In this document: positions 1 through 64,000 of the stretch, piece after piece
Numbering within the stretch: position 1 is the stretch's first letter
How the letters are laid out: each line of letters begins with the position of its first letter
Origin: Archangium primigenium
GTDB taxonomy: Bacteria > Myxococcota > Myxococcia > Myxococcales > Myxococcaceae
Length of the DNA stretch: 64,000 nt
Direction of reading: 5' to 3'
NCBI RefSeq assembly: GCF_016904885.1
Contig: NZ_JADWYI010000001.1
Location: 2,232,001 to 2,296,000 of the forward strand
Program-made: the position numbers and the translations under genes
The notes under the pieces: model-generated
What the model was told of the DNA's origin: nothing
Seen by the model: only the letters and a program-made list of their open reading frames with translations
The model's database searches: none

Positions 1-1
1 C

Positions 2-250
2 CACATGGCGGTGTTCCAGCGCGGCGCCGAGGTGTGCCTGCGCGCGAGCGAGGGCGCCCGGGTGCTCTTGCTCGGGGGCGCGCCGCTGGACGGTCCCCGC
101 CACATCTGGTGGAACTTCGTCTCCAGCTCCCAGGAGCGCATCGAGCAGGCCAAGGAGGACTGGCTCGCCCAGCGCTTCGGCCGCATCGAGGGGGCGACGG
201 ACTTCATCCCCCTGCCGGGCTCGCCGCCGCCCCCCGTCAGCTATCCGTAG
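2..250 (+). CDS. Pirin family protein, C-terminal part (5' end outside window)
   Basis: Only the last 82 codons are present; the frame is open to the left edge. The text resembles the C-terminal cupin of pirins: a GAEVCLRA strand, the LLLGGAPL motif, then IWWNFVSS followed by a helix with [10 protein letters not shown]. Pirins are bicupin iron-binding proteins; some are quercetinases and others regulators, and the fragment cannot distinguish these. The metal-binding N-terminal cupin lies outside the window. An ATG at 5 is simply an internal Met. The gene ends with a proline-rich tail. Confidence 0.85.
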
Positions 251-370
251 CGCCTTCGCCGGGTGGCGGGCGTCCCGGATTTGTCAGCGCGGTGGACGAG
301 AATTGTCACTGTTTGTCCGCGCCGGGGCGGGGCGGAGAGGAATAACAGGCGGTTGCCCGCCCGCCGGACG

Positions 371-386
371 TGGCATGACGCGTGCT
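371..386 (+). promoter_or_regulatory. Candidate sigma-54 (-24/-12) promoter
   Basis: TGGCATGACGCGTGCT matches the sigma-54 consensus TGGCAC-N5-TTGCW at 5 of 6 and 4 of 5 positions, with the required GG-N10-GC spacing. It would start transcription near 396, about 90 nt before the chosen start of the RCC1-repeat gene. Myxobacteria use many sigma-54 promoters. One such match in a GC-rich window can occur by chance, and no enhancer site was identified. Confidence 0.35.
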
Positions 387-486
387 TCGTGGACGAGATG
401 ACATGGCGTGGGCGTCTGGACCGCGTGGCCGAGGGCCGCGGGGGGAGATGTCTCGCCAGGTCACTCCCCCTTCCCACGAGCTCCGA

Positions 487-2670
487 ATGATCCGAGGACT
501 GAAGTCCTGGTGTGTCTGTGTTTTGTCGTTGTCGGCGGGCCTGTCCGTGGCCGCTCCTTCACCCCTGCCCGAGGCGGAGGCCCTCGCGGCGGAGGCGGGC
601 GCGCTGAAGGGCCGCGCGCCGGGTCGCGCGACCCTGGCGGTGGGGGCGGACCATTCGCTGGCGGTCGCCCTGGACGGCACGGTGTGGGCCTGGGGTGACA
701 ACTCCATTCGTCAATTGGGGGTGTCGGACTCCTGGTCCGTGCGGACGCGGGCCGCGCCGACCCGGGTGCCGGGTTTGACGAACATCGTCTCCGTGGCGGC
801 GGGTCAGTATCACAGTCTGGCCTTGGGCGCGGACGGCCGGGTCTGGTCCTGGGGCGACAACATGTTCGGACAGTCGGGTCAGGGGAGGATCGACACCTGC
901 GTGTTTGGCTGCCTCCCCGCGCTCGTTCCAGACCTGTCGGGGGTGGTCGCCATCGCGGCCAACGGGGAGTATTCCCTGGCCTTGAAGGCCGATGGCAGTG
1001 TGTGGGGCTGGGGGGTCTCGTCTCACGCACAGCTCGGTGTCTATGAATGGGCGCTCTTCGAGCCCACCGCCATTCCGGGGGTCTCCGAGGTGACGTCCCT
1101 GGCGGCCGGCATGCGGCATGTGCTGGCCACCCGCCGGGATGGCGCGGTCTGGGCGTGGGGCGCCAATCACCTGGGTCAGCTGGGGCGTGGGGTCGTGCAC
1201 GGCCCGGGCTATCCCGGGCCCGTCCCGGGTTTCACGGGAGGGTCGTCCGTCGCGGCGGGTGAGTCCCACAGTCTGGCCTCGCGGTGGGACGGCTCGGTCT
1301 GGGCCTGGGGCCAGGGGTCGGTGGGAGAGTTGGGGTTGGGTGACCCGGCGACCGCGCCTCGGACCTCTGCCGTGCGCGTGCCCGGGCTCTCGCTCGTGCG
1401 GGACGTCGTGGCGCGGCAGCGCTCCAGCTTCGCGCTGCGGTGGGATGGAACGGTCTGGGGCTGGGGGCTCAACACCGGGCATCAGCTCGGGCACCTGCCG
1501 GCGGAGAACCAGGTCACGCCCGTGCGGCTCCAGGGGCTCCAGGGCATCGTGGAACTCGCGAGTGGGTCCGCGCATGGGCTGGCCCGTGACTGGACCCAGT
1601 CCGTGTGGGGCTGGGGCGATGACACCCAGGGCCGGGTGGGACTGGGCTCCGCGTGGCGGCTCGAGCCCGTCGTGCTGCCCGGGCTCCAGGACGTGGTCAA
1701 GACGGCGCCCTCGCTGGCGCTGCGCGCGGACGGCTCGGTCTGGTCCTGGGCGGAGGGCGCGCCGCCCGCGCGCGTCGCGGGGCTCACCCACGTCGTGGAT
1801 GTGGCGCGGTGGAATGGGGAGGGCCTGGCCGTGCGCGCGGATGGCTCGCTGTGGCGCTGGAGCGCGACCCAGGCGCCCCAGCCCGTGCCGGGTCTGTCCG
1901 ACATCGTGGCGCTGTCCGTCACCTCCCATGTGCTCGCCTTGGGCCGGGACGGACGGGTGTGGGCCTGGGGGTTCAACCAGTCGGGCCAGCTGGGCGACGG
2001 CACGACCACCTCGCGCACCACGCCCCTGCCCGTCTCTGGCTTGACGGACATCGTGGCCGTCTCGGCGGGAAGCAACTTCTCGCACGCCGTCCAGCGCGAC
2101 GGGCAGGTGTGGGCCTGGGGGTTCAATGTCGCGGGCCAACTGGGGGACGGGACGACCACGACGCGCCTCACGCCCGTGCGGATGGCCCACCTCTCGGATG
2201 TCGTGGAGGTGCGCGCGGGCCTCGCCCATGCGCTGGCGCTGCGCGCGGATGGGTCCGTCTGGGGCTGGGGTTCGAACTGGGACGCGGCGCTCGACGCCAC
2301 CGCCCCCCAGGAGAGTGTCCTCGTCCCCCGGCGGGTCTCCGGACTGACGCGCGTCGTGGGGCTGGCCACGGCCGAGACCCACTCCCTGGCGCTGCGGGCC
2401 GATGGTTCCGTCTGGTCCTGGGGCGTGAACTACCAGGGGCAGCTGGGCCGGGGTCCGGTGAGCCAGACGTTCTCGCCGAGCGCGCCCGCGCCCATTCCGG
2501 GTCTGCGCGACGTGGTCTCCCTGTCGACCTCTGCCTCCACCGCCCACGCGGTGCGGGCGGATGGCTCGCTCTGGGGCTGGGGCGACAACCAGTCGCTCCA
2601 GATTGGGGATGGCGTCTCCAGCATCATCCCCCGGGCCCGGCGCGTGTGGACCGTCTACCCGGGGCATTGA
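487..2670 (+). CDS. Secreted RCC1-repeat (beta-propeller) protein
   Basis: 727 aa from the ATG at 487. That start is chosen because it begins a convincing signal peptide (MIRGLKSWCVCVLSLSAGL...); the frame extends upstream to 382, but that part is arginine/glycine-rich and unlike the rest. After the signal peptide come 14 repeats of about 50 residues. Each has a HSLAL-type strand, a DGxVWxWG motif and usually a GQLG turn, typical of RCC1/ALS2 repeats. Repeats 8 and 9 (AEGAPP, SATQAP) have lost the WG...QLG signature. Fourteen blades would suit two seven-bladed propellers. The protein probably acts outside the cytoplasm; bacterial members have no settled function. It ends 12 bp from the convergent GST gene. 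Confidence 0.85.
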   Translation: MIRGLKSWCVCVLSLSAGLSVAAPSPLPEAEALAAEAGALKGRAPGRATLAVGADHSLAVALDGTVWAWGDNSIRQLGVSDSWSVRTRAAPTRVPGLTNIVSVAAGQYHSLALGADGRVWSWGDNMFGQSGQGRIDTCVFGCLPALVPDLSGVVAIAANGEYSLALKADGSVWGWGVSSHAQLGVYEWALFEPTAIPGVSEVTSLAAGMRHVLATRRDGAVWAWGANHLGQLGRGVVHGPGYPGPVPGFTGGSSVAAGESHSLASRWDGSVWAWGQGSVGELGLGDPATAPRTSAVRVPGLSLVRDVVARQRSSFALRWDGTVWGWGLNTGHQLGHLPAENQVTPVRLQGLQGIVELASGSAHGLARDWTQSVWGWGDDTQGRVGLGSAWRLEPVVLPGLQDVVKTAPSLALRADGSVWSWAEGAPPARVAGLTHVVDVARWNGEGLAVRADGSLWRWSATQAPQPVPGLSDIVALSVTSHVLALGRDGRVWAWGFNQSGQLGDGTTTSRTTPLPVSGLTDIVAVSAGSNFSHAVQRDGQVWAWGFNVAGQLGDGTTTTRLTPVRMAHLSDVVEVRAGLAHALALRADGSVWGWGSNWDAALDATAPQESVLVPRRVSGLTRVVGLATAETHSLALRADGSVWSWGVNYQGQLGRGPVSQTFSPSAPAPIPGLRDVVSLSTSASTAHAVRADGSLWGWGDNQSLQIGDGVSSIIPRARRVWTVYPGH

Positions 2671-2682
2671 GGCCGTGACGGC

Positions 2683-3423
2683 TCATGCCGCTGGGGGCCG
2701 GCGGTGCTTCGCGTAGAGGGCGTCGCGCCACTGGAGCAGGGCCGGGTAGCGCGCCGCGAGCCGGGGCTGGGTCCAGGCGGCGCGTCCTCCAATCCCCACG
2801 GGCATGAAGGACGTGTCCACGGGGCTCACGCCCTGCAGCACCAGGGCCATGGCGATGTCCGCGTACGAGAACGCGCCGAGCAGGTAGGGCCGCTCGGGGG
2901 ACACCGCCGTGGCCAGCGCGTCCAGCGTCTGGGTGAGGAGCAGCTCGTGCCGTCCGGCGTCGTCGCGCATCCGGTACTTGAGGGTGAGGGCTTCCAGGCT
3001 CCGGCGGACCACGGGCCGCACGAGGGGCCGCAGGGGCGCGGGGACCTCGGGCGGCACGAGCGCGTCGAGGGCACCCGGGGTGTCCAGGGCGCCGAGCATG
3101 AACAGGGCGCGTCCGGCCGCGAGCGCCGCCTCGCTCCGGGCGTTCCAGGCGGTGAGGGCGTCGAGCTGCCCCTCGGGAAACAGCCGGGGCCCGTGTCCGA
3201 GCCCCTCCGCGTACCGAGCGATCTCGAACGAGTCCCGGTACCACCGGTCCGCTTCCAGGACGGGCACCGTCACCGGGCCGGTGGGCTGGCGCAGGCGCCG
3301 GCGCAGCCGCCACTCCCCGAGCAGGGGCCCGTGCTCGTGGAAGGTGTACGCGAGCCGGTGGTGGTCGAGCGCCCAGCGGGCCTTCTCGGTCCAGGGCGAG
3401 AACGGGATGCCGAACAGCTTCAT
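2683..3423 (-). CDS. Glutathione S-transferase family protein
   Basis: 246 aa. The start is the ATG before KLFGIPFSPW, with GGAG 8 nt upstream; an open frame continues upstream but is unrelated. The N-terminal 80 residues form a thioredoxin-like GST domain (KLFGIPFSPWTEKARWALDHH, then TVPVLEADRWYRDSFEIARY, where the D-S pair is the usual glutathione-contact position). The remainder is an all-helical C-terminal domain. The classical N-terminal catalytic Tyr/Ser is not clear; a Ser follows the first strand. Substrate is unknown. The gene is divergent from the membrane-protein gene at 3487, with 63 bp between starts. Confidence 0.8.
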   Translation of the reverse strand: MKLFGIPFSPWTEKARWALDHHRLAYTFHEHGPLLGEWRLRRRLRQPTGPVTVPVLEADRWYRDSFEIARYAEGLGHGPRLFPEGQLDALTAWNARSEAALAAGRALFMLGALDTPGALDALVPPEVPAPLRPLVRPVVRRSLEALTLKYRMRDDAGRHELLLTQTLDALATAVSPERPYLLGAFSYADIAMALVLQGVSPVDTSFMPVGIGGRAAWTQPRLAARYPALLQWRDALYAKHRRPPAA

Positions 3424-3486
3424 GGGGAGGTCTCCTGGGCGCCCGCGGGACGCCGCCGTGCTACGAGGAGCCGTGTCTACCCCATC

Positions 3487-4383
3487 ATGTCCATGCATTG
3501 GCTGACGCGCGTCCTTCCAGGGACGCCCCCGGGCCGGGCGGCGGCCTCGTTCACCCTGACCTCGGGCGGGGGGGTCCTCCTGGGCGGCCTCGTGGCCGCC
3601 GCGCACGGCGTCCCCCTGTCCCTGGGGGTGCGCAACGCCGGGGCGTGGCTCGTGGGGGCCCTGCTGGCGGCGCTCCTGGCGAGGCACGCGTCGGGGCGGG
3701 GGGCCTGGCTCCTGCTGCCCCTCGCCGTGTTCGGGGTGGGGGCCACGTTCCTCGACAGTGGCCTGTCGGGTGTGCACCGCTGGGTGGGCCTCGGCCCGGT
3801 GCGGCTGCACGCCGCCGCGCTCCTGCTGCCCGGGGCGCTCGTCGCCTGGACGGACCTGGCGGCCCGACGTCACCCGCTCGGGCTCGCGGTCCTCGGGCTC
3901 GCGGGCCTCCTGGCGCTCCAGCCCGATGCCGCGCAGGCCGTGGCGCTGGCGGGCGCCGTCGGGGCGGCCCTGCTCGTGCTCCGGAGGCGCGGGGCCCTGG
4001 GGGGCGGGGTGGCCATCGGCTCCGGGGTGGCGGCGCTGGTGTCGCTCGGGCGTGCGGACCCGCTCGCGCCGGTGCCCGAGGTCGAGGGCATCGTCGGCCT
4101 CGCCTGGGAGACCTCGCCTGGGCTGGCGGTGCTGGCGGTGCTCCTGCTGGCGGGCGCGGCGCTGTCGCCCCTGGCCGCCCGGGCGAGCCCCGTGGAGGGT
4201 GTCCGGGCGGCGGCGTGGGGCCTCGCCGTCTATTTCGCGCTCTGTGTGCTGGCGCCAGGGCTCGGGGCCTTTCCCGTGCCGTGGCTGGGCATGGGCGTCA
4301 GTCCCATCCTCGGCGCCTGGTGCGGCCTGGGGTTGCTGGTGGGGCGCGGGGCCCGCGCCCTCAGCGCTTCAGGCCCCGCTTGA
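3487..4383 (+). CDS. Polytopic membrane protein, unknown function
   Basis: 298 aa, with about nine hydrophobic helices separated by short loops. The start is one of two neighbouring ATGs (3487 and 3493). A loop around residues 92-105 reads GVHRWVGLGPVRLHAA, which resembles the RRWxxLG...QPSE loop of SEDS proteins (FtsW/RodA). The protein is shorter than SEDS proteins and lacks the QPSE part, so homology is only suggested. It overlaps the convergent trpA by 23 bp. No function is assigned. Confidence 0.6.
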   Translation: MSMHWLTRVLPGTPPGRAAASFTLTSGGGVLLGGLVAAAHGVPLSLGVRNAGAWLVGALLAALLARHASGRGAWLLLPLAVFGVGATFLDSGLSGVHRWVGLGPVRLHAAALLLPGALVAWTDLAARRHPLGLAVLGLAGLLALQPDAAQAVALAGAVGAALLVLRRRGALGGGVAIGSGVAALVSLGRADPLAPVPEVEGIVGLAWETSPGLAVLAVLLLAGAALSPLAARASPVEGVRAAAWGLAVYFALCVLAPGLGAFPVPWLGMGVSPILGAWCGLGLLVGRGARALSASGPA

Positions 4384-5152
4384 TGTCGGCGCAGAGCTGC
4401 CGGGCGGCGCCGGGGCCGTCCGCCTGGGCGGCGCGGACGATGGCGCTGCCCACGACCACGCCATCCGCGTGGGCACCCACCACGCGCGCCTGCTCGGCCG
4501 AGGAGATGCCGAAGCCGGCCACCACCGGCACGGGGGAGACGCCGCGCACCAGCTCCAGGCGCTCGGACAGGTTGGCCGGCAGCTGCGAGCGCATACCCGT
4601 CACGCCCGCCACCGACACGCAGTAGACGAAGCCGCGCGCGTCCTTGGCGATGCTCGCGGCGCGCTGGGGCGACGTGGTGGGCGCGCACAAGGGGATGAGC
4701 GCCACGCCCTCCTGGTCGAAGGCGGCCCGCAGGGACAGGCTCTCCTCGGGCGGCAGGTCCGGCAGGATGGTGCCCGAGACGCCGCGCTCCCGGGCGAGCT
4801 TCGCGTAGCGCGCCTCGCCCAGGGCCATCACCACGTTGACGTACGTCATCACCACCAGGGGCGTGTGCGGGCAGCGCTCGCGCACCGCGGGCACCACCTC
4901 GTCGAGCACCCGCCGCAGCGTGGCGCCCGCCTTGAGCGCCCGCTCCGAGGCGGCCTGGATGACGGGCCCGTCGGCGATGGGGTCGCTGAACGCGACGCCG
5001 ATCTCCAGGAGGTCCGCGCCGCCCTCCACGCACGCGGCGAACACGTCCACCGAGCGCGCGAGGTCCGGGTCTCCCGCCATGGCGTAGGCCACCAGCGCGC
5101 CTTCTCCCCGCGCCCGGGCCCGGCCGAACGCGTCCGCGATCTCCCCGCTCAT
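4361..5152 (-). CDS. trpA: Tryptophan synthase alpha chain
   Basis: 263 aa, normal length. TrpA cleaves indole-3-glycerol phosphate to indole and glyceraldehyde 3-phosphate, passing indole to TrpB. Visible signatures are [16 protein letters not shown] (catalytic Glu and Asp), [18 protein letters not shown], the phosphate loop VVAGFGIS and GVVVGSAIV. The ATG overlaps the trpB stop (ATGA), implying translational coupling. It is the last gene of the trp operon. Confidence 0.97.
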
Positions 5153-6357
5153 GCGCCCTCCAGACGGATGGCGGCGGGCATGCCGCGCGCCGCGATGGTG
5201 GCCACGTCCTTGTCCCCGCGGCCCGAGCAGTTGATGACCAGGTGCTTGCCCTTGCCCAGCTCCCGCGCCAGGTCCGCGGCGCGCGCGAAGGCGTGCGAGG
5301 ACTCCAGGGCGGGGAGGATGCCCTCGGTGCGGCTCACCTGGTAGAAGGACGCGAGCGCCTCGTCGTCCGTGGCGGTGCGCACCTCCATGCGGCCCGTCTT
5401 GGCCAGGTGCGCGAGCTCCGGCCCCACGCCCGGGTAGTCCAGGCCCGCGGAGATGGAGTGCGCCTCGGTGATCTGCCCGTGCTCGTCCTGCAGCACGAGC
5501 GAGCGCGAGCCGTGCAGCACGCCCTCGGTGCCCAGCGTGAGCGACGCGCCGTGCTGGCCCGAGTCGAGTCCGTGGCCCCCGGCCTCCACGCCCACCAGCC
5601 GCACGCCCGCGTCCCCGACGAAGGGGTGCAGCACGCCGATGGCGTTGGAGCCTCCGCCGATGCACGCGATGATGGCGTCTGGCAGCCGGCCGAAGTGGAC
5701 GAGCGACTGGGTGCGCACCTCCTTGCCGATGATGGCCTGGAAGTCCCGCACGATGGTGGGGTAGGGGTGGGGCCCGGCGGCGCTGCCGATGACGTAGTAG
5801 GTGTCCTCCACCTGGGACACCCAGACGCGCATGGCCTCGTTCATCGCGTCCTTGAGGGTGCGCGAGCCGGACTCCACCGCGTGCACCGTGGCGCCCAGGG
5901 CCTTCATGCGAAAGACGTTGAGCGACTGGCGCTCCACGTCCAGCGCGCCCATGTACACCTCGCAGGGGATGCCGAACAGGGCGCACGCGGTGGCGGTGGC
6001 CACGCCGTGCTGGCCCGCGCCCGTCTCCGCGATGATGCGCCGCTTGCCCATGCGCCGCGCGAGCAGCACCTGGCCGATGGTGTTGTTGATCTTGTGCGCG
6101 CCCGTGTGCGCCAGGTCCTCGCGCTTGAGCCACACCTCGGCCCCGCCCCACAGCGCGGTGAGGCGGCGCGCGGGCGTCAGCGGCGTCTCGCGCCCGACGT
6201 ACTCGCGCAGCACCTGCGCCACCTGCTCGTCGAAGGCCGGATCCTTCCGGGCCTCGGCGTAGGCGACTTCCAGCTCCTGCAACGCCGGCACCAGCGTCTC
6301 CGGCACATAACGGCCGCCATAACGGCCGAAGCGGCCCGGGGCGGTTTGCGTGTCCAT
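5149..6357 (-). CDS. trpB: Tryptophan synthase beta chain
   Basis: 402 aa from the ATG at 6357. TrpB condenses indole with L-serine using PLP. The Lys of [15 protein letters not shown] forms the Schiff base; ETGAGQHG and the phosphate-binding GGGSNAIG loop are intact, as is the C-terminal [13 protein letters not shown] at 6369 overlaps the trpF stop as GTGA, the pattern used elsewhere in this operon, and would add four residues. The ATG is preferred because GGAG lies 11 nt upstream. Confidence 0.97.
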
Positions 6358-6365
6358 GGGGTCTC

Positions 6366-7001
6366 TCACTCCGAAAATGAAGTCTTCGCGGCGCGGAGGA
6401 AGGCCCGCACCGCGTCCGCGTCCTTGATGCCGGGGCGTGACTCCACCCCGCTCGCCACATCCACTCCGTAGGGCCGGGTGGCCCGCACGGCCTCGAGCAC
6501 GTTGCCCGGGTGCAGTCCGCCGGCCACCAGCACCGGCGTGCCCACGTCCGCCAGCCGCGCCACGAGCGACCAGTCGAAGCCCACCCCGCCGCCGCCATAG
6601 CCCGGCGCCGCGCCGTCCAAGAGCAGCGTCGTCACGTCGCCCGCGCCCACGTACGTGCGCGCCCGCTCCACGTCCTCGGCGGTGCGCACCCGCAGCGCCT
6701 TGATGACGGGCACGTCATAGCCCTGGCAGGCCTCGGGGGGCTCGTCGCCGTGCAGTTGCACCGCCGTCAGGCCGCAGTCGCGCACCCGCGCCCGGATGAC
6801 GTCCGGCGACTCGTTGACGAAGACGCCCACCAGCGCGCCGAGCCCCGGCCGCGTGCGCGCCAGCGCCGCGCCCTGCTCGGGCGTCACGCAGCGGGGCGAG
6901 CGCGCGTAGAAGTTGAGCCCGAGCGCGTCCGCGCCCGCCGCCCACGCCAGCCGCGCGTCCTCCACCCGCGTGACGCCGCAGATCTTCACGCGCACGCTCA
7001 C
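6366..7001 (-). CDS. trpF: Phosphoribosylanthranilate isomerase
   Basis: 211 aa TIM-barrel enzyme performing the Amadori rearrangement of phosphoribosylanthranilate to CdRP. The N-terminal VKICGVTR carries the catalytic Cys. [31 protein letters not shown] and [10 protein letters not shown] follow in family order. It starts at a GTG overlapping the trpC stop (GTGA), an arrangement that also occurs at the trpD-trpC junction. Confidence 0.96.
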
Positions 7002-7792
7002 GGCGCGTCTCCCGGGGCGAGCAGCCGCGCCAGCGCCCGGCCGGGGTCCGCGTCGCGCAGCAGGGACTCGCCCACGAGCACCGCGTGCGCGCCCGCCGCC
7101 CGCGCCGCCCGGAAGTCCTCGGGCGTCTTGAGGCCGCTCTCGGCCACGAAGGCCCGGGCCCGTCCGCGCAGGAGCGGAATCACCCGCAGGGCGGTGGTGG
7201 TGTCCGTGCGCAGCGTGGCGAGGTCGCGGTTGTTGAGCCCCACCAGCTCCGCGCCCGCCTGGAGCGCCCGCTCGGCATGGGCCTGGGTGTGGGCCTCCAC
7301 GAGCGCCGCCACCCGGCTCGCCCGGGCCGCCGCCACCATCTCCCGCAGCTCGCCGTCCTCCAGCGCGTCCGCGATGAGCAGGATGGCGTCCGCGCCCAGG
7401 GCCGCGCTCTCCTCCACCTCCTGGGGCGACACGAGGAAGTCCTTGCGCAGCACCGGCAGGCCCGTGGCCTCGCGCACCTGGAGCAGGTCCTCCAGGCAGC
7501 CGCCGAAGTCCACGTCGTCGGTGAGCACGCTCAGGGCGCTGGCGCCCGCGGCCTCGTAGCCCCGCGCCACCGCGACCAGGTCCGTGTGGGGGAAGTCGCC
7601 GCCGGAGGGGCTGCGGCGCTTCACCTCGGCGATGACGTTGATGGGCTGGCCCGGCCGGGGCTGGGTCAGCGCGGCGGTGAAGTCGCGCGGGGCGGGGCGG
7701 GGATGGGCGGCCACGCGGGGGCCGCGCGCGGCGAGCTCCCGGCGCTTGCGCGCGAAGATGGCCGCGAGCTTGTCCTCGGGGGGCGCGCTCAC
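6998..7792 (-). CDS. trpC: Indole-3-glycerol phosphate synthase
   Basis: 264 aa. It closes the ring of CdRP to form indole-3-glycerol phosphate. Motifs: INVIAEVKRRSPSGG (catalytic Glu/Lys region), LSVLTDDVDFGG, PVLRKDFL, DAILLIA, LVGLNNRDL and VAESGLKT. It is a stand-alone TrpC rather than the TrpC-TrpF fusion of enterobacteria. It starts at a GTG overlapping the trpD stop. Confidence 0.97.
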   Translation of the reverse strand: MSAPPEDKLAAIFARKRRELAARGPRVAAHPRPAPRDFTAALTQPRPGQPINVIAEVKRRSPSGGDFPHTDLVAVARGYEAAGASALSVLTDDVDFGGCLEDLLQVREATGLPVLRKDFLVSPQEVEESAALGADAILLIADALEDGELREMVAAARASRVAALVEAHTQAHAERALQAGAELVGLNNRDLATLRTDTTTALRVIPLLRGRARAFVAESGLKTPEDFRAARAAGAHAVLVGESLLRDADPGRALARLLAPGDAP

Positions 7793-8805
7793 GGCGTGCC
7801 CCCCTGCACGAGCGCCGACAGCTTGGCCGCCGCCGCGCCCGAGTCGATCGACTCCATGGCCCGCATCGCACCCTCCTTGAGATCCGCCGCCTTGCCCACC
7901 ACCACCAGGGCCGCCGCGGTGTTGAGCACCACGGCCGTGCGCACCCCGGACCGCTCGCCTTCCAGGAGCGACTTGAAGCGCCGGGCGTTGTCCTCCACGT
8001 CGCCGCCGACGATGGACTCGGGCTTCACCCGTTCGAGGCCCGCGTCCTCGGGTGTGAGCGTGAAGGTGTGCACCGAGCCGTCCTCGCGCAGCTCCGCCAC
8101 GTCGGAGGAGGTGCAGGGAGACAGCTCGTCGAGCCCGTCCCAGCCGTGCACCACCCAGGCGCGCCGGCTGCCCAGGCGCCGCAGCACCCGCGCCGTCTGC
8201 TCCAGGCGCTCGCCGGCGAAGGTGCCGAGCAGCTGATAGCGGGCGCCCGCCGGGTTGGTCATGGGGCCCAACAGGTTGAACACGGTGTACAGGCCGAGCT
8301 CGCGGCGCGCGGGCGCCACGTGGCGCAGGGCGCTGTGGTGCGAGGGCGCGAAGAGAAAGCCCACGCCGTGCGCGTCGATGTCGTACGTCACGTGCTCGTG
8401 CGAGCGGTCCATGGACACGCCCAGCGCGGCGAGCACGTCCGAGCTGCCACAGCGCGAGGACACCGCCCGGTTGCCGTGCTTGGCCACCGTCACCCCCGCG
8501 CCCGCGGCCACGAGCGCCACGGCGGTGGAGATGTTGAAGGTGTGCGCGCCGTCGCCGCCCGTGCCGCACGTGTCGAGCACCACGTCCGCCTTGGGCTGGA
8601 TGCGCACGGCGCACGCCCGCATGGCCTCGGCGGCCCCGAGGATCTCGTCCTCCGTCTCGCCCTTCATGCGCAGGGCCACCGCGAAGCCACCCACCTGGGC
8701 ATGCGTGGCCTCGCCCGCGAGCATCTGGCCCATGACGGACGCCATCTCCTCGCGCGTCAGGTCCTTGCGGCCCACGACCCGACTCAACGCTTCCTTGAGG
8801 GTCAT
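7789..8805 (-). CDS. trpD: Anthranilate phosphoribosyltransferase
   Basis: 338 aa from the ATG at 8805, which has GGGAAG 8 nt upstream. It transfers the phosphoribosyl group of PRPP to anthranilate. The PRPP loop DTCGTGGDGAHTFNIST, the KHGNRAVSS segment and NLLGPMTNP identify the family. It is the first gene of this trp cluster. No trpE or trpG lies upstream; the next gene is divergent, so anthranilate synthase must be encoded elsewhere. Confidence 0.97.
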   Translation of the reverse strand: MTLKEALSRVVGRKDLTREEMASVMGQMLAGEATHAQVGGFAVALRMKGETEDEILGAAEAMRACAVRIQPKADVVLDTCGTGGDGAHTFNISTAVALVAAGAGVTVAKHGNRAVSSRCGSSDVLAALGVSMDRSHEHVTYDIDAHGVGFLFAPSHHSALRHVAPARRELGLYTVFNLLGPMTNPAGARYQLLGTFAGERLEQTARVLRRLGSRRAWVVHGWDGLDELSPCTSSDVAELREDGSVHTFTLTPEDAGLERVKPESIVGGDVEDNARRFKSLLEGERSGVRTAVVLNTAAALVVVGKAADLKEGAMRAMESIDSGAAAAKLSALVQGGTP

Positions 8806-9049
8806 GACACCGCTTCCCACCGGGCCACGTCACCGCGGGTGACTCTCGACATGGTTCTCGACTCTCCGCCGTCCGCCGCCCCCGTGGGGGAGCGGGCCGG
8901 TGTTGGGAACTGCTTGAACGAGGAGCGCACAGGACACCTCGTGGGCACAAGCGGTCCGGTCGCTTCTATATTCCCCCCGAGTCTGACGGGCCCGTTCCTG
9001 GGAATCAAGACAGGACGGACAGACGGGTATTTCTGGGAGGGAGCGCGGC
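8806..9049. other. Divergent intergenic region between trpD and an FAD oxidoreductase
   Basis: This 244-nt gap must hold the trp operon promoter (minus strand) and that of the plus-strand oxidoreductase. On the minus strand a 16-codon frame (ATG at 8852, MSRVTRGDVARW..., one Trp) ends with a TGA overlapping the trpD ATG. It includes the small perfect hairpin GTCACC-CGC-GGTGAC. No run of Trp codons or clear attenuator was seen. An AT-rich TATATT element near 8967 is a possible -10, but no convincing -35 was found. Confidence 0.4.
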
Positions 9050-10306
9050 GTGGCGAAACCGGTGGTCATCGTGGTGGGCGCGGGGCTGGCGGGGCTCACG
9101 TGTGCGCGGATGCTACAGCGGGCCAAGGTGACGGTCCGGGTGCTGGAGGCGAGCGACGGGGTCGGCGGTCGGGTGCGCACGGACGTCGTGGAGGGCTTCC
9201 GGCTGGACCGGGGCTTCCAGGTGCTGCTCACCGCCTACCCGGAGCCCCCGCGGTGGCTGGACTACGGGGCGCTCGACCTCCAGCGCTTCTTTCCCGGGGC
9301 GCGCGTGCGGCGCGGAGGCCGCTTCCATCAACTGGCGGATCCGCTGCGCCGGCCCCTGCACGCCGCCCGGAGCGTCTTCACGCCCGTGGGCTCGCTCGCC
9401 GACAAGCTGCACGTGCTGGACGTGTGGAAACAGGCGCACGCGGGAGAGGTGGAGGACGTGTTCCTGCGCCCGCAGAAGACGTCGCGCGCGTACCTGCGGG
9501 ACGTGGGCTTCTCCGACGCCATGGTGGAGGCCTTCTTCCAGCCCTTCTTCGGGGGCATCTTCCTGGAGAAGGAGCTGCGCACCTCCAGTCGGATGCTGGA
9601 GTTCGTCTTCCGGATGTTCTCCTCGGGGGCCACGGCGGTGCCCGCGCGCGGCATGGGGGAGTTGACCGCGCAGCTCGCCGGGAAGCTGCCCCAGGGCGGC
9701 CTGCACCTGAACACCCCGGTGGAGGAGGTGTTCGGCCACCGGGTGCGGCTGGTGTCGGGGGCGCGCGAGGAGGCGGACGCGGTGGTGGTGGCCACGGACG
9801 GGCGCGCGGCGGAGGACTTGCTGCCGGGACTGCCCCCCCGGCCGACGACGGGGGTGACGGGCCTGTACTTCGCCGCGCCCGAGCCGCCCGTGCGCGGCCC
9901 CCACCTGGTGCTCAACGGCGAGGGCCACGGGCCGGTGAACAACCTGGCGGTGATGAGCGAGGTGTCACCCGAGTACGCGCCCGCGGGCCAGGCCCTGGTG
10001 TCGGTGTCGGTGCTGGAGACGGGGCAGGAGGCGGGGGCGCTGGAGGCGCGCGTGCGGGAGCAGCTCACCGAGTGGTTCGGCGCGGGCGTGGCGGGGTGGC
10101 GGCTCTTGCGCACGTACGCGCTTCCCCGGGCCCTGCCCCTGCAGACGCCCGAGGCGTTCGAGGAGCCGCACCGGCGGGTGCGCCTGTCCCCGGGCCTGTA
10201 CGCGTGCGGGGACTATCGGGAGAACGGCTCCATCGACGGGGCCATGGTCTCGGGCCGGCGGGCCGCCGAGGCCCTGCTGAGCGACCTGGAGCTGCCCCTG
10301 CCATGA
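9050..10306 (+). CDS. FAD-dependent amine oxidase/desaturase-like oxidoreductase
   Basis: 418 aa, GTG start with GGGAGGGAG 6-8 nt upstream. The N-terminus has a Rossmann dinucleotide motif (VIVVGAGLAGLTCA) and the GGRVRT motif of the flavin amine oxidase/phytoene desaturase/protoporphyrinogen oxidase group. VVVATDG lies mid-protein. Near the C-terminus, YACGDYRENGSIDGAMVSGRRAA is the second FAD-binding signature. No transmembrane segment or signal peptide is evident. The substrate is not predictable from sequence. The stop overlaps the start of the CPBP protease gene, so the two are co-translated. Confidence 0.85.
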   Translation: MAKPVVIVVGAGLAGLTCARMLQRAKVTVRVLEASDGVGGRVRTDVVEGFRLDRGFQVLLTAYPEPPRWLDYGALDLQRFFPGARVRRGGRFHQLADPLRRPLHAARSVFTPVGSLADKLHVLDVWKQAHAGEVEDVFLRPQKTSRAYLRDVGFSDAMVEAFFQPFFGGIFLEKELRTSSRMLEFVFRMFSSGATAVPARGMGELTAQLAGKLPQGGLHLNTPVEEVFGHRVRLVSGAREEADAVVVATDGRAAEDLLPGLPPRPTTGVTGLYFAAPEPPVRGPHLVLNGEGHGPVNNLAVMSEVSPEYAPAGQALVSVSVLETGQEAGALEARVREQLTEWFGAGVAGWRLLRTYALPRALPLQTPEAFEEPHRRVRLSPGLYACGDYRENGSIDGAMVSGRRAAEALLSDLELPLP

Positions 10307-10938
10307 CGGACACGCGGGAGGACCGGCGGCTGGGGTGGCTCGTGGCCTCGGGGCTGGCGGTGCTCGGGTGGACGGCGCTCGTGCGCTGGAATCCGCCGCA
10401 CTTCTACGCCTGGGCCTCGCTCACGTGTGGCGTGCTGGCGGGGCTGTCGCTCCTGGCGCTCGGCCAGCGCACGGGCCGGGCGCTGCTCACGCCGCGGGGC
10501 GAGGACGTGCTCTGGGGCGTGACGTTCGCGGGCGTGCTGTACGTGGGCTCGCGCGTCGTGCTGTGGGCGCTGTGCGGAGGCCTCACGCGGGTGGCGTGCG
10601 AGCCCTTGCGGGACATCTACGCGGGCTTTGGCCGGAGCGGCTGGGGGGCGGCGGTGGCGTTGGTGTTCGTGCTCACGCCCGCCGAGGAGCTGTTCTGGCG
10701 GGGCGTGGTGCAGGGGGCGCTCAGGCCGAGGCTCGGGAGCCGGGGCGCGGTGGTTGTGGCCGCGGTGCTGTCGAGCCTCGTGCTGCTGTTCTTCCAGGAG
10801 CCGCTGTTGGCGCTCGCGGCCCTGCCCACGTCGCTCGCGTGGGGCCTGCTCGCCGAGTGGCGCAAGAGCCTGGTGGCCTCCTGGGTGAGCCACGCGTTGT
10901 GGGACGTGTTGATCATCGTCCTGCTGCCGGTGGGCTGA
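10303..10938 (+). CDS. CPBP family intramembrane metalloprotease
   Basis: 211 aa with about six hydrophobic helices. Motif 1 is EE(128-129)LFWRG, with Arg133. Motif 2 (FF near 163-164) is present but lacks the usual His after it. Motif 3 is SHALWD with H197 and D201. These match the CPBP/Abi (type II CAAX protease-like) family of membrane glutamic or metallo-proteases. The ATG overlaps the stop of the FAD oxidoreductase (ATGA), so the two probably share a transcript. Substrate unknown. Confidence 0.8.
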   Translation: MTDTREDRRLGWLVASGLAVLGWTALVRWNPPHFYAWASLTCGVLAGLSLLALGQRTGRALLTPRGEDVLWGVTFAGVLYVGSRVVLWALCGGLTRVACEPLRDIYAGFGRSGWGAAVALVFVLTPAEELFWRGVVQGALRPRLGSRGAVVVAAVLSSLVLLFFQEPLLALAALPTSLAWGLLAEWRKSLVASWVSHALWDVLIIVLLPVG

Positions 10939-10939
10939 G

Positions 10940-11626
10940 CTACCCCGAGGGCAGGGGCGCGGGTCCGAGGTGGGAGGGATCCCACACGAACTGCTCGGAG
11001 GGGGTGAAGCGCATGTTGGTGAAGCCGTGCTGCTCGGCGAAGTCCTTGAATCGCTCGGTGACGAGGAGAGTGCCCGGCATGCCTCGGGGCCGGAAGATGT
11101 CCTCACCGCTCCAGGTGCCCGGCTCCAGGACGATGCCGTGCACGGCCTGGATGTTGGTCGAGCGGCACTCCTGGCACGTGATGGGACGCGCGATGCGCGC
11201 CCGATTGAGCACCAGGTCCACCGCCGCTCGGCCATAGGCGGTCGAGACGACCACGTAGTGGGGCACGGTGTCGGGACGGCGAGCGCCCTTCTTCATCGGG
11301 CGTACCCGGACGACCTCGACCGGATGAAAGCCTTCCAGTCCCGTGAGGTGCTCCGCGCGCCACGCCTCCGCGAAGCGCTCGGAGACGAGGGGGTGATAGG
11401 GCGACTTCTTGATGAAGTCCCCGAGTTCCTCCCCGTGCAATTCGAGTTTGACCCGGTAGGGCGGCATCCACCTCAGCAACCCAACGAACACACCGCAGCA
11501 TGGGCAGCGGGGCGCATCCGCGCGGTTGATGGGCTCAATGGTGTCGACGTCGACATCATAACGAGACCCAAGCGGGCTTTCCTCGAAGACGAAGAACCGT
11601 GGGTTCTTGGCGGATTCAGAACCCAT
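10940..11626 (-). CDS. Double-CXXC(G) immunity protein, copy 1 (SitI6-like)
   Basis: 228 aa, cytoplasmic, no signal peptide. Two Cys pairs, C41-C44 (CPCCG) and C151-C154 (CQEC), are spaced as in the Myxococcus double-CXXCG paralogue family (TIGR02264), whose members include SitI immunity proteins; they probably bind one zinc. The C-terminal half ([36 protein letters not shown]) is strongly conserved among the three copies. It overlaps the end of the lipoprotein toxin gene by 11 bp, a usual toxin-immunity layout. Immunity to the adjacent toxin is inferred from family and context. Confidence 0.8.
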   Translation of the reverse strand: MGSESAKNPRFFVFEESPLGSRYDVDVDTIEPINRADAPRCPCCGVFVGLLRWMPPYRVKLELHGEELGDFIKKSPYHPLVSERFAEAWRAEHLTGLEGFHPVEVVRVRPMKKGARRPDTVPHYVVVSTAYGRAAVDLVLNRARIARPITCQECRSTNIQAVHGIVLEPGTWSGEDIFRPRGMPGTLLVTERFKDFAEQHGFTNMRFTPSEQFVWDPSHLGPAPLPSG

Positions 11627-12173
11627 GAGGGAACCTCGCCTGCATCGCGGGGCGACTGTAGATCTCTCGCAGTTTGTTCATGAAGTCCTGGGGAGTTGCT
11701 CCAGGTGTTTCATCGAGCCACCGGATGACTTCCCTGTCCACGGCGCGGTGCCACTGCTGGTAGCCGCAGTGTGATTGCTCGTCCTTGGCTCGGGTTACGA
11801 AGCGGGGGTCTCGAGGTTTGTAGAGTCCCTTGAGCGTGGCGTGGTCCTCCAACGCCTTGGCAATGGGCCGGGAGATGAGGTGATGCTCCTGTCCCTTGCA
11901 AGGGGGCTCGGGGGAACCCAGGGCCTCGGACAAGGACTCCGCCACGGCCTGGAGTCGCTGCTTCTTCTTGTCGTCGCCTTCGCCTTCCATCAACGCGGCC
12001 TGCTCCAAGGCCGCCTCGACCTGGTCCAGCACCTGGGCGGCCTTGCGCGTGTCCTCACCCACGAGCGTGACGCAGGCGCTCACCATGCCCGCCTTGCAAC
12101 CGCACACCAGCGTGGTCTCGCCGGGCGTGCAGGCGATTTGTGTCAGGAGGGTCAGAAGAAGACTGGCGAGCAT
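11616..12173 (-). CDS. SitA-like polymorphic toxin lipoprotein, copy 1
   Basis: 185 aa. A 14-residue hydrophobic leader ends in a lipobox (LLTQIAC, Cys15), so it is predicted to be a lipoprotein. A Cys-containing segment (VCGCKAGMVSACV) and a helical linker lead to a C-terminal domain starting KGQEHHLISRPIAKAL and containing SHCGYQQWH. The His-His pair and later His/Gln-rich motif suggest an HNH/EndoVII-superfamily nuclease. In Myxococcus, SitA lipoproteins pass between TraA-matched cells by outer membrane exchange and kill siblings lacking the partner immunity protein. Exact SitA subfamily (5 or 6) is uncertain. The leader lacks the usual N-terminal Lys/Arg. Confidence 0.78.
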   Translation of the reverse strand: MLASLLLTLLTQIACTPGETTLVCGCKAGMVSACVTLVGEDTRKAAQVLDQVEAALEQAALMEGEGDDKKKQRLQAVAESLSEALGSPEPPCKGQEHHLISRPIAKALEDHATLKGLYKPRDPRFVTRAKDEQSHCGYQQWHRAVDREVIRWLDETPGATPQDFMNKLREIYSRPAMQARFPHGF

Positions 12174-12195
12174 GTGACGGGTCCGGAAGGCGGTT

Positions 12196-12882
12196 TCACG
12201 ACGAGGGGAGGGGCGCGGGTCCGAGATTGGAGGGATCCCACACGAACTGCTCGGAGGGGGTGAAGCGCATGTTGGTGAAGCCGTGCCGCTCGGCGAAGAC
12301 CTTGAAGCGCTCGGTCACGAGGAGTTCGCCCTGCATGCCACGAGGCCGGAAGATGTCCTCTCCGCTCCAGGTGCCCGGCTCCAGGACGATGCCGTGGACG
12401 GCGTCGATGCCCGTGGAGCGGCACTCCGGACAGGTGGGCGGCGCGGAGATGCGCGCGCGGTTGAGCACCGGATCCGCCAGGGCACGGCCAAAGCAAGGGG
12501 AGACGACGTAATAACGGGGCACCGCTAGCGGCGTGAGTGAGCGCTTCCGCATGCGACGCACGCGGATGATCTCCACGGAGTGGAAGCCGTCCAAGCCGGT
12601 GAGTGCCTCCGCACGGAAGGCCTCGGCGAATCGCTCGGAGACGAGCCAGTCGTATCCTGGGCAGCTGATGAAGTCGGCGAGTTCCTCTCCGTGCAACTCC
12701 AACTCCGCTCGATGGGGAGGAAGCCAGGGCAGCATCCCGATGAAGTCGCCACACCGTGGACAGCGAGGGGCCTCGCCCAGGTTGTCGGGCTCGGATGGAT
12801 CAACGTCCGCATCGTATCGAGATCGGGTTCCCTCCGATTCCAGGACAAAGAAACGTGGGTCGCTAGAGGCCTTGAACACCAT
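12196..12882 (-). CDS. Double-CXXC(G) immunity protein, copy 2 (SitI6-like)
   Basis: 228 aa, same length and Cys positions as the other copies: C41-C44 (CPRCG) and C151-C154 (CPEC). Residues 13-35 and 70-150 differ most from copies 1 and 3, the likely specificity-determining part, while the last 60 residues are nearly invariant. Its start overlaps the upstream toxin gene by 20 bp, longer than the 11 bp of the other two units. The stop lies 22 bp before the start of toxin copy 1. Confidence 0.8.
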   Translation of the reverse strand: MVFKASSDPRFFVLESEGTRSRYDADVDPSEPDNLGEAPRCPRCGDFIGMLPWLPPHRAELELHGEELADFISCPGYDWLVSERFAEAFRAEALTGLDGFHSVEIIRVRRMRKRSLTPLAVPRYYVVSPCFGRALADPVLNRARISAPPTCPECRSTGIDAVHGIVLEPGTWSGEDIFRPRGMQGELLVTERFKVFAERHGFTNMRFTPSEQFVWDPSNLGPAPLPSS

Positions 12883-13429
12883 CGGGAAACCTCGCCTTCA
12901 TCTCGGGACGGCTGTAGATGTCACGTAACTTGTTCAAGAATGTCTGGGGCGTGGCCTTGGCTGTCCTCAAGAGCCATTGGATGACCTCCTTGTCCACGTC
13001 GCGGTGCCATTGCTGATAGCCGCAATGTGATTGCTCGTCCTTGGCTCGGGCGACGAAGCGCGGATCCCGAGGTGTGAAGAGTCCCTTGAGCGTAGAGTGC
13101 CGGGACAGGGCCTTCGCGATGGGTCGGGAGATGAGGTGGTGCTCCTGGCCCTTGCAGGGCGGCTCGGGAGAACCCAGGGCCTCGGACAAGGACTCCGCCA
13201 CGGCCTGGAGCTGCCTGGCCTTGTGCTCGTCCTCCTTGCCCTCCATCAACGCGGCCTGCTCCAAGGCCGCCTCGACCTGGTCCAGCACCTGGGCGGCCTT
13301 GCGCGTGTCCTCGCCGGCGAGCGTGACGCAGGCGCTCACCATGCCCGCCTTGCAACCGCACACCAATGTGGTCTCGCCGGGCATGCAGGCGAGTTGCGTC
13401 AGGAGGGTCAGAAGGAGACTGGCGAGCAT
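12863..13429 (-). CDS. SitA-like polymorphic toxin lipoprotein, copy 2
   Basis: 188 aa. Lipobox LLTQLAC (Cys15). The N-terminal half is almost identical to copies 1 and 3. The nuclease-like domain keeps EHHLISRPIAKAL, TPRDPRFVARAKDEQSHCGYQQWH and the terminal FPDG. It ends VQGL instead of F, because base changes at the stop site let the frame run 9 nt further into the immunity gene. Context and predicted role are as for copy 1: lipid-anchored nuclease toxin with its immunity gene immediately downstream. Confidence 0.78.
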   Translation of the reverse strand: MLASLLLTLLTQLACMPGETTLVCGCKAGMVSACVTLAGEDTRKAAQVLDQVEAALEQAALMEGKEDEHKARQLQAVAESLSEALGSPEPPCKGQEHHLISRPIAKALSRHSTLKGLFTPRDPRFVARAKDEQSHCGYQQWHRDVDKEVIQWLLRTAKATPQTFLNKLRDIYSRPEMKARFPDGVQGL

Positions 13430-13451
13430 GTGACGGGTCCGGAAGGCGGTT

Positions 13452-14688
<1,237 letters not shown>

Positions 14689-14781
14689 GGACGGCCTTCT
14701 AGACGAAGAGTGGCCGCGGCTCGACTTCCTCCCGTAAGGTCGTGGGCGCAACGTGAACCCCGCTTCCCAGGAGAGCACGCC

Positions 14782-15177
14782 ATGACCCAGCCCTCGTCCA
14801 GCAGTGCGCCGACCTTCTACCCGAGCCTGCGCTACCGGGATGCGCCCGCGGCCCTCCGGTGGCTCGCCACGGCCTTCGGCTTCGAGGAGCACCTGGTCGT
14901 CCCCGGTCCCGAGGGCACCATCGCCCACGCGGAGCTGCGCTTTGGCAATGGCATCTTCATGATGGGCAGCGTCAAGGACGACGTCTTCGGCTCCGCGGGA
15001 GGCATGGCGCCCTACGTCTACGTGGCCGACATCGACGCGCACTGCGCCCGCGCCCGCGCCGCGGGAGCCATCATCGTCCGGGAGCCGTTCAACACCGACT
15101 ACGGCTCCCGGGATTACGCGGCGCGCGATCCCGAGGGCCATGTCTGGAGCTTCGGGACCTACCGGCCCGCGCCCTGA
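14782..15177 (+). CDS. VOC/glyoxalase-fold protein
   Basis: 131 aa, starting at an ATG with GGAG 9 nt upstream. It shows the pattern of stand-alone VOC superfamily proteins: a PSLRYRDAPAALRWLATAFGF first module, AHAELRFGNG with MMGS, and a second module ending YAARDPEGHVWSFGTY. The D-P-E-G-H-W element holds the usual metal-ligand Glu region. Related proteins include glyoxalases, bleomycin-binding proteins and uncharacterised YnfO/PhnB-like proteins; substrate not predictable. It is divergent from the toxin array. Confidence 0.85.
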   Translation: MTQPSSSSAPTFYPSLRYRDAPAALRWLATAFGFEEHLVVPGPEGTIAHAELRFGNGIFMMGSVKDDVFGSAGGMAPYVYVADIDAHCARARAAGAIIVREPFNTDYGSRDYAARDPEGHVWSFGTYRPAP

Positions 15178-15222
15178 GGCCTTTGCTGTCCCGCGCGCCC
15201 GGGCGGGGGTAAAAGGGCGGGC

Positions 15223-16941
15223 ATGAACCGCACCTTCCTCTCCCTCGCCGCCGCGGCGGTGCTCGGCTCGAGCGCCGCGGGCGCCGCCGAGCCCTCCGCT
15301 CCCACGGCCCTTCCGGGCGCCGCCGAGCTCAAGCGCATGACGGCGCGCTTCGCTCCCGTCGACATCACCGGGGACGTGTCCAAGCTGCCCGACAACGAGC
15401 GCCGGGCGCTCACGAAGATCCTCCAGGCCGCGCGCATCATGGACGCGCTGTTCCTGCGTCAGGCCTGGGCGGGCAACGAGACGCTGCTGCTCGACCTCGT
15501 GCGCGACACCTCGCCCCTGGGCAAGGAGCGGCTGCACGCGTTCCTGCTCAACAAGGGCCCCTGGTCGCGCCTGGACCACAACGCGCCCTTCATCCCCGGC
15601 GTGCCCGCCAAGCCCCCCGAGGGCCACTTCTATCCGGCGGGCGCCACGCAGGCGGACGTGGAGGCCTGGGTGAAGTCCCTGCCCGAGGCCCAGCAGAAGG
15701 AGGCCACGGGCTTCTTCTCCACGCTGCGCCGGGGGCCGGACGGCAAGTTCCGCGCGGTGCCCTACAGTGTCGAGTACCAGGGGGAGCTCGCCCAGGCGGC
15801 CCACCTGCTCATCGAGGCCGCGGAGCTCACCGGCCAGCCCACGCTGCGCGCCTTCCTCACCCGGCGCGCGGACGCCTTTCTGAGCAACGACTACTACCCG
15901 AGCGAAGTGGCGTGGATGGAGCTGGACGCGAGCATCGAGCCCACGCTCGGGCCCTACGAGGTCTACGAGGACGAGTGGTTCAACTACAAGGCCGCCTTCG
16001 AGGCCTTCATCGCCCTGCGGGACGACGCCGAGACGGCCAAGCTGTCCAAGTTCAGCGGGGAGCTGCAGGGCCTGGAGGACGCGCTGCCCATCGATCCCAA
16101 GCTGCGCAACCCCAAGCTCGGCGCGCTCGCGCCCATCCGGGTCGTCAACAGCCTGTACTCCTCGGGTGACGGCAACCGGGGCGTGCAGACGGCGGCGTAC
16201 AACCTGCCCAATGACGAGCGCGTGGCGGCCGAGAAGGGCACCAAGCGCGTGATGCTCAAGAACATCCAGGAGGCGAAGTTCCAGCGCGTGCTCCTGCCCA
16301 TCGCCCAGGTGGCGCTCGAGGCGAAGGACAGGAAGGACGTGTCCTTCGACGCGTTCTTCACCCACATCCTCATGCACGAGCTGATGCACGGCCTGGGGCC
16401 CCACACCATCACCGTGGAGGGCAAGCAGACCACGGTGCGTCAGGCGCTCCAGGCGTCCTCGAGCGCCATCGAGGAGGCCAAGGCGGACATCTCCGGCCTG
16501 TGGGCCCTGCAGACGCTCGTGGACAAGGGCGTCATCGGCAAGGAGCTCGAGCGCACCATGTACACGACGTTCCTGGCGTCCGCGTTCCGCTCCATCCGCT
16601 TCGGCATCAACGAGGCGCACGGCAAGGGCGTGGCGCTGCAGCTCAACCACTTCCTGGACACCGGCGCGGTGGTGGTGGCCAAGGACGGCACCTTCGCCGT
16701 GGTGCCCGCCAAGGTGCGCGAGTCCGTCACCGTGTTGACCCGGCAGCTCATGGAACTGCAGGCCCGGGGCGATCGCGCCGCCGCCGACGCGCTGCTCGGC
16801 AAGATGGGTGTGGTGCGCCCCGAGGTGAAGCGCATCCTCGACAAGATGGTCAACGTGCCCGTGGACATCGAGCCGCGCTACGTCACCGCCGAGCGCCTCA
16901 TGGCCGGCACCGAGGCGGCCGCCCCGGCGGGCAAGAAGTAG
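15223..16941 (+). CDS. Secreted dipeptidyl-peptidase III-like metallopeptidase (M49)
   Basis: 572 aa with a signal peptide (MNRTFLSLAAAAVLGSSAAGAAE). HELMHGLGP begins at residue 385 and EEAKAD at 417. These correspond to the HExxxH/HExxH plus EECRAE zinc signature of M49 peptidases; here the motif is the five-residue HExxH variant, unlike the HELLGH of eukaryotic DPP III. DPP III enzymes remove dipeptides from short peptides and are usually cytosolic, so an exported form would suit extracellular or periplasmic peptide digestion in a predatory bacterium. The N-terminal ASIEPTLGPYEVYEDEWF is also typical of the family. Confidence 0.85.
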   Translation: MNRTFLSLAAAAVLGSSAAGAAEPSAPTALPGAAELKRMTARFAPVDITGDVSKLPDNERRALTKILQAARIMDALFLRQAWAGNETLLLDLVRDTSPLGKERLHAFLLNKGPWSRLDHNAPFIPGVPAKPPEGHFYPAGATQADVEAWVKSLPEAQQKEATGFFSTLRRGPDGKFRAVPYSVEYQGELAQAAHLLIEAAELTGQPTLRAFLTRRADAFLSNDYYPSEVAWMELDASIEPTLGPYEVYEDEWFNYKAAFEAFIALRDDAETAKLSKFSGELQGLEDALPIDPKLRNPKLGALAPIRVVNSLYSSGDGNRGVQTAAYNLPNDERVAAEKGTKRVMLKNIQEAKFQRVLLPIAQVALEAKDRKDVSFDAFFTHILMHELMHGLGPHTITVEGKQTTVRQALQASSSAIEEAKADISGLWALQTLVDKGVIGKELERTMYTTFLASAFRSIRFGINEAHGKGVALQLNHFLDTGAVVVAKDGTFAVVPAKVRESVTVLTRQLMELQARGDRAAADALLGKMGVVRPEVKRILDKMVNVPVDIEPRYVTAERLMAGTEAAAPAGKK

Positions 16942-17012
16942 TGTCGCCTGCCCGCTCGCCGTGTGTTTTTCCTCGTGCACGGCGAGCGAAAGGTGATGAG
17001 ACATGAGGCTGT

Positions 17013-17798
17013 ATGCGCCACCACCCGCGCCACCACCCGCATCAGGGTCCCTGGGGAGTCCTCATCGCGCTCGCCGTGCTTGGGGCGTGGCTGGGCCACC
17101 TCGTCTGGCTGCTCGCCTTCTCCGAGCTGTCGCTCGCCTCGCCGCTCGCCTGGCTGCACATGGCGGTGCAGGCCTACCTGTCCACGGGACTGTTCATCAC
17201 CGGGCATGACGCCATGCACGGCACGGTGAGCCGCCACCGGTGGCTCAACGAGGCGGTGGGCACGGCCGCGTGTTTCCTGTTCGCGGGGCTGTCCTACACG
17301 CGCCTGGTGGTCAATCACCGGGCGCACCACCTGGACCCCACGGGCCCGGACGATCCGGACTTCTCCACGCGGACGCAGGCCTTCCTGCCGTGGTTCACCA
17401 CGTTCATGGTGCGCTACATGACGTGGCCGCAGTTCCTCACCATGGCGCTCAAGTTCAACGTGCTGTGGTGGCTGGGCGTGGAGCAGTGGCGCATCTGGGC
17501 CTTCTGGGTGGCGCCCGCGGTGGCCGGCACCTTCCAGCTCTTCTACTTCGGCACCTATCGGCCGCACCGTCAGCCGCACACCCCGGACATGGCGCCCCAC
17601 CACGCGCGCTCGCTGCCGCGCAACCACCTGTGGGCCATGCTGTCCTGCTACTTCTTCGGCTATCACTGGGAGCACCACCAATCGCCCGTGACGCCGTGGT
17701 GGGCCCTGTGGCGTGACCGCGATGCGCGGGTGCGCGCGGGTGAGGTCTCGGATCGGGAGACGGCCGCCCGGCTGCCCCGCCCGGACGCCCCCTTGTAA
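17013..17798 (+). CDS. CrtW-like beta-carotene ketolase / fatty-acid-desaturase-fold membrane enzyme
   Basis: 261 aa with about four membrane helices and the di-iron histidine clusters of membrane desaturase-like enzymes: GHDAMHG (H65, H69), NHRAHH (101-106) and GYHWEHH (H218, H221, H222). The order HDxxHG, HHxxPxxxDPDF, FGTYRPHR and SCYFFGYHWEHH with PWW is closest to CrtW carotenoid ketolases, which add 4-keto groups to beta-ionone rings. A desaturase or hydroxylase cannot be excluded. The start has GAGG 6 nt upstream. No carotenoid synthesis cluster adjoins it; msrPQ follow on the same strand. Confidence 0.65.
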   Translation: MRHHPRHHPHQGPWGVLIALAVLGAWLGHLVWLLAFSELSLASPLAWLHMAVQAYLSTGLFITGHDAMHGTVSRHRWLNEAVGTAACFLFAGLSYTRLVVNHRAHHLDPTGPDDPDFSTRTQAFLPWFTTFMVRYMTWPQFLTMALKFNVLWWLGVEQWRIWAFWVAPAVAGTFQLFYFGTYRPHRQPHTPDMAPHHARSLPRNHLWAMLSCYFFGYHWEHHQSPVTPWWALWRDRDARVRAGEVSDRETAARLPRPDAPL

Positions 17799-17819
17799 CC
17801 CGATGCTTTCCCGGGCGTT

Positions 17820-18824
<1,005 letters not shown>

Positions 18825-18828
18825 CGCC

Positions 18829-19446
18829 ATGGCCTCCACTCCCTACCCGTGGCTCAAGCCCGCCGTCCTCGTGGGCGGCCTGTCGCCCCTGGCGCTCCTG
18901 CTGCTCGATCTCGCGCGGGGCACGCTCGGCGCCAACCCCATCGAGCGCGTGCTCAACCAGACGGGCCTGCTCGCGTTGATCATCCTGGTGGCGTCGCTCG
19001 CGTGCACGCCGCTCAAGGCGCTGCTGGGCTGGACGTGGCCCATGCGCCTGCGCAAGCTGCTGGGCCTCTTGGCCTTCGCCTACGCGGTGCTGCACTTCCT
19101 CGTGTACGTGGGGTTGGATCAGGGCCTGGCGGTGGGGGCGGTGCTCGCGGACATCACGAAGCGGCCCTTCATCACCGTGGGCTTCCTGGCGCTGGTGCTG
19201 CTCGTGCCCCTGGCCGTCACCAGTACGAATCGCATGGTGCGGCGCCTGGGGTTTCCCGCCTGGCAGCGGCTGCACCGGCTCGTGTACGTGGCGGCGGTGC
19301 TGGGGGTGGTGCACTTCCTCTGGCGGGTGAAGAAGGATCTGACCGAGCCGCTCGTGTACGCGTGCGTGCTGGGCCTGCTGCTCGCCCTCCGGGTGGCGGA
19401 GGCCGTGCGCAAGCGGCGCGCGCGCGCGTCGCTGCCCGCCACCTGA
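18829..19446 (+). CDS. msrQ: Heme-binding membrane subunit MsrQ
   Basis: 205 aa, about six transmembrane helices. MsrQ passes electrons from the quinone pool to MsrP. Heme-ligand histidines are visible in AVLHFLVYV and in the QRLHRLVYV...VVHFLW pair. RKLLGL and TSTNRMVRRLGF are family hallmarks. It starts 4 bp after the msrP stop, so the two genes form a normal msrPQ operon. Confidence 0.95.
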   Translation: MASTPYPWLKPAVLVGGLSPLALLLLDLARGTLGANPIERVLNQTGLLALIILVASLACTPLKALLGWTWPMRLRKLLGLLAFAYAVLHFLVYVGLDQGLAVGAVLADITKRPFITVGFLALVLLVPLAVTSTNRMVRRLGFPAWQRLHRLVYVAAVLGVVHFLWRVKKDLTEPLVYACVLGLLLALRVAEAVRKRRARASLPAT

Positions 19447-19453
19447 CGCCCGC

Positions 19454-20068
19454 TCAGGTCTTCTTGGGCGCCGGGAGGATGGTGTCCACCAGCGTCATGA
19501 GCTGGGCGCAGCTCACCGGCTTGCGCACGAAGGCGTTGATGCCCGCCTTCTGGCCCTTGTTGCGCACCTCGGCGGCGTTGGCATCACCCGTCATCATCAG
19601 GATGGGGATGCGCGACACCTTGAGATCCTTGTGCGAGCGCACCGTGGCCGCGAAATCCGCGCCGTTCATCCCGTCCATGTGGAAGTCGGTGAGGATGAGG
19701 TCCACCTGCTGCGTGTCCAGCTCCTTGAGCGCCGACTCGGCCGACTCGGCCTCGATGTACTCGAAGGAGCGCGCCATCAGGTAGATCTTCAGCAGCGTGC
19801 GGATGGAGCGGCTGTCGTCCACGAGCAGCACGCGCTGGGGCTTGATCCCGGGCTCGGGACGGGCGAAGGGCCGCGTCTCGGGCGGGTGGGCCACGGCGGT
19901 GAAGGCGCGGGCCGTCTCGGCGTTGATGCCGCCAAAGGGGCGCGCCGTCTCGCCCGGACGCGTCACCACGGGCGTGGACACGGAGGGCCGGGCGGGCTCG
20001 CTGGGAGCCGCCGGGGAACGAACTGAAGCTGTCGCCAGTGACTCGGGCACAACGGTGGCCGACTTCAT
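19454..20068 (-). CDS. Response regulator: proline-rich N-tail plus receiver domain
   Basis: 204 aa from the ATG at 20068 (GGGAGG 7 nt upstream). Residues 1-77 are low-complexity (Pro/Ala/Arg-rich) and probably disordered. Residues 79-200 form a receiver domain: VLLVDD acidic patch, phospho-acceptor D128 in LTDFHMDG, and K182 in VRKPVS. There is no output domain, so it acts as a CheY-like diffusible or scaffolded protein. Its receiver resembles the CheY-like protein at 42664 (shared LLVDDS..R..LKIYLM). It is convergent with msrQ. Confidence 0.88.
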   Translation of the reverse strand: MKSATVVPESLATASVRSPAAPSEPARPSVSTPVVTRPGETARPFGGINAETARAFTAVAHPPETRPFARPEPGIKPQRVLLVDDSRSIRTLLKIYLMARSFEYIEAESAESALKELDTQQVDLILTDFHMDGMNGADFAATVRSHKDLKVSRIPILMMTGDANAAEVRNKGQKAGINAFVRKPVSCAQLMTLVDTILPAPKKT

Positions 20069-20161
20069 CGAAGAACCTCCCTGCGGTGTTCCCCCCCCCC
20101 GCTCACGACCCAACTGATCCTCATGTTGTCCCACGCACACCTCGAAGTCAAAGTCGCACCT

Positions 20162-20180
20162 CCCCGGATTCCGGCCGGGG
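20162..20180 (-). terminator. Possible terminator hairpin after the kinase-receptor-lipoprotein operon
   Basis: CCCCGG and CCGGGG pair across a 7-nt loop, 12 bp beyond the lipoprotein stop on the minus strand. There is no U-run, so factor-independent termination is doubtful. The rest of the 20069-20191 gap holds a run of ten C and the response-regulator leader. Confidence 0.3.
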
Positions 20181-20191
20181 CGCCGAATCCT

Positions 20192-21490
20192 TCACGGGAC
20201 GTTGATCGTGAACGACTGGGTGTCACTGGGCAGCAGGTCGATCGAGGGCGCCACGCTGGCCGACAGCTCGTTGGGCACCCGCCAGGTCTGCCCGGTGAAC
20301 TGGACCAGGGTGATGGCGTAGCGCCCCGAGGGGACGGCCTTGAGCGGCACGGGGTGGAGCGGATCGCGCGCGTCGACCGCCTGGGGCTGCAGCGTGAGCA
20401 GCAGGGTGGGCGAGGGCACGGGCTGGAAGTTCCAGGTGCCGTTGGCGTTCTTCTGCATGAGCCGGTCGCGCACCTCGGGGGGCACGTCCAGGCTCGTCAG
20501 GAGGATCACCCGGTCCGGCTGCCCGTCCTTGTCCCCCACCAGCGGGGCGTGTTCCACGCCGGTCTTGTCGAGCAGGCCATTGCGGTCCAGGTCGTTCTCG
20601 TCCGCCAGCTCCTGCGAGGGGTTGTCGGGGTTCTTCACGTCGGTGAGCTTGCGCACGAGGACCCGCGGCCAGATCTCCAGCTTCTTGTCGCCGTCCGGCT
20701 GGCCGTCGTTGTTGTCGTCCACCAGCCGCACGAAGAAGGCGGGCGCGCCCTGGGTGGACAGCAGCCTGGAGTCCTCCTCGCCCGTCTTCTCCTTGTCCGT
20801 GCGCACCTCCACGGCGCGGGGCCGGAGGGTGAACAGCGCGCCGGCCTGGCCGCTGAAGTTTCCGGTGCCATCCACCGAGAACACCGGCCGCTCGAGCGGG
20901 ACCGTGGCCTGATCGGCGGAGAAGCTCACGTTGACGCCCGTGGCGACGGGCAGGGTGCCGTCCGCGCGCGGGGTGAGGTTCAACACCCGGGGCACGGGCG
21001 CGCCGTCACGCGAGGTGTCCAGCGCGGCGCCGCCCACGTCGCCCGTGTTGGGCTCGCTGGTGATGGTGTACCAGGGGATGAAGTCCGGGGTGCGGCAGGA
21101 CGACGTGGCGCCCGGCATGACGCAGGTGTCCACGTCGATGAAGCCGCGCACGAAGTAGCTCCCCGGCGCCACCTGGCTGAAGGCGTAGGGCGCGGTGAAG
21201 GGGCCCGTGGACGTCACGTCCGAGGGCCCGAAGAGCTGCTCGCGCGGAACGACGGTGAAGCTCACGGGGCGGCCGGTGCCCTGCGGGGGCGGAGGCCGCT
21301 CGGTGTCGTAGAGCAGCACGATGGCGTTGCCGCGCACGCGGCCCTGCACCACGAGCTGGCCCTCGATGCGCGTGAGCGCGTTCTTCTGCCGCACGTCCGC
21401 GGTGGGCACGACGGGCGGGGGCTCGCAGCCCGTGGCGATCAGGGCCGTGAGGGCGAGGCCCCCCAGGCGCTTGGCGAAGGGGGGGGTCAT
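20192..21490 (-). CDS. Lipoprotein of unknown function, third gene of the kinase-TonB operon
   Basis: 432 aa. The signal peptide ends in a lipobox (ALIATGC, Cys about 22), so it is an envelope lipoprotein. The body is beta-rich. One segment, DDNNDGQPDGDKK, and another, DENDLDRNGLLDKTGV, resemble Asp/Asn-rich calcium-binding loops. The early part (IEGQLVVQGRVRGNAIVLLYD) looks like a carboxypeptidase-regulatory-like fold. No enzyme motif was found. The ATG overlaps the stop of the TonB-dependent receptor (ATGA), so it is probably a surface partner of that receptor, by analogy with SusCD-type pairs; this is inference only. Confidence 0.7.
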   Translation of the reverse strand: MTPPFAKRLGGLALTALIATGCEPPPVVPTADVRQKNALTRIEGQLVVQGRVRGNAIVLLYDTERPPPPQGTGRPVSFTVVPREQLFGPSDVTSTGPFTAPYAFSQVAPGSYFVRGFIDVDTCVMPGATSSCRTPDFIPWYTITSEPNTGDVGGAALDTSRDGAPVPRVLNLTPRADGTLPVATGVNVSFSADQATVPLERPVFSVDGTGNFSGQAGALFTLRPRAVEVRTDKEKTGEEDSRLLSTQGAPAFFVRLVDDNNDGQPDGDKKLEIWPRVLVRKLTDVKNPDNPSQELADENDLDRNGLLDKTGVEHAPLVGDKDGQPDRVILLTSLDVPPEVRDRLMQKNANGTWNFQPVPSPTLLLTLQPQAVDARDPLHPVPLKAVPSGRYAITLVQFTGQTWRVPNELSASVAPSIDLLPSDTQSFTINVP

Positions 21491-24024
21491 GGCGTCACCG
21501 TCAACAGGGCGAGCACCCGGCGCTCGATGAGATTGCCGAAGGGGTGCTGGGTATGGGAGGGGCCCAGGTTGGTGCCCACGAGCGCCACCGACACCCGGTC
21601 CTTCACCGGGCTGTAGCCCACGCGGGCGTTGATGACGGTGTAGGCCCCCAGGCCGTTGGTGATGGGGATGATGCGGGTGGGATCCTGCGCCGTGGGCTCG
21701 CGCTCCAGCCAGCGGGTGGCGGATGCCCAGGCCACGTCGAAGCCCAGCTCCAGGCTCTGACGGGTGCGGTAGGTGATGCCGCCGTACAGCTTGAACTGGG
21801 GCGCCTCGCCGCACGGGCCGCACGCGGCCTCGTCGAGCGCCTCGTCCTTTTCTCCGGTGGACGTCAGGCGCTGCAGCGCGCCGCTCAGGCGGATGCCCAG
21901 GCCGTCCACCGGCGCGAGCGTCATGCCGACCTCGGCGCCCCGCGCGGTGTAGATCGCCCGCTCGTTCATGAAGACGGAGTGGCCGAGCAGGTAGGTGCCC
22001 AGGGCGGGGTTCCAGGCCGCGCCGGCGCCGATGGGCTCCACGGCGGACAGGCGGATGAGGTTGCGCACCGTGTTCTGGTAGAGCGCCAGGTCCCAGTCGA
22101 TGCCGAGCCGGGGCGCCTCGCCGCGGTAGCCGAGCTCGTAGGCCTGCAGCCGCTCGGCCTGCAGCCGCGTGTTGCCCGTGGTGAGCAGGTTGGCCCCGTT
22201 GACGCCCGGGATGGGGAAGCCCACGTAGGCGTAGCTCTCCATGAAGGTGGGCACGCGGAAGGCCGTGGCGGCGCTGGCGCGAAACGCATGTCCGGCCACG
22301 GGCATGAAGAGCGCCGAGACGCGGGGCGAGTGCGCCAGACCCGGATTGCCGTTGTCGAGCAGCGGGTGTCGGTCCACGCGGTAGGAGGCCACCACGCGCA
22401 GGGGCTGGATCAGCCGCCACTCGTCCTGCACGAAGGCCGCGGCGTGCAGCTCCTGACGCAAGCCCTGCATGTAGGCCCAGCCCAGGCGCTTGACGCGGCC
22501 CTCCACGCCCACGTTCACCTGGTGCTCGCCGAGCAGGGAGAAGCTCTTGTTGAGCAAGAGCTCGCCGTTGAAGACGTTGGAGTCCACGCGCGTCTGCAGC
22601 GAGCGCAGGCCCAGGGCCTCGTACTGCGGCCCCGCGTTGGCCGACAGGTGGTTCCAGAAGGCCTTGGCGCGCAGGGGACCGAGGTTCGCGTCCGCCTTGG
22701 CGAAAGCGCTCACCCCGTCCATGTAGAAGTTGCGCAGGGCGCCGAGCGGATAGGCCTCGGTGTAGAGCCGGTTGACGCCGCCGGTGAGCCCCACCTGGGG
22801 GCCCGCGGCGAACTGGTAGCTGGTGGCCAGGGTGGCCCGCGCGCTGCGCACGCCGAGCTCCGGGTTGGGATCCCGGATGACCAGGTCGGCGCGGTCCGGG
22901 GACACGTCCCGGCTCCACTTGTCCGCCTGGGTATAGGACACCGAGGCGCGGTAGCGCAGCGCGCCCGTGCCGCCGTGGCTCACGAAGTCGCCGCCCGCCA
23001 CGTCGGCGTTGCCCGCGTAGCCCTGGAAGCGGGCGCGGGGGCCCGTGCCCGGGGCCTGGGTGATGATGTTCACCACGCCGAGCATCGCGTTGGCGCCGTA
23101 CAGCGCGCTGCCCGGCCCGCGGATGACCTCGATGCGCTCGATCTCATCGAGCGACACCGAGATGGCCGGCCAGAGCGTCATGCCCAGGAAGTCCTGGTAC
23201 TCCGAGCGGCCGTCCACCAGCACCAGGACCTTGTTGGACAGGCGCTGGTTGAAGCCGCGCAGCGACACGTTCGCGCTGCTCGCGCCCATCATCATCACCT
23301 CGGCGCCGGGCACGCGCCGCAGCAGCTCCGGCAGGGTGCGCGCCCCGGACAGGCGGATGTCCTCGGCGGTGATGACGGTGGTGGCGTTGGGCGCCTCGAG
23401 CGAGGACTGCGCGCGGCGGCTGGCCGTCACCACGCGCTCCTCGTAGGGCACGTCCCCGTCGTCCGCGGCGGGCGCCGTGCCCGTCTGCAGGGCCACGGCG
23501 TCGGCGGAGGCGCTCTCGGGGGCGCGCGGCGCGGTGGACGCGGCCGGCAGCGACTCGGCGCGCACGATGGCCTTCTCCAGCCGCTCCATCAGCGACGCGA
23601 GCGCCTTGCTGGTCTCCGCGGTGCCGGCGGGCGGAGGCGGCATGGGCGGCAGCCCCGGGGCCTGGGTGCCCTCGGCGGGCGCGGTGGCCGCGAGCTGCTG
23701 CTCCAGCTTCGCGAGCGTGGCGGCCGCGGGTCCCGAGTCCGGCGGACTGGCGGCGAGGTAGCGCCGGTAGTAGTCCACGGCCTCGGGAACACGGCCCGCG
23801 TCCTGGTAGGCGCGCGCGATGTTGTAGAGCACGTTGGCGTGGGGCTTGATGGCGTAGGCTTCCAGCAACTCGGCGATGCCCGCGTCATATTGACCCTGGG
23901 CGATGAGGCTCATGCCGTTGCGGAAGTGGCGGCGCGCCTCCAGGCGCGCATCGCCCCAGGCCGTCCCCGCGCACAACACCAGAGCCAGGGCGCCGGCTCG
24001 CTTCCAGGCGATCTTCTTCGACAT
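21487..24024 (-). CDS. TonB-dependent receptor with an N-terminal TPR domain
   Basis: 845 aa. After the signal peptide (MSKKIAWKRAGALALVLCAGTAWG) come about 90 residues of TPR helices (FRNGMSLIAQGQYDAGIAEL, NVLYNIARAYQDAGRVPEA), then a Pro/Ala linker. The plug begins near residue 195 (YEERVVTASRR) with LPELLRRVPG, NVSLRGFNQR, LVLVDGR and IERIEVIRGPGSALYGANAMLGVVNI. A 22-strand-type barrel fills the rest. It is an outer-membrane importer; ligand unknown. The periplasmic TPR extension is unusual for TonB receptors. The start is 2 bp after the kinase stop. Confidence 0.9.
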   Translation of the reverse strand: MSKKIAWKRAGALALVLCAGTAWGDARLEARRHFRNGMSLIAQGQYDAGIAELLEAYAIKPHANVLYNIARAYQDAGRVPEAVDYYRRYLAASPPDSGPAAATLAKLEQQLAATAPAEGTQAPGLPPMPPPPAGTAETSKALASLMERLEKAIVRAESLPAASTAPRAPESASADAVALQTGTAPAADDGDVPYEERVVTASRRAQSSLEAPNATTVITAEDIRLSGARTLPELLRRVPGAEVMMMGASSANVSLRGFNQRLSNKVLVLVDGRSEYQDFLGMTLWPAISVSLDEIERIEVIRGPGSALYGANAMLGVVNIITQAPGTGPRARFQGYAGNADVAGGDFVSHGGTGALRYRASVSYTQADKWSRDVSPDRADLVIRDPNPELGVRSARATLATSYQFAAGPQVGLTGGVNRLYTEAYPLGALRNFYMDGVSAFAKADANLGPLRAKAFWNHLSANAGPQYEALGLRSLQTRVDSNVFNGELLLNKSFSLLGEHQVNVGVEGRVKRLGWAYMQGLRQELHAAAFVQDEWRLIQPLRVVASYRVDRHPLLDNGNPGLAHSPRVSALFMPVAGHAFRASAATAFRVPTFMESYAYVGFPIPGVNGANLLTTGNTRLQAERLQAYELGYRGEAPRLGIDWDLALYQNTVRNLIRLSAVEPIGAGAAWNPALGTYLLGHSVFMNERAIYTARGAEVGMTLAPVDGLGIRLSGALQRLTSTGEKDEALDEAACGPCGEAPQFKLYGGITYRTRQSLELGFDVAWASATRWLEREPTAQDPTRIIPITNGLGAYTVINARVGYSPVKDRVSVALVGTNLGPSHTQHPFGNLIERRVLALLTVTP

Positions 24025-24026
24025 TG

Positions 24027-25637
<1,611 letters not shown>

Positions 25638-25837
25638 GCGCTCCCCTGCCGCCCGTCGGGGGCGGAATGGAATGAGGACTGGGCGACGGATGCTAGCACC
25701 AGACCCCTGGGACTCGAAAAGCCGCGCCGGGCCCCTCCTCGCGACCCGGCCCCTCCCGGCCCCCTTCTGCTGGTTCGTGTCAGCCCCACTCACAGGAGAT
25801 TGGACTTGCGCGTTGCGTCAAGGCACGCTGGGTCCAC

Positions 25838-27148
25838 ATGGAGATTTATCGAGGAATGAGAGGCCTCCGGCGCCTGGCGCCGGTGCTGGGGCTGTTGACG
25901 TCGGCGCGCGCGCATGCGCAGGCGGCCGAGGCGGTGGCCAACACCGGCGACACGGCGTGGATGCTGGTGGCCTCGGCGCTGGTGCTGTTGATGACGCCCG
26001 GACTGGCCCTGTTCTACGGCGGCATGGTGCGCAAGAAGAACGTGCTGGCCACGTTCATGTACTCGTTCTTCGCCATGGCGCTGGTGACGGTGCAGTGGGT
26101 GGTGTTCGGCTACTCGCTGGCCTTTGGCAAGACGCACGGGGGCTTCATCGGGGGCGCGGACTTCCTGATGCTCCAGAACGTGACCACGGAGACGCGCGGC
26201 ACCATTCCGCACCTGGTCTTCATGGCGTTCCAGCTCAAGTTCGCCATCATCACCCCGGCGCTCATCTCCGGCGCGTTCGTGGAGCGCATGAAGTTCGGCG
26301 CCTACGTGCTCTTCACGCTCTTGTGGACCACGCTCGTGTACGATCCGGTGGCGCACTGGACGTGGGCCGAGGGCGGGTGGCTCTTCAACCTGGGCGTGCT
26401 CGACTTCGCGGGCGGCACGGTGGTGCACTGGACGGCGGGCCTGAGCGCGCTCATCTGCGCGCTCTTCATGGGCAAGCGCCTGGGCTTTGGCCGCGAGCGC
26501 TTCATCCCGCACGACCTGCCCATGACCATCCTGGGCGGTGGCCTCTTGTGGTTCGGCTGGTTCGGCTTCAACGCGGGCAGCGCGCTGACGGCCAGCCCCC
26601 TGGCGGCGCTCGCGTTCGCCACCACGCACATCGCCGCGGGCGCGGCGGCGCTCGCCTGGACGACGGCCGAGTGGGTGCTGCGCAAGCGGCCCACGCTCCT
26701 GGGCATGGTGTCGGGCCTGGTGGCGGGTCTGGTCGCCATCACCCCGGCGGCCGGCTTCGTGTCGCCCGCGGCCTCGCTCGTCATCGGCATCCTGGCGGGC
26801 GGCGTGTGCTACGGCGCGGTGCTGCTCAAGGAGAAGCTGCACTATTATGACGACTCGCTCGACGCGTGGGGCGTGCACGGCGTGGGCGGCCTGCTCGGCG
26901 CGCTGCTGGTGGGCGTCTTCTCCCAGGCCGCGCTCAACCCCGCGGGCGCCGACGGCCTGCTGGCTGGCAACCCCGCGCTGCTCGGCAAGCAGGCCCTGGC
27001 CCTGCTCGTGGTGGGCGTGTACACGGCCGCGGTGACGCTCGTGCTGCTCAAGGTCGTCGACAAGACGGTGGGCCTGCGCGTCACCGAGGACGAGGAGCGC
27101 ATGGGCCTGGACGCCACCCAGCACGGCGAGGCCGCCTACAACTCGTGA
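25838..27148 (+). CDS. amt: Ammonium transporter (Amt/MEP/Rh family)
   Basis: 436 aa with 11-12 membrane helices after a signal-like leader. Family signatures: GLALFYGGMVRKKNVLATFM, AHWTWAEGGWL, DFAGGTVVHWTAGLSAL (pore His), GFNAGSALTAS and DAWGVHGVGGLLG (second pore His). It conducts ammonium/ammonia into the cytoplasm. The start could also be the ATG at 25856. No glnK/PII gene is adjacent, although amt is usually paired with one; no sigma-54 promoter was found upstream. Confidence 0.95.
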   Translation: MEIYRGMRGLRRLAPVLGLLTSARAHAQAAEAVANTGDTAWMLVASALVLLMTPGLALFYGGMVRKKNVLATFMYSFFAMALVTVQWVVFGYSLAFGKTHGGFIGGADFLMLQNVTTETRGTIPHLVFMAFQLKFAIITPALISGAFVERMKFGAYVLFTLLWTTLVYDPVAHWTWAEGGWLFNLGVLDFAGGTVVHWTAGLSALICALFMGKRLGFGRERFIPHDLPMTILGGGLLWFGWFGFNAGSALTASPLAALAFATTHIAAGAAALAWTTAEWVLRKRPTLLGMVSGLVAGLVAITPAAGFVSPAASLVIGILAGGVCYGAVLLKEKLHYYDDSLDAWGVHGVGGLLGALLVGVFSQAALNPAGADGLLAGNPALLGKQALALLVVGVYTAAVTLVLLKVVDKTVGLRVTEDEERMGLDATQHGEAAYNS

Positions 27149-27182
27149 GCCCGGGCGCGGGGCCGGGTACACTGCCGGCCCC

Positions 27183-28052
27183 ATGACCGACCGCTTCCGG
27201 GCGTTGCTCTCCTCCGCGCCGCGCTACCCCCAGCGCATCATCTGCATGACGGAGGAGACCACCGAGACGCTCTACCGCATCGGGGCGGGGGACCTGGTGG
27301 TGGGCGTGTCCGGCTTCACCGTGCGGCCCCCCGAGGCCCGCCAGAAGCCGCGCGTCAGCTCCTTCCTGGACGCCAACTTCGAGCGCATCCTCGAGCTCAA
27401 GCCGGACCTGGTGCTGGGCTTCTCCGACTTGCAGGCGGACCTGGGCCGCGAGCTGTGCAAGCGCGGCGTGCCCGTGTACCTCTTCAATCAGCGCTCGCTC
27501 GCGGAGATCCTCCAGACGGTGCGCGTGGTGGGCGCGCTGGTGGGCCGCGCCGAGCCCGCCGAGCGGCTCGCGGACGAGCTGGAGGGCAACCTCGCCCGGC
27601 ACGCCGAGGCCGCCGAGGCCCTGCCGCGCCGCCCCCGCGTCTTCTTCGAGGAGTGGCACGAGCCGCTCATCTCCGGCATCCGCTGGTGCTCGGAGCTGGT
27701 GGAGCTGGTGGGAGGCGAGGACGTGTGCCGCGAGTCCCGGCTGCGCCAGGACGCCCAGGGCCGCATCTTCGCGCCCGAGGAGGTGGCCCGGCGCGACCCC
27801 GAGGGCGTCATCGCCAGCTGGTGCGGCCGCAAGGCCAGGCGCGAGAAGATCGCCGCGCGGCCGGGCTGGGAACGGGTGACGGCGGTGGTGGAGGATCAGC
27901 TCTACGAGGTGAAGAGCTCGCTCATCCTCCAGCCGGGGCCGGCGGCGCTGTCGGACGGGGTGGCGCAGCTCGCGCGCATCGTGGCGGCCATCGCCCGGCG
28001 CGAGCCCCTGCCGCCCCTGCGTCCGGGGGACTTGAGGGGCGTGCCGCGCTAG
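27183..28052 (+). CDS. BtuF-like periplasmic-binding-fold protein lacking a signal peptide
   Basis: 289 aa. It has the helical-backbone metal-receptor fold: RIICMTEETTETLYRIGAGDLVVGVSGF, then PRVSSFLDANFERILELKPDLVLGFS and an acidic VFFEEWHEPLISG segment. These match cobalamin/siderophore-binding proteins (BtuF/FepB type). The N-terminus, MTDRFRALLSSAPRYPQR, is not a signal peptide, so this copy may be cytoplasmic, as in a known group annotated cobalamin-binding. No ABC transporter subunits adjoin it. The stop overlaps the convergent receiver gene by 4 bp. Confidence 0.8.
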   Translation: MTDRFRALLSSAPRYPQRIICMTEETTETLYRIGAGDLVVGVSGFTVRPPEARQKPRVSSFLDANFERILELKPDLVLGFSDLQADLGRELCKRGVPVYLFNQRSLAEILQTVRVVGALVGRAEPAERLADELEGNLARHAEAAEALPRRPRVFFEEWHEPLISGIRWCSELVELVGGEDVCRESRLRQDAQGRIFAPEEVARRDPEGVIASWCGRKARREKIAARPGWERVTAVVEDQLYEVKSSLILQPGPAALSDGVAQLARIVAAIARREPLPPLRPGDLRGVPR

Positions 28053-28480
28053 GCCCCCACGGCGGCGCGCGGCGCGTTGTGCAGCGTGCCCACCAGCTCC
28101 AGGAAGGAGTTGATGTCCAGGGGCTTGTGCACCAAGCGCACGCCCGCCGGCGGTTTGACGCGCGGGTGCGCGGTGATCATCACCGCGGGCGTGTCCCGCA
28201 GGCGTTGTTCGCGCTCGGCCTGCTCCAGCATCCATCCGCCGTTCTCACCGGGCAGCATGTAGTCGGTGATGACGAGCTGGAAGCACTCGGCCCGCAGGTG
28301 AGCGAGGCCCTCTTCGGCGGAACCGCTTCCGACCACCGAATACCCCTCGCTTTCCAGCAGGTCGGTGAGTCCTTCGCGGATGTCCTCGTTGTCCTCTACC
28401 AGGAGAATCTTCACTTTGCGTCCGGACGTTACGGAGAACAGCGTCTCTTGGGGGCAGACTGTCTCCCTTCCGAGTCGCAT
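28049..28480 (-). CDS. Single-domain response regulator
   Basis: 143 aa if it begins at the ATG at 28480 (GGGGGA 6-7 nt upstream), or 121 aa from a GTG at 28414 directly before KILLVEDNED. The receiver has VEDNED, phospho-acceptor D73 in ITDYMLPG and K119 in VHKPLD (numbering from 28480). There is no output domain. No kinase is adjacent. The divergent gene at 28562 encodes an outer-membrane barrel. Confidence 0.85.
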   Translation of the reverse strand: MRLGRETVCPQETLFSVTSGRKVKILLVEDNEDIREGLTDLLESEGYSVVGSGSAEEGLAHLRAECFQLVITDYMLPGENGGWMLEQAEREQRLRDTPAVMITAHPRVKPPAGVRLVHKPLDINSFLELVGTLHNAPRAAVGA

Positions 28481-28561
28481 CGGGAATCCCCCGTAATCTC
28501 GGGGAGGGGAGAGCTGTTCACTACCGTATTCCGGACATGCGAATCGTGCCAGCATCTGGAC

Positions 28562-30310
28562 ATGTCACCCCTCGGGTTCGCCCTGCTGGCCGTGCACCTG
28601 GTCGCCACGGAGCCGTCGCCCGCCGGGCTGGGAACCGCCGATGGCTACGAGGACGTGCTCGTCCGCTGGGGGCTCGACCAGCGCGGTCGGGTGTCGGACC
28701 CGGCGCCCGAGGGCAAGCGCCTGGCCGCCGTGGAGGTGGCCTCCGAGGACGTCGTCGCCGAGACGGACCCCTATCCCTCCCTGCTCAACCTGCTGCACGC
28801 GCGCACCCGCGAGCACGTCATCCGGCGCGAGGTCCTCCTGGAGGTGGGCGCCGGGTACTCCTCGGCGCTCGCCCTGGAGACGGCACGCAACCTGCGCCGC
28901 CTGGGCATCTTCGCCGTGGTGCGCGTGCAGCCCGTGCTCGGCCCCACCCCGGACACAGTGTCCCTGCTCGTGGTCACCAAGGACTTGTGGTCCCTGCGCC
29001 TCAACCAGGATCTGCAACTGGTGGGGCCGCTCGTGCAGGCCCTGCGCCTGCAAGCCACCGAGCAGAACTTCCTCGGCCTCAACAAGAAGGTCGCCCTGGA
29101 CTTCCTGCTGCGCCGCGACTCGGTGACGCTGGGGCAGAGCTACGTGGACCCGCGCCTGCTCGGCAGCCGCTGGTCCCTCACCGAGAGCGCCGCGCTCATC
29201 TTCGCGCGCTCGGGGCAGGCCGAGGGCTCCAAGGGCAGCGTGCTCGTGTCCCGGCCCCTCTTCTCGTTGAGCACGCCCTGGAGCCTCCAGGCCCAGGCGG
29301 TGTGGCGCGTGCAGCCGGTGCGCGTCTTCCGGGGCGCGGACGTGTGGCAGTTGCCCTACCCCGAGGGCGGCACGGTGCCCTACGTCTACGACGCGGAGGA
29401 GTGGAGCGGCAGCTCGCTGTACCTGCGCTCCTGGGGCGCGCGCTTCAAGCTGGACGCGGGCGGCGGCCTGGGCGCCTACCACCGGCGCTACGCCGCGCCC
29501 CGGGACAGCGGCCTGGACGAGGCCCGGCGCGACTGGCTGCGCGACACGCTCCTGCCGCGCAGCGAGAACGCCACCTACGCTCTCGCCTACGCGCGCCTCT
29601 GGGACACCCGCTACGAGGTGATGCGGGACGTGGACTCCTACGCCCTCTCCGAGGACTACCAGGTGGGCCACTACCTCACCGCCTCCGCGCGCTACGCGCC
29701 CCCGCTGCTCGCCTCCGCGAGCACCTTCGCCGAGGTGGCCCTCACCGCGCGCTACCGCCTGCGCCTGGGCGATGCGCTCACCACGCTGTCCACCGCGGCC
29801 TCGGTGCGCCGGTGGCTCGGGGGCGAGGCCCGGGGCCCGTGGACCAACCGGCGCTGGGCCGCCGAGGTCCAACAGGTGTCCCCCAAGGTGCTCGGTGGCC
29901 GCTTCGTGGCGCGCGCCCTCGTGGACCTCAACCGGGACGACCTCAACGAGCGGGTGCTGCTGCTCGGCGGCGGCAACGGCCTGCGCGGCGCGCCCCCCGA
30001 GGCCTACTCCGGCAAGCGGCTGCTGCTCGTCAACCTGGAGTACCGCACCCGGCCGCTCGTCCTCTACACGGTGCACCTGGGCGGCGTGCTCTTCTATGAC
30101 GCCGGCTCCGCGTTCGACGAGGCACCGACCCTGGTGCACTCGGTGGGCCTGGGCCTGCGCCTGCTCTTCCCCCAGTTCAACACCTTCCCGTTCCGCCTGG
30201 ACTTCGGCTACGTGCTCAACGGCGCGCGGCCCCCCGTGAGCGGCCGCCTCTCCTTCAGCGGCGGTCAGGTGACCGAGTTCCGGCCCTCCTTCCTCGACGC
30301 CCCCCTCTGA
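28562..30310 (+). CDS. Omp85/BamA-TamA-like outer-membrane protein
   Basis: 582 aa with a short signal peptide (MSPLGFALLAVHLVA). Residues about 75-125 (REVLLEVGAGYSSALALETARNLRRLGIF) look like one POTRA domain. The remainder is a beta-barrel with alternating patterns and the late GGGNGLRG motif and VNLEYRTRPLVLYTVHLGGVLFYDAGSAF, typical of Omp85-family barrels. It has far fewer POTRA domains than true BamA (five), so a specialised assembly or export barrel is likelier. The upstream open frame belongs to the BtuF-like gene region in another phase. Confidence 0.75.
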   Translation: MSPLGFALLAVHLVATEPSPAGLGTADGYEDVLVRWGLDQRGRVSDPAPEGKRLAAVEVASEDVVAETDPYPSLLNLLHARTREHVIRREVLLEVGAGYSSALALETARNLRRLGIFAVVRVQPVLGPTPDTVSLLVVTKDLWSLRLNQDLQLVGPLVQALRLQATEQNFLGLNKKVALDFLLRRDSVTLGQSYVDPRLLGSRWSLTESAALIFARSGQAEGSKGSVLVSRPLFSLSTPWSLQAQAVWRVQPVRVFRGADVWQLPYPEGGTVPYVYDAEEWSGSSLYLRSWGARFKLDAGGGLGAYHRRYAAPRDSGLDEARRDWLRDTLLPRSENATYALAYARLWDTRYEVMRDVDSYALSEDYQVGHYLTASARYAPPLLASASTFAEVALTARYRLRLGDALTTLSTAASVRRWLGGEARGPWTNRRWAAEVQQVSPKVLGGRFVARALVDLNRDDLNERVLLLGGGNGLRGAPPEAYSGKRLLLVNLEYRTRPLVLYTVHLGGVLFYDAGSAFDEAPTLVHSVGLGLRLLFPQFNTFPFRLDFGYVLNGARPPVSGRLSFSGGQVTEFRPSFLDAPL

Positions 30311-30326
30311 GCCCGTCCGCCGGGCC

Positions 30327-30746
30327 TCAGCCGCGGGGGCCCGGCGCCGCGAAGGTGCGGCGGTAGGAGGGCCACGCGTCCCAGAGGTAGAGCGAGAAGG
30401 GCACCCACCAGACGAAGTCATTGGTGAGGCAGAGCACGAGCGTCGCCGGGGGCCACTCGCCCCGGTGGATGAGCACCCCGAGGCCGATGGGGCCCAGCAC
30501 CTTGCCGAGCAGGCCCACCGCCGCGAGCGCGAAGCCGTGCTCGGGGCGCCGCGCCACCTCGGCGTAGAGCAGGCCGTACACGCCGACGACCATGCCCAGG
30601 CACGCGAAGATCGCGGGCTGGTTGAGCGCGGGCATGCCGGCGAAGCGGAAGAGCCACTGGGGGTCCACCGCCGCGTACAGGCCCCAGAGCAGGTTGTAGA
30701 CGGCGGCGAGCAGGAACACGGCCTGGTGCAAGAGGCGCCGCTTCAT
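30327..30746 (-). CDS. Small four-helix membrane protein, unknown function
   Basis: 139 aa with four predicted membrane helices (VFLLAAVYNLLWGLYA, IFACLGMVVGVYGLLYA, LAAVGLLGKVLGPIGLGVLI, FVWWVPFSLYLW). Not recognised. Its ATG overlaps the stop of the preceding membrane-protein gene, so it belongs to a three-gene translationally coupled set with a DUF4166 protein. Confidence 0.7.
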   Translation of the reverse strand: MKRRLLHQAVFLLAAVYNLLWGLYAAVDPQWLFRFAGMPALNQPAIFACLGMVVGVYGLLYAEVARRPEHGFALAAVGLLGKVLGPIGLGVLIHRGEWPPATLVLCLTNDFVWWVPFSLYLWDAWPSYRRTFAAPGPRG

Positions 30747-31300
30747 GACGCGCGCTCGCGGGGCGGGGGCCAGGGCCAGTGGCCGCCGGGCAGGCGCAGG
30801 GCGGCGTACAGGTCGCGCGCGCCCGAGCCGAACACCCCCACGGCCATGAGGCCGAGCACGACCCGCAGGCCCTCGGGGATGGGCACGGGGGCCAGGGCGA
30901 GCGCCGTGGGCAACTGGCCGTTCGCGAGCAACTCCGGCACCACGTGCGCGAGCACCGCGCCATAGAGCAGGGCCATCACCGCGTGCGTGCAGCGCTCGCC
31001 CGGGTAGACGCCCCCGAGCGGCGCGCGCACCCGATCCTCCACCACGAAGTCCGCCAGGGTGATGCCGATCTCCGCGACGATGACGGCGCCGAGCACCGCC
31101 GCCCACGCGCCCCGCCAGGCGATCCACGGCAGGGTGGCGAAGAGCAGCGCGTAGAAGAAGTCCCGCGCGGCGTGCAGCAACAACTCGGGACGGGCGCCGG
31201 GCACGTGCGCGGGCAGCCGGGCCTTCCACTCGTGGTAGTACAGCGTGTCGAACGCGCCCAGCACGCCCTGGATCGCGAAGAGCCACAGCGCGGTGATCAT
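30743..31300 (-). CDS. Polytopic membrane protein, unknown function
   Basis: 185 aa, about five hydrophobic helices. The N-terminus ITALWLFAIQGVLGAFDTLYYHEWKARLP is distinctive, with His/Glu residues after the first helix, followed by ARDFFYALLFATLPW and IGITLADFVVEDR. Conserved acidic/His residues at helix ends suggest metal or heme contact, but that is speculation. It is coupled by ATGA overlaps to both neighbours (DUF4166 upstream, small membrane protein downstream). Confidence 0.7.
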   Translation of the reverse strand: MITALWLFAIQGVLGAFDTLYYHEWKARLPAHVPGARPELLLHAARDFFYALLFATLPWIAWRGAWAAVLGAVIVAEIGITLADFVVEDRVRAPLGGVYPGERCTHAVMALLYGAVLAHVVPELLANGQLPTALALAPVPIPEGLRVVLGLMAVGVFGSGARDLYAALRLPGGHWPWPPPRERAS

Positions 31301-31848
31301 GCCGCCTCCTCGGGTTGGACCTGGCCCTCGTAGACCAGGAGCGCGCCCACCAGGGCCGCGCCAATCCGCACGCGCACCCGCATGCCCTCGGGGGCGTCCG
31401 TCACCCAGGCCTCGACGCGGGGCGCGAGCAGCCGCGGCAGGGGCAGCCGCCAGGGCCCGAGCCGCAGCCACGCGCCCACCTGCTCGTAGCGCAGCCCCCT
31501 GGCCTCGGGGCACAGGCGGAAGACACACGCCACGGGGCCATGCCACTCCACGAGTTGCTCCCCGCGCCACACCTCCTGGCGCGTGGCGAGCGCATGGGCC
31601 CCGAAGGCGCGCTCCCAGCGCTGGCCCTCACCCTCGCGCCGCACGGCGAGCCGGGTGGGCACTCGCGCGCCCGCGGGCGGAAAGCGGCACACCCAGCCCA
31701 CCAGGGCGGCCAGGGGCCCCGTGCCGCGCTGGATGGTGAAGTGGCCCCGGGCGAGTCCCTCGCCGTGCAACCGGCGCACGCGCACGGGCAGCCGCTCCCA
31801 GTCCGGGCCCAGCAGCCGGGCATAGAGCGAGGGGTCGGGCGCGCTCAT
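31297..31848 (-). CDS. DUF4166 domain protein
   Basis: 183 aa. The sequence LLGPDWERLPVRVRRLHGEG...GHFTIQRGTGPLAALVGWVCRFP fits DUF4166: a LPxxVRRLH opening and an RGxG segment before a hydrophobic helix. In many bacteria DUF4166 is fused to a saccharopine-dehydrogenase-like domain; here it stands alone. Function unknown. It starts 13 bp after the chemoreceptor gene and overlaps the next gene (ATGA). Confidence 0.75.
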   Translation of the reverse strand: MSAPDPSLYARLLGPDWERLPVRVRRLHGEGLARGHFTIQRGTGPLAALVGWVCRFPPAGARVPTRLAVRREGEGQRWERAFGAHALATRQEVWRGEQLVEWHGPVACVFRLCPEARGLRYEQVGAWLRLGPWRLPLPRLLAPRVEAWVTDAPEGMRVRVRIGAALVGALLVYEGQVQPEEAA

Positions 31849-31861
31849 CCGGGTGGCCCCC

Positions 31862-33682
31862 TCAGCGCTGGAGCTGGTAGCGCTGGGCGATCTCCGTCAC
31901 CTCGCGCGTGACGGCCTGGAGCGTCTCGGTGGCCTGGAGCGTGGTGTCCAGGCGCTTCATCGTCTCGTCCATGCCGGAGGAGATGTGGGCGATGGCGTTG
32001 AAGATGTGCGAGATGCCCGTGTTCTGGTGGTTCACCGCCACGGCGATCTGCCGCACCGCCGCGGCGTTCTCCTGGATGATGAGGGACATCTCGCGCAGGT
32101 TGTTGCCCGAGGTCTTCACCCGCTCGAGGCCGCCCTCCACCTGGAGCGCGCCCTGCTCGCTCATGGAGACCACGTCGCGGATGGCGGTGCCGATGTCCAG
32201 CAGGCTCTTGCGGATGAGGGCGTTCTCCCGGATGGTCTGGTCGGCCAGCTTGCGGATTTCACTCGCCACCACGGCGAAGCCCGCGCCCTGGTCTCCCGCG
32301 CGCGCCGCCTCGATGGAGGCGTTGAGCGCGAGCAGGTGCGACTGGTCCGCCAGGTCCTTCACGGTGACGGCGATGTGGGCGATCTGCGTGGCGCTCTCCT
32401 GCAGCCGCAGCACCTTGCCCCGGATGCCATCCACGAAGTCGCGGATGGTGTTGAGCCCGGTGAGGGTGCGCTCCAGGGCCTCCTCGCCGTACTGGCCGAG
32501 CTTCTCGGCGTGACCGGCCACGCTGAGCACGCTCTCGGCCTTGTGCGAGGCGAGCTCGGAGGTGGTGCGGATCTCCTCGGAGGTGAGCTGCGCCTCCTGG
32601 AGGATGGCGACCTGCTCGGACAGGCGCTCGCGCTGCTGGGTGCTGGCGGTGCCCAGGCCCGTGCTGGCGGCGAGCAGCAGGCTCGCCGAGGCCTGCAGGC
32701 GGGTGGGAATCTCCTGCAGCCGGTTGAGCGCGAGCGACATCTCCATGGCCACGTCGCCCAGCTCGTCGGTGGAGGCCCAGGCGGGCGCCACGGGGCTGCC
32801 CTGGGACAGCCGCTCGATGGCCTGCTGGAGCGCCTCGGCGGCCCGACCCTGACGGCGCGCCAGCAGCCACGCGGAGAAGGTGGGGATGGTCAGCACGAAC
32901 AGGCCGAGGATGCTCAAGGACACCATCAACCGGTTGATGAGGGTGTCGCCGAAGTCACGCAGGTGCTGGGCGACGAGCTGCGCCTGCAGGGGCGAGAGCG
33001 CGGTGTCCTCGAGCACGGCGCGCGTCTCGGTGTCGCGCATCTCGGCGGTCTGCACGAGCAGCGCCATGCCCGCGAGCAGGAGGGTGCTCAACAGCAGGCT
33101 GGCGAAGATGTAGGGCAGGTACCAGCGCATCCGCATCCAGTCGAGGCCCTGGCCCGTCACGCGCGTGCGCACGCGCTCGCGCTGGGCGAGCACGAAGGGC
33201 ATCAGGAGCTGCTCGAGCTTGAGCGCCACGGGCAGGGACATCGCCTGGCCCACGGTGTAGGCGACGACGAGCTGCAAGAGGATGAGGACCGGGTGCTTGT
33301 GGAAGTGCACCACGAGCGGCACCGCCAGCAGCAGGCCGCCCAGCACGTAGGGCACCTGGATGCCCACCACCGCGAGCCGCCACGGCAGCCGCTGCAGGCG
33401 CAGCATGCGCTGCTCGGGCGTATCGCCCTCCGCCGGCACGGAGAAGCCCCAGCGCAGCACGGCCTGGATGCCCACCCACGGCAGCCCCAGGCCCAGCAGC
33501 GCGAAGAGGGGAGGCGCCAGGTAGCGCAGACTCCAGCTCATCTGCTCGGCCGTCAGTCCGATCGACAGCGCGAGCAGCGAGGTGGTCAGCGGGGCGGACA
33601 GCAGAATCCCCAGGGCCACGAGCAGGAACACGCGGCCGGCGAGCTGGGGAGGAAGAACCGTCTGGGGTTGGGCGCCGTTCAT
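31862..33682 (-). CDS. Methyl-accepting chemotaxis protein with six-helix membrane input
   Basis: 606 aa. Residues 15-270 hold six hydrophobic helices with short loops instead of the usual large periplasmic sensor flanked by two helices, so it probably senses within or near the membrane. A HAMP-like stretch follows (STDELGDVAMEMSLALNRL). The signalling domain has the hairpin-tip region ALNASIEAARAGDQGAGFAVVASEIRKLADQT. The C-terminus (RYQLQR) lacks an NWETF-type CheR/CheB tether. No other che gene is adjacent; a DUF4166/membrane-protein trio follows 13 bp downstream. Confidence 0.9.
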   Translation of the reverse strand: MNGAQPQTVLPPQLAGRVFLLVALGILLSAPLTTSLLALSIGLTAEQMSWSLRYLAPPLFALLGLGLPWVGIQAVLRWGFSVPAEGDTPEQRMLRLQRLPWRLAVVGIQVPYVLGGLLLAVPLVVHFHKHPVLILLQLVVAYTVGQAMSLPVALKLEQLLMPFVLAQRERVRTRVTGQGLDWMRMRWYLPYIFASLLLSTLLLAGMALLVQTAEMRDTETRAVLEDTALSPLQAQLVAQHLRDFGDTLINRLMVSLSILGLFVLTIPTFSAWLLARRQGRAAEALQQAIERLSQGSPVAPAWASTDELGDVAMEMSLALNRLQEIPTRLQASASLLLAASTGLGTASTQQRERLSEQVAILQEAQLTSEEIRTTSELASHKAESVLSVAGHAEKLGQYGEEALERTLTGLNTIRDFVDGIRGKVLRLQESATQIAHIAVTVKDLADQSHLLALNASIEAARAGDQGAGFAVVASEIRKLADQTIRENALIRKSLLDIGTAIRDVVSMSEQGALQVEGGLERVKTSGNNLREMSLIIQENAAAVRQIAVAVNHQNTGISHIFNAIAHISSGMDETMKRLDTTLQATETLQAVTREVTEIAQRYQLQR

Positions 33683-33790
33683 GAGACCTGGACCATTCTC
33701 CCAGAGGCGCGGGACGGAAACGACAAGACGGTGAGGGAAGATGGTCGAACACCCGCCTGGACGCCGCCCGGCGGGGCGCGGGTGTGGGAC

Positions 33791-34558
33791 TCAGGGGGGC
33801 TCGGTGCGCAGCAGTTCCCGGAAGAGCACCTGGGCCGCGTCCTGGAAGAGCCGGCCCGAGGCGAGCAGACCCCCACAGTGGTGCGGCTCGCGAGCGAGGG
33901 TGAGCGCCACGCACTTGCCCAGCACGGCCTCCCAGAAGGGCTCGCTGTCGGGTGGGAGCAGGTACTCCCGGATGATGTCCCGGGGCCAGGGCAGCACCGT
34001 GGTGGGGTCCGCGTCGCTCGGGCTGGTGAAGCAGTCCAGGTCCACGTCGAGCAACACGCACGCCGCGGCATCGAGAACCTCCCGGACCCGGTCTCCGGGT
34101 GCGGGTTGGAGGAAGGCCTCGGCGGCCCGGTCCACGGTGGACACCACCACCAGCCGATGGACCCGGCCGCGGGTGTCCACGTAGGTGTCGGCCGTGGTCG
34201 AGCCCCGGGGCCGGGCGCGCGCGAGCACCAGCGCGTCCCCCACCAGTCCCGCCTCCATGGCCGCGAGCACGTGGTCGTAGTTGCGCACATCCAGCTGCCA
34301 GCGCGCGTGCTCGTCCAGGGCGCGCAGGCCGGCGGAGCGGTCGGGGACGGCGGCCGGGGCCTGGGGCACCACGAGGTCCAGGTGGCGATCCAACGTCACC
34401 AGCAGGGCGGGGGGCCCCTCGGGCCCGAGGGCACACGCCCACGCCGGGAGCGCGAGCCGGTGGGGATCGAAGACGTAGGCATCCGTGGGCCCTCGTCCGC
34501 CGCCGAGCGCCAGGCGGATGACGCCCGCGAGCCGCAAGTGAAGGTGCGAGTCGTCCAT
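33791..34558 (-). CDS. UPF0489 family protein
   Basis: 255 aa from the ATG at 34558; a long open frame continuing upstream to 36877 is antisense to the S9 peptidase gene and is ignored. UPF0489 features: N-terminal DDSHLHL, LDVRNYDH, and VLLDVDLDCFTSP. The clustered Asp/His residues resemble the metal site of the arginase/deacetylase fold to which the family (human C5orf22) has been compared. Biochemical role unknown. Its start is 33 bp from that of the divergent peptidase gene, so the promoters must overlap. Confidence 0.75.
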   Translation of the reverse strand: MDDSHLHLRLAGVIRLALGGGRGPTDAYVFDPHRLALPAWACALGPEGPPALLVTLDRHLDLVVPQAPAAVPDRSAGLRALDEHARWQLDVRNYDHVLAAMEAGLVGDALVLARARPRGSTTADTYVDTRGRVHRLVVVSTVDRAAEAFLQPAPGDRVREVLDAAACVLLDVDLDCFTSPSDADPTTVLPWPRDIIREYLLPPDSEPFWEAVLGKCVALTLAREPHHCGGLLASGRLFQDAAQVLFRELLRTEPP

Positions 34559-34591
34559 GCGCAGGGCGGGGAGTGTAGGCTGCGCGTCCCC

Positions 34592-36838
34592 ATGCGCCAA
34601 GCTCCCTTCCTGCTCGCCGCCGCGCTCCTGGCCTCGGCCTGTGCGCCTGTCCTCACCCAGCACGCCCCGACGTCCGCCTCGTCCTCCTCTGCTTCCCCCA
34701 AGACCATGTCCCCTTCGCAAGAAGCCTTCCTGCGCGACTTCGCCCAGACGCGCCGCTTCATGAGTGGCCGTCCCGTCAGCGCGCGCTTCACCCCCGACGA
34801 GAAGACCATCCTCTTCCTGCGGGGCCAGCCGCGCGCCCCGGTGCAGACGCTGTTCGCCTTCGACGTGGCCACGGGTCAGACGCGCGAGCTGCTCACCCCC
34901 GAGTCCCTCCTCAAGGGGGGTGAGGAGACGCTCACCGCCGAGGAGAAGGCCCGCCGCGAGCGCATGCGGGTGAGCGCCCGGGGCTTCACCTCCTACCAGC
35001 TGTCCGAGGACGGCGCGTCCATCCTCGTGCCGCTCTCCGGGCGGCTCTACCTGGTGGACCGGGCGAGTGGCCGCTCCACGGAGCTCAAGACGGGCGCGGG
35101 GGTCATCGATCCGCGCTTCTCCGCGGACGGCAAGCACGTGGGCTACGTGCGTGACCAGGACGTCTACCGCCTGGAGGTGGCCACCAACACCGAGCACCGG
35201 GTGACGCAAGGGGGCACGCCCCAGAAGACCCACGGCCTGGCCGAGTTCGTCGCCCAGGAGGAGATGAGCCGCTTCTCCGGCTGGTGGTGGAGCCCGGACG
35301 CGCGCTTCGTCGCCTACACGGAGTCGGACACCTCGGGCGTGGAGAACCTCTCCATCATCGACGTGATGCACCCCGAGCGGGGCGCGGAGAACTACGCCTA
35401 CCCGCGCCCGGGCAAGCCCAACGCCCAGGTGCGCCTGGGCGTCACGCCCGCCACGGGCGGACCCACCGTCTGGGCGAAGTGGGACGCGGAGGCCTATCCC
35501 TACCTGGCCACGGTGGTGTGGCCGAAGAAGGGCCCCCTCACGCTGCTGGTGCAGAACCGCACCCAGACGGAGCAGAAGCTGCTCGCGGTGGACCTGGCGA
35601 GCGGCGCCACGCGCGAGCTGCTCACGGAGAAGGACGCGGCGTGGCTGGAGCTGGACCAGAGCTTCCCCCAGTGGGTGGACGAGGGCTTCCTCTGGTACAC
35701 CGAGCGCAACGGCGGCCCCGAGGTGGAGCTGCGGGGCGCGGACGGCGCGCTCGTGCGCTCGCTGGTGAAGCCGGAGGCGGGCCTGCGCGGCTTCGTGCGC
35801 TACCTGGAGAAGGAGCGCACGCTCTACTTCAACGGCGGTCCCAACCCCACGGAGAGCTACCTGTGGCGCGTGAAGGACGGCGGCGCGCCGGAGGCGGTGC
35901 GTCCGGGCACCACCGGCGAGGCGGTCGAGGGCGGCACAGTGTCCAAGACGGGCGCCCTGGTGCTCGTGACGCACGCGAGCCCCACCTCCATGCCCCGCTC
36001 CTTCGTGGCGCGCGCGGACGGCTCGCGCGTGGGCGAGCTGCCCTCGGTGGCCGTGGAGCCGTCGATCACGCCGCGCGTGGAGTTCCGCGAGGTGGGCCCG
36101 CTCAAGTTCCACACCTCGCTCGTGCGCCCGAGCACCGCGCGGCCCGGTGAGAAGCTGCCCGTCATCGTCGACGTGTACGCCGGCCCCACCGTCACCGTGG
36201 TGCACAAGAGCATGGCCGCGCACCTGCTGTCGCAGTGGATGGCGGACCAGGGCTTCCTCATCGCCCGCATCGACGGCCGCGGCACGCCCCTGCGCGGGGC
36301 CCAGTGGCAGCGCGCCGTGCACCTGGACTTCTCCGGCGTGACGCTGGAGGACCAGGCCGCGGGCATCCAGGCGCTCGCCGCCGAGGTGCCCGAGGTAGAC
36401 CTCTCCCGCGTGGGCATCGAGGGCTGGAGCTTCGGCGGCTACATGGCCGCGCTCGCCGCGCTCAAGGGGTCGGACGTCTTCAAGGCGGCCGTGGCGGGCG
36501 CGCCCGTGGTGGACTGGCTCGACTACGACACCCACTACACCGAGCGCTACCTGCGCCTGCCCCAGACGGACCCCGAGGCCTACGCGAAGAGCTCGCTGCT
36601 CACCTACGCGAGCGATCCGGCGCGCTCCATCTCCCCGCTCTTGCTCATCCACGGCACCGCGGACGACAACGTCTACTTCTTCCACACGCTCAAGCTGTCC
36701 GACGCGCTCTTCCGCGCCGGCAAGTACCACGAGCTGCTGCCCCTGAGTGGCCTCACCCACATGGTGCCCGACCCCCTCATCACCCAGCGGCAGTACGAGT
36801 GGGTGATGAACCACTTCAAGCGCCACCTGCGGCCCTGA
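34592..36838 (+). CDS. Lipoprotein dipeptidyl-peptidase IV-like S9 peptidase
   Basis: 748 aa. Signal peptide ends in a lipobox (LLASAC), so it is probably membrane-anchored. The N-terminal beta-propeller contains QEEMSRFSGWWWSPD, corresponding to the Glu-Glu pair that grips the substrate N-terminus in DPP IV. The catalytic alpha/beta-hydrolase triad is S613 (GWSFGG), D691 (HGTADDN) and H723 (GLTHMV). It should release X-Pro or X-Ala dipeptides. The long open frame reaching back to 31853 is antisense coincidence. Confidence 0.93.
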   Translation: MRQAPFLLAAALLASACAPVLTQHAPTSASSSSASPKTMSPSQEAFLRDFAQTRRFMSGRPVSARFTPDEKTILFLRGQPRAPVQTLFAFDVATGQTRELLTPESLLKGGEETLTAEEKARRERMRVSARGFTSYQLSEDGASILVPLSGRLYLVDRASGRSTELKTGAGVIDPRFSADGKHVGYVRDQDVYRLEVATNTEHRVTQGGTPQKTHGLAEFVAQEEMSRFSGWWWSPDARFVAYTESDTSGVENLSIIDVMHPERGAENYAYPRPGKPNAQVRLGVTPATGGPTVWAKWDAEAYPYLATVVWPKKGPLTLLVQNRTQTEQKLLAVDLASGATRELLTEKDAAWLELDQSFPQWVDEGFLWYTERNGGPEVELRGADGALVRSLVKPEAGLRGFVRYLEKERTLYFNGGPNPTESYLWRVKDGGAPEAVRPGTTGEAVEGGTVSKTGALVLVTHASPTSMPRSFVARADGSRVGELPSVAVEPSITPRVEFREVGPLKFHTSLVRPSTARPGEKLPVIVDVYAGPTVTVVHKSMAAHLLSQWMADQGFLIARIDGRGTPLRGAQWQRAVHLDFSGVTLEDQAAGIQALAAEVPEVDLSRVGIEGWSFGGYMAALAALKGSDVFKAAVAGAPVVDWLDYDTHYTERYLRLPQTDPEAYAKSSLLTYASDPARSISPLLLIHGTADDNVYFFHTLKLSDALFRAGKYHELLPLSGLTHMVPDPLITQRQYEWVMNHFKRHLRP

Positions 36839-36852
36839 GCGAGCGCCTGCTA

Positions 36853-36873
36853 GGGGCCCCTTGAAGGGGCCCC
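36853..36873. terminator. Perfect 8-bp GC hairpin after the S9 peptidase gene
   Basis: GGGGCCCC, a TTGAA loop, then GGGGCCCC form a perfect stem 15 bp after the stop. It lacks a T-run. With the next hairpin it separates the convergent peptidase and cold-shock genes. Confidence 0.5.
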
Positions 36874-36881
36874 GCAAAGCA

Positions 36882-36920
36882 GAAGGCCCGGCACTCCGTT
36901 TCGGGAGTCGCCGGGCCTTC
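36882..36920. terminator. Strong bidirectional terminator between convergent genes
   Basis: A long inverted repeat: GAAGGCCCGGC-ACTCC pairs with GGAGT-CGCCGGGCCTTC across GTTTCG. Flanking AA and TT on each side allow function in both directions, for the S9 peptidase gene (+) and the cold-shock gene (-). Confidence 0.8.
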
Positions 36921-36957
36921 CGTGCTTCAGCTCACCGCGAAGCGGTGAAACGACGCA

Positions 36958-37161
36958 TCAGGTGGCGCGCACGTTCTGGGCCTGCAGGCCCTTGGGCCCG
37001 CGGGCGACCTCGAACTCCACCCGCTGACCTTCCTGCAGGGTGCGGAAGCCGTCCATGTTGATGGCGGTGTGGTGGCAGAACACGTCCTCGCCACCTTCCT
37101 CCTGCGTGATGAAGCCAAAGCCCTTCGCGTCGTTGAACCACTTCACGGTGCCGATAGCCAT
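36958..37161 (-). CDS. Cold-shock domain protein (CspA family)
   Basis: 67 aa, the usual length for a single cold-shock domain that binds single-stranded RNA/DNA. RNP1 is KGFGFI; RNP2 is DVFCHH, where most family members have VFVH, so a Cys replaces Val. GTVKWFND and [10 protein letters not shown] are typical. GAGGAAGAG lies about 5 nt before the ATG. The 150-nt upstream gap contains GCCGAC...GTCGGC inverted repeats that could fold in the leader. Confidence 0.95.
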
Positions 37162-37312
37162 GCTGCTCTTCCTCGTCAGGAGCCGACCCGGAGACCGGCT
37201 CGTCGTCCCGTCCCCCGTCCGTCGGGTGACGATGATGGAGTTGTAGGCGCTTGGCCGACCGGCTGTCCAGTCGGCTCACGCGTTTTCCCCACTTTGACGG
37301 TTTAGCAGGGCT

Positions 37313-38522
37313 TCAAATTTCCAGCAGGAGCCGGGTGGGATCCTCGATGCAGTCCTTGATGCGCACGAGGAACTGCACGGCCTCGCGCCCGTCGATGAGG
37401 CGGTGATCGTAGGAGAGCGCCAGGTACATGATGGGCCGGATGACGACCTGGCCGTTGCGGGCCACCGGGCGCTCCACGATGTTGTGCATCCCCAGGATGC
37501 CCGTCTGGGGCGGGTTGAGGATGGGGGTGGAGAGCATCGAGCCGAAGGTGCCCCCGTTGGAGATGGTGAAGGTGCCGCCCTGCAGCTCGTTGATGGTGAG
37601 CTTGTCGTTGCGCGCGCGGGTGCCGAAGTCGCCGATCTTCTTCTCCATGTCCGCGAGCGACAGGCTGTCGGCATCGCGCAGCACGGGCACCACGAGTCCG
37701 CGCGAGCCGCTGACGGCCACGCCGATGTCGTAGTAGCGCTTGAAGATGACGTCCTCGCCGTCGATCTCCGCGTTGACCTGGGGGAAGGTCTTGAGCGCCT
37801 CGATGGCCGCGCGCACGAACAGGCTCATGAAGCCGAGCTTCACGCCGTGCTTGGCCTGGAACTTCTCGTTGTACTGCTTGCGCAGGTCCATCACCTCGCC
37901 CATGTCCACCTCGTTGAAGGTGGTGAGGATGGCGGCGTTGGACTGGGCCTGCAGCAGACGCTCGGCCACGCGGCGGCGCAGGGGCGTCATCTTCACGCGC
38001 TCCTCGCGGTCGGCGCGCGGGCGGGGACCGGAGGGGGCGGGCGGCGCGGCGGGCCGGGGCGCGGGGGCGGGCGCGGAGGGCTCGGCGGGGCGGTTGAGCT
38101 GACCCAGCGCGTCCTCCTTGGTGATGCGGCCTCCGGCGCCGGTGCCCTTGAGCTGGCTCACGTCCAGCTTGTTCTCCTCCACGATCTTCCGGGCGGTGGG
38201 CGTGATGCGCGCGTCGGCCGAGGCGCTGGACGCGGCGCTGGCGGCCGGAGCCGACTCGGCCGCGGCGGCGGGCTTGGACGCGGGCGCGCTGGCGCCCCCG
38301 GCCTCGATGGTGCCCAGCACGTCGCCCACGCGCACCTTGTCGCCCTCCTTGAAGGCGATGGCGGAGATGGCGCCGGCGGCGGGAGCGGGCACGTCGATGG
38401 TGACCTTGTCGGTCTCCAGCACGACGATGGGCTCGTCGGCGGCCACCGTCTCGCCCTGCTTCTTGTTCCACTTCCCGACGACGGCTTCAGTGATGGACTC
38501 GCCCAGGGGCGGGACTTTCAAT

Positions 38523-38533
<11 letters not shown>
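37313..38533 (-). CDS. sucB: 2-oxoglutarate dehydrogenase E2 (dihydrolipoyllysine succinyltransferase)
   Basis: 406 aa. Domains in order: lipoyl domain (1-76, lipoyl Lys43 in ETDKVTIDV), Ala/Pro linker, E3-binding domain (about 107-145, [15 protein letters not shown]), second Ala/Pro linker, and catalytic domain ending with [13 protein letters not shown] (catalytic His). It transfers the succinyl group from lipoate to CoA in the TCA cycle. It overlaps sucA by 11 bp and is the last gene of the pair; no E3 (lpd) gene is adjacent. Confidence 0.97.
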
Positions 38534-41429
<2,896 letters not shown>

Positions 41430-41676
41430 GGCGTGCTGTCTTTTACTGGAAGGCCGCCCCGTTGGGGGGTTTTCGGCACGTTTTATTGAGAAGTGGGGCC
41501 TGGCGCTCTCACGTCGGGGAGGGCCCGAGCAGCAAGGGTCATGCGCGACGTGAGCACAACTTCACCGTGTCCCTGTTCGGGGGCGGGGGCCGGGCGGGGC
41601 TACTTCCTGGCGTCCCCGCGCCCCGGGAGTGATAAACCGCCCCGGTCCTCCTCTTCTTAACCAGAAAGGCCTTCGC
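41430..41676. other. Divergent intergenic region sucA / enoyl-ACP reductase
   Basis: The 247 nt between the divergent starts should hold both promoters. An AT-richer patch (TTTTCGGCACGTTTTATTGAG, near 41470-41490) could hold a promoter for either side; no full -35/-10 pair or conserved operator was recognised. No gene fits here. Confidence 0.4.
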
Positions 41677-42513
41677 ATGCTGCTGCAGGGCAAGAAGCTC
41701 CTCATCACGGGCGTGCTCACCCCTCAGTCCATCGCCTACGGCGTCGCCGAACTCGCGCTGGAGCAGGGCGCGGACATCCTCCTCACGGGCTTTGGCCGGG
41801 CGCGCTCGCTCACGGAGCGCAGCGCCAAGCGGCTCAAGGCGGGCACCGAGGTGCTGGAACTGGACGTGGCCAACCCCGCGCACTTCCCCGCGCTCACCGA
41901 GGCGCTGCGCCAGCGCTGGGGCCGGGTGGACGGCGTGCTGCACGGCATCGCGTTCGCGCCCGAGGACGCCCTGGGCGGCAACTTCCTCAACACCCCGTGG
42001 GAGAGCGTGCAGACGGCGTTTCGCGTCTCGACCTTCTCCCTCAAGGAGCTGGCCGTGGCGGCCCTGCCCCTGATGACCCAGGGCGGCTCCATCGTCACGC
42101 TGGACTTCGACAACCGCGTCGCCTGGCCCATCTACGACTGGATGGGGGTGTGCAAGGCGGGCCTGGAGGCCACGGTGCGCTATCTGGCGCGCGACCTCGG
42201 GCCTAAAGGTATCCGGGTCAACGCTGTGGCCGCCGGGCCGCTGTCCACGGTGGCGGCCAAGGGCATTCCTGGTTTCAAATCCCTGGAAAGGGGCTGGGGT
42301 CGTCAGGCTCCGCTGGGGTGGGATGCTCGCAACAGCCATGAGGCGGTGGCACGCACGGCCTGTGCGCTGCTCTCGGACTGGCTCCCGTCCACGACGGGAG
42401 AGCTGGTGCACGTGGACGGCGGCTATCATGCGATCGGGGCCCCGCCGGTGGACACGAGCCAAGACGAGAAGGAGGAGAGCGGCCAGCCACCCCCGACGCC
42501 CTCGGCTGGTTGA
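41677..42513 (+). CDS. fabI: Enoyl-[acyl-carrier-protein] reductase (FabI/InhA type)
   Basis: 278 aa from the ATG at 41677 (AAAGG 8 nt upstream). It carries out the last reduction in fatty-acid elongation using NAD(P)H. The N-terminal cofactor segment LLITGVLTPQSIAYGVA resembles InhA (GI...DSSIAFHIA). The catalytic pair Y153 and K160 in YDWMGVCKAGLEA has the InhA-type spacing of seven. NAVAAGPLSTVAAKGI and a C-terminal VHVDGGYH also fit. A 20-residue acidic, Pro-rich tail follows. Confidence 0.93.
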   Translation: MLLQGKKLLITGVLTPQSIAYGVAELALEQGADILLTGFGRARSLTERSAKRLKAGTEVLELDVANPAHFPALTEALRQRWGRVDGVLHGIAFAPEDALGGNFLNTPWESVQTAFRVSTFSLKELAVAALPLMTQGGSIVTLDFDNRVAWPIYDWMGVCKAGLEATVRYLARDLGPKGIRVNAVAAGPLSTVAAKGIPGFKSLERGWGRQAPLGWDARNSHEAVARTACALLSDWLPSTTGELVHVDGGYHAIGAPPVDTSQDEKEESGQPPPTPSAG

Positions 42514-42525
42514 GTGCTGTACGGT

Positions 42526-42545
42526 GGGAGGAGCATGCTCCTCCC
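42526..42545. terminator. 20-bp perfect palindrome after fabI
   Basis: GGGAGGAGCATGCTCCTCCC is a perfect palindrome 12 bp after the fabI stop. It could fold as a hairpin in RNA with a very tight loop, or be bound as DNA. No T-run follows. It lies 118 bp before the chemosensory operon start. Confidence 0.4.
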
Positions 42546-42663
42546 CCGGGAGTCGTGTTTCGGCCCCCCCCCCGTCTTTCGCTGGGGGGCGAGGTCACGT
42601 TAGAGTCTTCACCGTTTCCTTCAACCGGGACCCGAACTTCGCGGCCCGGGCGGAGTACTGGGT

Positions 42664-43044
42664 TTGAGCGCCAACATCCTTCTCGTGGATGACAGCCCGA
42701 CTGTGCGCAACATCCTCAAGATCTACCTCATGAACCTGAAGATGGGGTTCGTCGAGGCCGAGGACGCGTCACGGGCGTTGCAGCTGCTCCGGCTGGTGCC
42801 GGTCAAGCTGGTCATCGCGGACATCAATATGCCTGGCATGGACGGCATCACCTTCGTCAAGCAGGTGCGTACGAGCCCGATCCTGGCCTCGGTGCGCGAC
42901 GTTCCCGTCATCTTGCTCACGGGTGAGCGGGGTGGGGACCTGCGACAGCGGGGCGTCGAGGCCGGAGCCAATTCCTTCATCAACAAGCCGGTTTCCCACA
43001 ATGATCTGACGGAAACCGTGCGTAAACTCCTCGCCCAGAACTGA
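42664..43044 (+). CDS. CheY-like single-domain response regulator
   Basis: 126 aa beginning at a TTG with GGAG 9 nt upstream; no ATG or GTG is available before the receiver fold. Acidic pair D9-D10, phospho-acceptor D53 in IADINMPG and K108 in FINKPVS are all present, so it should be phosphorylatable. It heads the chemosensory operon and probably receives phosphate from the CheA at 45655. Its next neighbour starts 10 bp after the stop. Confidence 0.92.
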   Translation: MSANILLVDDSPTVRNILKIYLMNLKMGFVEAEDASRALQLLRLVPVKLVIADINMPGMDGITFVKQVRTSPILASVRDVPVILLTGERGGDLRQRGVEAGANSFINKPVSHNDLTETVRKLLAQN

Positions 43045-43054
43045 GCGCCGAGCC

Positions 43055-43921
43055 GTGAGCCTCCCGTCCCTGCTCCTTGTCGACGACAGCGATGCCATCC
43101 TTGCGCTCGAGCGCGCCATCCTCTCCGGCCACTACGCCCTGAACACGGCGAGCAATGGTCGCGAGGCGCTCGAGAAGATTGGCAAAGTCCAACCCGCCGC
43201 GATGTTGTTGGACCTGTCCATGCCGGAGATGGATGGGGACGAGGTGCTCAAGCGGGTGAAGGCGGATCCCGCCACCGCCCACATCCCCGTCATCATCATC
43301 TCCTCGGAGGCCAGTCGCGCCGAGGCCTGCTTGTCGCTCGGGGCGGAGCTCTTCCTGTCCAAGCCCTTCCGGGCCGATGAGCTCCTGAGCGCGGTGGAGA
43401 ACGCGCTGCAGAACGCGCGGCGCCGGGCACGGGCGGGGTCCATGGCGCTCCTGCGCTTGGGCGTGGGGGGCCTGGAGTTCGCCATTCCCCTGGAGGGCGT
43501 GCGGCAGGTCATCCTCCAGCCGGCCACGCGCTCGCTGCCCATGGGGCCGGGCTACATCTCCGAGTTCTTCGAACTCAAGGGCCAGCCGGTGTGCGTGCTG
43601 GACCTGGCGCGTCGCCTGGACGTGAACCACAGCGAGCCCGTGGAGGAGCGCAAGCTCGTCATCCTGGAGATCGACGGGGTGCAGTTGGCGCTCAGCGTGG
43701 ACGCGGTGCAGGACCCCGAGGAATACCCGGCCGCGGACATCGAGCCGCGCGAGCGCGTGGGCGGCACGGGCCATGGTCACCTGCGCGACGCGCTGGTGGG
43801 CATGCTCAGAGCGAGCGGGCGACCGGTCCCCATCTTCGACCCCAGGGCCTTCGCCACGCAGGAATTGTTGCATGAGGCGGCGGCGTTGCTGCGTCCGGAC
43901 CAACGGGAGCGCAGCGCATGA
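43055..43921 (+). CDS. Receiver-CheW fusion protein
   Basis: 288 aa, GTG start. Residues 5-125 are a receiver domain (VDDSD, D53 in LLDLSMPEMDG, K in LSKPF). Residues about 145-275 are a CheW-like domain (LLRLGVGGLEFAIPLEGVRQVI, FFELKGQPVCVLDLARRL). Such a protein could couple receptor arrays to adaptation as CheV does, but the domain order is the reverse of CheV (CheW then receiver). The stop overlaps the cheR start (ATGA). Confidence 0.9.
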   Translation: MSLPSLLLVDDSDAILALERAILSGHYALNTASNGREALEKIGKVQPAAMLLDLSMPEMDGDEVLKRVKADPATAHIPVIIISSEASRAEACLSLGAELFLSKPFRADELLSAVENALQNARRRARAGSMALLRLGVGGLEFAIPLEGVRQVILQPATRSLPMGPGYISEFFELKGQPVCVLDLARRLDVNHSEPVEERKLVILEIDGVQLALSVDAVQDPEEYPAADIEPRERVGGTGHGHLRDALVGMLRASGRPVPIFDPRAFATQELLHEAAALLRPDQRERSA

Positions 43922-45123
43922 GTTCGCAGGTGGAGTCTCTACAGGTGCTCGCCCGGGCGCGAGAGGTCGTCGCGTCGTGCACGGGATTCCGGGACACGGC
44001 CATCTCGCCCACGGCGGTGGATCGCGTCGTGCGCGCGGAGCTGGCGCGGGGCCGCTCGCCCTCGGAGCTGATGGCGGAGCTGCAGAGGCCCAACGGTCCC
44101 CTGGCACGCGCGCTCCTGGACGCGGTGCTGGTGGGCGAGACGTACTTCTTCCGCCACCCCGAGCAGTTCCGCTTCCTCGCCGCCGAGGCCGTGCCCTCCG
44201 CGCTGCGCCGGGGCTCGCTGCACGTGCGTGGCTGGAGCGCCGGGTGCGCCTCCGGTGAGGAGACCTATTCCATCGCCGCGTGCCTGCTCAACACGGTGAC
44301 CCCGGGGGTCACGGTGGAGGTGCTCGGCACGGACCTGCACGAGGGCCGGCTGGAGTACGCGCGCCGCGGCACCTACGGCAACTGGTCGCGCCGCGAGGCC
44401 GGGCCGCTGCTCTACCCGCTCTACCAGGAAATCGCCGACAGCCGGGTGAGCGTCAACGACTCGGTGCGCGCCGTCACGCGCTTCGCCCAGGGCAACCTGC
44501 TCGAGCCGCTGGCCGGGGTGTACGGGCAGTTCGACGTCATCTTCTGCCGCAACGTGCTCACGTACTTCTCGCCCGAGGCGGTCCAGACCGCGCTCGGCCA
44601 TCTGGCGCGGGCGCTCGTGCCCGGCGGTCACATCCTGCTGGGCACCGTGGAGGTGGACCATCCGCCCGAGGGTCTGGTGCGCGTGGGTCCGCCCGAGCTG
44701 CAGGCCTTCCGCCGGCCGCTGCCCAACTCCGCGCCGCCGCCCCGGCCCACGCCGCCGCCCGAAGTGGCCCGCGTGCCCGTGCGTCCGGCGCCTCCCCCCG
44801 AGCCCGTGCGGCCGCCCGTGTCCGCGGTGAGCCTGCACACCGATGCGCTGCAGCGCATCGAGGGGGGCGACGAGAAGGGGGCCGCCCTCACGCTGGAGCA
44901 GCTCCTGGAGCGCTTCCGGGACTATCTGCCGGGCATGCTGGAGCTCGCCCTGCTGCGCGAGCGCGCGGGGTCGCGCGAGGCGGCCTTCGCCCTCATGCAC
45001 GCGGTGCGTGACAGCGCCGCCAAGCTGCCTCCGGACCAGATCATCGAGGGACCGGAGCCCCTGCCGGCCCGCTTCTACCGCGCGTCCGCTGACGCCTTCC
45101 TCACGTTGGGATCGATCGAATGA
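43918..45123 (+). CDS. cheR: CheR chemoreceptor methyltransferase
   Basis: 401 aa. It methylates receptor glutamates using SAM. GETYFFRHPEQF, the SAM loop GWSAGCASGEETYSIA, LGTDLHEGRLEYARRGTYG and FDVIFCRNVLTYF are diagnostic. After residue 270 a Pro-rich linker (about 35 residues) leads to a helical C-terminal extension (HTDALQRIEGGDEKGAALTL) reminiscent of a TPR, as in CheR-TPR proteins. Overlaps both neighbours (ATGA). Confidence 0.95.
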   Translation: MSSQVESLQVLARAREVVASCTGFRDTAISPTAVDRVVRAELARGRSPSELMAELQRPNGPLARALLDAVLVGETYFFRHPEQFRFLAAEAVPSALRRGSLHVRGWSAGCASGEETYSIAACLLNTVTPGVTVEVLGTDLHEGRLEYARRGTYGNWSRREAGPLLYPLYQEIADSRVSVNDSVRAVTRFAQGNLLEPLAGVYGQFDVIFCRNVLTYFSPEAVQTALGHLARALVPGGHILLGTVEVDHPPEGLVRVGPPELQAFRRPLPNSAPPPRPTPPPEVARVPVRPAPPPEPVRPPVSAVSLHTDALQRIEGGDEKGAALTLEQLLERFRDYLPGMLELALLRERAGSREAAFALMHAVRDSAAKLPPDQIIEGPEPLPARFYRASADAFLTLGSIE

Positions 45124-45665
45124 CAGCCACCACCCGAGGCCCCGAGGAGGTTCAGGATCAGGAAGTCCGCGCCCTCTTGGACGAGCGCGCGACACGACTG
45201 CGTGGACGCTCCGACACCACCGCCGATGAGACCGTGCTCATGGTGGCCGAGTTCCCACTGGGCGAGGAGCGCTACGCGATTCCGCTCGCCTCCTTGCGCG
45301 CGGCGCTGCCCCTGCGCCTGGTGACCGCGGTGCCCTTGTCCCTGCCGCACGTCATCGGCGTGCTGCGCTACCAGGGGCAGGTTCTGGCGGCGCTCAGCCT
45401 CGCGGCGCTCCTGGGCGGCCACGGCTGGCGGCAGGATCCCGCCGTGCTGCTCGTGGTGGACCGCGGCGACGGCGAGCTGTGCGCCCTGGACTGCGAGGCC
45501 ATTCCCCGCCCGCTGAGCATCTCCGCCGCCGCGGTGGAGGCCTCCCGGACGCACGCGGAGGGCTCGGTGATCGAAGTGCTCGTCCCGGGGTCGCGACAAT
45601 TGATTCACCTCATCGATCTGCCGCGCCTCTTCGCGGGCGCCACCGGGGTACGTAATGTCGGTTGA
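45120..45665 (+). CDS. cheW: CheW coupling protein
   Basis: 181 aa. CheW scaffold linking receptors to CheA. FPLGEERYAIPLASLRAALPL, GVLRYQGQVLAALSLAALLGG and the C-terminal LIHLIDLPRLF are the CheW strands. The N-terminal 40 residues are a variable helical extension. It overlaps cheR (ATGA) and cheA by 11 bp. Confidence 0.93.
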   Translation: MTATTRGPEEVQDQEVRALLDERATRLRGRSDTTADETVLMVAEFPLGEERYAIPLASLRAALPLRLVTAVPLSLPHVIGVLRYQGQVLAALSLAALLGGHGWRQDPAVLLVVDRGDGELCALDCEAIPRPLSISAAAVEASRTHAEGSVIEVLVPGSRQLIHLIDLPRLFAGATGVRNVG

Positions 45666-47811
45666 CCCCATGCTGCAGAGCCTCGTGGCGGGTTTCTCGT
45701 CCGAGGCGCAGGAAGTCTGTCAGAAGGTCACCCTGGACCTGCTGGAGCTGGAGCGCGAGGGGCTCGACTCCGAGGCCCTCGGCAAGGTCTACACGCGTCT
45801 GGCGCGCCACCTGCACACCCTCAAGGGCAGCGCGGCGAGCCTCGGCCTGCAGGACCTGAGCTCCATCGCGCACAAGCTGGAGGATGCCCTCGCGCCGCTG
45901 CGCAAGGACATCAAGCCCATGTCCCGCCCCATGGTGGACATGCTGCTGCACGGGCTGGATCTCTTCCTGCTCCGGGCCCAGGCGCACGCGGATGGCCGTG
46001 GAGACGCGCTGCCGGATCCCGCGGTGGCCCTGGCCCAGCTCGTGGCCGATGCCCCTCCGCCCGAGGAGGCGGCGGCCATGGGTGGCGAGTCCGCGATGGT
46101 CGCCCCGGCGCCCGCGGCGGCCCCCTCGGTGGCCAGCTCCGTGGCCTCCGCCAGCTTCGTGCAGGACGAGGACGCGGACGCCGGCTGGCGTGTGGCGTCC
46201 CACCAGGTGACGGCGCTCATGCGCGAGGTGGAGCGCCTGCGCGAGTTCCGCATGCGCCTGGAGGATCGTCTGCGCGACATCTCCAAGTCGGTGGAGCTGC
46301 TCACGGCGCGCGAGCTGCTGGCGCCCACGGCCCGCGCCCGCGCCATGCTGTCGGCGGTGACCGCCGGCGTGCGCTCGGACGGCCACGAGGCGTCGGACAT
46401 CGTGGACAGCCTGGAGGAGGGCCTCAAGTCCATCACCACGCGTCCGGTGCGCACCATCCTCGAGCCCCTGCAGCGCATGGTGCGTGACCTGTCGCGCCAG
46501 CTCGGCAAGGCCTCGCGCCTGTCGGTGGTGGGCGCCGAGGTGTCGCTGGATCGCCGCCTGCTCGAGAAGCTGCGCGGCGCCATGGTGCACCTGCTGCGCA
46601 ACGCCGTGGACCACGGCATCGAGATGCCCGACGAGCGCGAGCGCGCGGGCAAGCACCACGAGGGCGCGCTGACCCTGCGCGTGGAGCAGCAGGGCAACAT
46701 CCTCTTCCTGGAGCTGAGCGACGACGGCCGCGGCGTGGATGCCGCCCAGGTGCGCGCCTCCGCGGAGCGCAAGGGCCTCATCACGACGGAGGAGGGCGCG
46801 CGCATGCACGAGACGCAGATTCGCGACCTCATCTTCCGCCCGGGCTTCAGCACGCGCACGGACGTGACGGACACGTCGGGCCGCGGCGTGGGCCTGGACG
46901 CGGTGCGCGCCGCCGTGGAGTCCATGCAGGGCCGCATCGAGGTGGTGAGCACCAAGGGCAGCGGCACGCGCTTCATCATCACCATCCCCATGGAGCTGGG
47001 CAGCTCGCCGGTGCTCACGGTGCGCGCCATCGACGTCAACGTGGGCCTGCCCATGCTGGCCGTGGAGTCCACGCAGCTCGCCACCCAGGAGAACCTGCGC
47101 ATCGGCCGCACCAAGACGCAGCTGGACTACAACGGCCAGCTCGTCCCGGTGTCGGACCTGGCCGCCCGCCTGGGCCTGCGCGCCTCGGCGCCCCCGTCCG
47201 AGGGCCAGCCGCTCATCATCGTGCAGAGCGGGGGCAAGCGCATGGCGCTCGCGGTGGACTCGGTCGTGGGTGACCGCGACCTCGTCATCCGCCCCCTGCC
47301 CGCCGAGGTGCGCGACGTGCCCTCCTACCAGGGCGCCGCCATCCTCAGCCGGGGCGAGCTCCTGCTCATCCTGCGTCCGGGCTGGGTGGTGACGGACGCG
47401 ACCCCACAGACGGTGGCCATGCCGCAGAGCCGCCGCGCCCTCGTGGTGGACGACTCGCTCACCGCCCGCGCCCTGCACCGTGCCATGCTGGAGGCCGGTG
47501 GCTTCACGGTGCACCTGGCGGCCAGCGGCGCCCGCGCCCTGGAGCGCCTGCAGACGGAAGAGTACGACGTGATCATCTGCGACCTGGAAATGGAGGAGAT
47601 GAACGGCACCGAGGTCATCGCGAAGCTGCGCGCGCAGCCCGATACCCGGCATCTTCCCGTCATCCTCGTGTCGGCCAATGACAGCGCGAGCGCCCGCTCC
47701 CGCGGCCTGGCCGCCGGCGCGGACGGCTATCTCAGCAAGCGCGAGTGCGCCGCGGGCCGTCTGCTCTCCGAGGTGCTCGACGTGATGAGCCGCAGGGGGG
47801 CCCACGCATGA
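45655..47811 (+). CDS. cheA: CheA histidine kinase with C-terminal receiver (hybrid)
   Basis: 718 aa. Domains: HPt (1-105, phospho-His54 in HLHTLKGSAASLG), Ala/Pro linker without a P2 domain, dimerisation helices (about 180-230), ATPase domain (N-box LLRNAVDHGIEMPDERERAGK, DDGRGVD, TSGRGVGLDAV), CheW-like domain (about 450-585), and a receiver (about 595-718) with VVDDS, an acceptor Asp in CDLEMEEMNG and K in YLSKRE. The attached receiver is like FrzE and may act as a phosphate sink. cheB overlaps its stop (ATGA). Confidence 0.95.
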   Translation: MSVDPMLQSLVAGFSSEAQEVCQKVTLDLLELEREGLDSEALGKVYTRLARHLHTLKGSAASLGLQDLSSIAHKLEDALAPLRKDIKPMSRPMVDMLLHGLDLFLLRAQAHADGRGDALPDPAVALAQLVADAPPPEEAAAMGGESAMVAPAPAAAPSVASSVASASFVQDEDADAGWRVASHQVTALMREVERLREFRMRLEDRLRDISKSVELLTARELLAPTARARAMLSAVTAGVRSDGHEASDIVDSLEEGLKSITTRPVRTILEPLQRMVRDLSRQLGKASRLSVVGAEVSLDRRLLEKLRGAMVHLLRNAVDHGIEMPDERERAGKHHEGALTLRVEQQGNILFLELSDDGRGVDAAQVRASAERKGLITTEEGARMHETQIRDLIFRPGFSTRTDVTDTSGRGVGLDAVRAAVESMQGRIEVVSTKGSGTRFIITIPMELGSSPVLTVRAIDVNVGLPMLAVESTQLATQENLRIGRTKTQLDYNGQLVPVSDLAARLGLRASAPPSEGQPLIIVQSGGKRMALAVDSVVGDRDLVIRPLPAEVRDVPSYQGAAILSRGELLLILRPGWVVTDATPQTVAMPQSRRALVVDDSLTARALHRAMLEAGGFTVHLAASGARALERLQTEEYDVIICDLEMEEMNGTEVIAKLRAQPDTRHLPVILVSANDSASARSRGLAAGADGYLSKRECAAGRLLSEVLDVMSRRGAHA

Positions 47812-48878
47812 ACGAGTTGAAACCCCGCATCCGTGTCCTGGTGGTGGACGACTCGCCCACCATGGCCGAGGCGGTCAAGACGCTGCTCACGGACGATCCG
47901 CGCATCGAGGTGGTGGGCTCGGCCAACACGGGCGCCCGGGCGGTGGTGCTCGCGCGCCTGATGCGCCCGGACGTCATCACCATGGACCTGCTGATGCCGG
48001 ACGTGGACGGCCCGGCCGCCATCGCCGCCATCATGGCCGAGGCGCCCGCGCGCATCCTCGTGGTGAGCGCCGTGGCGGATCAGCGCAACCTGGAGGTGTG
48101 CTTCCAGGCCATGAGCGCCGGTGCCCTGGAGCTCATCGGCAAGCCGAACGTCGCCAGCGGCGAGGAGTTGCGCCGCTGGGGCCGTCAGCTCGTCGAGTCC
48201 GTCTGTCTCATGGCCGAGGTGCCCGTCATCTCCCGGCGCCTGCGCGTCTCGGGCCCGCCGCCCCCGGTCTCCGGAGCGCGGGTGGACATCCTCGGGCTGG
48301 CCGCCTCCACGGGCGGTCCGCCCGCCCTGTCCGAGGTGCTCTCCCGGCTGCCCACGGACCTGCCCGTGCCCATCGTCATCGCCCAGCACATCACCGAGGG
48401 CTTCACCCCCGGCATGGTGCGCTGGCTCTCCCAGGTGACCCAGCTCAAGGTGGTCATCGGCAAGGAGGGCGAGCGCCTGGAGCCCGGCAAGGTCTACTTC
48501 CCCCTGGACGGTCACGACCTGACCATCGAGGGCACGGGCGTCATCCGGCTCACCCGGACGCGCGGTGGGCCGTGCCCCTCGTGCGACCTCCTCCTGTCCT
48601 CGCTGGCCCGCACCTACGGCAGCCGGGCGGGCGGTGGCGTGCTCACCGGCATGGGTGAGGACGGGGCCCGGGGTCTGCTGGAGATCCGCAAGGCCGGGGG
48701 CGTGACGTTCGCCCAGGACGAGGCGACGAGCGTCGTTTTCGGCATGCCCCGGGTCGCCCTTGAAATGAAGGCGGCGGATCGAGGCGTTCCCCTGTCCGCC
48801 ATCCCCGACATCATCCGCATGAGCTGCCGCCGTGGTCCCATGCCCCTGCGCCCGTCGGGCCCCGAGGGCGTCGCTTGA
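47808..48878 (+). CDS. cheB: CheB protein-glutamate methylesterase
   Basis: 356 aa. N-terminal receiver (VVDDSPTMAE, D60 in MDLLMPDVDG), then a methylesterase/deamidase domain with catalytic Ser in LAASTGGPPAL, His in IAQHITEGFTPGM and Asp in GMGEDGARGL. It reverses CheR methylation of the receptor. The ATG overlaps the cheA stop. Confidence 0.96.
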   Translation: MNELKPRIRVLVVDDSPTMAEAVKTLLTDDPRIEVVGSANTGARAVVLARLMRPDVITMDLLMPDVDGPAAIAAIMAEAPARILVVSAVADQRNLEVCFQAMSAGALELIGKPNVASGEELRRWGRQLVESVCLMAEVPVISRRLRVSGPPPPVSGARVDILGLAASTGGPPALSEVLSRLPTDLPVPIVIAQHITEGFTPGMVRWLSQVTQLKVVIGKEGERLEPGKVYFPLDGHDLTIEGTGVIRLTRTRGGPCPSCDLLLSSLARTYGSRAGGGVLTGMGEDGARGLLEIRKAGGVTFAQDEATSVVFGMPRVALEMKAADRGVPLSAIPDIIRMSCRRGPMPLRPSGPEGVA

Positions 48879-48936
48879 TTCTCCTTCCTCTCCGGTCCCT
48901 TTCGCCGTTCCCGTCTTTCCCCGCTGAGGAGCTTTC

Positions 48937-50529
48937 GTGAGCCCCCACGCACCTACGAACCAATCGACCGTTGGTATCGGTCCCAAGTTCACCTTCGTCA
49001 CGGCGGCCGTCAGTGTCGCCATCGCCGTCCTCTTGTCCGGAGTGGCCACCCAACGGCTGCGCACGGGCCTCCTGTCGAGCACCGTGAGCGAGGGCAAGGC
49101 CATCGCCCACGGCTTCACGCGCGCCGCGGACCACGTCTCGACCGATGCCGGCTCGATGCAGTCCCTGGTGGACAGCTACCGCGGCATGGAGGGGCTGGCG
49201 TACGTGTACGTGCGTGACAGCTCCGCCAAGGTCATCGCCCACTCGCTGGCGGGGGATGTGCCCGTGGAGCTCACGGACATCAACGCCGCGTCCGCCGAGA
49301 GCTTCACCACGCCGGGGGAGATCAAGGCCGTCCCCGAGGCGGACGTCTTCCTCGATGGCAGCCGGGTGTCCGTGGCCGACGTGGCCGCGCCGCTGTCTGG
49401 TGGCCGCGTGCTGCACGTGGGCATCAAGCACGAGAACGTGAACCGGCAGGTGGGCGAGCTGGGCTTCACCCTCGCCATGCTGAGCATGCTCATCGTGCTC
49501 GGGGGCGTGGCCGCCTCCTACGTGCTCAGCCGATCCATCGTCGGACCGCTGCGCGAGCTGACCGACGTGGCCGCGCACATCGTCGACTCGGGGGACCTCA
49601 CCCGTCCCATCCAGGTGTCCGCCGCCGGCGAGGTGGGCCAGCTCGCCCACTCCTTCTCGCAGATGGTGGAGCGCCTGCGCTCGGTGGTGCAGAACCTCCA
49701 GCAGGCCTCCGAGGCCCTCAACGCCTCCACCGAGCAGCTCAACGCCTCGTCCGCCGAGCAGTCCCAGACGGTGGCCCGTCAGGCTTCGGCGCTCCAGGAG
49801 ACGCAGGTCACCGCCCAGGAGATCCGCCAGACGAGCTTGCTCGCCTCGCAGAAGGCCGACGCGGTGCTCTCCGTGGCCGAGCGCGCCGACGAGCTGAGCC
49901 GCACCGGCGAGGAGTCCCTGGAGCAGACGCTCGCGGGCCTCAACGACATCCGCACCCAGGTGCAGGAGATCGCCCAGAAGATCCTCGAGCTGGGCGAGCG
50001 CACGGTGCAGATCGGCAGCATCACCCAGACGGTGAAGGACCTGGCCGACCAGTCCAACATGCTCGCGCTCAACGCCGCCATCGAGGCGGTGCGCTCGGGT
50101 GAGAACGGCAAGGGCTTCGGGGTGGTGGCGCGCGAAATCCGCGCCCTGGCCGACCAGTCCATCGAGTCCACGGACCGCGTGCGCGAGCTGCTGGACGATA
50201 TCGGCAACTCGGTGTCCATCGCCGTGCGCTCCACGGAGAAGGGCCAGCAGCGCATGGAGGCGGGCCTCGAGCAGGTGCGCACCTACGGCAAGAACCTGCG
50301 CGAGTTGTCCACCATCAACCAGGACAACGCGGCCGCCGTGCGGCAGATCGCCGCCGCCGTGGGCCAGCAGAACGTGGGCATCAACCAGATCACCACCGCG
50401 GTGAGTGATTTGTCCAAGATGATGGACGAGACGGTGGCGCGCATCGGCGCCACCGGCGAGGCCGCCACCACGCTGCAGATCATCTCGGATCAGCTCAGCA
50501 GCGCGGTGAAGGCCTACCGCGTGCAGTAG
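48937..50529 (+). CDS. Methyl-accepting chemotaxis protein (two-TM)
   Basis: 530 aa, GTG start. TM1 about 19-38, a periplasmic sensor of about 145 residues with a dCache/sCache-like YVYVRDSSAKVIAH strand, TM2 about 183-200, HAMP (PLRELTDVAAHIVDSGDLT), then the signalling coil with the tip region LALNAAIEAVRSGENGKGFGVVAREIRALADQS. It ends AYRVQ and lacks a CheR-binding pentapeptide. It closes the chemosensory operon and is its probable receptor. Confidence 0.93.
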   Translation: MSPHAPTNQSTVGIGPKFTFVTAAVSVAIAVLLSGVATQRLRTGLLSSTVSEGKAIAHGFTRAADHVSTDAGSMQSLVDSYRGMEGLAYVYVRDSSAKVIAHSLAGDVPVELTDINAASAESFTTPGEIKAVPEADVFLDGSRVSVADVAAPLSGGRVLHVGIKHENVNRQVGELGFTLAMLSMLIVLGGVAASYVLSRSIVGPLRELTDVAAHIVDSGDLTRPIQVSAAGEVGQLAHSFSQMVERLRSVVQNLQQASEALNASTEQLNASSAEQSQTVARQASALQETQVTAQEIRQTSLLASQKADAVLSVAERADELSRTGEESLEQTLAGLNDIRTQVQEIAQKILELGERTVQIGSITQTVKDLADQSNMLALNAAIEAVRSGENGKGFGVVAREIRALADQSIESTDRVRELLDDIGNSVSIAVRSTEKGQQRMEAGLEQVRTYGKNLRELSTINQDNAAAVRQIAAAVGQQNVGINQITTAVSDLSKMMDETVARIGATGEAATTLQIISDQLSSAVKAYRVQ

Positions 50530-50555
50530 CCGCGACGACACGCTCCGGACGCACG

Positions 50556-50592
50556 AAGGGCCAGGGGAGGGGAAACCCTCCACCTGGCCCTT
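50556..50592. terminator. Strong hairpin terminator after the chemosensory operon
   Basis: AAGGGCCAGG-GGAGGG pairs with CCCTCC-(A)-CCTGGCCCTT around a GAAA tetraloop, a 16-bp stem with one bulge. It lies between the convergent mcp (+) and clpA (-) genes and can serve both. Confidence 0.8.
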
Positions 50593-50628
50593 GGCGTTTT
50601 CAGCGGGTGGGCCCGGAGCCGGGAGGGC

Positions 50629-52923
<2,295 letters not shown>

Positions 52924-52927
52924 GGTC

Positions 52928-53254
52928 TCAACCTTCCTCTGGTTCCATCGAGAGGCGCAGCGGGAAGCCATTCTCCCGCGCCGCCGCCTCCACGATCCGT
53001 ACCTTCGTTTCAGCGACCTCGTGCGTGTAGACGCCCGCGACCCCGAGGCCGTTGTAATGAATGTGCAGCATGATCCGCACGGCATCCGAATCGGATTTGT
53101 GGAAGACCTCCTTGAGCACGGCCACCACGAACTCGCGCGTCGTGTAGTTGTCGTTGTGCAGCAGCACCTTGTAGAGCGTGGGCCGTTTGAGCTTCTTCTG
53201 CGGCACCGTCTCCGTGACGACGTTGGAATCCGGATCGAACTTCTCTCGAGCCAT
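52928..53254 (-). CDS. clpS: ClpS adaptor protein
   Basis: 108 aa. It delivers N-degron substrates to ClpA. YKVLLHNDNYTTREFVVAVL and the late HEVAETKV segment form the peptide-binding core; Asn35-Asp36 and the following hydrophobic pocket are intact. It is directly upstream of clpA, the usual clpSA operon. The 193-nt gap upstream holds its promoter; no motif was recognised there. Confidence 0.97.
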   Translation of the reverse strand: MAREKFDPDSNVVTETVPQKKLKRPTLYKVLLHNDNYTTREFVVAVLKEVFHKSDSDAVRIMLHIHYNGLGVAGVYTHEVAETKVRIVEAAARENGFPLRLSMEPEEG

Positions 53255-53447
53255 GCGCTTCCTCTAATGAGCGGGAGGGCGCCAGGGGCCTCCCACTCGC
53301 GAACCTGACCTGGCCGCTCGGACCGCGGGCGGGCGTCCGGAACGGCCTCGCCGGAGCGCTCCGGGAGGTCGGCTCCCGGCCAGGGGTCAGCCTATAACGG
53401 CCCGCCCGCGTGCTCGCCAACCCTCGCGAGCGCCCACGGTCACGTGC

Positions 53448-53888
53448 CTAACGGCCCCGGGTGAGCTCCGCGGCCAGGAAGGCGCCCACCTCCACCACGC
53501 CGGCCTGTCCGCGCTGCCGGCCCTCGGGGGACTCCATCACCCGGCGCGCCGCGTCGCTGGCGGTGCCCGCCTCCAGGTCCGCGAGCACCAGGAACGCGCT
53601 CCACCCGGGGCTCACGTCCACCACCCGCCCGGGCCGCTGGGGCCGGTCCTTGAGCGTGGTGGCGACCTTCTCGAGCAGGCCCTCGTCGTCGAGCCGCTTC
53701 GTCTTGCCCTTCATGGCGGTCCACGCCGCGTCCAGCAGCGCGGGCAGCAGCGTGCCCCGGAGCGCGAGCGACAGCCGCTGGGCGGCCTCCTCCTCGTCGA
53801 GGTTGTGGGCGCGGGAATAGGTGGGCACGAGCTTGGCCACCACGACGGAGCGGGTGGCCAGGTGAGCCAGGCGGGGCGGGTAGGGCAT
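53448..53888 (-). CDS. Hypothetical protein
   Basis: 146 aa, helical N-terminal part (SRAHNLDEEEAAQRLSLALRGTLLPALLDAAW) and a more beta-rich end. No signal peptide, membrane helix or known motif was recognised. Codon use is like the neighbours, so it is probably a real gene. It follows the DUF2378 gene by 24 bp on the same strand and could be co-transcribed with it. Confidence 0.6.
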   Translation of the reverse strand: MPYPPRLAHLATRSVVVAKLVPTYSRAHNLDEEEAAQRLSLALRGTLLPALLDAAWTAMKGKTKRLDDEGLLEKVATTLKDRPQRPGRVVDVSPGWSAFLVLADLEAGTASDAARRVMESPEGRQRGQAGVVEVGAFLAAELTRGR

Positions 53889-53912
53889 GCGCCTCCTTCT
53901 AACAGCGCCCGG

Positions 53913-54482
53913 CTACCAACGGACGAGCAGGCGGTAGCCCTGGGGCGAGCGGTCATCCACGTGGACGATGGGCTGGACCTGGGCGCGCTCGAGCACCACC
54001 TCCAGCGCGCCCGCCGTGAACTCCGGGCGATGGTGCAGGTCGGTGAGGCACACCCGCCGCTCCCGGTCATTGAGCACCAGCAGCTGCACCTGGATGTCGG
54101 CCCGGCCGAGCATCGCCAGGTAGCGGGGCAGCCGCTCCATCACCCGTGCCGGGCCAATCATGGGCAGGGGCACCGCGGCCACCCGGCCCACCAGCGTGCG
54201 CCCGAAGCCCTCGCACATCTTGCGGCCGAGCAGCCGTTGGGCGTCCGCCTCGTTCAAGTCCCCGAAGGCGAGCATCCGCGCCTGGATGAGGCAGCGCTTC
54301 CAGACCCCCAGGGGGTAGTCCAGCTCCGGGCACCGGAGGTCGTACCCCTCGGAGGCCAGGGCCCGCGTCAGCGCGCCGTGCGGTTCCAGCCCCCGGATGA
54401 ACAGCCCCTCGAACACGCTCGAGGGGATGCGCGGAGACGCGACCGGGCTGACGGTTCCCATTCGCAGGCTTGGGCTCTCCAT
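53913..54482 (-). CDS. DUF2378 (TIGR02265) family protein, myxobacteria-specific
   Basis: 189 aa from the ATG at 54482 (GGGAGAG 6 nt upstream). SVFEGLFIRGLEPHG, ALASEGYDL, YPLGVWKRCL, ADAQRLLGRKMCEGF and the last GALEVVLERAQV...VHVDDRSPQGYRLLVRW follow the TIGR02265 pattern, a paralogous family very abundant in Myxococcus and relatives but of unknown function. No membrane segment. The pattern is a heme-NO-binding-associated-like alpha/beta fold, but no Fe-ligand His is obvious. Confidence 0.8.
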   Translation of the reverse strand: MESPSLRMGTVSPVASPRIPSSVFEGLFIRGLEPHGALTRALASEGYDLRCPELDYPLGVWKRCLIQARMLAFGDLNEADAQRLLGRKMCEGFGRTLVGRVAAVPLPMIGPARVMERLPRYLAMLGRADIQVQLLVLNDRERRVCLTDLHHRPEFTAGALEVVLERAQVQPIVHVDDRSPQGYRLLVRW

Positions 54483-54646
54483 GGGGGGCTCTCCCGGCTG
54501 TGGGTCTGGTGTCCGAGTCAAGCTTAGCACGCTTGCTCGGTCTACCGATGAAAACCCGTAAAATTCCCTTCCACCCGCTCCAGGTGAGACTCGGTTGCCT
54601 CGGGGGGGCCAAGGGCTTAGAGGAGGGGAAACGGAGAACTCAACAC

Positions 54647-55210
54647 ATGTCGGTGAACATCCAGCTCGAGTGGACGCCCAACCCCAGCACCCTGAAGTAC
54701 GTGGTGGATCGGCGGCTCGTGTCGTCCGGGGCGGTGAGCATCACGAACCTCGAGGCGGCGCAGGAGAAGTCGCCCCTGGCGCTCAAGCTCATGGGCATCA
54801 TGGGCGTGGTGGCGGTGATGGTGGGCAGCAACTTCGTCACCGTCACCAAGGGAGACGCGGGCGAGTGGGACGAGCTGAATGACGCGGTGATGGCGACGCT
54901 CGACGAGCACCTGGGGGCCAACCTGCCCGCGGTGAACGAGGAGGCGCTCGCGGCGGCGCGCACCCAGTCGGCGGCGGCGGGTGGCTCGGTGGAGTCGCGC
55001 ATCCAGGAGATTTTGGACGCGGAGATCCGCCCGGCGGTGGCCCAGGACGGTGGCGACATCACCCTGGACCGCTTCGAGGAGGGCATCGTCTACCTGCACA
55101 TGAAGGGCTCCTGCGCGGGCTGCCCCTCGTCCACGGCGACCTTGAAGATGGGCATCGAGACGCGGCTGCGCGAGCTCGTGCCCGAGGTCTCCGAGGTGGT
55201 GTCCGTCTGA
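54647..55210 (+). CDS. Nfu-type iron-sulfur cluster scaffold/carrier protein
   Basis: 187 aa. The N-terminal Nfu_N domain (LEWTPNPSTLKYV, SPLALKLMGIMGVVAVMVGSNFVTVTK) and the C-terminal NifU-like domain with the CxxC (GSCAGCPSS) that holds a 4Fe-4S cluster are joined by an Ala-rich linker. The architecture matches mitochondrial NFU1 and bacterial homologues. GGAG lies 10 nt before the ATG. The stop TGA overlaps a CTG start of the next gene (CTGA). Confidence 0.93.
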   Translation: MSVNIQLEWTPNPSTLKYVVDRRLVSSGAVSITNLEAAQEKSPLALKLMGIMGVVAVMVGSNFVTVTKGDAGEWDELNDAVMATLDEHLGANLPAVNEEALAAARTQSAAAGGSVESRIQEILDAEIRPAVAQDGGDITLDRFEEGIVYLHMKGSCAGCPSSTATLKMGIETRLRELVPEVSEVVSV

Positions 55211-56103
55211 GGCGGCAAGTCAAAGGCGCCCAGGTCAAGCGCGAGCTGCTGCCGGACCAGTCCCGGGAGCTCCTGCGCGAGCTGCACCTGCTCACGCGCG
55301 AGGGCAACCTCAACGCGGACACGCTGCGCAAGCTCAAGCAGGTCAACCACCTGGTGGGGCTGCTGCGGCCCGCCCTGGAGGACGTCCAGGGTCGGCACGC
55401 CTCGCCGGTGGTGGTGGACGCGGGCAGCGGCAACGCCTACCTGGGCTTCATCCTCTACGAGCTGTTCTTCAAGGACGCCGAGGGCGGCGGGGTGCTCAAC
55501 GTCGAGGGTCGGCCGGAGCTGACCCAGCGGGCGAAGGAGCGCGCGGGGCGGCTGGGCTTCGGGCGGATGGAGTTCCAGACGGCGAACCTGGAAGGCGCCG
55601 TGTGGCCCGAGCGCATCCACGTGCTCACCGCGCTGCACGCCTGTGACACCGCGACGGACGACGCGCTGGCGGTGGCCATCCAGAAGGGCGCGGACCACGT
55701 GGCCGTGGTGCCGTGCTGTCAGGCGGAGGTGGCCACGCTGCTCAAGGAGAGCCGCGCCGGGGTGGATGACACGTTGTCCCTGCTCTACCAGCACCCCTGG
55801 CACCGCCGGGAGTTCGGCAGCCACCTGACCAACGTGCTGCGCGCGCTGACGCTGGAGGCCTTCGGCTACCAGGTGACGGTGACGGAGCTGACGGGCTGGG
55901 AGCACTCGCTCAAGAACGAGCTCATCCTCGGCCGGCGCGTGCACCGCGACAACCGGCGTGCGCGCGTGAAGCTGGAGGCGCTGCTGGCCACCTACGGGGT
56001 GCGGCCCAAGCTGGCGCGGCTGCTCGGCGTGGAGCCCGCGGGCCGCGCCGCTCCGGCCCCGGACACGGAAGCCCCGGACGTCACCCGAACGCCTCCCGCT
56101 TGA
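55207..56103 (+). CDS. SAM-dependent methyltransferase, probable CTG start
   Basis: 298 aa if translation begins at the CTG at 55207. In this frame the first usual start is a GTG at 55354, but the preceding 49 codons read like real protein (RQVKGAQVKRELLPDQSREL, then LNADTLRKLKQVNHLVGLL) and are continuous with the rest. The CTG shares bases with the Nfu stop (CTGA), the same layout as ATGA junctions here. The SAM motif is VVVDAGSGNAYLGFILYELF, with VLTALHACDTATDDAL and VAVVPCCQAEV later. Probable methyltransferase of unknown substrate. It overlaps the convergent gene by 23 bp. Confidence 0.75.
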   Translation: MRRQVKGAQVKRELLPDQSRELLRELHLLTREGNLNADTLRKLKQVNHLVGLLRPALEDVQGRHASPVVVDAGSGNAYLGFILYELFFKDAEGGGVLNVEGRPELTQRAKERAGRLGFGRMEFQTANLEGAVWPERIHVLTALHACDTATDDALAVAIQKGADHVAVVPCCQAEVATLLKESRAGVDDTLSLLYQHPWHRREFGSHLTNVLRALTLEAFGYQVTVTELTGWEHSLKNELILGRRVHRDNRRARVKLEALLATYGVRPKLARLLGVEPAGRAAPAPDTEAPDVTRTPPA

Positions 56104-56965
56104 TGCGCTTGTCGTCCACGCCGAGCGTGTGGAGGTGGCCGAGCACCGTCTCCATGAAGCGCGGCGTGGCGGGGGTGCGCGTCTCCAGCGCCTTCTTCCG
56201 GTCCCACGCGGCGATGGCCGGGCCACACACGTAGACGAGGCAGGTGGCGCGGTCCGGGACGAGCTCCTCGAGCAGGGCCTCGCTCACCCGGCCCTTGCGC
56301 ACGCTGGGGCCGTAGCGCGCCTCGTCCGTCTCGCGGGTGAGGGTGTGCAGGATGCGCAGCCGCTCGGGATGGGCGCGCTCGAGCGCCTCCAGCTCCTCGC
56401 GAAAGAGCGTGTCCTCCCACGTCTTGTTGCTGCACAAGAGCGTGTGGCGCGGGGTGAGGCCCCGGTGCAGCGCGTCCTTGATGAGGCCGAAGTTGGGCAC
56501 GGCGCCCGAGCCGGCGATGAGGTGGACGATGTGGTCCGTGCGCTCCTGCACGTCGTCCGGCAGCACGTAGTGCCCCATGAAGCCGAGCACCTTGAGGCGC
56601 GTGCCGGCGAGCGGGGCATTCACCAGGTAGGGCGAGAGCAGGGGCGGGTACTGGGTGAGGCCGGGCAGGTACTCCTCGTCCTTCACGGTGATGCAGACGT
56701 GGGGCTCGTGGGGCGCGGAGGCGAGCGAGTAGGAGCGCGCCAGCTCCTTGCGGCCCTTGTGCTCCTGGAGCCAGGCGGCCGTGCGGCCCAGGGCGCGGAA
56801 CTGGTGGGGGTCCACGTTGATGAACTGGCCGGCGCGGTAGGAGGGCCGCTCGGGGCCGAAGTCCAGCGCCAGGGTGACGGTGTCGGCCGTCTCCCGCCGC
56901 ACGTGGGCCACGGTGACCTCGTATTCGAGCGGACGGCCGCGGGGGGTGCTCACCACTGCGCTCAC
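56081..56965 (-). CDS. Ferredoxin-NADP reductase-like flavoprotein
   Basis: 294 aa from the GTG at 56965, which has AGGAGG 5 nt upstream; the longer frame (TTG at 57040) is unlikely. FAD domain: YRAGQFINVDP and the RSYSLAS motif; NAD(P) domain: IAGSGAVPNFGLI and CLVYVCGPA. The sequence belongs to the ferredoxin reductase/oxygenase-reductase group without an attached ferredoxin domain. Electron acceptor unknown. Its start is 75 bp from the divergent THUMP gene. Confidence 0.85.
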   Translation of the reverse strand: MSAVVSTPRGRPLEYEVTVAHVRRETADTVTLALDFGPERPSYRAGQFINVDPHQFRALGRTAAWLQEHKGRKELARSYSLASAPHEPHVCITVKDEEYLPGLTQYPPLLSPYLVNAPLAGTRLKVLGFMGHYVLPDDVQERTDHIVHLIAGSGAVPNFGLIKDALHRGLTPRHTLLCSNKTWEDTLFREELEALERAHPERLRILHTLTRETDEARYGPSVRKGRVSEALLEELVPDRATCLVYVCGPAIAAWDRKKALETRTPATPRFMETVLGHLHTLGVDDKRIKREAFG

Positions 56966-57039
56966 GGACTCCTCCTGCCAGCCCGGCGAGCGCGCTTCCG
57001 GAAGAGGAAGGCATTGCGGCCGGGCGCCGGGCGCGGACA

Positions 57040-58185
57040 ATGCCCGTTCAGATGGCGAACGTCCAACAGAGGGAGCACGTCTTCGTGGCCACGCTGCCCG
57101 GCCTGGAGCCGGCGCTGGTGATGGAGGCGGAGGCGCGGGGTTTGTCCCCCCAACGGGTGGAGGGCGGCGTGGAGCTGGTGGGGCCCTCCGGCCTGCACCA
57201 GGAGGCCAACCTCCACCTGCGCACGGCGAGCCGGGTGTGGCTGCGCGTGGGGCGCTTCACCGCGCCGGACGCGGGGGCCCTGACCAAGGGCCTGGCGGCG
57301 CTGCCGCTCGGCGCGGTGGGGGAGGGACGCGGGGCCCCGCGGCTGGCCGTGTCGCTGCACGGCGCTCGCCTGCCCGGCCCGGACGCGGTGCTGGCGGCGG
57401 CGGCGCGGGCCTGGGGCGTGCCCGCGGTGGAGCGCGCGGGCGCCCTGGACGAGGAGGCCGCGGGCGAGGGCCTCACGCTGCTCGTGCGCGTGGAGGGCAC
57501 CCAGTGCACGGTGAGCGCGGAGACCAGCGGCGAGGCCCTGCACCGGCGGGGCTATCGGCAGGAGGTGAGCCGGGCGCCGCTGCGCGAGACGCTCGCCGCG
57601 GGCATCCTCCTGTTGGCCGGCTACGACGGCGCGGCCCCGCTGGTGGACCCCATGTGCGGCTCGGGCACCTTCCTCATCGAGGGGGCGTGGATGGCTCAGC
57701 GGCGCGCGCCGGGGCTCGCGCGGGCCTTCGCCTTCGAGCGCTTCCCCGGTTTCGTCGCGGCCGAGTGGGAGGCCCGGCGCGCCCGGGCCCAGGCGGAGGT
57801 CCTGTCCGCGCCGCCGGAGGGGCCCCGCGGGTACGACCTCAACGCGGGCTCGCTGGGCACGGCGCGGCGCAACGCGCGGCGGGCGGGGGTGACGCTCACC
57901 CTGGAGCGCCAGGACGCGCGGACGCTCCAGGCGCCCCCGGGCGCGCCGGGCTGGGTGGTGGCCAATCCGCCGTATGGCAAGCGGGTGGGGGAGGGGGAGG
58001 ACCTGCCGGGGCTCTACCGGGCCCTGGGCCGCACGCTGCGCGAGTCCTTCGCGGGCTGGCACGCGGCGCTGCTCGTGCCGGACGAGCCCGCGCTCGTGCG
58101 GGCGTTGGAGCTGCCGGGAGCGCGGAGCCTGCCCCTGCGCAATGGCGGCCTGCGCTGCCGCCTGCTCTTGCGCGCGCCGCCGTGA
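57040..58185 (+). CDS. THUMP/RlmL-like RNA methyltransferase
   Basis: 381 aa (an ATG at 57052 is the alternative start). An N-terminal ferredoxin-like/THUMP part (VFVATLPGLEPALVMEAEARGL, LRTASRVWLRVGRF) binds RNA. The methyltransferase has the RGYRQEVSRAPLRETLAAGIL helix, PMCGSGTFLIEGAW and the catalytic NPPYGKR motif for N2-guanine modification. It is about half the length of E. coli RlmL, matching its N-terminal RlmL half, and so is more like YpsC/YcbY-N proteins acting on 23S rRNA. Confidence 0.88.
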   Translation: MPVQMANVQQREHVFVATLPGLEPALVMEAEARGLSPQRVEGGVELVGPSGLHQEANLHLRTASRVWLRVGRFTAPDAGALTKGLAALPLGAVGEGRGAPRLAVSLHGARLPGPDAVLAAAARAWGVPAVERAGALDEEAAGEGLTLLVRVEGTQCTVSAETSGEALHRRGYRQEVSRAPLRETLAAGILLLAGYDGAAPLVDPMCGSGTFLIEGAWMAQRRAPGLARAFAFERFPGFVAAEWEARRARAQAEVLSAPPEGPRGYDLNAGSLGTARRNARRAGVTLTLERQDARTLQAPPGAPGWVVANPPYGKRVGEGEDLPGLYRALGRTLRESFAGWHAALLVPDEPALVRALELPGARSLPLRNGGLRCRLLLRAPP

Positions 58186-58195
58186 GCCTCGGACG

Positions 58196-59815
58196 TCAGT
58201 CCCGCGCGCGGGTCATGGGCAGGTAGCCCAGGGGCCGCGCCTCGGTGTGCAGCGGCAGGCGCAGCTCGAAGCGCGCGCCGCCGCCGGGCCTCGGGCGCAC
58301 GGACACCGTGCCGCCATGGGCCATCACCACCCGCCGCACCACGGCCAGCCCCAGGCCCGTGCCCGTGGCGCGCGTGGTGAAGAAGGGCTCGAAGACGCGG
58401 TGCATGTCCTCCGGGGAGATGCCGGGCCCCTCGTCCTCCACGGACAGCAGGATGCCCTCGGGCACGGAGCTCACCCCCACCTTCACGCCGCTCTCGGGCG
58501 GGCAGGCCTGCACGGCGTTGCGCAGCAGGTTCTCCAGCGCGAGCTGCAGCAGGAACTCGTCCCCCTGGAGCGTGGGCAGGTTCGGGGCCTCGTCCATGCT
58601 CACCCGCAGCGTGCCCAATTGCCGGCGCTGGCCGAGGATCTCCAGCGTGCGCCGGGCCAGCTCGCCCGGGTGCAGCGGCCGGGGGCGGGGCTCCAGGGGC
58701 CGCACCACGTCCAGCAGGTCCTTCACCATCGCGTCCAGCCGCGTGGCCTCCTCCTCCAACATCTCCAGGGCGCTGCGGCCCACGGGCCCCAGCCGCTCGC
58801 GCTTGACCACCGCCACCGCGTTGAGGATGGCGCCCAGGGGGTTGCGCACCTCGTGGGCCACCACGCCCGCGGCCTCGCCCAGCACCGCCAGCCGCTCCTG
58901 CGCCACCAGCTCCGACTGCAGCCGCGACAGCTCCGCGAGCCGCTCGGCCGCCCGGCGGTGGTGGCGCACGTTCTCCAGCGCGCCGCCCACCTGCCGCGCG
59001 AACAGCTCCAGCGTGGCCGCGCTCGTGGGCGTGAGGGACTCGCCCTGCACGGAGAGGATGCCGTGCGGCTGGCCTTCCACGAAGATGGGGGCGTCCAGGA
59101 CACGCACGGCCGGGGGCCGCTCCTCCGCCAGGCCCCGCCGCACGGGGTGCCCGAGCAGGCGCGGGAAGTCGGTGTGGAAGGCCGCCTTGCGCCGGCTCCA
59201 GACCTCCTCCACGTGGGGCAGGGACGTGCGCGGCACGCGGATGTCCCTGAGCGGCTGGCCGAAGCGCCGCTCACACGCCGTCACCACGCCGTGGGGCTGG
59301 CGCAGCGGCCCGTACTGGAACCCGTCGTCGTCCAGGAGCAGCGTCATCACGGAGAAGCCGTGCCGGTGGATGGCCTCCACGGCCGTCTCCAGCACGCGCG
59401 GCTCGTCCCGGCAGTGCACGAGCTCCGCGGCGGCCGCCACGAGCGACTCGGTGAGCCGGCGCGTGCTCTCCTCGCCCTCGGCGTCCAGGAGCATGAGCAC
59501 GGTGTCCTCCTCGCGCAGGCCCTCGCCCCGGCACATCCGGAAGGTGCGCTCGGCGCCGCCGGCCACCCGCAGGTGGACCCACAACGAGTCCGGGGGGCCT
59601 CCCGCGCCCAGGGCCCGTCCGGAAAGCGCGGGCTCCAACCAGGCGAGCTGCGCGGGCGAGAAGCGCGCCAGCAGCATCAACACGGGGGTGGCGAGCGCGT
59701 CCTCCAGGCTCACGCCCAGCAGCGACAACAGCGCCGCGTTGGCGTGGTGGATGCGCTCGCCCCGCACCACCAGCACCGGCACCGGAAGCCCATTGAACGG
59801 CTGGTACTCGGACAA
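58196..59815 (-). CDS. Sensor histidine kinase (PAS-GAF-HisKA-HATPase)
   Basis: 539 aa, no membrane helix, so a cytoplasmic sensor. PAS-like domain about 10-110 (HHANAALLSLLGVSLEDAL), GAF-like domain about 125-285, then the HisKA domain with phospho-H321 in VVAHEVRNPLGAI, and the ATPase with N-box LENLLRNAVQA, DEGPGIS, and GTGLGLAVV. No receiver attached. It ends 11 bp before the RlmL-like gene convergently and starts 11 bp after the PilZ-like gene, in one operon with it and the response regulator. Confidence 0.92.
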   Translation of the reverse strand: MSEYQPFNGLPVPVLVVRGERIHHANAALLSLLGVSLEDALATPVLMLLARFSPAQLAWLEPALSGRALGAGGPPDSLWVHLRVAGGAERTFRMCRGEGLREEDTVLMLLDAEGEESTRRLTESLVAAAAELVHCRDEPRVLETAVEAIHRHGFSVMTLLLDDDGFQYGPLRQPHGVVTACERRFGQPLRDIRVPRTSLPHVEEVWSRRKAAFHTDFPRLLGHPVRRGLAEERPPAVRVLDAPIFVEGQPHGILSVQGESLTPTSAATLELFARQVGGALENVRHHRRAAERLAELSRLQSELVAQERLAVLGEAAGVVAHEVRNPLGAILNAVAVVKRERLGPVGRSALEMLEEEATRLDAMVKDLLDVVRPLEPRPRPLHPGELARRTLEILGQRRQLGTLRVSMDEAPNLPTLQGDEFLLQLALENLLRNAVQACPPESGVKVGVSSVPEGILLSVEDEGPGISPEDMHRVFEPFFTTRATGTGLGLAVVRRVVMAHGGTVSVRPRPGGGARFELRLPLHTEARPLGYLPMTRARD

Positions 59816-59826
59816 CGTCCTTCTCC

Positions 59827-60741
59827 TTACTGGCTGGACGAGGGCGGTGCCGCGGCGCGATGGGCGCGCAGGTACTCGTCGAGAAACGCGCGCTCCTCGG
59901 TCCTCAGGTCCGCCAGCCCCAGGCCATAGCCGCGCGGCTGCTTACCGTCGTCCAGCGTGTACTCCCAGATGACCGAGCTGCGCAGTTTGAGCTGGCGCGC
60001 GGGCTGATCGAAATTCAACACCAGGTCCACCCGCGTCCCCAGCCGCAGGGGCCGGTGCGTGGGCAGGAACAGGCCCCCGGACTGCAAGTTGATGATGCGG
60101 TGGTCGGTGAAGATGCCCGTGTTGCGCCCGCTCACGCGCACCTCCACCTGCAGCCGCTCGTTGCGCGTCTGCAGGCCCACGAACTCCTCGGCCGAGTAGG
60201 TGTAGGCGGGCGTCTGGGCGGCGGCGGCGCGAAACGGCGGCGGCGTGGCCACGCGCATGGCCGGCGCCGCGCGCAGCGTGTTGGGCGCGGGGGGCCGCTG
60301 GCCCTCGGCCTCGCGCATGCGGCGCGCGAGCAGCTCGAAGATGTCCGAGTTGGCCTGACGCAGCTCCGCCGGCGTATCGGCGCTCAGGTGCTCGGGCGAG
60401 AAGCGCCGGGCGGCGCGGAAGAAGGCGCCGCGCAGCTCCTCCAGCGGCGCGTCCGGCTTCACGCCGAAGAGCTGCCAGGCGGTGAGCGGCTGCATCTGCC
60501 TGAGCTGCTGGCGCAACCGCTCCGTCTGCGCGCGCGCGTTCTCGGGCGGGTGGACCGCGGCGGCGGCGCTCAGCAGATCCCGCACCTCGCTGAACTGGGT
60601 GATGGGCTCCCAGTGCTCGCCATCCCGGGACGCCCGGGTGACCGCCTTGAGCCGCCCCGAGCTGATGAGCGCGCGCAAGGACTGCAGCGTCAGGGGCCCG
60701 AGCACTCGACCAATGGAATCTCCAATCCAGTAGTTCGACAT
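59827..60741 (-). CDS. GYF_2 - J-like - PilZ-like domain protein
   Basis: 304 aa from the ATG at 60741 (GAGGAG 6 nt upstream). Residues 3-60 form a GYF_2-type module (YWIGDSIGRVLGPLTLQSLRALISSGRL). Residues 86-120 (LTAWQLFGVKPDAPLEELRGAFFRAARRF) resemble a J-domain helix pair, without HPD. Residues 190-295 match the PilZ-like TIGR02266 domain common in myxobacteria. The c-di-GMP motif is degenerate: RNER instead of RxxxR and NLQSGG instead of DxSxxG. It lies in one operon between the response regulator and the histidine kinase. Confidence 0.8.
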   Translation of the reverse strand: MSNYWIGDSIGRVLGPLTLQSLRALISSGRLKAVTRASRDGEHWEPITQFSEVRDLLSAAAAVHPPENARAQTERLRQQLRQMQPLTAWQLFGVKPDAPLEELRGAFFRAARRFSPEHLSADTPAELRQANSDIFELLARRMREAEGQRPPAPNTLRAAPAMRVATPPPFRAAAAQTPAYTYSAEEFVGLQTRNERLQVEVRVSGRNTGIFTDHRIINLQSGGLFLPTHRPLRLGTRVDLVLNFDQPARQLKLRSSVIWEYTLDDGKQPRGYGLGLADLRTEERAFLDEYLRAHRAAAPPSSSQ

Positions 60742-60779
60742 GGACGCTCCTCGAGTGGGGGGCAAGGGGGTGGGGGTGC

Positions 60780-61151
60780 TCAATGCGCGAGGGCCTGGCG
60801 GACCGCCTGGGCGATCTCCAGCGGATGGAAGGGCTTGCCCACGAAGCCCACGGCTCCGGCGGACAGGGCCTGCTCCACGACGGGCTCCACATCCATGCTG
60901 CTGATGATGAGCACGCGCGTGTCGGGCGCGGTGGTGCGCAAGGACTCCAGCACCTCCAGCCCACTGCAGTGGGGCATGAACAGGTCGAGCAGGATGAGCG
61001 CCGGATGCTCGCGCTCGGCGACCTCCAGGCCCTCGCGTCCATCCCGCGCCTCGAGCATGCGCACCTCGAGCCCGCTCTGGCGGATGGCGTCCTTGAGGAG
61101 GTCGCGCACGAAGCGATCGTCATCGACCACCAACAGCGTCGGGGGGCTCAT
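60780..61151 (-). CDS. CheY-like response regulator
   Basis: 123 aa receiver: VVDDDRF, phospho-acceptor D56 in LLDLFMP and K106 in FVGKPFHP. No output domain. It lies first in the cluster with the PilZ-like protein and the histidine kinase (38 bp to the next start) and probably is that kinase's partner. Confidence 0.92.
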   Translation of the reverse strand: MSPPTLLVVDDDRFVRDLLKDAIRQSGLEVRMLEARDGREGLEVAEREHPALILLDLFMPHCSGLEVLESLRTTAPDTRVLIISSMDVEPVVEQALSAGAVGFVGKPFHPLEIAQAVRQALAH

Positions 61152-61283
61152 GGGGCGTCATGATAGGTCGCGTGATCCAGGAATGCCCATGCCTCCCGAC
61201 AAGAGAATGCGATTCCTCCATGAGGCCGTGTGACGTTGAACGCGCGGTATGCCCATGAGGACGAAGTGGGCTAATCAGTCGTC

Positions 61284-62669
61284 ATGACCACAGAGCACGC
61301 CCTGGCCCACTTCGAGGCGCAGCGGAACAGCTATCTCGAAGATTTGAAGCAACTCATCCGCATTCCCAGTGTGTCTTTCGACGGTTTCGATCCCGCGCAC
61401 GTGGCCGAGAGCGCCCGCGCGACCGCCACGCTGTTGAAGTCGCGTGGCTTCGAAAACGTGCGGCTGCTCGAGCTGCCCGGCGCCCATCCCTACGTCTACG
61501 GCGAGCGATTGAAGGCCCCTGGCAAACCCACGCTGCTGCTGTACGCCCACCATGACGTACAGCCGGCCGGCAACGAGGCCGCGTGGAAGAGTCCGCCCTT
61601 CGAGCCCCAGGAGCGCGAGGGTCGGCTGTATGGCCGCGGCTCGGCGGACGACAAGGCGGGCATCGTGGTGCACACCTCCGCGGTGGACGCGTGGCTCCAG
61701 GGCGGCGGCGAATTGCCGCTCAACGTGAAGGTGCTCATCGAGGGCGAGGAGGAGGTGGGCAGCGGCCACCTCACCGAGTTCCTGCGGCTGCACAAGGACC
61801 TGCTCCAGGCCGATGCCATCGTGCTCACGGACACGACCAACTTCGACACCGGCCTGCCGTCCATCACCACCGCGCTGCGCGGCCTGGTGACGGTGGACGT
61901 GGAGGTGCGCGCGCTCAAGCAGGCCCTGCACTCGGGCATGTGGGGCGGGCCGGTGCCGGATCCCGTGATGGCGCTGTGCCGGATGCTGGCGAGCCTGAGC
62001 CACCCGGACGGCAGCATCGCCATCGAGGGCCTCTACGACAAGGTGCGCCCGCTCACCGACGCCGAGCGCCAGAGCATCCAGTCCCTGCCCGCGGACGCCG
62101 AGTCCTTCAAGCAGCAGGCGGGCCTGGTGCCCGGCGCCGAACTGTTGGGCGGACGTCACCCGTGGGAGACCAACTGGCGCCAGCCCGCGCTGGCCATCAA
62201 CGCCATCGAGGCGAGCAGCCGCCGCGACGCGCGCAACATCATCTGCGACGCGGCGTGGGCCCGGGTGGGCATCCGCGTGGTCCCGGACCTGGACGGCGCG
62301 GACGTGCTCCAGCGCCTCACCCGGCACCTGGAGGCGCGCGTGCCGTGGGGCCTGGAGCTGCGCCTCAAGGCGGATCCGCCCTCGAGCCCCTGGTTCACCG
62401 ACACCTCCCACCCGGCGTTCCAGGCGGCCTTCCGCGCGCTCAAGAAGGGCTATGGCACGGACCCGGTGGCCATCGGCTGCGGCGCGTCCATTCCCTTCGT
62501 GGAGCCCTTCGCCCGGGAGCTCGGCGGCGTGCCCGCGCTGCTCATCGGCGTGGAGGATCCGTACACCAACGCGCACTCGGAGAACGAGAGCCTGCACCTG
62601 GGGGATTGGGACAAGGCGGTGCGCAGCGCCATCCACCTCTATGAGGAGCTGGCCCTGGCCCTGAAGTAG
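61284..62669 (+). CDS. M20 family dipeptidase
   Basis: 461 aa zinc peptidase. Metal and catalytic residues are in [31 protein letters not shown] and the C-terminal NAHSENE; a dimerisation domain sits in the middle ([26 protein letters not shown]). It resembles carnosinase/CNDP-type dipeptidases and DapE-like enzymes. Substrate unknown. The 133-nt upstream gap holds no recognised motif beyond two ATGCCCATG repeats. Confidence 0.93.
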
Positions 62670-62751
62670 CCCTCCGGAATCGGTCGTCCTTTGGGCAAAG
62701 GGACGCACATCCCACGGGCATGTGGGTCCGTCCTGCGTTACAAGGGCCCTC

Positions 62752-63237
62752 ATGAAAATCGCGAAGGACAGCGTGGTCGCCATCGAGTACCGGTTGCATC
62801 TGGGCGATGGCAATGTCGTGGACGAGAGCGAGCCGGGCGAGCCCCTGGAGTACCTGCACGGCTACGAGCAGATCGTCCCCGGCCTGGAGCGCGAGCTGGA
62901 GGGCAAGGAGGCCGGCGCGGCCCTGAAGGTCGTCGTGCAGCCCAAGGACGGCTACGGGGACATCGATCCGGACGGCGTGGAGGAGGTGCCTCGCACCGAG
63001 TTCCCCGAGGGCATGGAGCTCAAGGCCGGCAGCATCCTGAGCGCCACGGACGACGAGGGCGACGAGGTGGACTTCCTGGTGAAGGAGGTCAGGGGCGACA
63101 TGGTGGTGGTGGACTTCAACCACCCCTTCGCCGGCAAGACGCTGCACTTCGAGGTCACCGTGCGCGGCGTGCGCCAGGCGACCGAGGAGGAGCTGGAGCA
63201 CGGGCACGCCCATGGCGAGGGCGGCCACGACCATTAG
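62752..63237 (+). CDS. slyD: FKBP-type peptidyl-prolyl isomerase SlyD
   Basis: 161 aa. FKBP core (VAIEYRLHLGDGNVVDES, LEYLHGYEQIVPGLE) with the inserted-in-flap chaperone domain (EVPRTEFPEGMELKAG...FLVKEV) and a His-rich tail (HGHAHGEGGHDH) that likely binds nickel. Two small inverted repeats precede it (CCTTTGGGCAAAGG at 62689 and CCCACGGGCATGTGGG at 62711); they may end the M20 transcript or fold in the leader. Confidence 0.94.
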   Translation: MKIAKDSVVAIEYRLHLGDGNVVDESEPGEPLEYLHGYEQIVPGLERELEGKEAGAALKVVVQPKDGYGDIDPDGVEEVPRTEFPEGMELKAGSILSATDDEGDEVDFLVKEVRGDMVVVDFNHPFAGKTLHFEVTVRGVRQATEEELEHGHAHGEGGHDH

Positions 63238-63243
63238 TCGGAC

Positions 63244-64000
63244 TCAGGCGCCCTCGCCCCGTCCCTCCGGGGGCGCGGGCGGGGCTTCCTTGGGCGCCGG
63301 GTCGAGCGCCGGAGGAGGCGCCGGGGGCACGGCCTGACCGGGCCAGGCCACGGTCCGCACCTCCGAGCGGTCATCCAGCGCGAGCCCGTCGCCCTTGGGC
63401 TCGGTGTTCGTCACGGAGATGACCTCGCCGCGCTTGAGCTTGAAGAAGCGCTGGTTGTGCTCGGCGCGGTGCTTCTCCTGCATCGCCAGGCCCATGCGCC
63501 CCTCGGGGCCGCAGCCGATGTAGCGCTGGCGTCCCTTGCCCTCGAGCGACTCGGACACGATGCGGAAGAGCCGGTCGGGCCGGGGCGCGCTCCAGGGCTC
63601 GCCCGCGGGCGCGAGCATCAGGTAGCTCATCTTGAGCGACTCCTTGTGCAGGCCCGCCGCCCGGGCGATGTCCTCCACCACGCCGGGCATGGGCCAGTCG
63701 CGCTCGGCGTGACACCAGTCGCTCTCCTTCACCAGCGCGGGGCACGCGCCCCGGTACAGGCACGGCGCGCGGATGGCGTGGCCCTGCTCCACCATCACGT
63801 CGCGCACCTTGAGCAGGAGCCGGGACGTCTCGCGCAGCGCGGGCTCCAGCACCAGCAGGCTGCCGCCGGGCTTCACCTGCGCGAGCACCTGGGTGAGCAG
63901 GGCCGCGCGGGGTTTCACCGCCTCGTCCCCCACGCCATACAGCTCGTTGAGCACGTGGCCCATCGTGATGAGGTCGTACTTGCCCTCGGGCGGCGGGGCC
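63244..64000 (-). CDS. Rsm22-like SAM-dependent methyltransferase, C-terminal part (5' end outside window)
   Basis: The frame is open to the right edge (KYDLITMGHVLNELY precedes 63961), so the ATG at 63963 is not the start. It contains LLVLEPALRETSRLLLKVRD and CLYRGACPALVKESDWCHAERDWP, the Cys/His-rich segment of the Rsm22/METTL17 ribosomal small subunit methyltransferase-like family. A Pro/Ala-rich C-terminus follows. It is convergent with slyD, 6 bp apart. Confidence 0.8.
   Translation of the reverse strand, partial: APPPEGKYDLITMGHVLNELYGVGDEAVKPRAALLTQVLAQVKPGGSLLVLEPALRETSRLLLKVRDVMVEQGHAIRAPCLYRGACPALVKESDWCHAERDWPMPGVVEDIARAAGLHKESLKMSYLMLAPAGEPWSAPRPDRLFRIVSESLEGKGRQRYIGCGPEGRMGLAMQEKHRAEHNQRFFKLKRGEVISVTNTEPKGDGLALDDRSEVRTVAWPGQAVPPAPPPALDPAPKEAPPAPPEGRGEGA

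Follow-up and report, generated by a model that had tools for sequence, protein, structure and literature searches.

In bacteria, the NTGA junction is the commonest spacing of translationally coupled genes, a −4 nt overlap at which the downstream start begins one base before the upstream stop and ribosomes pass from one gene to the next by termination-reinitiation (PMC10666635, PMC12548453). PMC10666635 defines the class as ATGA or GTGA and its accessible text contains no occurrence of CTGA. CUG is generally regarded as a start codon that bacteria hardly use. It is an NTG codon, differs from AUG by a single first-base mismatch and is read by the initiator tRNA (PMC11497404, PMC5622118). Earlier measurements cited in PMC11497404 put its activity at 0.86 % of that of AUG in E. 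coli and its share of bacterial start codons at 0.024 %. Ancestral switches from AUG to CUG amount to 2 of 61,358 in PMC5622118, and a selection experiment in mycobacteria showed no enrichment of CUG at the leadered start position (PMC4633059). In the accessible portions of PMC3890552 and PMC13245402, CTG appears only as a search or processing setting, and PMC4648390 deals with eukaryotic reinitiation. No earlier report of a CTG start in myxobacteria or of a CTGA junction was found in the open-access literature searched.

The window considered here, i.e., the whole 64,000-nucleotide stretch of DNA that was analysed, belongs to a myxobacterial genome of 9.49 Mb with a GC content of about 70 %, and the relatives used for comparison are likewise myxobacteria. 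It contains a gene for an Nfu/NifU-type scaffold protein, with both the Nfu_N and the NifU domain, followed on the same strand by a methyltransferase gene (Table 1). The initial annotation had placed a CTG across the nfu stop codon and the first conventional start, a GTG, 49 codons further on; both descriptions are exact, the four bases at the junction reading CTGA and the GTG being the first ATG, GTG or TTG of a frame that is open from 54883 to 56103. Sequence comparison indicates that translation of the methyltransferase very probably starts at this CTG. The junction resembles the described −4 nt overlaps in its shared stop and start bases, its same-strand arrangement, the conservation of the gene pair and the position of the start one base before the stop. 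However, its first base is C in all 68 genomes of the core set defined below, and a codon that is otherwise very rare as a bacterial start is here kept across many genera and tied to the stop of the upstream gene. The locus is thus a known kind of event, the NTGA overlap, with a start codon not reported for it: an unusually well conserved new example, but no new mechanism.

Table 1. Features of the nfu/methyltransferase junction, in positions of the window.
Feature	Position	Strand	Observation
In-frame stop bounding the methyltransferase frame upstream	54880..54882	+	no ATG, GTG or TTG between this stop and 55354
nfu (Nfu_N and NifU domains), upstream partner	54647..55210	+	stop TGA 55208-55210; Pfam PF08712 E 7.4e-22, PF01106 E 6.8e-28
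GAGGTG, possible Shine-Dalgarno-like stretch inside nfu	55193..55198	+	8 nt before the CTG; doubles as Nfu Glu-Val codons
CTGA, with the proposed CTG start (55207-55209) lying across the nfu TGA (−4 nt overlap)	55207..55210	+	CTGA at the aligned codon in 68/107 loci
Full methyltransferase coding sequence, 298 aa, Methyltransf_32, with CTG read as fMet	55207..56103	+	PF13679 match at residues 41-177; structure model mean pLDDT 88.9
N-terminal codons (49) lost if the start is GTG 55354	55207..55353	+	dN/dS 0.175 and 19/71 invariant columns
GTG, first conventional in-frame start, judged an internal valine codon	55354..55356	+	inside model helix 37-63; truncation costs PF13679 positions 1-12

The junction was read in 107 loci with a readable N-terminus, one per genome. 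In 68 of them, all from the window's own family, CTGA stands at exactly the aligned codon and overlaps the nfu TGA; these form the core set, and the named records with the identical CTGA include Archangium, Corallococcus, Myxococcus, Pyxidicoccus, Hyalangium and Citreicoccus. The aligned codon is exactly ATG in seven further loci and GTG in three, CTGA lies 1-7 codons before it with no conventional start nearby in seven, the remaining overlaps are TTGA (one locus) and GTGA (three), and a conventional start is found elsewhere between −12 and +2 codons in 18. The N-terminal residues are present in all 107 loci, every one of which has a candidate start within 12 codons before to 2 codons after the aligned position, and none needs a start at the equivalent of GTG 55354. 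On a tree of 105 of these loci (two short ones were dropped), which carries long-branch warnings, 63 of the 66 CTGA rows form one supported clade, with L024, L085 and L090 outside it, so the 68 CTGA loci are not 68 independent events. The seven loci with a displaced CTGA (L018, L022, L026, L028, L094, L096 and L097) are deeper members of the family, which could mean more than one origin or shift of CTG starts at the nfu junction.

On comparative grounds, the 49 N-terminal codons are real protein. The initial annotation had read them as well formed and continuous with the methyltransferase, and searches with the CTG-started protein bear this out: matches were obtained in 47 of 59 relatives and in all 96 genomes of the same family, and almost every full match starts at query residue 1 or 2. 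Moreover, across the class a profile built from 36 homologues found matches in 128 of 145 genomes, almost all of them beginning at model position 1-3, and among the 71 columns that are invariant in these 36 proteins, 19 precede the GTG, including the block RKLKQVNH. Within the methyltransferase frame of the 68 CTGA genomes, dN/dS is 0.175 over codons 1-48 (0.255 over codons 1-12), 0.325 over codons 49-260 and 0.73 in the poorly conserved tail after codon 260. The same frame inside nfu (codons −45 to −1) gives 3.43, and the nfu frame continued past its stop gives 1.11. These values, obtained by the Nei-Gojobori method on 600 sampled pairs, are descriptive rather than a test; they place strong protein-level selection just after the CTG and none just before it. 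In addition, codon 2 encodes arginine in 68 of 68 CTGA loci by means of AGG or AGA, although the overlap forces this codon to begin with A, which is hard to explain unless the residue is translated. No conventional start accounts for this conserved and, by these comparisons, translated N-terminus. Homologues starting at the GTG equivalent, or a frameshift leading to a different start, had been named as the results that would speak against a CTG start; neither was found, and the reading of the CTG as the likely start is supported.

The domain content of the protein points the same way. Its match to PF13679 scores 134.4 bits against a gathering cut-off of 27 and covers profile positions 1-142 of 143, which identifies a Methyltransf_32 domain beginning at residue 41, nine residues before the GTG. 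The GTG itself (residue 50) falls inside a 27-residue helix predicted by the structure model, in which the ten-residue blocks of residues 1-50 have pLDDT values of 78 to 92. As in other SAM-dependent methyltransferases of this family, the domain is present at full length, and the model shows a Rossmann-type methyltransferase fold. The structural matches reach only the broad methyltransferase fold, with many tied entries that include the iron-sulphur RNA methyltransferase RumA, and were not taken to assign the protein to a family; a sequence search for a solved close relative found none. Three cysteines at protein residues 146, 170 and 171, in HACD and PCC motifs, are invariant in the 36 homologues, and the gene follows one for an iron-sulphur carrier; a metal or Fe-S link for these cysteines is possible. 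At its other end, the methyltransferase gene overlaps by 23 bases (56081-56103) the 3' end of a convergent minus-strand ORF (56081-57040) whose protein, on reading, resembles an oxidoreductase.

The most likely mechanism is termination-reinitiation at the CUG of the −4 nt overlap. Ribosomes terminating Nfu synthesis at the TGA would re-engage the CUG one base back and reinitiate there, with initiator fMet-tRNA reading the CTG to yield the 298-residue methyltransferase. The GAGGTG upstream would perhaps help reinitiation; this stretch reads GAGGTG in 39, GAAGTG in 26 and GAGGTC in 3 of the 68 CTGA genomes, and since it is also Nfu coding sequence, a Shine-Dalgarno role is possible but unproven. 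Because CUG is poor for independent initiation, the methyltransferase would probably be made in low amounts relative to Nfu and depend on Nfu translation. Reinitiation, low yield and coupling are all extrapolated from what has been published on −4 nt overlaps and on CUG starts, and given the weakness of CUG in those data, very little methyltransferase might be made. The RNA around the junction folds in an ordinary way, no better than shuffled sequences (z 0.30). A conserved hairpin over the CTGA, suggested by CCGTC-TGA-GGCGG pairing in the window, was rejected on the same z value and because CAT or GGT before the CTG in relatives breaks pairs. Between 54400 and 56200, no Rfam match and no sigma-70-like promoter were found, and the single terminator-like site lies on the minus strand (shuffle mean 0.6).

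Whether the CUG is itself under selection is a separate matter. One could imagine that it has been chosen as a codon too weak for independent initiation yet usable by ribosomes that have just terminated, in which case the methyltransferase would be made only after Nfu translation and at a fixed low ratio, and selection would preserve the C and exclude GTG from the valine codons that follow, sparing the CUG competition from a stronger start. We consider this rather unlikely. It is quite possible, if somewhat short of an even chance, that the CTG serves as the start but is simply tolerated, the wobble base of the last nfu codon having drifted neutrally while the codon use of nfu or the context of termination favours C; this explanation opposes selection for CUG and not the start site. 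The C of the CTG occupies the wobble position of the final nfu codon, which is GTC in 63 and ATC in 5 of the 68 CTGA genomes; where it is GTC, a change to GTG or GTA would leave the Nfu protein unaltered while creating GTGA or ATGA. Drift sits uneasily with the fact that GTG is the commoner valine codon over conserved sites (1208 vs 446 for GTC) and a GTG start would be free for Nfu, yet the base is C in 68 of 68; ATGA and GTGA junctions, moreover, outnumber CTGA elsewhere in the genome sample. However, nfu also ends in GTC TGA in 14 of the 28 non-core loci that have nfu, where the genes are non-overlapping or shifted, which favours drift or nfu context. Furthermore, the tree shows no change of the C, but the same holds for 5 of the 94 fourfold-degenerate sites of the two genes, and the invariant C alone is therefore weak evidence for selection. 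The neighbouring valine codons raise a similar difficulty. In the core set, GTC encodes valine 4 in 67 of 67 loci and valine 9 in 64 of 68, whereas outside it GTG is common at both positions (12 and 14 of 39 loci, respectively). It looks as if a competing start were being avoided, but the tree has no change at valine 4 and two at valine 9, so little independent evidence is gained. With a CUG retained at the same junction in 68 species of a single family, the locus offers a natural test of whether reinitiating ribosomes tolerate starts that ordinary initiation rejects.

As to the start itself, a programmed −1 frameshift near the nfu stop could fuse Nfu to the methyltransferase, either in place of a new start or alongside one. 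The methyltransferase reading frame is −1 with respect to nfu and runs on from the end of that gene, and prfB shows that recoding at a stop does occur in this genome. This explanation is nevertheless very improbable, since the conserved nfu end, GTG TCC GTC TGA, lacks an X XXY YYZ slippery heptamer and the RNA structure at the junction is not unusual. In addition, relatives with a gap or a changed nfu spacing (e.g., L019, L020 and L027), as well as those in which nfu was not found adjacent (e.g., L029 and L099), have the same N-terminus after an ATG or GTG of their own. A check for a frameshift leading to some other start found none: in 20 of the 68 CTGA genomes an in-frame stop lies at most 20 codons upstream of the CTG, and in one of them only 5 codons upstream, the frame inside nfu shows no selection at the protein level and the non-overlapping homologues are free-standing.

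Still harder to uphold is translation from GTG 55354, with the 49 upstream codons untranslated. As the first ATG, GTG or TTG of its frame in the window, this codon would be the choice of a default gene finder, and the protein started there still scores 119 bits to PF13679. But it loses 15 bits and profile positions 1-12, the codons that would be discarded are more conserved than codons 49-260 and hold 19 of the 71 invariant columns, and ten relatives have an ATG or GTG at the position of the CTG. Moreover, the first conventional codon from the CTG onward varies by genome, falling at codon 9, 13, 14, 20, 21, 22, 39, 42, 45, 46 or 49 or being absent: among the 68 CTGA genomes it is a GTG or ATG at codon 49 in 21, a TTG at codon 14 in 14, a TTG at codon 22 in 11, a GTG at codon 45 in 11 and a GTG at codon 9 in 4, six other codons occur once each, and one genome has no conventional start within 50 codons. 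It is a sound prediction that a gene finder starting at GTG 55354 would lose the N-terminus of the methyltransferase, and more generally, programs restricted to ATG, GTG and TTG are expected to place the start at scattered downstream codons and thereby cut off the best conserved region. Finally, a start at a conventional or other near-cognate codon further upstream, inside nfu, is just as improbable as one at GTG 55354, for although 42 of the 68 CTGA genomes have a conventional in-frame codon there (mostly GTG at codon −32), the other 26, the window included, have none between the upstream in-frame stop and the CTG, the stop is close in the 20 genomes already mentioned, and the dN/dS of 3.43 shows that the frame inside nfu is not selected as protein.

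How unusual the CTG start would be within its own genome was gauged by a scan for lost N-termini, which applied a coding signal based on codon usage to 1.264 Mb and 1,024 gene models. The nfu/methyltransferase junction gave the largest coding signal upstream of a first conventional start (48.3 bits over 45 codons). Together with the alignment of the CTGA in 68 of 107 loci and the purifying selection that follows it, this top rank makes the junction more than a chance occurrence. Same-strand overlaps of the stop/start type comprise 86 ATGA, 47 GTGA, 37 CTGA and 6 TTGA in the scan, in agreement with the initial annotation, which noted many junctions with an ATG or GTG start across the stop. A conventional start lies within −30 to +12 codons at 32 of the 37 CTGA junctions; among the other five, lost coding signal is seen only between nfu and the methyltransferase, which makes this case close to a one-off in the genome and not a general habit.

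The clearest of the other lost N-termini is that of prfB, encoding release factor 2 (L230:12010-13068, minus strand; genome C1:7052010-7053068), with 30.8 bits and a TIGR00020 match of 472 bits. It serves as a positive control for the scan: its sequence contains CTTTGA, the slip site of the programmed +1 frameshift known for prfB. A comparative screen for conserved coding signal before every conventional start, which also recovered the recoding in prfB, could find other hidden starts. The second-largest signal belongs to a glutathione-S-transferase-like gene of the window (2683-4104, minus strand; PF13417 and PF13409), whose frame is open far upstream, rich in Arg, His and Gln and without overlap with an upstream stop; it is probably a frame artefact. 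Two identical ORFs (C1:2335633-2336244, plus strand, and C1:7128614-7129225, minus strand), whose coding signal does not open with a conventional start, look like transposase copies. The remaining signals are weak, under 25 bits.
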